Made by a program: the position numbers and the translations under genes. A DNA stretch of 25,127 bases from a virus, in the IMG/VR virus record IMGVR_UViG_3300031972_001195, positions 1 through 25,127 of that record; one strand, written 5' to 3'. Position 1 is the first letter of the stretch; each line of letters begins with the position of its first letter. The notes under the pieces were generated by a model, which had not been told where the DNA came from, ran no database searches, and saw nothing but the letters and a program-made list of their open reading frames with translations. This document shows, one piece after another, positions 1 to 25,127 of the stretch.

Positions 1-1950
1 GGACACTTTAAGCAAACTTTCTCCTATTGCCAAAATGTTTCCTGCATCCATCCCTGCAAAGGTCGCAACCAGTTTTGACATTCCCAAAGCAGCGACGTAA
101 GCGCCTGCACCGACCATAAGCATAGCGACGCCAAATGCCAAGAACCCGGCAATTGCGGGCGCACCTGCGGTCGCCATTATATAGCCTAGGCCAGCAATTG
201 TAAGACCAAGCAGCACAATTGCAGCAACAGCACCGACGATCTGTGCACCATTTAAACCATTGAACGCCGCAACTAATGTCGACATCCCCCAAGCAGCCAA
301 ACCAATGCCTGCACCGACCATAAGTATTGCTCCTCCGAGTGCCAGGATCCCGCCAGCGCTTTTAGTCGCAGCTTTGCCTACAGAGTTTACGCCGGCGGCC
401 ATTTTCACGCCCGATTCTCCGGCGACTGCGGCAGCTGCTTTCATTTTAATGCCGAAGAAGAAGCCGGCAATGCCTGCTTTTGCAAAGGCTGCTACAATGC
501 CGGCGCCCACAACGGCAATTGCCAGTCCGGTCGCTCCCCACCCTTCTGTAAGATCAACAAGCAAATCAATCATCTTATTTATGCCTTCCACAATAGGTCC
601 AACTAAAATTGCCAAGTTGCCCATAAGAACCTTAAACTTATCCATTGCGGTTGAAGCATCTCTTGTCCTATCAGCTAATTCTTCTTGAGTCATCCCGGCA
701 TACATTAGTTGTGCGGCTGTTTCGTGCACTTCTTCACGAGTTGCTCCAAATAGTTGTGCTGCTTCTTCTAAAGAAATACCAAGAGCAGCTGAAACTTCTA
801 ATTTCTGGAATCGATCCATTTCGTCAAAAGTCATTGAAGACTGTTCCATTGCTCTTTGTAATAGTTCTATTCTTTCTTCTTCTGTGGCATTCAAAAGAGA
901 ATACGTATCAAGCAAGTTACCGCCTAAGACCATGTTTAGGCGTCCGGCTGCTTGTGATGAAGCCTCAAAGGTATCGTATTGGCCCACAATGTTATAAAGG
1001 CTCTGAACGGACATTCCGGTTGCTTTTGCAGCTGCTTGTAGTTCCAAGAAGACGTCAAGTGCGCTATCACCCATCTTTGCAAACAACTCGCCCATTCCGA
1101 CAAGGTCAGCCGACACTTGACTAAAAGGTATACCAAGAGCATCTGCTGCGCCGGCGACTTCTCTCATTGCCGTTTCTGTTTCAGCTAATGACATTCCTGC
1201 GACTTTTGTAAATGTCTGTGCCATACCTGCGGCGTCGCCACCAAGTTTCTCTATTTGCGCAGATAACTCTATAAAGCCTTGCTGTGAGCCTTCGGATAGT
1301 TCGGTGAATTCACTAAAGTTTGAGTAAAGGTCTCCCATTACCCCAACGGCTTCGGCTCCACTGATGCCCATAAGGCCCAAGGAATCTCTAGTCTTAAATG
1401 CTGCTGTTGCAAAGTCACGAGAAGCCCCTGTGCTCTGAACGAAAGAAGCACCGGCGCTATCAAGGGCAGAAACTGCGGCGAGAGTTCCCTTTCCTAGTCT
1501 GCTGAACCCTGTGAGAGTGCTGTCTAGCCCAACATCTAATGCATTACTTTGCTTTGAAGCTTCTTCCATCCCAGCCGCAAAAGCATTAAAAGCTTCCGTG
1601 AGGCCGCCAGCAGATTTGACAGCGTTGAGAAGTTTGCTGTCTAAACCAAAAATTGAATCGCCAAAGCTTTTGCCAAGGGCTGTTGCGGCTTCAAGAGTTT
1701 TATTTAGTTCTTCTTGGGCGCTCTTTATCGCTTCAAGCTTTGCAATAAAATTAGTTGCTGTTTTAATTCTTTCTAGATCAGAGTTATTAATAGCCTCTTG
1801 TAGCTCAAGTCTAGACTGCAAGAGGATCTTCTCTCCCCCATCTGCTTTTTGCAGCTGCTCCTTAAGATCAGCCAGCTTTTTAAGAGATACAGCTCTTTTC
1901 TCATTAAGCTCAATCGCTTCTCTGGTTAAATTGTTGTTCTCCTCAGTCAT
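1..1950 (-). CDS. Tail tape-measure-like protein, C-terminus beyond the window
   Basis: This frame is open for 650 codons from an ATG at 1950 to the left edge with no stop, so the gene is cut by the window. The start is supported by AAGG nine bases upstream and by its position just after the stop of the 112-aa gene. Residues 1-90 are charged and helical, as in a coiled coil. The middle is Ala/Gly/Ser/Met-rich helix (for example residues 200-440). From about residue 470 there are hydrophobic Gly/Ala segments typical of the membrane-active part of tape-measure proteins. A 68-residue unit is repeated: LMVGAG begins at about residues 543 and 611, each followed by an AA-GMS-LVA-F pattern. Its place after tube and chaperone-like genes fits a tape measure, which sets tail length and is threaded through the tube. 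The family call rests on context and composition, not on a specific motif. Confidence 0.75.
   Translation of the reverse strand, partial: MTEENNNLTREAIELNEKRAVSLKKLADLKEQLQKADGGEKILLQSRLELQEAINNSDLERIKTATNFIAKLEAIKSAQEELNKTLEAATALGKSFGDSIFGLDSKLLNAVKSAGGLTEAFNAFAAGMEEASKQSNALDVGLDSTLTGFSRLGKGTLAAVSALDSAGASFVQSTGASRDFATAAFKTRDSLGLMGISGAEAVGVMGDLYSNFSEFTELSEGSQQGFIELSAQIEKLGGDAAGMAQTFTKVAGMSLAETETAMREVAGAADALGIPFSQVSADLVGMGELFAKMGDSALDVFLELQAAAKATGMSVQSLYNIVGQYDTFEASSQAAGRLNMVLGGNLLDTYSLLNATEEERIELLQRAMEQSSMTFDEMDRFQKLEVSAALGISLEEAAQLFGATREEVHETAAQLMYAGMTQEELADRTRDASTAMDKFKVLMGNLAILVGPIVEGINKMIDLLVDLTEGWGATGLAIAVVGAGIVAAFAKAGIAGFFFGIKMKAAAAVAGESGVKMAAGVNSVGKAATKSAGGILALGGAILMVGAGIGLAAWGMSTLVAAFNGLNGAQIVGAVAAIVLLGLTIAGLGYIMATAGAPAIAGFLAFGVAMLMVGAGAYVAALGMSKLVATFAGMDAGNILAIGESLLKVS
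103..324 (-). repeat. Internal 68-codon repeat in the tape-measure-like gene
   Basis: An 18-base stretch (gcctgcaccgaccataag on the plus strand) occurs at 103-120 and again at 307-324, exactly 204 bases (68 codons) apart and in frame. The two protein units share a hydrophobic LMVGAG block followed by AA-GMS-LVA-F. This looks like an in-frame duplication of a hydrophobic helical segment. Further copies may lie beyond the left edge. Confidence 0.7.
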
Positions 1951-1961
1951 TCATAAATACC

Positions 1962-2300
1962 TTATTGGATCGGCCACTTCATCCCGGTTTCACGCTCAAA
2001 GTTTCTTATTGCTGTGTTTAATCTTGACTTAGAGGAAAAAGTCTTTGGGTTATTTAGGCCGTGTTTTTCAACAGCTTTCATGTATTGCTTCTCCCCTATG
2101 GCGGCATTGCGGAAAGAAGAAACTTGTGATGAGGTGCCTCTTATCTTACCAACCTGTGGAAATAACCTAAAGTAATCATCAAAACCCAAGAACTGCATTA
2201 GAGCCCTTTTAAGTTTCTCTCTTTGTCTTACGATTGGACCTTCATCTATTTTCGAAAAATCTAATATTAGCTCTTCGCTTGTTTCTTCTTGTTCAGACAT
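1962..2300 (-). CDS. Unknown 112-aa protein between tail chaperone and tape measure
   Basis: I do not recognise this protein. It has an acidic N-terminus (MSEQEETSEELILDFSKIDE), a central basic helix followed by a FLGFDDYFRLFP segment, and a basic C-terminal half ending in KWPIQ. No signal peptide, membrane segment or cysteine motif is visible. The start at 2300 is convincing because AGGAGG lies six bases upstream, one of the strongest ribosome binding sites in the window. The gene is the first after a terminator (2332-2360) and an ACTATTTA element (2320-2327), so it heads a unit with the tape-measure gene that starts 11 bases after its stop. The position suggests a role in tail assembly, possibly with the tape measure, but this is inferred from context only. 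Confidence 0.75.
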   Translation of the reverse strand: MSEQEETSEELILDFSKIDEGPIVRQREKLKRALMQFLGFDDYFRLFPQVGKIRGTSSQVSSFRNAAIGEKQYMKAVEKHGLNNPKTFSSKSRLNTAIRNFERETGMKWPIQ

Positions 2301-2319
2301 AATATTCCTCCTAACACAG

Positions 2320-2327
2320 TAAATAGT
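2320..2327 (-). promoter_or_regulatory. ACTATTTA element before the 112-aa gene
   Basis: The coding-strand 8-mer ACTATTTA lies 20 bases upstream of the ATG at 2300 and just downstream of the terminator at 2332-2360. It is one of seven identical intergenic copies. A terminator-then-element order is what a promoter restarting transcription would show. Promoter function is inferred. Confidence 0.5.
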
Positions 2328-2331
2328 TTAT

Positions 2332-2360
2332 AAAAGAAAACCCGCCATAAAGCGGGTTTT
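2332..2360 (-). terminator. Rho-independent terminator after the tail chaperone-like frame
   Basis: There is a perfect 9-bp inverted repeat (AAAACCCGC / GCGGGTTTT, plus 2337-2345 and 2352-2360) with a six-base loop. In the minus-strand reading it is followed by TTTTCTTTT. It starts directly after the stop of the frame that ends at 2362. Because the stem is A/T-flanked on both sides it could also stop plus-strand transcripts. Confidence 0.88.
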
Positions 2361-2361
2361 G

Positions 2362-2622
2362 TTATTTGTTGCTTTTTCTAGCTTTCTCCGTTGCTTCTTT
2401 TTCGTCTTCCTTTTGTTTAATCAATCTTTGAATAAACCATTTTCTAAGGCCGACTGGAATTGAATAAGATTCGAACAAAGAAAAGCCGCCATGGTATTTT
2501 AGGGCAAACAACTCTTCGTAGATTGCTTCTTGGTAACTAGATGTCAGGCCAAAGGAAGCGAAAGTTGATTGGTAGATCCATTTCAACCTCCGTATCGCAG
2601 GAAGGACAAGTAAAGTCGCCCT
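2362..2622 (-). CDS. Small tail-assembly-chaperone-like frame with no ATG (possible frameshift product)
   Basis: This frame is open from just after a TGA (2623-2625) to the TAA at 2362-2364 and contains no ATG. The only near-plausible initiator is TTG at 2586, but GGAGG abuts it with no spacer, which makes normal initiation unlikely. The translated part has a YEELFALKYHGGFSLFESY segment, then IPVGLRKWFIQRLIKQ and a charged tail, about 74 residues counted from the TTG. The YHGGFS...P...R.WF pattern is one I associate with small proteins next to gp26 in T4-like phages and with the second frame of tail assembly chaperones. It overlaps the end of the gp26-like gene in the +1 (equivalently -2) frame. 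It may be expressed only as a fusion through frameshifting, or from an unusual start. Coordinates give the whole open frame. Confidence 0.6.
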   Translation of the reverse strand, partial: RATLLVLPAIRRLKWIYQSTFASFGLTSSYQEAIYEELFALKYHGGFSLFESYSIPVGLRKWFIQRLIKQKEDEKEATEKARKSNK

Positions 2623-3385
2623 TCATCTCAACCCCTGGCTGAATGTCTTTCATTACCTGTTTGAGCTTTTTGGCGTCCCGAAGAGGCATGTTTTCTACAT
2701 AAGATCCAACTAAGTCCGGATTGTCATTTACAGAAACAATAACGAGCCTGTAAGTTTCTAGGCCGGCTGAAAAGTCAACGTTATGCTTTTTATATTTCTT
2801 TTCCTTGTCGGCTAAGGCTTTTTCGTCCTTGCCTGTTAGAAAGCGTATCTCAACTTTGGCTTTTGTCTTTGGTGCTGTAAAGGTAAATGTTCCTTTCCCT
2901 GTTGCCTCAATACCTTCGGATAAAGTTAGAGGCTTGTTGCGAACACATTCCTCCAAGTCAAAAGTTACTTCGGTTTTTTTCATACAAGAGCGGCAAACTG
3001 CCTCAACTGGGTATTCATCACCATAAGCAGATCTTCGTACTTGGGTCAAGATCGCATTCTTGTCTCCAATCAAAAGGTCGTCTAAGTCAAAGTCTTTTGT
3101 TACCATCAAAGAGCGTAAAAGCTTTTCAACAACAACGCCTTGCTTTAGGTATGATTGGTTTAGAAGAATGTCTTCCTCCTTAGCGGTCATTTGTCTTACT
3201 TCTATTGTTGGGTTCTTTCGAAGAGGATGACCCTCTGGATAGAACTCACCATTTGATGGAAGCTCAACAATGTCATTTGCGGCCACAAAAGAAAAATCAG
3301 CACCCTGCTGGGCCATTGCAGGTGCTGGTTCCGGGGATGTCTGGGGGACTTCGGGAGCCCCCAAACGGTCTTGGTTATTTCTCAT
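2537..3385 (-). CDS. T4 gp26-family baseplate hub/tail assembly protein
   Basis: This 282-aa protein has the signature of the T4 base plate family (T4 gp26-like). After a Pro/Ala-rich leader (residues 1-35) comes VELPSNGEFYPEG (40-52), then an EVRQMTAKEEDIL block (62-74) and a helical LLRSLMV region. Two CxxC pairs (C131/C134 and a CPSC near residue 260) suggest a small zinc ribbon inserted in or appended to the domain. The start at 3385 has AGGAG four bases upstream. It follows the tube gene by 27 bases and precedes the tape measure region, the usual position of tail assembly chaperones in contractile- and long-tailed phages. The 3' end overlaps a second open frame (2362-2622). The role in hub or tail assembly is from family knowledge; the exact function is not visible. 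Confidence 0.75.
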   Translation of the reverse strand: MRNNQDRLGAPEVPQTSPEPAPAMAQQGADFSFVAANDIVELPSNGEFYPEGHPLRKNPTIEVRQMTAKEEDILLNQSYLKQGVVVEKLLRSLMVTKDFDLDDLLIGDKNAILTQVRRSAYGDEYPVEAVCRSCMKKTEVTFDLEECVRNKPLTLSEGIEATGKGTFTFTAPKTKAKVEIRFLTGKDEKALADKEKKYKKHNVDFSAGLETYRLVIVSVNDNPDLVGSYVENMPLRDAKKLKQVMKDIQPGVEMKGDFTCPSCDTEVEMDLPINFRFLWPDI

Positions 3386-3412
3386 TATACTCCTATGAGG
3401 TTAATAAACTTT

Positions 3413-3961
3413 TTATGAGCCGCCGAAGCCAGTAATTGGGTCGGCGCCGTCAAGGAAGTTGAAAAAGTCGTAACGAAGTTCAACTTTAATTTCACTTAAA
3501 TCTTCATTATCGTAAGACAAAGACTGAGGGAATTCAATGTTTTTCACCCAAGCATTTTGAAGGGTAAACCCTATTTTATTTTTTTCACCATCCTCACCAG
3601 ACCCTAGCTGCTCAATCGTTACTTCTCCTAATGCCCCAACGGACCCTCTTTTGGTTAGTAATGATGTAGCGGCGGGCGTTTGGCCATCGGGAACCTTATA
3701 TCCTGAACTAACAAAGCTTTTAATAATTGTCTGTGAAGTCGATTCATTGATGGCGTCGACCACAGTAAAGGAAATAGTGTTGTATTCTATAGTTCCAGGA
3801 AAATAAAACCTGTGATTTAAGAAATGATGTGTTGCTTCGCCAACTGTTATCGTTGGAAGGTTAACTCCTTTCACTACCCAAGTATCTAGATTATTTACAC
3901 GAAGTAAAAACTTAAAATTACGACGGGGTTCGGTCTCTGTGCTGCTGCTCCAAAATGCCAT
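3413..3961 (-). CDS. 19: Tail tube protein, T4 gp19-like
   Basis: At 182 aa this is close to the usual length of T4-type tube subunits (T4 gp19 is 163 aa). The N-terminal FKFLLRVNNLDTWVVKGVNLP (residues 17-37) followed by a beta-rich HHFLNHRFYFPGTIEYN segment is characteristic of the gp19 family. The C-terminus has the typical ELRYDFFNF strand. It forms stacked hexameric rings inside the sheath through which DNA passes. The gene follows the sheath gene, the same sheath-then-tube order as T4 18-19, and starts with AAGGAG seven to eight bases upstream. Confidence 0.9.
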   Translation of the reverse strand: MAFWSSSTETEPRRNFKFLLRVNNLDTWVVKGVNLPTITVGEATHHFLNHRFYFPGTIEYNTISFTVVDAINESTSQTIIKSFVSSGYKVPDGQTPAATSLLTKRGSVGALGEVTIEQLGSGEDGEKNKIGFTLQNAWVKNIEFPQSLSYDNEDLSEIKVELRYDFFNFLDGADPITGFGGS

Positions 3962-3981
3962 TTATTATTTCTCCTTTATCT

Positions 3982-3989
3982 TAAATAGT
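3982..3989 (-). promoter_or_regulatory. ACTATTTA element before the tube gene
   Basis: An exact intergenic copy of the 8-mer fills the 29-base gap between sheath stop and tube start, leaving only the ribosome binding site after it. It may allow extra tube transcription independent of the sheath gene. Promoter function is inferred. Confidence 0.5.
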
Positions 3990-3990
3990 C

Positions 3991-6855
3991 TTAGCTATCA
4001 AAACTTGCGCCGGAGCGGAAAATTTCGAAGTCGATTGCAATAAACTCAACTGTCCTGGTCGGCTTGAGGAGCACTTTTGCATACAGTATGTTCCGATCAA
4101 TTAGATCAGGTGTTGTTGTTGTCTCATCAAGAATGAGTCTATAATCTTCTAAGCCAAACTTAGCCTTGACATCATTCAAGAGCGGCCGTGCCCTAAGAAG
4201 GAACTGAGCCCAAGTGTCACGAACATTCGGCTGGAATAAAGTTGTACTTGCGATTCTTGAAATTTCCTTCTTGAGGAAAATAAGAAGCCGACGAACATTG
4301 ACTCGGTCAAGCGCAGAAGCACTAGCCTGAAGTGTTTTCTGTCCGAAGATAACGATTCCTTCTTGTGGGAACTGCGCAATCGGGTTAACGTTTACGCCGT
4401 ATAAGTCGTCTCTCTCCTTTGAGGATAGTCGCTTAGAAACGCCAGTTGCTACAATACCGGTTGAGCCATCTGAGAGGCCGCCACGGTTAAAGCCAGCTGG
4501 TGCGAACCAAGGCTCCGCAACTCTTTCTGTGTAACCAAACGCTGACATTGCTGCCACTGTCGCAGGAACATACAACACAGTGTTTGATCCTCGGTCTCTT
4601 ATCTGAACTGCCGGGTAGTAAGCAGCGCCGTAAGAACTATCAAAACCTCGTGTCTTCATAGTACGTACAGCAGTGCTAGGATCAGGAAGTGCAGTTCTGT
4701 TTGTTCCTATATCGCCGGAAGTTAGCTCAAAACGAGGCTTGTAATCGTTTTCGATATCGATAATAGCCAACGTGTCGCTTCTTTCCTCGGCCATATCAAC
4801 CAAGTAGTCAGTTACAAGAGGATCGGACAAGCCCGGTGCGGCTACAACATTGTGCTCAACCACATCAGGGTCTCTAAGCATGTCGATTGCCTTACGAACT
4901 GAGTATAGCTCATATGAGTCTTGTTCAGATTGTCCGCTGATTAGTCGGTTTGCAAAAGGCTCTGGCTCTGTAATGTCCAAGCCGTCTGTTCCGCCAACTA
5001 GCGGCAGCGTGAATGAGTTTACACTAGCATCAAGAAGAGTATCGATACTCCCTGTTCCTCTGAATGAAGTTGCATCTGCTCGTGAGCCTGAAACATAAAC
5101 AGGGACTGTGGCTGAACCTGAAACATCATCTAATGAGAAGATGTAAGAGTATTCTAGGCCGGCGGCTAGCGTACCTCCTGAGCCGTAAGGATCCCCTATG
5201 TCTGAAGAGAGGCGCCTGGTATAATCACTATAGCCATTATCACGTCTGGCGAATGTGCCTTGTGTGCGTGCGCCGTAGAATGCGCTCTTCGGTGTTGAGA
5301 CGCCATAAGCGCCTGACTCACGAAGTGAAATCCGAGGGAATTCGATACTAGACGACATGGGGCCGCTGAAATTGAATCCGGAATATTGAGATCCGGTTGT
5401 AAGCGTTGCGCCGGCAAACATTGAGCCCGAAGGAATAGCCAAACCAGCGCCGGCGGTGCCTGTGACTGTTTGAGTCGCTGTTCTTATTGGCCCAAAGTAA
5501 CCAAACGGAAGAACTGCCGGGTTAGCGCTAGCGTTGTCGACTTCATCATTCATTTCCATACGAATGTATTTTGAAACGTTGGCGTATGTTCCATACTCTT
5601 CGTAGTATTTTTCAGTCGTGTTCCAGCTTACGTACCTGTCGCCAATTCGACGAGCAACATAGTCTGGTGATGCCGGATTTAGATTTAGGCCCGTGAATGA
5701 CTCTAGGAGGTTTAGGGCGTTATCTGTATCGCTAGCATCTCGCACAAAAACATCAAAAGTGCCGTAAGGGTCGACAGTTGGGTTGACCGCTGCTTTTACG
5801 TTTGCAATTGATATCTTGATGTTGCTGTTGTCCCAGTCTCCTCGAATATCAGTGGCGGCAAAGCGGAACAGCTTCTGCTGGGTTTCTGGCTGGTAGGATC
5901 CAGTTTCTTGAGTGAGGTCTTGTGCGAACACTAGGCCGCTCTTTGCCACGGCAGCTGCTGCTGCACGGTCTGAGAGGTCTTTGCTCAGCCCGGACATACC
6001 GGCAACGAAAGCAAAAGCGTTTTTCCCGGTACCACTAAGTGCAGTTGGGGCGCCAGACCCAGGAGAGCCACCACACACAATCTCTTGTAGTGAACTTTCG
6101 AAAGTTTCTCCTAGCCAATAGTTTAGTCTTGTGTCGGCAGCATAGAGATCTGAATTCGTATAGTGTGGGTTGGTATTGAATACCTTACGAATGTACTTTT
6201 CTGAGTTTGGATCAAAATTGAACGTGGCAGTAAGATGGGTCAGTGTGACGCCGTCGGTGTCATACCCCGATCCTGAGACAATTGCCGTAAATGTAAGGTC
6301 AAGTGCGTTAGAAGACTCATTCTGGACCAATGTACCAGCGGTATCAACCGGAGTAGTTTGGCCGTTCGTGGTGCTTATAAGCTGTATTGATGAATCTGCA
6401 TCTGTTAAGTAAAATACTGCGCCAAGTGAAGCAGTTGTTTGTATAGTAGCACCAGAAACAACATTGGCAACGAATACGCCAGTAGCTTCAGTGGCTGTCC
6501 AACCAGCTTCTCCGGATCCCACAGTAAATTCTGGATGTTGCTCTCCTGCTAACCGAACAAATGTTATTGGGTTATTGTTGCGAAGATAAGCTTCAGCGGC
6601 GAATGCTCCGTAAGTCGGGGCGGCAAAGTTTCCTTCACGCCACACATCTCCACCTTTACCTCCAGGCGACGGAGCGCCAAAGATTCTATAAAGGTCATCT
6701 GTTGACTCAAGTCGAACAGGGGTCATTGATGGTCCATACGGGGCACGACCAATTACTGCGGGGCCAATTGGGGGTGCCTCGGCCGGGATTCCTGAACGAT
6801 CAATCTCTGCTACTTGAACTCCAGGTGAAATAAATCTAAATTTGTCTGCGGGCAT
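3991..6855 (-). CDS. 18: Tail sheath protein, T4 gp18-like, enlarged
   Basis: The N-terminus (FISPGVQVAEIDRSGIPAEA) and the opening GPAVIGRAPYGP segment are standard for contractile sheath proteins. The C-terminal domain (about residue 840 to the end) has LIFLKKEISRIASTTLFQPN, a WAQFLLRARPLL block and a final RTVEFIAIDFEIF strand, matching the conserved inter-subunit region of gp18. At 954 aa it is about 300 aa longer than T4 gp18 (659 aa). The extra length lies in the Gly/Ser/Thr-rich middle, which in this family holds surface-exposed insertion domains. The ATG at 6855 has AAGGAG nine bases upstream. It sits between the gp15-like and tube genes. Confidence 0.93.
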   Translation of the reverse strand: MPADKFRFISPGVQVAEIDRSGIPAEAPPIGPAVIGRAPYGPSMTPVRLESTDDLYRIFGAPSPGGKGGDVWREGNFAAPTYGAFAAEAYLRNNNPITFVRLAGEQHPEFTVGSGEAGWTATEATGVFVANVVSGATIQTTASLGAVFYLTDADSSIQLISTTNGQTTPVDTAGTLVQNESSNALDLTFTAIVSGSGYDTDGVTLTHLTATFNFDPNSEKYIRKVFNTNPHYTNSDLYAADTRLNYWLGETFESSLQEIVCGGSPGSGAPTALSGTGKNAFAFVAGMSGLSKDLSDRAAAAAVAKSGLVFAQDLTQETGSYQPETQQKLFRFAATDIRGDWDNSNIKISIANVKAAVNPTVDPYGTFDVFVRDASDTDNALNLLESFTGLNLNPASPDYVARRIGDRYVSWNTTEKYYEEYGTYANVSKYIRMEMNDEVDNASANPAVLPFGYFGPIRTATQTVTGTAGAGLAIPSGSMFAGATLTTGSQYSGFNFSGPMSSSIEFPRISLRESGAYGVSTPKSAFYGARTQGTFARRDNGYSDYTRRLSSDIGDPYGSGGTLAAGLEYSYIFSLDDVSGSATVPVYVSGSRADATSFRGTGSIDTLLDASVNSFTLPLVGGTDGLDITEPEPFANRLISGQSEQDSYELYSVRKAIDMLRDPDVVEHNVVAAPGLSDPLVTDYLVDMAEERSDTLAIIDIENDYKPRFELTSGDIGTNRTALPDPSTAVRTMKTRGFDSSYGAAYYPAVQIRDRGSNTVLYVPATVAAMSAFGYTERVAEPWFAPAGFNRGGLSDGSTGIVATGVSKRLSSKERDDLYGVNVNPIAQFPQEGIVIFGQKTLQASASALDRVNVRRLLIFLKKEISRIASTTLFQPNVRDTWAQFLLRARPLLNDVKAKFGLEDYRLILDETTTTPDLIDRNILYAKVLLKPTRTVEFIAIDFEIFRSGASFDS

Positions 6856-6899
6856 TGTTTAAAACTCCTTAGTTGAATTATATAATTATAGTTCACTAC

Positions 6900-6907
6900 T
6901 AAATAGT
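6900..6907 (-). promoter_or_regulatory. ACTATTTA element before the sheath gene
   Basis: An exact copy of the 8-mer lies 45 bases upstream of the sheath ATG in a 72-base A/T-rich gap. The same gap also holds TATAATTATATAAT closer to the gene, which resembles a sigma-70 -10 box but has no clear -35. Promoter function is inferred. Confidence 0.5.
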
Positions 6908-6927
6908 TATTTCTTTTCTAAAAACAC

Positions 6928-7725
6928 CTACAAAGTTAAAATTGTTGTTTCTTTTGGGAATTTATACTCTACAATGCTTTCCCTGACTATTATTTTTGGC
7001 TTTTCTTCGTTGACATACTGGCCAAATAAATAAGCAATTAAATTTAAAGAGATTTTTGCTTCCAATTTTCTTTGTTCGTCGCCTAGGTTTGCTGAGTTAT
7101 CGGAAATGTTATAGTTTGAGTCTATAAACATTTCATATCGATGAAAGTTGTTTTCCACTACCTTATAGTTTATGTTTCCGGTTCGAACCATGAAAGGCTG
7201 AATCATTTCATTCATTTGCTGGGTATATAACGAGGTAAGGGTTACTTCATAAGTTGGGTTGATGTGTACCACTTGCGGTATACCAATAAAGTCATAAACA
7301 GTTTTTGTCTTTTTTCTTCTTTTGTTCTGCGTTGACTGCCCGGTTTGTTGTTTCGCAAGTGCGTTGGAGAAATCTGCTGTTTTATTTTGCATTATTCTTT
7401 TTGCGATTTGGATTGATGCTCCGTTTGAGTCGGCAGGAACGTTCCCTTGGAAGATTCCTTTTTTTGAAGGATCTTTTGATAAACCGGTTCTCGCAACAGT
7501 AATAATCGGAAAGTTTAGAATGTCATTTGTTCTTGGATCTTTCTTTGTATACCAAGCTCGTTCCGATCCTTGCCAAATAACCGGAACTTTCTTGAACCCT
7601 TTGTTTGTTCTTGTGCTAATGTTTAGATCTTCATTGACAAAGTTAAAAACAGCCTCGTCAATGTTTTCCAATGTTGAGGGTTCGAACGGGATGTGCACTA
7701 AAATTTCTGATCCGTTATTGTCCAT
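6928..7725 (-). CDS. 15: Tail terminator/sheath stabiliser, T4 gp15-like
   Basis: The 265-aa length matches T4 gp15 (272 aa). The layout also matches from memory: an N-terminal helix, a KVPVIWQGSERAW strand, an FPIITVARTGL segment, then a NPTYEVTLTSLYTQQMNEMI stretch leading to a Q-P-F region, and a late KLEAKISLNLIAYLFG segment. The loop around residue 130 is basic (NKRRKKTKT). gp15 caps the finished tail and joins it to the neck. The ATG overlaps the last 11 bases of the gp14-like gene, with AAGGA seven bases upstream, so translation is probably coupled. The identification rests on recalled alignment plus the gp13-gp14-gp15 order. Confidence 0.72.
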   Translation of the reverse strand: MDNNGSEILVHIPFEPSTLENIDEAVFNFVNEDLNISTRTNKGFKKVPVIWQGSERAWYTKKDPRTNDILNFPIITVARTGLSKDPSKKGIFQGNVPADSNGASIQIAKRIMQNKTADFSNALAKQQTGQSTQNKRRKKTKTVYDFIGIPQVVHINPTYEVTLTSLYTQQMNEMIQPFMVRTGNINYKVVENNFHRYEMFIDSNYNISDNSANLGDEQRKLEAKISLNLIAYLFGQYVNEEKPKIIVRESIVEYKFPKETTILTL

Positions 7726-8203
7726 CGAATAATCCTTCTCTTGATCTCAAACACTTGGCTGAGATCTCAAATCGTCTGTCTGCTTGGCCAAATAGAAGCC
7801 TGGGTTCCATAAGGGTTGTTATTTCGTATAAGATCTCGTCATACAGCACAAAATCGCCTTCTCTAACATAAAGATCTTGGTCTTCTGTAAGCCTTCTTTT
7901 ATGGAAGTTTACAGTTATTGAGGCAGTTTTGTCTAAACCGTAGTTTGATGTTTCTGTTTGGATGCCATCAAAGTTGACTAATGCGTATACTCTAACCGGA
8001 GGAAGGAAAGATTTTTGGATTGCCTCCCCATAAAGTGAATGATAGTTTGTATGCTCTAAGGAAAGTGGGTAATAAGCAACTGTTTGGCCTATTACTCTTT
8101 CTATTAGTTCATCATTTACTTGTTTTACTAGATCTCGCTCTTTCTCGTTGAAAAAGAGTGGCGGAGGCGGTTGAGCCGGTCTAGACCATTTGTTGTCTGC
8201 CAT
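7715..8203 (-). CDS. 14: Neck protein, T4 gp14-like
   Basis: This 162-aa protein is shorter than T4 gp14 (256 aa) but keeps the same pattern: YYPLSLEHTNYHSLYGEA, then a YALVNFDGIQT strand, TASITVNFHKRRL, and VREGDFVLYDEILYEIT before an RLLFGQ segment. It lacks the long C-terminal tail of T4 gp14. In T4, gp13 and gp14 form the neck that closes the filled head and receives the tail. The gene begins with a TAATG overlap on the gp13-like stop and overlaps gp15 by 11 bases, so the three neck genes are translationally linked. Confidence 0.72.
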   Translation of the reverse strand: MADNKWSRPAQPPPPLFFNEKERDLVKQVNDELIERVIGQTVAYYPLSLEHTNYHSLYGEAIQKSFLPPVRVYALVNFDGIQTETSNYGLDKTASITVNFHKRRLTEDQDLYVREGDFVLYDEILYEITTLMEPRLLFGQADRRFEISAKCLRSREGLFDGQ

Positions 8204-9465
8204 TATGCGCTACCTTGTGGGCCGGCATAGATCGGCATTGGAATAGCCTTGAAGGTCTCAACCACTGCCGAAATCTTTGTTTGATCATCTTGCGCAAGCT
8301 TGGTATAAGTCAACTCGTCCATAATGGTCTTGAGTTCGTCTCTAAGGGCTTGCTTTTCTGTCTTGCTCTCATCCTTTAGGGCAGTGCCGTTCAAGGTCAC
8401 AGACTCGCCAGGAATAGGCACTGTGGCGAACTTAGAACGTATCTCTCCTAGTTGTCCTTTTGATACAGCAAAAGCATAGCGCCGAATCCAATGTTTGCCT
8501 ATAGCGTTAATAGAAGCATAAGGCACATTTTCGTATGGAAGGGTGTTTAGGTTATTTACACCATTGATTTGTTTCTCAACATAACCAACAGATGAAGAAA
8601 GCGGTGATTCATCTACTGAATACTCGATCCACATCTTTTTGGGCTGAACAATGGTAGGGGAAGGGAAAATACGAAGTTGGTTGTTTCTTAGTTGGTATGA
8701 AAAGCCGCTTGTTCTTGTATAAATAGCGTCCTCAAAAGCCATTGCCTGGGCTTTGTTTTGCCAGGTTGGAATAACTTCGAAAGTTGAGTCATCGGCAAAC
8801 TGACCATAACTAGACAAGTTACCAACGGCGTTTAGGCCGCCATAATAGCCATAAAAACGCCACATTGCTTGTGGAGTCTTATAAAAAACTTTTCTAACTA
8901 AAATTCTATTATCTGTTCCTACTCTTGATGAATGGACCGGATCTGCTCTTAGGATGGTTTCTAGATCGTAATCTTGCTTATTGACCTCAACATCGATCGA
9001 GGCTGAGTAAATGTTAGTCAAGCCGCCAACACGAACTTCTGTGCCGACAGCATCGCCAACTCTTCGTGAGTATTCAAATGAAAAGCGAGTATACTTTATA
9101 GCAGCTGCTGATCCGGAAGCGTCGCCGCCTATTATTGTGCCGTCCGAGTCAAAAGAGCCGGTTGAGGATCCTAGTAGATCAGAAAGAGAGTTTTTGCTTT
9201 GATGTAGATTGACTAGATAAGAGTATTCTATACAAGCATCTTCATAAGCCGCATAAACATTGCCGGCTGTAAGCTCAATATCCAAAACATCGCCGCCAAG
9301 CATTTTGTATGTATAGGCAACTTGGTCTGAGGCGCCTGTTAGAAAGGAGTCTGATGCCGAATAAATGCCGTATGGTAAAGCTGCGGTTACATCAGTTGCT
9401 GTCCCGGTCTGCGGAAGTATTATTGCTGATGTTTGAGAAATGGGTGTTAGGACAGGCAAAGACAT
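8203..9465 (-). CDS. 13: Neck protein, T4 gp13-like
   Basis: The 420-aa protein ends with a pattern typical of gp13-type neck proteins: KHWIRRYAFAVSKGQLGEIR, then a TVPIPGESVTLNG strand and a helical region with LRDELKTIMDELTYTKL. Its middle includes WRFYGYYGG and an LRNNQLRIFPSP motif. It is longer than T4 gp13 (309 aa), mostly in the N-terminal half, which has a Ser/Gly/Asp-rich insert near residues 95-120. It heads the neck cluster right after the capsid terminator, with AAGGAG nine to ten bases before the ATG at 9465. Confidence 0.75.
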   Translation of the reverse strand: MSLPVLTPISQTSAIILPQTGTATDVTAALPYGIYSASDSFLTGASDQVAYTYKMLGGDVLDIELTAGNVYAAYEDACIEYSYLVNLHQSKNSLSDLLGSSTGSFDSDGTIIGGDASGSAAAIKYTRFSFEYSRRVGDAVGTEVRVGGLTNIYSASIDVEVNKQDYDLETILRADPVHSSRVGTDNRILVRKVFYKTPQAMWRFYGYYGGLNAVGNLSSYGQFADDSTFEVIPTWQNKAQAMAFEDAIYTRTSGFSYQLRNNQLRIFPSPTIVQPKKMWIEYSVDESPLSSSVGYVEKQINGVNNLNTLPYENVPYASINAIGKHWIRRYAFAVSKGQLGEIRSKFATVPIPGESVTLNGTALKDESKTEKQALRDELKTIMDELTYTKLAQDDQTKISAVVETFKAIPMPIYAGPQGSA

Positions 9466-9495
9466 TCGTGTATTCTCCTTATAAGTGCTCTATCA

Positions 9496-9503
9496 TAAAT
9501 AGT
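9496..9503 (-). promoter_or_regulatory. ACTATTTA element before the neck gene cluster
   Basis: An exact copy lies 30 bases upstream of the gp13-like start and directly downstream of the strong terminator at 9511-9541. The arrangement strongly suggests a promoter for gp13-gp14-gp15. Function is inferred. Confidence 0.55.
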
Positions 9504-9510
9504 TCTTGGC

Positions 9511-9541
9511 AAAAGAAAACCCCCGGTGTTTCCACCGGAGG
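9511..9541 (-). terminator. Rho-independent terminator after the major capsid gene
   Basis: In the minus-strand reading CCTCCGGTG pairs with CACCGGGGG (nine base pairs, one G-T wobble) around a GAAA tetraloop, followed by TTTTCTTTT. It lies 28 bases after the capsid stop codon. The GC-rich stem and stable tetraloop make it the strongest terminator in the window, fitting for the most highly expressed late gene. Confidence 0.93.
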
Positions 9542-9569
9542 CCTCTTTTATCCTAGTTTAGACTAGTTC

Positions 9570-11321
9570 TTATCCAAGGAAGTCCTTGCAGATAACTAGA
9601 CCGTACATGTCCGGACGAACCATCTTCTTGGCGTATCGGGTCATGACACCCTTACGAGGTACGAAGTCCTCGACACCGAGGATAGTCGGAGTCACCTGGA
9701 GAGGGACATACGGAGCGTACACGTAGCCACTTTCGAGGAAGGAAGCGCCCTTGCGACCAACTAGTACGACATTGCGTAGGAAGTAAGGGTCGACATAAAC
9801 GTCAAACTTCTTGGAAAGTGAACCAACACGAACAGCACCAATGGATCCACGGTCATCATCGTGAGTTACAGCAGCACGGAAGCCGGCAGTGAACTCAAGA
9901 AGGTTAGCCATTTCGGGGGAGACAACAATAAAGTTGGCGCCGCCACGAAGTGTCTTGCGGTGGATCTGAGCGGAAACGTCATTGATTGTCTCAATGAGAG
10001 TCTCATACCACTCTGAAACATTGCCAGTGAAGTCTGCTCCGAGAAGGCTCTCGTTGGATGATGCTGAGATGTCAGCACCGGTCTCACGGTCGACGAAACG
10101 ACCCGGTCGGCGTGACCAGTAGAATGTACCAGCAGTTGATCCCTTGACAAGGTCTTCAAGGATCTCACGGTCAATCTCAAGAGCAACCTGCTCTGAAAGG
10201 ATTGAAGTAAGCTCAACCTCTGCATCCATGTTGTGGTATGCGTTGAGGTCCTGACCAAGTTCCGGAGTCCACTTAGCCTTAAGCTTCTTGGTGACTGCGG
10301 TGACTGATACGGAATCGACCTTGATGTCGATTTCAGGGATATCAGCGTTGTTCTCAAGTCCCCATTCGGCAGCGCCTACAACGGATCCAATGCCGGAACT
10401 ATCAAAGTTGTCAGCTAGAGGTGCATCGGCAGACGTAACAAGAGCCAAGTTGGTACCCAGTTCGGTGACCATAGCCTCGGTCACAGAACCTGTCGTTGAA
10501 GCCCAAACAAAAGCCACGTAGTCGGTACCAGAGACGTCCTTAATCGTTGTAAGGCGTCGGACCTGCTCTGTGTCAGTGATGAGAGCGGCGCCAGTGAGTG
10601 TCAAAGCAACAAAATTGTCTTGATTGAACTCTGATGCTAGGAGAGTTGCTGCTGCAACCGTACCAATAGCAACTGCTGAACCTGAAACGAGGTCAGGGTC
10701 ATAGCGAAGGATCTGGTCCGCTAGAAGCTGAGTCATTCCTGTGCCAAAATCTCCGTTCAGTGATTCAAATGCGCCATTTGCATCGACAGTACCAGAAGTA
10801 ACAGTAAGCGCCCCTCCGAGTGGTATTGTACCAGTCGGTGAGGAGTAGCCACTGTTTAGAGCGTAAGGGCCGGCTTCGGCATCACGCCCAGTAAGGATAA
10901 CGCCTCCAGTGATCTGTGAAGCGACTCGGCCGCCTCCGTAGATTGAATCTCCGCCATCGTTACTAAGACGATTGCCGGTCTCGTTTGAGAAGGTGAAATC
11001 CATGAAGAAGATTAGACCTGAAGGAAGTGACATCGGCTGAACAGAAACTAGGTCCTGAGCAACAAGTGATGCGAATACACGTCGAACGAGAGGGAATGCA
11101 ACTGCTGCAAAACCTTCAACGTCGGCGCCGGCCATTGTGGATGATTCACGAAGAAGCTCCTTGGCCTGGTTTTCAAGTAGACGAGCCATCTGGTGACGCT
11201 TGTCATCTGTGTTTAGACCCTCAAGAAGTCCTGTTCGCTCCCACTTATTAAGTAGTGCGTTTGACTCCTGGTGAAGGTCACGGGGCTGGATGCCCTCTGT
11301 GAGTGTCTTAAGTACTGACAT
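9570..11321 (-). CDS. 23: Major capsid protein, T4 gp23-like
   Basis: The 583-aa protein has the gp23 N-terminal scaffold-contact region (LHQESNALLNKWERTGLLEG), followed by a likely prohead protease site L-R-E/S at residues 57-60, comparable to the T4 cleavage after Glu65. After that come VRRVFASLVAQDLVSVQPMS and the HK97-fold sequence. The C-terminal part has the conserved GANFIVVSPEMANLLE and VYVDPYFLRNVVLVGRKG blocks and ends near MVRPDMYGLVICKDFLG. It exceeds T4 gp23 (521 aa), mainly through an Ala/Thr/Gly-rich region around residues 150-300 that probably forms a surface insertion. The ATG at 11321 follows AAGGAG by about ten bases. Codon choice looks more selective than in its neighbours (for example GTC and AAG rich), as expected for the most abundant virion protein. 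Confidence 0.96.
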   Translation of the reverse strand: MSVLKTLTEGIQPRDLHQESNALLNKWERTGLLEGLNTDDKRHQMARLLENQAKELLRESSTMAGADVEGFAAVAFPLVRRVFASLVAQDLVSVQPMSLPSGLIFFMDFTFSNETGNRLSNDGGDSIYGGGRVASQITGGVILTGRDAEAGPYALNSGYSSPTGTIPLGGALTVTSGTVDANGAFESLNGDFGTGMTQLLADQILRYDPDLVSGSAVAIGTVAAATLLASEFNQDNFVALTLTGAALITDTEQVRRLTTIKDVSGTDYVAFVWASTTGSVTEAMVTELGTNLALVTSADAPLADNFDSSGIGSVVGAAEWGLENNADIPEIDIKVDSVSVTAVTKKLKAKWTPELGQDLNAYHNMDAEVELTSILSEQVALEIDREILEDLVKGSTAGTFYWSRRPGRFVDRETGADISASSNESLLGADFTGNVSEWYETLIETINDVSAQIHRKTLRGGANFIVVSPEMANLLEFTAGFRAAVTHDDDRGSIGAVRVGSLSKKFDVYVDPYFLRNVVLVGRKGASFLESGYVYAPYVPLQVTPTILGVEDFVPRKGVMTRYAKKMVRPDMYGLVICKDFLG

Positions 11322-11342
11322 TTTAAAATTTCTCCTTTTTTA

Positions 11343-12416
11343 TTAAAGTATGCCTGCTAGTCTCTTCATACGAAGAACGTCGCTTGACTCGCTTATTGTT
11401 TGTTTTTTTGCGGAGCGAGCCACAAGTGTTCTAACCTTTAGCGCTTCAGTCAAGTTTTCTGGACCAGCATTCTTTGCAGGTTCAGACGAAACCGTTTCAC
11501 ATAGAGTTTCAAACACAGCTTTGACCTTATCGGTCGTGTCGGCCCGGTTGATTGTTTCGACAATTTTACTTTTTTGCCGCTCATTCAAGGAGTTATCTAT
11601 TAGGGCTTTGTTTGTATAAAACAGTTTTGTGTTTACGAGATGAGACTCTGAAAGCTTATTCTGCAAGCTCTCAACCAATACTGCTGTATTCTTTATTACA
11701 TTGTTTTTTTCTGTTAGTTCTTTTTCTAAACTGTTCTTGCTCTCGGTGAGTTCCAAGACAGCCTTCTTAAATGTGGCGTTGTCTTCTTCAAGCTCAGTTG
11801 AATGCATTCGGGCCAACTCAAGCTCCTGCTCAAAGAATATTTGACTATCGGGACGTCCTGCCCAGCCACCTTTTTGCGCTGAAGTATCAACGGTAAGCTT
11901 TTCCATAAGGCCAAGAAGATCGTCTTCGGAAATGTCGATCTCTTCGGCTATAGCATCTGGCTCGCCAACACCGTCTTCTATTTCTACTCCGGAGTCCTCA
12001 AGTTTGTCTAGGTCGATAGTGACCATTTCTTCGTCGCCATCTTCCTCGCCCATTTTCGCTACTTTTACGGCGAGTTGATCAAGAACGTTTTGGGCTTGTT
12101 CGATTGAGTCAGAAACGTCGTCAATCATTTGCTCGGCTTCTTCTTTTTCGTCGGCCGGCTTGGCTTCATAAGACATTGGTAGATCGTCTTCGATCTCGCT
12201 TGTCTCTTCGTCGCCATCAAGGTCTAGAACTTCCGCTTCCGCTTCGGCTCCAAGATCCCCCGCTTCCATTTCTTCTTCGTCGTCCTGCTCTAAAAGGCGG
12301 TCGACCGCTTCTTTGATTTGTGATGAATATTTTTCAAGAACCTCTGCTTCGGCGTTTGCTTTTGCAACCTCACGAAGGTCTTTTGCATCTACGATGGCTT
12401 GTTCAAGCATTGACAT
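11343..12416 (-). CDS. 22: Prohead scaffold/core protein, T4 gp22-like
   Basis: This 357-aa protein is highly acidic, with a Glu/Asp-rich region at about residues 40-160, followed by a long coiled coil (about 205-300) and a C-terminus ending in VLRMKRLAGIL. Position directly upstream of gp23, acidity and coiled coil are the hallmarks of T4-type scaffolding cores (T4 gp22 is 269 aa). Several L-x-E triplets (such as LTE) could be gp21 cleavage sites. The scaffold would direct capsid shape and then be degraded. The ATG at 12416 has GGAG seven bases upstream. Its promoter-RBS-start segment is duplicated at 14810-14870. Confidence 0.85.
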   Translation of the reverse strand: MSMLEQAIVDAKDLREVAKANAEAEVLEKYSSQIKEAVDRLLEQDDEEEMEAGDLGAEAEAEVLDLDGDEETSEIEDDLPMSYEAKPADEKEEAEQMIDDVSDSIEQAQNVLDQLAVKVAKMGEEDGDEEMVTIDLDKLEDSGVEIEDGVGEPDAIAEEIDISEDDLLGLMEKLTVDTSAQKGGWAGRPDSQIFFEQELELARMHSTELEEDNATFKKAVLELTESKNSLEKELTEKNNVIKNTAVLVESLQNKLSESHLVNTKLFYTNKALIDNSLNERQKSKIVETINRADTTDKVKAVFETLCETVSSEPAKNAGPENLTEALKVRTLVARSAKKQTISESSDVLRMKRLAGIL

Positions 12417-12468
12417 TAACTAACTCCTTAATAAAATATAATACCACTTATAAATAGTGCGTCTTTTT
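12412..12468 (-). repeat. Duplicated promoter/RBS segment, copy 1 (before gp22-like gene)
   Basis: This segment contains the ATG of the gp22-like gene, its GGAG ribosome binding site, and the ACTATTTA element. It matches 14810-14866 with two substitutions over about 57 positions, and similarity continues through the adjoining T/A run. The two copies are in the same orientation. Confidence 0.9.
12451..12458 (-). promoter_or_regulatory. ACTATTTA element before the scaffold-capsid unit
   Basis: An exact copy (within ACTATTTATAAGTGG) lies 35 bases upstream of the gp22-like ATG. It would drive the scaffold and major capsid genes up to the terminator at 9511-9541. Promoter function is inferred. 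Confidence 0.55.
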
Positions 12469-12486
12469 TAAAAACGCTATTTTTTT

Positions 12487-12723
12487 TTATAGTTCTATAT
12501 AATCTGGTGAAGGGTTAAAATATATAACAGTGTCGTCTACGGCCTGGCCAACAACCCGCACAACATGTCCTACTGTTGAAGGTCTAACAGAAGTAAAACC
12601 ACCATTAACAGTTGGGTCAGCATATACTTGCGCCCCAACATCTAACGAACCGGCGCCGCCAGATGAAAATGAAACAGTGCTCCCTGAAACATAAGCCCAC
12701 CCTAAAAATCCTGTATTTGGCAT
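12487..12723 (-). CDS. Small virion-type protein of 78 aa
   Basis: This short Gly/Ser/Val-rich protein begins MPNTGFLGWAYVSGSTVSFS, a pattern I associate with small structural proteins or fibre N-termini of marine T4-like phages. The rest is predicted beta strand (VDDTVIYFNPSPDYIEL at the end). There is no cysteine, membrane helix or catalytic motif. GGAG nine bases before the ATG supports the start. It lies 12 bases after the 545-aa gene and before the scaffold promoter, so it probably shares a transcript with the 545-aa protein. A virion or capsid-surface role is inferred. Confidence 0.65.
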   Translation of the reverse strand: MPNTGFLGWAYVSGSTVSFSSGGAGSLDVGAQVYADPTVNGGFTSVRPSTVGHVVRVVGQAVDDTVIYFNPSPDYIEL

Positions 12724-12735
12724 TATTCTATTCTC

Positions 12736-14373
12736 CTAAAAGTCCTCCTGCCATGCGAGAATACCAGCCGCAGTTCCTGCTCCCGATCCGTTAATTGTGA
12801 CAGTTATAATATCACCGGGCCTGATTGCGAATTCTTCAGTTCCGAAATCGAAGTGACCGCCGCTATCTTTTGATACAGTAGTTGAGAAGAGATTGTTTCC
12901 GCCGCTGACGTAATTTTGCACAGTATCAACTTCCATAACAGAATCATCACCATTAATATCAGACCAACTTGCTACTCCGCTCAATGTTGCGTTACGATAA
13001 ATGGTGATCGTTGCCAATTGGTTTTTATCATTTGCTAGCGATAAGTTTCGGAGGTAGGCTCGTACACGATTCGTCACTCCCACATATGTTGTCTTGTTTC
13101 GGAGATTGAAAATGGCAGTTTCCGAAGTCGCAGTTGTTGATCCGGCCGTGTTATTCGTAGGTCCTAGGATGATGTTCTTGCCCTCGACAAATCCGGACAT
13201 TGAAGCACATTTCATTCTGATATCTTCTGTGCCACCAGTTTTCACGATCTTCATTTCAAGAGGAAAACTAGGATTAAAAGTCGAGGGCTCAGTATCTGAG
13301 TTTGCAAATTTAACTCTATGCACATCAATTAGTTTGCCTGTCTCCTCATCCTCAACCTTAAAGTCAATCTCGCCAGCACCTAACCATTGATACTCAATCG
13401 CATAAACATTGAGTTTGGTCTGGTCCAGGGTCATCTTTGAAGGGCCGGTGCCATCCAAAACATCTTCCGACCAACTAGATTGTGCCGTCCATGTATCAAC
13501 GCTATTTTTGCGGATTAGGGTACCAAATTGTGTGCCGTTATATCCAAAGAAGAAACCATCCTCACCGTTACCGCAACCGTGTATTTGTGTTGAATTTGCC
13601 GAAGAGGTTTCATAAAGGGTCGTGAATCTGGCAATGGCACCTAAACCAGCACGATATTTAAGAATGCGGAGCGTTTGTATCTCTGCTGAACCGCTTGGGT
13701 CGATGGAGCTTGAAATCGCCGCCATTGAGTTGGCCTGTGTTGCAACGCCACCATTACTCCCAGATGAGAACACCAAGTCCCCATTTAGGTTATAGGGGAA
13801 TGTAACTTGAACTTGTGGTGTTAGTTCAGCATTTCTTAAATCACCGAATGCTGTTTGCGGCTCGTTGATGCTAACTTTAAGCGTGCCATCATAATCAACT
13901 GATGAGTTTCTAAATGTCCCCTGTGCATCCTGCCCCACAATGATATTACGATTGAGGGTTGTAACCATTGCTGGTGAAATAAATGCATTGGTGGTTAACA
14001 ACTGAGGCGATATCGCAGTTGTTAGGAACTTGGTTGTGTAGTAGAAATCTGTGGTGTCAGAAGCTTCTGTGTTGGTGAAGCGATACCTGATAAAGTTAAC
14101 GAACGCCGGTGCTGCAAAAAACTGATAGCCATTAGCCGCAACATACGGAATGGTCAGGCTGCGAACAACATCTGCCCCAGCAGCATCAGCACAGAACTGG
14201 ATATTGATAGTTCCGTCTTTATCGGATAGAATCTCTGTCTGAACCTGTGAGAAACCACGGGCATCAAGATAACCTGAATCATAGGTCGCAGAAGCAGAAA
14301 CAACAGCCGTTGTCTTAAAGCCTTCTGTTTCTGCGATAATTTCGCTATTGTCCATTTCTCTATATGAAAACAT
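12736..14373 (-). CDS. Virion-surface/fibre-like protein with a jelly-roll-type domain, 545 aa
   Basis: The protein is Thr/Ser/Asn/Gly-rich and beta-stranded throughout, without a signal peptide or membrane segment. Residues about 190-400 carry a pattern seen in phage and large eukaryotic virus surface proteins: EDGFFFGYNGTQFGTLIRKN (271-290) and LNVYAIEYQWLGAGEIDFKV (321-340), which I take to be a lectin-like beta-sandwich. Residues 1-120 form a separate beta domain and the C-terminus another. It starts one base after the stop of the upstream paralogue with AGGA close by. A second Met at residue 7 is a possible alternative start. Placement among head genes suggests a capsid decoration or fibre protein; the role is inferred. 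Confidence 0.65.
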   Translation of the reverse strand: MFSYREMDNSEIIAETEGFKTTAVVSASATYDSGYLDARGFSQVQTEILSDKDGTINIQFCADAAGADVVRSLTIPYVAANGYQFFAAPAFVNFIRYRFTNTEASDTTDFYYTTKFLTTAISPQLLTTNAFISPAMVTTLNRNIIVGQDAQGTFRNSSVDYDGTLKVSINEPQTAFGDLRNAELTPQVQVTFPYNLNGDLVFSSGSNGGVATQANSMAAISSSIDPSGSAEIQTLRILKYRAGLGAIARFTTLYETSSANSTQIHGCGNGEDGFFFGYNGTQFGTLIRKNSVDTWTAQSSWSEDVLDGTGPSKMTLDQTKLNVYAIEYQWLGAGEIDFKVEDEETGKLIDVHRVKFANSDTEPSTFNPSFPLEMKIVKTGGTEDIRMKCASMSGFVEGKNIILGPTNNTAGSTTATSETAIFNLRNKTTYVGVTNRVRAYLRNLSLANDKNQLATITIYRNATLSGVASWSDINGDDSVMEVDTVQNYVSGGNNLFSTTVSKDSGGHFDFGTEEFAIRPGDIITVTINGSGAGTAAGILAWQEDF

Positions 14374-14374
14374 C

Positions 14375-14749
14375 TTATCCTACCCCAGCAGAGCCAGTCC
14401 AATTGTTCCAACTGGCTTCTTTTTTAATTGACGTTAAACCAGCAATGACTGATGCTGTTGTATTTCCACCACTAGCAATTAAATACAAATCTCCAACTTT
14501 AAAATCAGCCGCATAACTTGCAGATGTGGCTAAACTTATATAATTTGTTGCTTGCACTCCATTTTCAGAAAATCCAAAACGAAGTTCATTTGCCCCTTCA
14601 TTTCTAACAGATATGAACTTTGTTATATTAATAAAAGAAACATTCACAGGAGTTGATGTTCCAATCGCCAACGAGGCAGTTGCAAAGGGAATTGAACTAA
14701 CTTGAAAAGCGGCTGTGTGCCCTAAGCCATTTCTGTAAGTTATACTCAC
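14375..14749 (-). CDS. Tandem paralogue B, small beta-rich virion-type protein (124 aa)
   Basis: This protein is clearly related to the one at 14905-15282. Both begin MS, then a YxxGLG block, then AxQVSxxP, and both end NW-(T/S)-GSAGVG. The body is beta-stranded with FINITKFISVRNEG and LRFGFSENGV segments, suggesting a small beta-sandwich such as a decoration or fibre subunit. The start is GTG at 14749, inside GTGA where it overlaps the stop of a 22-codon frame, and the nearest GGAG is 11 bases away, so initiation may depend on coupling. It ends one base before the 545-aa gene. Function is not recognised. Confidence 0.7.
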   Translation of the reverse strand: MSITYRNGLGHTAAFQVSSIPFATASLAIGTSTPVNVSFINITKFISVRNEGANELRFGFSENGVQATNYISLATSASYAADFKVGDLYLIASGGNTTASVIAGLTSIKKEASWNNWTGSAGVG

Positions 14750-14814
14750 TTTCTATCCAACTCCGGAATATCCTGATGAACCTGTAAGAACTGGGAAATT
14801 GCTTTCCGGGACAT
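14746..14814 (-). CDS. Possible 22-aa leader ORF before paralogue B
   Basis: An ATG with GGAG seven bases upstream opens a 22-codon frame (MSRKAISQFLQVHQDIPELD and two more residues) whose TGA overlaps the GTG start of paralogue B. The RBS and ATG are part of the segment duplicated from the gp22-like gene, so the initiation signal is credible. The peptide itself may have no function. It could serve only to bring ribosomes to the GTG. It shares its region with a possible gene remnant in another frame. Confidence 0.4.
   Translation of the reverse strand: MSRKAISQFLQVHQDIPELDRK
14753..14812 (-). pseudogene. Possible truncated tail of a third paralogue
   Basis: In a different frame from the 22-codon ORF, this stretch reads VPESNFPVLTGSSGYSGVG and then TAG. 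The ending resembles the TGSAGVG/SGSAGVG endings of paralogues A and B, including the position of the stop. Upstream of it the frame runs into the duplicated promoter segment and a stop. This looks like the last 19 codons of a related gene whose body was replaced by the duplicated segment. The similarity is short and Gly/Ser-rich, so chance is possible. Confidence 0.35.
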
Positions 14815-14866
14815 TAACTAACTCCTTAATAAAGTATAATACCACTTATAAATAGTGTGTCTTTTT
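14810..14866 (-). repeat. Duplicated promoter/RBS segment, copy 2 (before paralogue B)
   Basis: This is the second copy of the 12412-12468 segment, with two substitutions over about 57 positions. It carries the ACTATTTA element, spacer, GGAG and an ATG in the same order. The shared spacer sequence, which has no coding role, shows common descent and not only shared signals. Confidence 0.9.
14849..14856 (-). promoter_or_regulatory. ACTATTTA element before paralogue B
   Basis: An exact copy inside the duplicated segment, 42 nt upstream of the 22-codon ORF's ATG (nearest element base 14849 minus 14814, about 34 nt between) and about 100 nt upstream of the paralogue B start. It would serve paralogue B, the 545-aa and the 78-aa genes. 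Promoter function is inferred. Confidence 0.5.
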
Positions 14867-14904
14867 AAAATACTGGTTTTTCCTAAAAATAGCTTATAAC
14901 AGCC

Positions 14905-15282
14905 TTACCCTACGCCGGCAGAGCCTGACCAATTGCTGGATAGTTCGTCTGCGGCGATTGTTGTTACGCCGGCACGAATCTCAAAACTCCTACTACCGCC
15001 GGAGCCTGTTTTCTGGAGATAAAGAGAGGCGACTCTCCAATAATAGATGTCACTTACACCTTCGGGGGTTACAAAATAATTTTCGTTTGCTGTTACCCCT
15101 AGGGATGAAAACCCGATCCTTAGAGGTCCGGAAGCCGAAACCTGAATAAAATTAGTTACATTTGTAAAATTAGCCTCGTATACATTTGCACCGGTGGTGC
15201 TACCTCTAATAACATAAGGCACTGCGCTTACTTGGTATGCTGAAGAATTGCCCAAGCCTGTTTTATAATTAAATACGCTCAT
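14905..15282 (-). CDS. Tandem paralogue A, small beta-rich virion-type protein (125 aa)
   Basis: This is the paralogue of the 14375-14749 protein, with the same start (MSVFNYKTGLG), AYQVSAVPYV block, NFTNVTNFIQV strand, LRIGFSSLGV strand and NWSGSAGVG ending. The ATG at 15282 has AGGAG seven bases upstream, so unlike paralogue B it has a conventional start. It follows the bS21-like gene by 16 bases. No enzymatic motif is present. Two copies beside a fibre-like protein suggest a virion-surface component, perhaps diverging after duplication. Function is not recognised. Confidence 0.7.
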   Translation of the reverse strand: MSVFNYKTGLGNSSAYQVSAVPYVIRGSTTGANVYEANFTNVTNFIQVSASGPLRIGFSSLGVTANENYFVTPEGVSDIYYWRVASLYLQKTGSGGSRSFEIRAGVTTIAADELSSNWSGSAGVG

Positions 15283-15298
15283 TGATTATCTCCTAAAG

Positions 15299-15625
15299 TT
15301 AAGAATTGTCTTGCGCTTCTTCAAGCTGCCTTCTTACTTTTTCTTTTTCTTGTTTTCTCTTCTTTCTTCGCTTTTCTTCGCTGCGAATTTCCGAAGGTTT
15401 TCTGTAATACTGTCTTTCTCTGTGGTTCTCAAGGACACGATCTTTCTTTAGCATCCTCTCTAGGACTCTGTATGCCTTCATGACATCTCCGTTCCTTACT
15501 TCCACTTGGTATGGCTCAATTCCGTCTAGGGCATTGATTTTCTTTCCATACTTCTTTCTTTTCTTGTCAAGTTTTCGATCGTATTCTTCGAAATTTCCTT
15601 TACTTGACTTGTTGTACTTTCTCAT
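15299..15625 (-). CDS. Phage-encoded ribosomal protein bS21 homologue
   Basis: The core of this 108-aa basic protein (residues about 40-95) follows bS21: VEVRNGDVMKAYRVLERMLK, then an RVLENHRERQYYRKPSE helix and a Lys/Arg-rich tail. In bacteria bS21 binds the 30S platform next to the anti-Shine-Dalgarno end of 16S rRNA and aids initiation. Phage versions are known from aquatic phages and are thought to steer host ribosomes toward phage mRNAs. Here there is an extra basic N-terminus of about 38 residues (KRKKYGKK region) and an acidic last few residues, making it longer than cellular bS21 (about 70 aa). The start at 15625 has AGGAG four bases upstream. It sits inside the head operon and not with metabolic genes, so it should be a late protein. 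Confidence 0.8.
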   Translation of the reverse strand: MRKYNKSSKGNFEEYDRKLDKKRKKYGKKINALDGIEPYQVEVRNGDVMKAYRVLERMLKKDRVLENHRERQYYRKPSEIRSEEKRRKKRKQEKEKVRRQLEEAQDNS

Positions 15626-15632
15626 TGGTCTC

Positions 15633-16025
15633 CTATAGTCCGAAAGCTGATAAATCTACACCGGAGTCATTAGGATCTGAGTCCCTTAGAGCACCGAATT
15701 TTTCTTGTTGCGAGGAAGGTGCGGCTGCTAGCGGCTCCGTTCCTTCAAAAATGTTCACGCCGCCAAAGTTGCCTGCGCCGCCGATTGAGTCCAAGAGTCG
15801 TTTCCTGGTTTCGTTGATGTTTTTCTTTGGCTTGGCTTTTTGTGCTTTTTTCATAAACTTACGAATAGGTTCTTCATCTCTGCCCTCAGTTATAGTTGAG
15901 ACAGAGACGCCTTGCACTGATTCTTTGATTATGTGAGCAAGAACTCCTGGCTCTTCCATAATCACTTCTTTTACACACTCTTTAATAAGAGGCTTCAAGA
16001 TCTTTGTGAGTTCATCTTTATTCAT
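15633..16025 (-). CDS. Conserved head-assembly-associated protein (130 aa), function unknown
   Basis: The N-terminal half is helical and charged (MNKDELTKILKPLIKECVKE), followed by a Lys-rich stretch (FMKKAQKAKPKKN), RKRLLDSIGGAG and VNIFEGTEPL. The C-terminus is Ser/Asp-rich, ending GVDLSAFGL. I-F-E/G near residue 93 fits the (L/I)xE rule for T4-type prohead protease cleavage, so it may be a core component processed by the neighbouring protease. It starts at a TAATG overlap with the protease stop, implying coupled synthesis. I associate similar proteins with the protease region of marine T4-like phages but cannot name a function. Confidence 0.65.
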   Translation of the reverse strand: MNKDELTKILKPLIKECVKEVIMEEPGVLAHIIKESVQGVSVSTITEGRDEEPIRKFMKKAQKAKPKKNINETRKRLLDSIGGAGNFGGVNIFEGTEPLAAAPSSQQEKFGALRDSDPNDSGVDLSAFGL

Positions 16026-16648
16026 TATAGTCCTACTAGGTCGTAAATTTTCGAAAGTATTATTTGTTCTCTGGTACTGTCCAAAGCGGTTCTTGTAAGG
16101 TCCTCGTTCATATAAGAAGATCTTGTGGGGCCAACAAAAGCACCTGATGTTGATGGCTCCTGAACTACGTCAAAACAAATAAGCTGGAAATCTTCATTTA
16201 CCATTGTTCCTTCACGTGACTCACGAACCGAACCTAAACCTCTTGATGAGATGCCGATCTTAACGCCGGCATTGACCAAACCCTTGAGTATGTCTCCGGA
16301 GGGCGTTGGTAGAACTTCTAACTTACCCATTACCTTATTGCCGTCCATCCAAATGTCTGTTATTAGGTGCGAGACGTTCTTAAGATTGACAACTGAATCG
16401 TCCGGATGGTCAAGTTCGCCAACCGATCGTCTTTCAGCCACTACTTTTTTATAATTATCAACTTCTCTTCGTAGTGTTCTTTCCGGATACACACGACCAT
16501 TGCCGTTCTTTTCTCCGTATTTTTGTAAAACACCGGTAAGAATAGTGGCGCCTTCGTTGATTCTTTTCTTTTCGCCTTCTGTTAGAAAGTCTTGACAGAC
16601 CCCACCATCACAAAGCTCATAAAACTCTCTCAATAATTGTTTACGCAT
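16025..16648 (-). CDS. 21: Prohead core protease, T4 gp21-like
   Basis: The 207-aa length matches T4 gp21 (212 aa). The catalytic layout of the phage prohead serine protease family is visible: H81 in GELDHP, S134/S135 in GISSRGLGS, and an acidic residue in the FDVVQEPS segment (D160/E164). GRVYPERTL at 51-59 is also typical. The N-terminus contains L-T-E/G (22-25) and I-N-E/G (30-33), which fit the protease's own (L/I)xE specificity and suggest self-cleavage on activation. It would cleave scaffold and capsid N-termini. The ATG at 16648 has AAAGGA seven bases upstream and follows an unusual 122-base leader. Confidence 0.93.
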   Translation of the reverse strand: MRKQLLREFYELCDGGVCQDFLTEGEKKRINEGATILTGVLQKYGEKNGNGRVYPERTLRREVDNYKKVVAERRSVGELDHPDDSVVNLKNVSHLITDIWMDGNKVMGKLEVLPTPSGDILKGLVNAGVKIGISSRGLGSVRESREGTMVNEDFQLICFDVVQEPSTSGAFVGPTRSSYMNEDLTRTALDSTREQIILSKIYDLVGL

Positions 16649-16662
16649 CTAAATTTCCTTTG

Positions 16663-16711
16663 GCGGGCGTCACCCGCTCGGTTCAAGACCCTTTGCAGCA
16701 GCGACGAACCG
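16663..16711 (-). promoter_or_regulatory. Two stem-loops in the protease leader
   Basis: In transcript order, CGGTTC (16711-16706) can pair with GAACCG (16684-16679), then one base later GCGGG pairs with CCCGC (16677-16663) around a five-base loop. The second hairpin ends seven bases before the AAAGGA ribosome binding site of the protease gene. There is no T-run, so it is not a standard terminator. It may influence translation start or mRNA stability. The stems are short (6 and 5 bp). Confidence 0.4.
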
Positions 16712-16742
16712 GCTGTAGAGCCCATTTTTGTGTCCAAGGCAT
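16683..16742 (-). CDS. Possible 19-aa micro-ORF in the protease leader
   Basis: An ATG at 16742 with GGAG six bases upstream opens a 19-codon frame, MPWTQKWALQPVRRCCKGS, ending at TGA 34 bases before the protease ATG. The last codons and the stop lie in the first stem-loop of the leader, so ribosomes translating it would open that stem. It may be a leader peptide or chance. No homologue is recognised. Confidence 0.35.
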   Translation of the reverse strand: MPWTQKWALQPVRRCCKGS

Positions 16743-16761
16743 AATAATCTCCATTCTTTTA

Positions 16762-16769
16762 TAAATAGT
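16762..16769 (-). promoter_or_regulatory. ACTATTTA element before the head-assembly block
   Basis: An exact copy (ACTATTTATAAAAG) lies directly after the stop of the membrane protein gene and 114 bases before the protease ATG. It is the most upstream copy found between genes in the window and would start the protease-130aa-bS21-paralogue A unit. Promoter function is inferred. Confidence 0.5.
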
Positions 16770-16770
16770 G

Positions 16771-17040
16771 TTAAGTTTTATAAATTCTAAAATTTATTCC
16801 TTCATCTCCAAAGATCTGACATAAAGCATAAGAGGTGCCTGATGAAAGACACCCATAAGCAAAGCCGTATGAGGGTTCGGGCGTGTTTAGAATGCAGTAA
16901 ATAAGCAAGCCAGCCCAAAAACCAACGCACATAGGGCAGTGGAAAAAGTGGTGCTTTGGCCTGATGCTATTAAAGATTGATCCATAGACCAAGATCTGTG
17001 TCAATCCATAACTAGCCAGAATAAAAAGCAGCAGCGGCAT
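16771..17040 (-). CDS. Small membrane protein, DUF1360-like
   Basis: This 89-aa protein has an N-terminal hydrophobic helix (PLLLFILASYGLTQILVYGS) and a second membrane segment around WAGLLIYCIL. Between them lies HFFHCPMCVGFWAG, a CxxC-x-GFW-G motif I associate with DUF1360-type membrane proteins. The ATG overlaps the stop of the 178-aa gene (TAATG), so it is translationally coupled to it. It ends the long upstream series, just before the first ACTATTTA element. Its function is unknown. A role at the inner membrane (lysis timing, superinfection exclusion or a membrane-attached step of head assembly) is possible but unsupported. Confidence 0.65.
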   Translation of the reverse strand: MPLLLFILASYGLTQILVYGSIFNSIRPKHHFFHCPMCVGFWAGLLIYCILNTPEPSYGFAYGCLSSGTSYALCQIFGDEGINFRIYKT

Positions 17041-17576
17041 TAGAAGTGGTAAGTAATGTAATACCTGCGAGCAAACCTAGGATCGATTGATCCTTTCTTC
17101 TCTGCTTGCGGAACGTTCCCTAGATCTGTATAAACCTCTGGATCTGTAAGGCGCTCTTGCTCGTTGTCTTCAAACTTATCATTCATTGCGAAGCTTGGCT
17201 CTTCCATTTGGAAATAGTCATAAAGCCTTGATAGGGTAACTTCTACAAAATCAATTTTAGAGCCTTCCGCAGGCTTCATTATAGCAGCCTCCATAGACCC
17301 CATCATAATACCGCCCTGCATTGAGCCGTGTGCGATAACGCCATAGTCTGCAAGATAGGAGAAAAGATCATCCTGTGAATGATAAGTGTGATCCCCCATT
17401 TCCGTTTTTGGAAAAGTTGTTATTTTAGCGTCTTTACGTGAGACGATTATGTGAAGCTCTGGATGATCGTTGACCAAGATGTCGCCATTGAGCGCTTTCT
17501 TCGCTTTTAGCTTGATGGTCCGATCGGGAGGAGTGTCTGGTGTTGAGGAGTCGTTTACTTTAATTTGAATCGCCAT
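17040..17576 (-). CDS. Unknown 178-aa protein between portal and protease
   Basis: I do not recognise this protein. The first 60 residues (IKVNDSSTPDTPPDRTIKLK onward) look beta-stranded. A Gly/Met-rich loop (HGSMQGGIMMGSMEAAIM) occupies the centre, followed by a VEVTLSRLYDYF strand-helix, an acidic segment, and ARRYYITYHF at the end. GAGGAG seven bases upstream and a 17-base overlap with the preceding gene support the start at 17576. Its position between portal and protease corresponds to that of the small core genes 67 and 68 in T4, so a prohead role is plausible, but nothing in the sequence proves it. Confidence 0.65.
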   Translation of the reverse strand: MAIQIKVNDSSTPDTPPDRTIKLKAKKALNGDILVNDHPELHIIVSRKDAKITTFPKTEMGDHTYHSQDDLFSYLADYGVIAHGSMQGGIMMGSMEAAIMKPAEGSKIDFVEVTLSRLYDYFQMEEPSFAMNDKFEDNEQERLTDPEVYTDLGNVPQAEKKGSIDPRFARRYYITYHF

Positions 17577-18384
17577 AGTTGATCTCCTCTACTAGGGATT
17601 GAAGCTTGAGAGTATCCAAAAGAAGCGCTTCATTTAGCTCTAGGTTCTCAAAGTTATTAAACTTCTTTGTAATGTCTTGTATGCCTTCTGAGATAACTGG
17701 GTTTTTTGCTTCAAAGCTTTCTAGGGCATATTTTAGTTCATTAAGCTTTTCTGTAATGAACATTTTGAACTCAACTCCATCATCAGCAAATGAGGTAATG
17801 AACTGAGAAACTATTTTCTTTTGACCTTCTGAAAGCATTGTGCCGTATTCATCATTAAAGTTCTTAACAAACTCACGATAAACTAATGTGTCTATTGGCT
17901 TATACTCTTTCTTTTCACTGAGTGTTTCTTGACCACAAAGTTTCTTGACTAGGTTGTCTTCCACTAGAACACGGCTTTTGGTATTATCCACACCTTGTAG
18001 AATATTGTGTATAGTGCCTAGATCTCTATAATTTGGAACAAAGTTGTTGTATACGCTTGTGCCTAGTTGCTTGTTTATAGCGTCAATAAGCTTTGTTTGT
18101 GCGTTGAATGTTTGCTTTCGATCGGCCATCGCATACGAAAACTTACTTTCTTGGATTAGACGGTCGGCCAAGTGAGGCTCGGACATGTCTTTTGTCTCTA
18201 AGAGCGTTCGGTAAAGATAAAGCTCTTTATAAAGTAAGGTGTCTTTCTTGAAATGTTCTTTTACGATCTTGGTTATCTTGGCTGCTTTTTCTTTATCATC
18301 TACAAGAGCCGCTTTTGTAAGCTCTCTAACTAATGCTTCATAAAGAAAAGCGGTATTTCTTTTCTTATTGTACTTGGTCATCAT
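17560..18384 (-). CDS. Unknown helical 274-aa protein after the portal gene
   Basis: This protein is almost entirely predicted helix, rich in Lys, Glu and Leu, starting MMTKYNKKRNTAFLYEALVR. It includes a KAAKITKIVKEHFKKDTLLY helix and an NFENLELNEALLLDTLKLQS helix near the end. There is no cysteine pair, membrane segment or catalytic motif. The start overlaps the portal gene by 20 bases, with GGAG seven bases before the ATG. A long helical protein made with the portal could act in portal or core assembly. I associate such proteins with marine T4-like genomes but cannot give a function. Confidence 0.68.
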   Translation of the reverse strand: MMTKYNKKRNTAFLYEALVRELTKAALVDDKEKAAKITKIVKEHFKKDTLLYKELYLYRTLLETKDMSEPHLADRLIQESKFSYAMADRKQTFNAQTKLIDAINKQLGTSVYNNFVPNYRDLGTIHNILQGVDNTKSRVLVEDNLVKKLCGQETLSEKKEYKPIDTLVYREFVKNFNDEYGTMLSEGQKKIVSQFITSFADDGVEFKMFITEKLNELKYALESFEAKNPVISEGIQDITKKFNNFENLELNEALLLDTLKLQSLVEEINYGDSN

Positions 18385-20305
18385 CTTTTCTCTCCAGTGA
18401 TTCTAAAAGATTGTCGATTTCTTTGGAATGCTCCTCAAAATCGTCCTCTACTGTATAACTAGTTTCTTTTTTCTCAACCATCCCCTCTAAGGTTGGTTCT
18501 ATGTTCTCAAAAAAGACTTCAGAAGGCTTTGGAAGACCTATTTTTGACCTTTTTGTGTTGCCTGTTGCGAACTCTGGAACGGCCATTGACTTCATTGCCA
18601 TTCGGTTCTTCTTGATTCTTCCATCTTTCTTAGGCTTATACATTTTGCCCTTCGAAGCTTCTGTTGTTGTTAGGATGTTTCCAGAATCGTCCCTTTTGCC
18701 CGGTGCAACTTTTAGAATGTCTTCTTCTGGCTCAGCGGCGTCAGTATCCGGTGTTTCCTCTCCACCTAAGTCGGGTGTTTCGGAATCCGCTCCAAAAGCG
18801 CCTATGTCGCCGCCGCCAAGTGAGGTTTCTTCCTCGTCGGAGGCTGCGGCAGCGTCAAGGTCAGAAGAGAACTTTCGGTCAAAATACATTTCACGCTGGT
18901 TGCGAAGGAATTCTTCTTGTGAGATGTTGAAAATGTGCTCGGCAATGTATCTCTTGGAGAAAAAGCCTTCAGTTGCGGATGAGGCAACCTCAAACTGTGT
19001 TTTCATTGTCTCTAGGTCCTGAAGTTCGGCAATCCTAGACGGGTTATTGAGTTTAAGGTTGAAACCTGTAAGATCAGACTTTCTAAAGCCTAAAGTATAA
19101 AGGTGAACCATTCCAATCTTTGTAAGCTCGGAAATCAAGGCCTTTTGGAGGCGTTGGATAGTTCTGGCGAAACGAATGTCTTTCTGCGAGAGAGATGTTC
19201 GGTCTTCTGCGTTCTCACCGGCGACTAGATAAGCTTGTGGGATCTTGATGGCGGAAAATAGCTTTTCACGAAGGTATTTCACGTCTTCGATCTGTGAAGT
19301 GAACTGACCTCCTGCTAATGTCTCGATTTTTGTTCCTTGTTGGCCGCCTCGGACTGGAATGTAATAATCTTCCTCTACAGACATTGGGTTATAACGAAGA
19401 TCTGCTCTTCCGCTGTCTGCATCAACGATCTGGTTTCGTTTGAGGGTGGTCATAACCTCTTGCATGTATGTGCTTACGTCCTGTGGGGCTACAGCGCCAA
19501 CATCAACATAAAATACTCGGCGTTCGGGCGCTCTTACGATACGATAGGACATCATTGCGTCTTCTACAAGCGTTAGTTGCCTCCAGATACGACGAGACCC
19601 CTCAAGAACAGAGGTTCCATAGGGGTTATACTTATTATTTCCTAAAATACGGAAGTGAGCTATCTGCCAGTCCTCAAAGGTCAAGCCACCGGAGTTCCAC
19701 TGAAACTGTAAATAGTTTGGGTTGTTTTCATCTTGTCCTTCTAGCCTTTCTAGTTCGCTGAGAGGCATAGCAACAACATTTTGGATGCCTAGTTTCTCAT
19801 CAACGTCCAAATAAAGGAAAAAGTCTCCATACTTACAAAGAGTTCTTGCCCATCCGTAAAGGTTGAGGTCTACATTGAGAACATCGTAAAACAAGATCTG
19901 TAATGCCGTCTTGATTTCTTGGTTTGGACAGTCAATCGTAAGCATTTTACGAATGTCTGTTGAGGTAGTCATCTCATCGGCATAAATATCAAGCGCAGAG
20001 TTTAGTTCTGGCATGTACTCCATCTGATCGAAGTCAATATATCGATCGTTCCGGTTCTGATTGAGCATAAAGTCGCCGTAAAACGAGTAGTTCTTCTCGT
20101 AATCGGCTTTTTTGAACTCTTTTCCTGATGCGGAGGTCCAGTTAAACTTATCAAGTTCCTTTCGGCGGTATTTTCTTGCCTGCTCGTGTCGATAGTTGAC
20201 GATTGGGCCTGAGAAAAGCCGTGTAAGCGCCTTGTAAAGCGGGTTGTCCGGGTTTCTTGTGTTCTCTGAACTTCTTTTAGGTATGATTGTTTTTTTATAT
20301 GCCAT
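18365..20305 (-). CDS. 20: Portal vertex protein, T4 gp20-like
   Basis: The 646-aa protein matches gp20: an N-terminal YEKNYSFYGDFMLNQNRNDRY segment region, SALDIYADEMTT (typical portal helix), YNPYGTSVLEGSRRIWRQLT, the RAPERRVFYVDVG strand and VRGGQQGTKIETLAGGQ. The family core ends near residue 480. Beyond it, about 165 residues form an acidic Asp/Glu/Gly-rich linker followed by a basic segment and a charged end, making it longer than T4 gp20 (524 aa). It forms the dodecameric gate through which terminase packs DNA and nucleates prohead assembly. It starts three bases after the terminase stop, so the motor and its docking ring are made together. Confidence 0.94.
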   Translation of the reverse strand: MAYKKTIIPKRSSENTRNPDNPLYKALTRLFSGPIVNYRHEQARKYRRKELDKFNWTSASGKEFKKADYEKNYSFYGDFMLNQNRNDRYIDFDQMEYMPELNSALDIYADEMTTSTDIRKMLTIDCPNQEIKTALQILFYDVLNVDLNLYGWARTLCKYGDFFLYLDVDEKLGIQNVVAMPLSELERLEGQDENNPNYLQFQWNSGGLTFEDWQIAHFRILGNNKYNPYGTSVLEGSRRIWRQLTLVEDAMMSYRIVRAPERRVFYVDVGAVAPQDVSTYMQEVMTTLKRNQIVDADSGRADLRYNPMSVEEDYYIPVRGGQQGTKIETLAGGQFTSQIEDVKYLREKLFSAIKIPQAYLVAGENAEDRTSLSQKDIRFARTIQRLQKALISELTKIGMVHLYTLGFRKSDLTGFNLKLNNPSRIAELQDLETMKTQFEVASSATEGFFSKRYIAEHIFNISQEEFLRNQREMYFDRKFSSDLDAAAASDEEETSLGGGDIGAFGADSETPDLGGEETPDTDAAEPEEDILKVAPGKRDDSGNILTTTEASKGKMYKPKKDGRIKKNRMAMKSMAVPEFATGNTKRSKIGLPKPSEVFFENIEPTLEGMVEKKETSYTVEDDFEEHSKEIDNLLESLERKDDDQVQ

Positions 20306-20308
20306 TTT

Positions 20309-21880
20309 TTAGCCCTTGTATAGCCAAGAATATTGTTGCTGTTGTTTTTTTGCTTCGCTTGCCTGTCCTGATTTCATAACTGGTAAGTGGCCAATCATTC
20401 CAGGGATAGTTGTATTTAGTTCTCTTTTATCTGTAAAGAATGCGTTCATCATTTTTTCTGATTTTTCTCGGTCATAAGCGCTCTCTTCGTATACGGCGTC
20501 TCTAATCCAGCAAGCAATCGCAAAAGACATTACCAAGTCATCGTGCTTTGATCTCATTGCTTGAGGTCGGCCATTTTTCCAGACGAAAGTTTTAAATTCT
20601 CCAAATAATCTTTTAGACCTTGTTATAACTAGTTGGTTGCGAATCATTTCTTCCATTTTGGCGATGATTAATGGCCTTGTCTTAGAAGAAGTGGTAAAGC
20701 CGGGTGTTGCGCCGGTAATGTTTTCTGCTATTAAAGGATCAATAAATTCATCTCCCTTAGAATAATATAAGTTATTATACCTTAGATCTTTCAATTTGTC
20801 AATAAGCATAAACCCAATATTATTACTTTCTACAACAACCAAACACGTGCCGTATCTTGTTGCGGCCTGATGTACCATATTGGCGTACATATCTATGGCG
20901 ACTTTTCCTTGGTATTCCGCAACTATTTCATTTGTGGTAATGTTCCAAACGTGAAAAGCAGAATAGTCTTCACCGTCACCCCTAGCAACGTCAACAGTCA
21001 TAAAGTATTTTGATGCTGGATCGTATTCTTGCCAAATCCAAAGGTTTCTATCAAAGCCGTCTCTGTATAGGGGTTCTTGGACTTGCTCAAATACCCATTC
21101 TAAGTATTCGGCATCAATAACAGTCTCACCTGAAGAAAGAAAGGAACATTCTAGCTCCTGTGCTATCTCCTTCTTGGTCATGTTTCTTGTTTCTTTTTTA
21201 AACCACTCTTCATCACGATCAGGGTGAAGGTGCCAAGGCAAGCTAGTTGGATGGAAATCGTTTAGACCAGCATCAGCGTCGGAATACATACGATAAAACC
21301 AGTTACCAATCCCGTTTGGCGTTGATAAGGCAATACAGCGACCGCCGGTTGATAGTGTTGGGTACAAGCCTTTCCAAAGCTCGTCCAAGCCATCAACGTG
21401 AGCAGCCTCATCTACCACTAGGAGCGATAGTGCTTCTGAACGGCCGGCATCTCCTGACGTTGAAGAAGCCTTTATCTGTGAGCCGTTTGTTAACTCAAAT
21501 GAGTTTCTGTTGTCTATTGATATATCAGCTATTTGCAACCATGGTGGTAAGTTCTTTATCATGAACTTAACTTTTTTAACCAAGTTGCCGGCTGTTGAGA
21601 GTTTGGTCGCAACAACAAGAATGTTCTTTTCCCTGTGGAAGAGAATAAGCCACGCAGAGTATGCTGCGGTTATTGTTGAGATGCCAAGCTGACGTCCTTT
21701 TAAGATTATGTTGAAACGGTAAGCGTTATAATCTTGAAGAAGATCTTTCTGGAAGGGGTAGGTCCTAAATGGTATAGGGCCTTGTTCGGGGTGAGAGATG
21801 CGAACATAGTTCTCAATAAAGTAATTGGGATCTTTGCCGCACCTAACAATCTCTTTTATTACTTGCTCTTTATTAAGCAC
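20309..21880 (-). CDS. 17: Large terminase subunit, T4 gp17-like
   Basis: This is the packaging ATPase and nuclease. The ATPase domain has KGRQLGIST (residues 61-69, Walker A variant), LLVVDEAAH (153-161, Walker B with catalytic Glu158) and LSTPNG (185-190, coupling motif). The nuclease domain has D297 in TVDVARGDGEDYS, E351 in VVVESNN and D447/D448 in KHDDLVMSFA, the expected acidic triad. At 523 aa it is shorter than T4 gp17 (610 aa), partly because it begins close to the adenine-binding segment. The start is GTG at 21880, five bases after the preceding stop. The nearest AGGA is about 13 bases away, so initiation may rely on coupling. Confidence 0.95.
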   Translation of the reverse strand: MLNKEQVIKEIVRCGKDPNYFIENYVRISHPEQGPIPFRTYPFQKDLLQDYNAYRFNIILKGRQLGISTITAAYSAWLILFHREKNILVVATKLSTAGNLVKKVKFMIKNLPPWLQIADISIDNRNSFELTNGSQIKASSTSGDAGRSEALSLLVVDEAAHVDGLDELWKGLYPTLSTGGRCIALSTPNGIGNWFYRMYSDADAGLNDFHPTSLPWHLHPDRDEEWFKKETRNMTKKEIAQELECSFLSSGETVIDAEYLEWVFEQVQEPLYRDGFDRNLWIWQEYDPASKYFMTVDVARGDGEDYSAFHVWNITTNEIVAEYQGKVAIDMYANMVHQAATRYGTCLVVVESNNIGFMLIDKLKDLRYNNLYYSKGDEFIDPLIAENITGATPGFTTSSKTRPLIIAKMEEMIRNQLVITRSKRLFGEFKTFVWKNGRPQAMRSKHDDLVMSFAIACWIRDAVYEESAYDREKSEKMMNAFFTDKRELNTTIPGMIGHLPVMKSGQASEAKKQQQQYSWLYKG

Positions 21881-21885
21881 ACTAG

Positions 21886-22377
21886 TTATAGATTCCTAGC
21901 GCCCTTAGCGAAGCGTCGGTAAGTCTCCATCAACTTGTCTTGTGCTGGAATGGGAGGGTTCTCATCTATTCCTTTCATTCCGTTAATCTTGTACTTCTTG
22001 ATCGCATTCGCAAAAACTCGCACATTTGACGTTGACTGAACAAGAACATCAACTTCGCCGTCGGCGCCAAGACTAACACGCTTTCCAAGTATCTGGCTAG
22101 CTCGATTGGTTAGGTATTTGGCGATGTCGGCCATAACTCTTTCCATTTCTTCCTCAAACCCGCCACCATAAACTTCTTTAAGCTTGATGTCTGTTTGATA
22201 AGTGATTGTAAGAATGTCGCCGGCAGTCCGAACAGTGAATCCGTCCATGTGGCGGCTATCTTTGATGGGATCGCCTTCTTCACGGCGAAGACCAATCTTG
22301 AGTGGGTCGCCGTTGGCGTCGGTGCCGCCATCATAAGCTAGGGCGGCGGCTTGTGCTAGTGCTTGGACTGGTGTCAT
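21886..22377 (-). CDS. Unknown 163-aa protein upstream of the terminase
   Basis: The start (MTPVQALAQAAALAYDGGTD) is helical, then come beta strands (GFTVRTAGDILTITYQTDIK), a helix (EEEMERVMADIAKYLTNRAS), further strands with VDVLVQSTSNVRVFANAIKK, and a helical end. This alternating pattern looks like a compact alpha/beta domain. It lies where a small terminase often sits, and its length is like T4 gp16 (164 aa). However, I see neither the helix-turn-helix nor the central coiled coil expected, nor sequence likeness to gp16. GGGAG eight bases upstream supports the ATG at 22377. Another possibility is a neck or tail completion protein. Function is left open. Confidence 0.65.
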   Translation of the reverse strand: MTPVQALAQAAALAYDGGTDANGDPLKIGLRREEGDPIKDSRHMDGFTVRTAGDILTITYQTDIKLKEVYGGGFEEEMERVMADIAKYLTNRASQILGKRVSLGADGEVDVLVQSTSNVRVFANAIKKYKINGMKGIDENPPIPAQDKLMETYRRFAKGARNL

Positions 22378-22380
22378 TTG

Positions 22381-22935
22381 TTATTCTCCCGGAGTGTGCT
22401 TGTATTGAGCAATCTTATTTGCAAGTTGTTCGATGAATTTAGGATCATCGAGCATACCTTCCACAGAAGGCATTTCTTTCATTTGTTTTTGAATCGCTCT
22501 TTTTATTCTTGGAAGGAAAGTCGTTCTGAACAATTTACCTGATGCAACTTTAGCACGTATGTTGTTTACAAAGGTTTCGTTGCCCACTAAGCTGTCTCCA
22601 ACTTCTTCTGGAGTGTCGTCTAAAGTATCAAATCTAGATATAATTGATTGTATTACCTTGTCTTGCTCTGCATCCATCTTTGATGCATCGGCAGATGCGT
22701 CTGCAACGGCAGCATTGTATACTTTCTTGCCGCCTCTGCTTAGGCCGGCAGCTGAATCCATTGCTTCAATCTCGCCAGCACGAACATCTAGATCATCCGC
22801 TCCACTTGGGCCTCTTCGGGGCCTTCGGGTCGAGGCTTTCTTACTACGGCCAAAAAGACCTCCAAGGGTTGCCTCGTCTAGGTCGGCTATTTCTTCCTTG
22901 ATTATCTCAACTAGTTTTTCTTTTGTGATTCTCAT
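22381..22935 (-). CDS. Unknown 184-aa protein with RITK...IIKEE start
   Basis: The preferred start is the ATG at 22935, which has GGAG five bases upstream. The longer frame to 22977 lacks such support and lies deeper in the preceding gene. The protein then begins MRITKEKLVEIIKEEIADLD, an N-terminal pattern that recurs in many otherwise unrelated proteins of aquatic myoviruses. A basic Arg/Lys stretch (STRRPRRGPSG) follows, then an Ala/Asp-rich helix and a helical C-terminal domain (LFRTTFLPRIKRAIQKQMKE). It overlaps the Cys-rich gene by 29 bases. The RITK leader may be a targeting or processing tag for prohead inclusion, but this is speculation. Function unknown. Confidence 0.65.
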   Translation of the reverse strand: MRITKEKLVEIIKEEIADLDEATLGGLFGRSKKASTRRPRRGPSGADDLDVRAGEIEAMDSAAGLSRGGKKVYNAAVADASADASKMDAEQDKVIQSIISRFDTLDDTPEEVGDSLVGNETFVNNIRAKVASGKLFRTTFLPRIKRAIQKQMKEMPSVEGMLDDPKFIEQLANKIAQYKHTPGE

Positions 22936-23314
22936 CTGGTCTCCATCCTTCTTTCCACCTTTCTTCTCTTCCTTCAATCCACTGAATGTAACATTTGAAA
23001 CAAGAATCCCATTTGGTTTTACAAGTTTCGTCTCTCAGGGTCTTGATCTGCGAAGAACAAGTGGGACATTTAGTTTTGCTTTCTTTACTAAGTAGTCTCT
23101 TTGTAATAAAAAATCCTTTTTGTTCTTCTAGTGTCTCGGAGTCATTAGATTGGATTTTTTGAGCCAACTCTTTTCGCTGCTCTTTATAATCTTTTTCTTT
23201 TTCCTCGTCCCATCCGCTTTGAGGTGTCTTGATTGTCTCTTCACCCCATCGCTCTTTGATTGCTTTTTCTAGTTTTGCTATTTCGTTTAGTTTTTTTTCA
23301 TCAAGTGGGAGCAT
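22907..23314 (-). CDS. Cys-rich zinc-ribbon-like protein (135 aa)
   Basis: The best start is the ATG at 23314, preceded by AAAGGT seven bases away. The frame can be extended to a TTG at 23335, but that codon lacks a ribosome binding site. The first 75 residues are a charged helix rich in Lys and Glu. The C-terminal part has CPTC, then 18 residues later CFKC, consistent with a CxxC...CxxC zinc ribbon, followed by a WIEGREERWKEGWRP tail. It overlaps the Nudix gene by 14 bases. Similar CxxC proteins occur near head genes in T4-like phages, with no assigned function. Binding of zinc and perhaps nucleic acid is inferred. Confidence 0.65.
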   Translation of the reverse strand: MLPLDEKKLNEIAKLEKAIKERWGEETIKTPQSGWDEEKEKDYKEQRKELAQKIQSNDSETLEEQKGFFITKRLLSKESKTKCPTCSSQIKTLRDETCKTKWDSCFKCYIQWIEGREERWKEGWRPDENHKRKTS

Positions 23315-23735
23315 TGTATACCTTTTGTTTAGCAATAAATACGATTTCTTTTAAGTTTGGAGTTGTTTCCATACTATCTAGATCTTTTATAGAACACCAT
23401 TTATAATCTGTGTGCTCTTTTCCGTCTAAGTGGATCTTACCTGAAAACTTGTTTGTTGTAAAGAAATAAACTCTATTCTTTTTTATAACGTTAGTATCAA
23501 TAAGGTTTTTTGGATCTATTATCAGATTTGATTCTTCTTTTACTTCTCGGCAAGTTCCATCTTTTATGTCTTCGTCAACGTGAATGTGGCCGCCAACTGA
23601 GCACCACGCTCCCGGCATCCAAGGATCGTTGGGGCCTCTTTTCAGCGAAAGGAAATGATCTTTGTCCTTGAAGATAATAACGTGACCTGAGAACTTAGAG
23701 TCTTTTTTCATTTTATTTATTTTGATCTTGATCAT
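23301..23735 (-). CDS. Nudix hydrolase
   Basis: The Nudix box runs from G49 to L71: G-x5-E55-x7-R63-E64-V-K-E67-E68-S-N70-L. All metal-binding and catalytic acidic positions are present. The glycine of the usual E-E-x-G is replaced by Asn70. The preceding DPWMPGAWCSVGGH is typical of the beta strand that leads into the box. The 144-aa length is usual for a single-domain enzyme, which hydrolyses a nucleoside diphosphate linked to another group (for example oxidised dNTP, ADP-ribose or capped RNA). The substrate cannot be read from this sequence. The ATG forms an ATGA overlap with the stop of the nucleotidyltransferase gene, so the two enzymes are made in tandem. Confidence 0.88.
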   Translation of the reverse strand: MIKIKINKMKKDSKFSGHVIIFKDKDHFLSLKRGPNDPWMPGAWCSVGGHIHVDEDIKDGTCREVKEESNLIIDPKNLIDTNVIKKNRVYFFTTNKFSGKIHLDGKEHTDYKWCSIKDLDSMETTPNLKEIVFIAKQKVYNAPT

Positions 23736-24565
23736 TGGGACAAGGACATCATTAGGTCATAGGAGTCAGATCTATACTGAGCCAATTGATCAATGTATCC
23801 TTGCTTGCGAAGAATCTTGAAAGCAATGTTTTCTGGTGAGTAAGCGCCCTCTCGTTGAAGGCCGGCTTTTCTCATTCTTTTGAGTTTTGCGAAGATGCGT
23901 ACGGCTTGTCGTTTTGCCTCAACAAACTTTTCTTGGCTCATCAACTCTCGGACCAAGCCTATTTGATGCATAATCAAGTGCGCTTTCTTCATCGCAGAAT
24001 CATAATCAAAGTCTCGGTCTTCTTTTCTTGGGCTCTTGATCCACTGATCTTTGGTTATTGAGTATACAGGGCGGTCTTCATCGTCGTATGCTTCGTCGAC
24101 GTCCTCAATGTAGATCTCAACTTCGTGGCCAAAGATGGTTATGTTATGTTGCTCATTCCACACCAATCTACGAGAATTAAAAAGATCACGAACCAAGTCA
24201 ATGTCTTGATTAACTTTGGAAAAATCGACCACAATGTGTAAGTCAACATCAGAATCAGGATGATAGTTGTACCCGGCCAGTGAACCAGTGAAGTAAATGT
24301 CTTCCACAGCGTCTGGGTCAATGTTGTGATCTCGAAGGAATGCATTTGCTATTCTTTTTAGTTTAAGTTTGACTTCTAGTTTTAGGTGGCCGTCTTCATT
24401 CCAGACCTTGGATGATAAGCCGTCGTGTTGTTTGAAGGTTTCTTTGGACAAGACTGCCTTTCTTATCTCTTCTTTTTTTAGAGAGCGTTTATTTTTCTGT
24501 TCTTGCTGCAAAGCGCTTCTTTCTTTTGCTGCAGACTCAAATATTTTCCAAAACTGATTATACAT
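23732..24565 (-). CDS. Nucleotidyltransferase-fold protein
   Basis: Residues 93-112 contain the DNA polymerase beta-type nucleotidyltransferase signature: GS (94-95), then DVDLHIV with two metal-binding aspartates (D106 and D108). EVEIYIED (148-155) supplies a likely third carboxylate. A charged helical N-terminus of about 70 residues precedes the domain, and the C-terminal third is helical (LIMHQIGLVRELMSQEKFVE and following). Enzymes of this fold add a nucleotide to a protein, RNA or small molecule. The target here is not visible. Its TGA overlaps the Nudix start, and the upstream repeat protein ends one base before its ATG at 24565. The ribosome binding site is weak (AGAG), again suggesting coupling. 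Confidence 0.82.
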   Translation of the reverse strand: MYNQFWKIFESAAKERSALQQEQKNKRSLKKEEIRKAVLSKETFKQHDGLSSKVWNEDGHLKLEVKLKLKRIANAFLRDHNIDPDAVEDIYFTGSLAGYNYHPDSDVDLHIVVDFSKVNQDIDLVRDLFNSRRLVWNEQHNITIFGHEVEIYIEDVDEAYDDEDRPVYSITKDQWIKSPRKEDRDFDYDSAMKKAHLIMHQIGLVRELMSQEKFVEAKRQAVRIFAKLKRMRKAGLQREGAYSPENIAFKILRKQGYIDQLAQYRSDSYDLMMSLSQ

Positions 24566-24566
24566 T

Positions 24567-25127
24567 TTATTTCTCTTTGCTTAAAAAGGATCGCAAGACT
24601 TTTTTTCCGTTTAGATACCACACTTTTTCTCCGTTGGCCCTTTCAACAGCAGGGCCATCTTCACGGTGCAACTTTCCGTTTAGATACCATTCTTTGCTTC
24701 CGCCGACCCATTCACGAGCAGGGCCATCTTCACGGTGCAACTTTCCGTTTAGCCACCATTCTTTGTGTCCGCTGGTAGACTCAACAGCAGGGCCATCTTC
24801 ACGGTGGCGCTTTCCGTTTAAATGCCATTCTTTGCCATCTGGGCCTTGGCTAAACTCACGTCCGTCGCCAAGCTTCTTGTAAACGTATTTTGATATCTCT
24901 TTTTGGATTTCTTGACCAAACGCTTCTTTTGCAGGTTTGATCAAGGAGATTAGTTTGGCCTTTTTGCCATCATTAATAACCATGTCTCTTTCGTCCATAA
25001 ACTGGTCAGTTCCAAAGTGGATTTGATATTTTTCATCTTTATGATCTGGGTGTTTAGGGATGAAAATGATCAGCGGATCTTCGTCAGTGTGGTATTCTTC
25101 GTAGTAATCTAAGCCCGGCGCTGCGGT
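24567..25127 (-). CDS. YwqK/MORN-like repeat protein, N-terminus beyond the window
   Basis: The frame is open without a stop from the TAA at 24567 to the right edge, giving at least 186 codons, so the Met at 24998 is internal. The visible N-terminal part contains DPLIIFIPKHPDH, EKYQIHFGT and QFMDERD, a pattern I recall from phage proteins in which a WCTA-type domain precedes it. After a helical linker come three full 23-residue repeats of the form EWxLNGKxHREDGPA and a partial fourth (VWYLNGKKV). Such repeats resemble the YwqK antitoxin-type or MORN-like beta-hairpin repeats, which often act as binding surfaces. No enzymatic residues are visible in the window. It ends one base before the nucleotidyltransferase start. 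Confidence 0.75.
   Translation of the reverse strand, partial: TAAPGLDYYEEYHTDEDPLIIFIPKHPDHKDEKYQIHFGTDQFMDERDMVINDGKKAKLISLIKPAKEAFGQEIQKEISKYVYKKLGDGREFSQGPDGKEWHLNGKRHREDGPAVESTSGHKEWWLNGKLHREDGPAREWVGGSKEWYLNGKLHREDGPAVERANGEKVWYLNGKKVLRSFLSKEK
24604..24865 (-). repeat. Tandem 69-bp coding repeats
   Basis: Units repeat with an exact 69-base period. The block beginning agcagggccatcttcacggt (plus strand) starts at 24648, 24717 and 24786, and tttccgttta starts at 24604, 24673, 24742 and 24811. Each unit encodes one 23-residue repeat. DNA identity between the units is high in the conserved half, which suggests recent duplication or ongoing copy-number change. Confidence 0.92.

Follow-up and report, generated by a model that had tools for sequence, protein, structure and literature searches.

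A probable programmed +1 frameshift joins a gp26-like, putative tail assembly chaperone gene to an ATG-less frame

The window, a 25,127-nt stretch of DNA from a viral genome record (IMGVR_UViG_3300031972_001195), carries on its minus strand a gp26-like gene flanked by a tail tube gene and a tape-measure-like gene. The gp26-like product matched Pfam family PF12322 (3.4e-14, 53.5 bits, above the cut-off of 24.5) and phrog_150 (3.8e-17). Its upstream neighbour matched phrog_4542 (2.7e-13); the downstream gene is assigned from its position and a weak match to phrog_167 (E 0.0025). An earlier note on this sequence had placed the gene between tube and tape measure, as is found here, and had proposed that a programmed shift joins the gp26-like protein to an overlapping ATG-less frame. 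That overlap is real: a second frame, offset +1 (or −2) from the gp26-like frame, is open from 2622 to 2362 and has no ATG. The features of the locus are as follows.

1 to 1950, minus strand: tape-measure-like gene, downstream, running off the window.
1962 to 2300, minus strand: 112-amino-acid ORF separating the chaperone frame from the tape-measure-like gene.
2362 to 2550, minus strand: +1-frame C-terminal domain (TAC-C, gp51-C like), beginning GLTSSYQEAIYEELFALKYHGGFSLFES, 62 amino acids plus stop, no ATG, in a conserved +1 frame.
2362 to 3385, minus strand: proposed frameshift product (TAC-NC), 340 amino acids, with TGGC read as one step.
2537 to 2539, minus strand: TAG, the gp26-like stop codon in the 0 frame.
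2537 to 3385, minus strand: gp26-like gene (T4_baseplate family), the putative short tail assembly chaperone (TAC-N), 282 amino acids, ending FLWPDI-stop.
2549 to 2554, minus strand: putative slip site CTT TGG.
2559 to 2592, minus strand: predicted RNA hairpin CGGAGGUUGA / UCAACUUUCG with inner UGG/CCA, 4 nt separating its 3′ foot from the slip codon.
2587 to 2591, minus strand: GGAGG, a conserved upstream element, inside the stem in the window.
3413 to 3961, minus strand: tail tube gene, upstream of the gp26-like gene.

The 112-amino-acid ORF at 1962–2300 is conserved in relatives, with 70 tblastn rows in their loci, and has no Pfam match. Elsewhere on the minus strand, a NUDIX hydrolase gene (23301–23735, 3.4e-12) and an adjoining nucleotidyltransferase-like gene (23732–24565, 5.3e-05) lie next to structural genes, and a protein at 24567–24998 contains repeated LNGK.HREDGPA-like units with a weak MORN_2 match (0.00022). 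Two neighbouring small proteins (14375–14749 and 14905–15282, minus strand), 44% identical and with no Pfam match, are apparently a tandem duplication.

To compare the junction across relatives, we used three scans, which contributed 80, 80 and 19 loci, and added named phages. The two 80-locus scans, like the scan behind the −1 relatives described below, each took the best 80 of more matches, so the locus sets favour close relatives. Of 187 loci, 185 contained a match to a gp26 profile (L184 and L187, with no gp26 match, were dropped), and removal of L021, which has an open end, and of duplicates left 147 non-redundant junctions. In 141 of these, an in-frame CTT or TTT followed by TGG stands 12–33 nt before the gp26-like stop; in the window this is the CTT TGG at 2554–2549, with CTT beginning 15 nt before the stop codon. 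The six other junctions read TTT TTT AGT, TTC TTT CGT (twice), TTT CTA, TTT TTT TTC and TTC TTT CAT. Each of these has T or C directly after a TTT, so that tRNA-Phe, slipping +1, would re-pair with UUU or UUC; the conserved site would thus re-pair perfectly or near-perfectly in the +1 frame in all 147 junctions. The loci are kin to one another and these counts are not independent events; clustering gave 98 groups at 70% identity, 92 of them with YTT TGG, and 13 groups at 40%, 8 with YTT TGG. The named phages Mel-JY01 (Microcystis), immuto (Flavobacterium) and RM378 (Rhodothermus) share the frame relation. The +1 frame is conserved across the family of relatives, far beyond chance, the pattern that the earlier note had proposed to look for in related phages.

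Codon choice at the site is strongly skewed, in part because dual coding forces it. Among relatives with YTT TGG, the Phe codon before the terminal TGG is TTT in 127 cases and TTC in none; Phe codons before TGG elsewhere in these phages' genes number 89 TTT and 86 TTC (217 TTT and 86 TTC overall, minus 128 terminal TTT). Where the codon encodes Leu, it is CTT in 14 of 14. In 134 of 141 the +1 frame opens with GGC, a codon whose background share among Gly codons is 23%. YTT TGG shows no avoidance elsewhere in these phages' genes, where we counted 133 CTT TGG and 89 TTT TGG. The four bases alone therefore cannot be strongly shifty, and context should matter.

From this comparison we put at about 90% the probability that a programmed +1 frameshift joins the gp26-like protein to the ATG-less frame, making the putative chaperone in two forms; the earlier note had left the direction at +1 or −2. 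The best-surviving alternative, an unlikely one, is a −2 shift as in phage Mu (described in a review, PMC5009743), which lands in the same frame and would add one extra residue. At the majority sequence, TTT TTT TGG, a −2 slip of tRNA-Phe would re-pair perfectly. The minority sequences argue against it: neither TTC CTT TGG (10 of 141, and also the window) nor TTC TTT TGG (3 of 141) could slip −2 without mispairing at the middle base (TCC or TCT), whereas a +1 slip at YTT TGG yields UUU every time and the six exceptions offer TTT then T or C. In 126 of 137 loci the −1 frame is closed by a stop codon at a distance of 8 nt from the slip codon.

The programmed +1 shift also predicts where coding in the second frame should begin, and the substitution pattern locates that onset at the slip site. 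After it, single-base codon differences between close pairs in the +1 frame were 8,506 synonymous and 1,758 non-synonymous, compared with 1,608/8,924 and 1,282/8,516 (synonymous/non-synonymous) in the other two frames. Over the last 57 nt upstream of the slip, the +1 frame had 684 synonymous, 3,470 non-synonymous and 225 stop changes, and the gp26 frame had 2,774 synonymous and 1,358 non-synonymous. The +1 frame is thus under protein selection after the slip site and not before it. In 38 of 141 loci the +1 frame is closed by a stop 8 or 14 nt upstream of the slip codon; in 24 of 141, no upstream +1 stop was found in the stretch examined. Among 138 loci (three truncated ones left out), 59 have no ATG from the upstream stop through codon 24 of the domain, 20 have no ATG, GTG or TTG over that span, and 19 have no ATG in the whole +1 ORF. 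The confined selection, the close upstream stops and the missing start codons suggest that the motif is where ribosomes enter the +1 frame, and that they shift into it and do not start there. The earlier note had offered GGGCGA (2616–2621) as a sequence at which slipping might occur. Those letters are present there, more than 60 nt upstream of the conserved motif and where the +1 frame is not under selection; the likely site is CTTTGG at 2554–2549.

The same data bear on whether the small protein has a start of its own, be it TTG 2586, a non-AUG codon close to the junction or reinitiation past the gp26 stop. GGAGG lies near a candidate start, cyanophage relatives have an ATG 8 nt past the gp26 stop position and one relative (L194) has a separate TAATG gene. 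Independent initiation is nevertheless very unlikely for the window's group, because the +1 frame is selected after the slip site and not before it. The start codons themselves also argue against it: the window's +1 frame has no ATG, TTG 2586 directly abuts the GGAGG at 2587–2591 with no spacer, as the earlier note had observed, 20 of 138 relatives offer no start codon of any of the three kinds up to codon 24 of the domain, and the junction CUG is not conserved, being CTA in many loci. Relatives with a separate ATG gene, which that note said would count against a shift, do exist in some lineages: L194 has such a gene, and in cyanophages an ATG follows closely behind the gp26 stop. The arrangement there is a different one and does not overturn the shift proposed for the window's group. 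Transcriptional slippage on a T run, giving mixed mRNAs, is highly improbable: the majority of relatives have seven Ts, but the window has only TTCCTTTGG, 14 of 141 loci have CTT, and three Ts in a row should be too few for such slippage. A sequencing error or a decayed gene, conceivable for one contig alone, is extremely improbable in view of the same frame relation in 141 of 147 non-redundant loci and three named phages, and of purifying selection on the second frame.

If the context of the slip codon matters, the sequence upstream of it holds two candidate elements. GGAGG occurs within 12 codons upstream of the slip in 124 of 141 loci, compared with 28.1 expected by synonymous resampling, and in 1.6% of other stretches of the gene. 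Most often it stands 20, 26 or 32 nt from the slip codon. It is missing from 16 of 133 distinct regions. A gapless motif search for GGAGG at short range from the slip did not pick it up in the window, because the spacing there is 32 nt. The 36 nt upstream of the slip folded better than synonymous resamples in 122 of 133 sequences (mean z −1.73; controls −0.03 and −0.13) and, when the comparison was with dinucleotide shuffles, folded better in 112 of 133 (mean z −0.96; controls 0.09 and −0.30). When stem arms were swapped between sequences, mean folding was weaker in 300 of 300 permutations at both main spacings (58 and 22 sequences); this permutation and the synonymous resampling ignore kinship among loci. 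Both gave stronger hairpin signals than column-by-column covariation, which was weak, with most pairs barely above independence.

In 78 of 133 sequences, 4 or 5 nt separate the foot of the stem from the slip codon. In the window, 2555–2596 folds at −14.2 kcal/mol (z −4.64), a value reached by 0 of 200 shuffles, with GGAGG inside a 10-bp stem. A downstream pseudoknot or hairpin gave no signal in the window (z 0.38) and a weak one in the family (mean z −0.54). The earlier note had suggested GGAGG as an internal Shine-Dalgarno-type stimulator; its conservation beyond chance bears that proposal out in part, but in the window it sits within the stem of a hairpin just upstream of the slip site, so that it may act by mRNA pairing, by 16S rRNA pairing or by both.

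In the mechanism that we propose, most ribosomes would terminate at the TAG at 2539 and release the short chaperone form. A minority, an efficiency that we infer, would shift at CUU UGG (2554–2549), where the P-site tRNA-Leu would move one base forward, from CUU to UUU. GGC would be read next and translation would go on in the +1 frame, appending the 62-residue helical domain. The hairpin, its foot 4 nt upstream of the slip codon in the window, together with the conserved GGAGG, probably stimulates the shift. The long form would correspond to lambda gpGT and T4 gp51, and the short form to gpG and T4 gp26. The comparison of relatives itself establishes the site, the frame, the onset of +1 coding and the homology of the two domains.

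Protein comparisons are consistent with a chaperone role. PF12322 was matched by 49 of 51 relatives at E up to 0.05. A model of the gp26-like protein (pLDDT 86.9) had as its top structural match, first of 795 chains, the HK97 tail assembly chaperone 2ob9_B, with a middling Z of 5.3 over 75 residues (rmsd 3.2). Foldseek ranked the same chain second (E 0.67) and found no match in the PDB at E up to 0.001; a PDB sequence search with the gp26 profile returned just three chance-level matches. In a viral structure library, the model matched baseplate hub assembly proteins of T4-like phages. Two CxxC pairs, C131/C134 and C260/C263, are nearly invariant in the gp26-like family (2540–3385, minus strand, in the window), which suggests a zinc site. 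The second domain is modelled as all-helical (pLDDT 89.0). Five of 51 second domains matched phrog_634, and 29 of 51 weakly matched DUF6760 (PF20546; alignment A5, best 1.7e-5), so this family of unknown function may also be a chaperone C-domain. A plasmid search with the second-frame protein gave no match.

More distant relatives encode the same pair of domains by another route. In a set of −1 relatives from cyanophages, Aeromonas phages and others (L192–L279, 59 non-redundant of 88), T TTT TTC stands just before the gp26 stop in 58 of 59 junctions. A homologous domain, attached at the FF position used by the +1 domain, is encoded in the −1 frame (profile comparison by hhalign, probability 96, E 4.2e-9). 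GGAGG lies 11 nt upstream of T TTT TTC in 44 of 58, where 4.2 were expected. In the Aeromonas loci the first ATG comes 53 nt past the gp26 stop, and in cyanophages one comes 8 nt past it, so the cyanophage domain may be initiated separately. Among eight named relatives (L188–L195, four of them within L192–L279), T TTT TTY accompanies an open −1 frame in six; in phiXF1 it is the +1 frame that is open, and in Cygsa01 a separate gene starts with its own ATG.

T4 itself carries both domains in one ORF, gp51. This protein matches PF12322 over residues 1–201 (3.9e-52), and the −1 profile found the gp51-C domain at residues 199–249 (E 6.9e-10 in a two-sequence search); the +1 profile alone does not reach T4 gp51. 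The product of the +1 shift would be a gp26 protein extended by a small helical domain, one that shares homology with the C-terminal part of T4 gp51. T4 gp51 is a distant paralogue of gp26 (2e-6), and the slippery end is absent from T4 gene 26. A further reading, tentative and on balance doubtful, is that the window's group represents a distinct class of +1 signal, in which a slip at the sense-codon site YUU UGG C is driven by GGAGG and a hairpin refolding behind the ribosome. The gene position would have switched between −1, with GGAGG 11 nt before T TTT TTC, and +1 when two added codons moved GGAGG away from the slip and allowed the hairpin.

Vladimirov, Gautam and Davidson (2022, Virology 566:9) reportedly name T4 genes 26 and 51 in their abstract. 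A 2016 review describes G-T frameshifting as conserved in long-tailed phages 'except T4', notes −1, −2 and +1 versions of the shift, and regards +1 as very likely in the haloarchaeal myovirus HSTV-2 (PMC5009743). One later text describes a short gene and a fused longer gene in some T4-like phages (PMC10885494), and another mentions poly-T −1 signals in T4-like phages (PMC12846349); both credit the T4-like chaperone genes to Vladimirov 2022. T4-like tail assembly chaperones have been in print since 2022, and the T4-lineage parallel drawn in the earlier note is not new. In the literature searched, open-access only, we found no report of a +1 site in the T4-like chaperone group; the +1 site, the direction switch and the upstream hairpin may be new.

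One homologous protein pair appears to have three solutions: a −1 shift, a +1 shift and gene duplication. In marine T4-related phages, the +1 shift would give two versions of a helper protein from one gene, a product missed by standard annotation. In Flavobacterium phage immuto (L082, 3020–3270), most of the +1 domain is unannotated, with just the tail marked, under a hypothetical gene of its own; the shift would account for such a missed gene. Present in 141 of 147 loci, including named phages, the +1 site would supply a clearly delimited signal for +1 shifting in bacteria, one that sits on a sense codon and has a hairpin upstream.

The chaperone genes of lambda, P2 and Mu likewise lie between tube and tape measure. 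Lambda G/GT, P2 E/E+E′ and the Mu chaperones use a frameshift close to the gene's 3′ end to make a short and an extended form, as is proposed for the window's gene; they belong to other protein families, and lambda and P2 shift −1 and Mu −2, whereas the shift here would be +1. The +1 site of Escherichia coli prfB (RF2), CUU UGA, shares the P-site change from CUU to UUU and an upstream Shine-Dalgarno-like element. The two differ in the spacing of that element, GGAGG lying 20–35 nt upstream here, in the A-site codon, here the sense codon UGG, and in a hairpin that lies between GGAGG and the slip or contains GGAGG. Cyanophage and Aeromonas phage gp26 with its gp51-like −1 frame has homologous domains at the same FF position and an upstream GGAGG, as here; those phages use the −1 heptamer T TTT TTC and have no +1 site, and the cyanophages add the ATG past the stop. 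T4 gp26 (short) and gp51 (long) share with the window's gene the PF12322 domain, the homologous C-terminal domain and the division into short and long forms, but in T4 the two are separate paralogues and here they would come from one gene and a +1 shift. The T4 gene 26–25 junction has a Shine-Dalgarno sequence split by a hairpin, which forms where gene 26 ends (3′) and draws the distant Shine-Dalgarno closer (PMC3014915); that hairpin serves initiation of gene 25 at an AUG, whereas here no start codon follows the hairpin.
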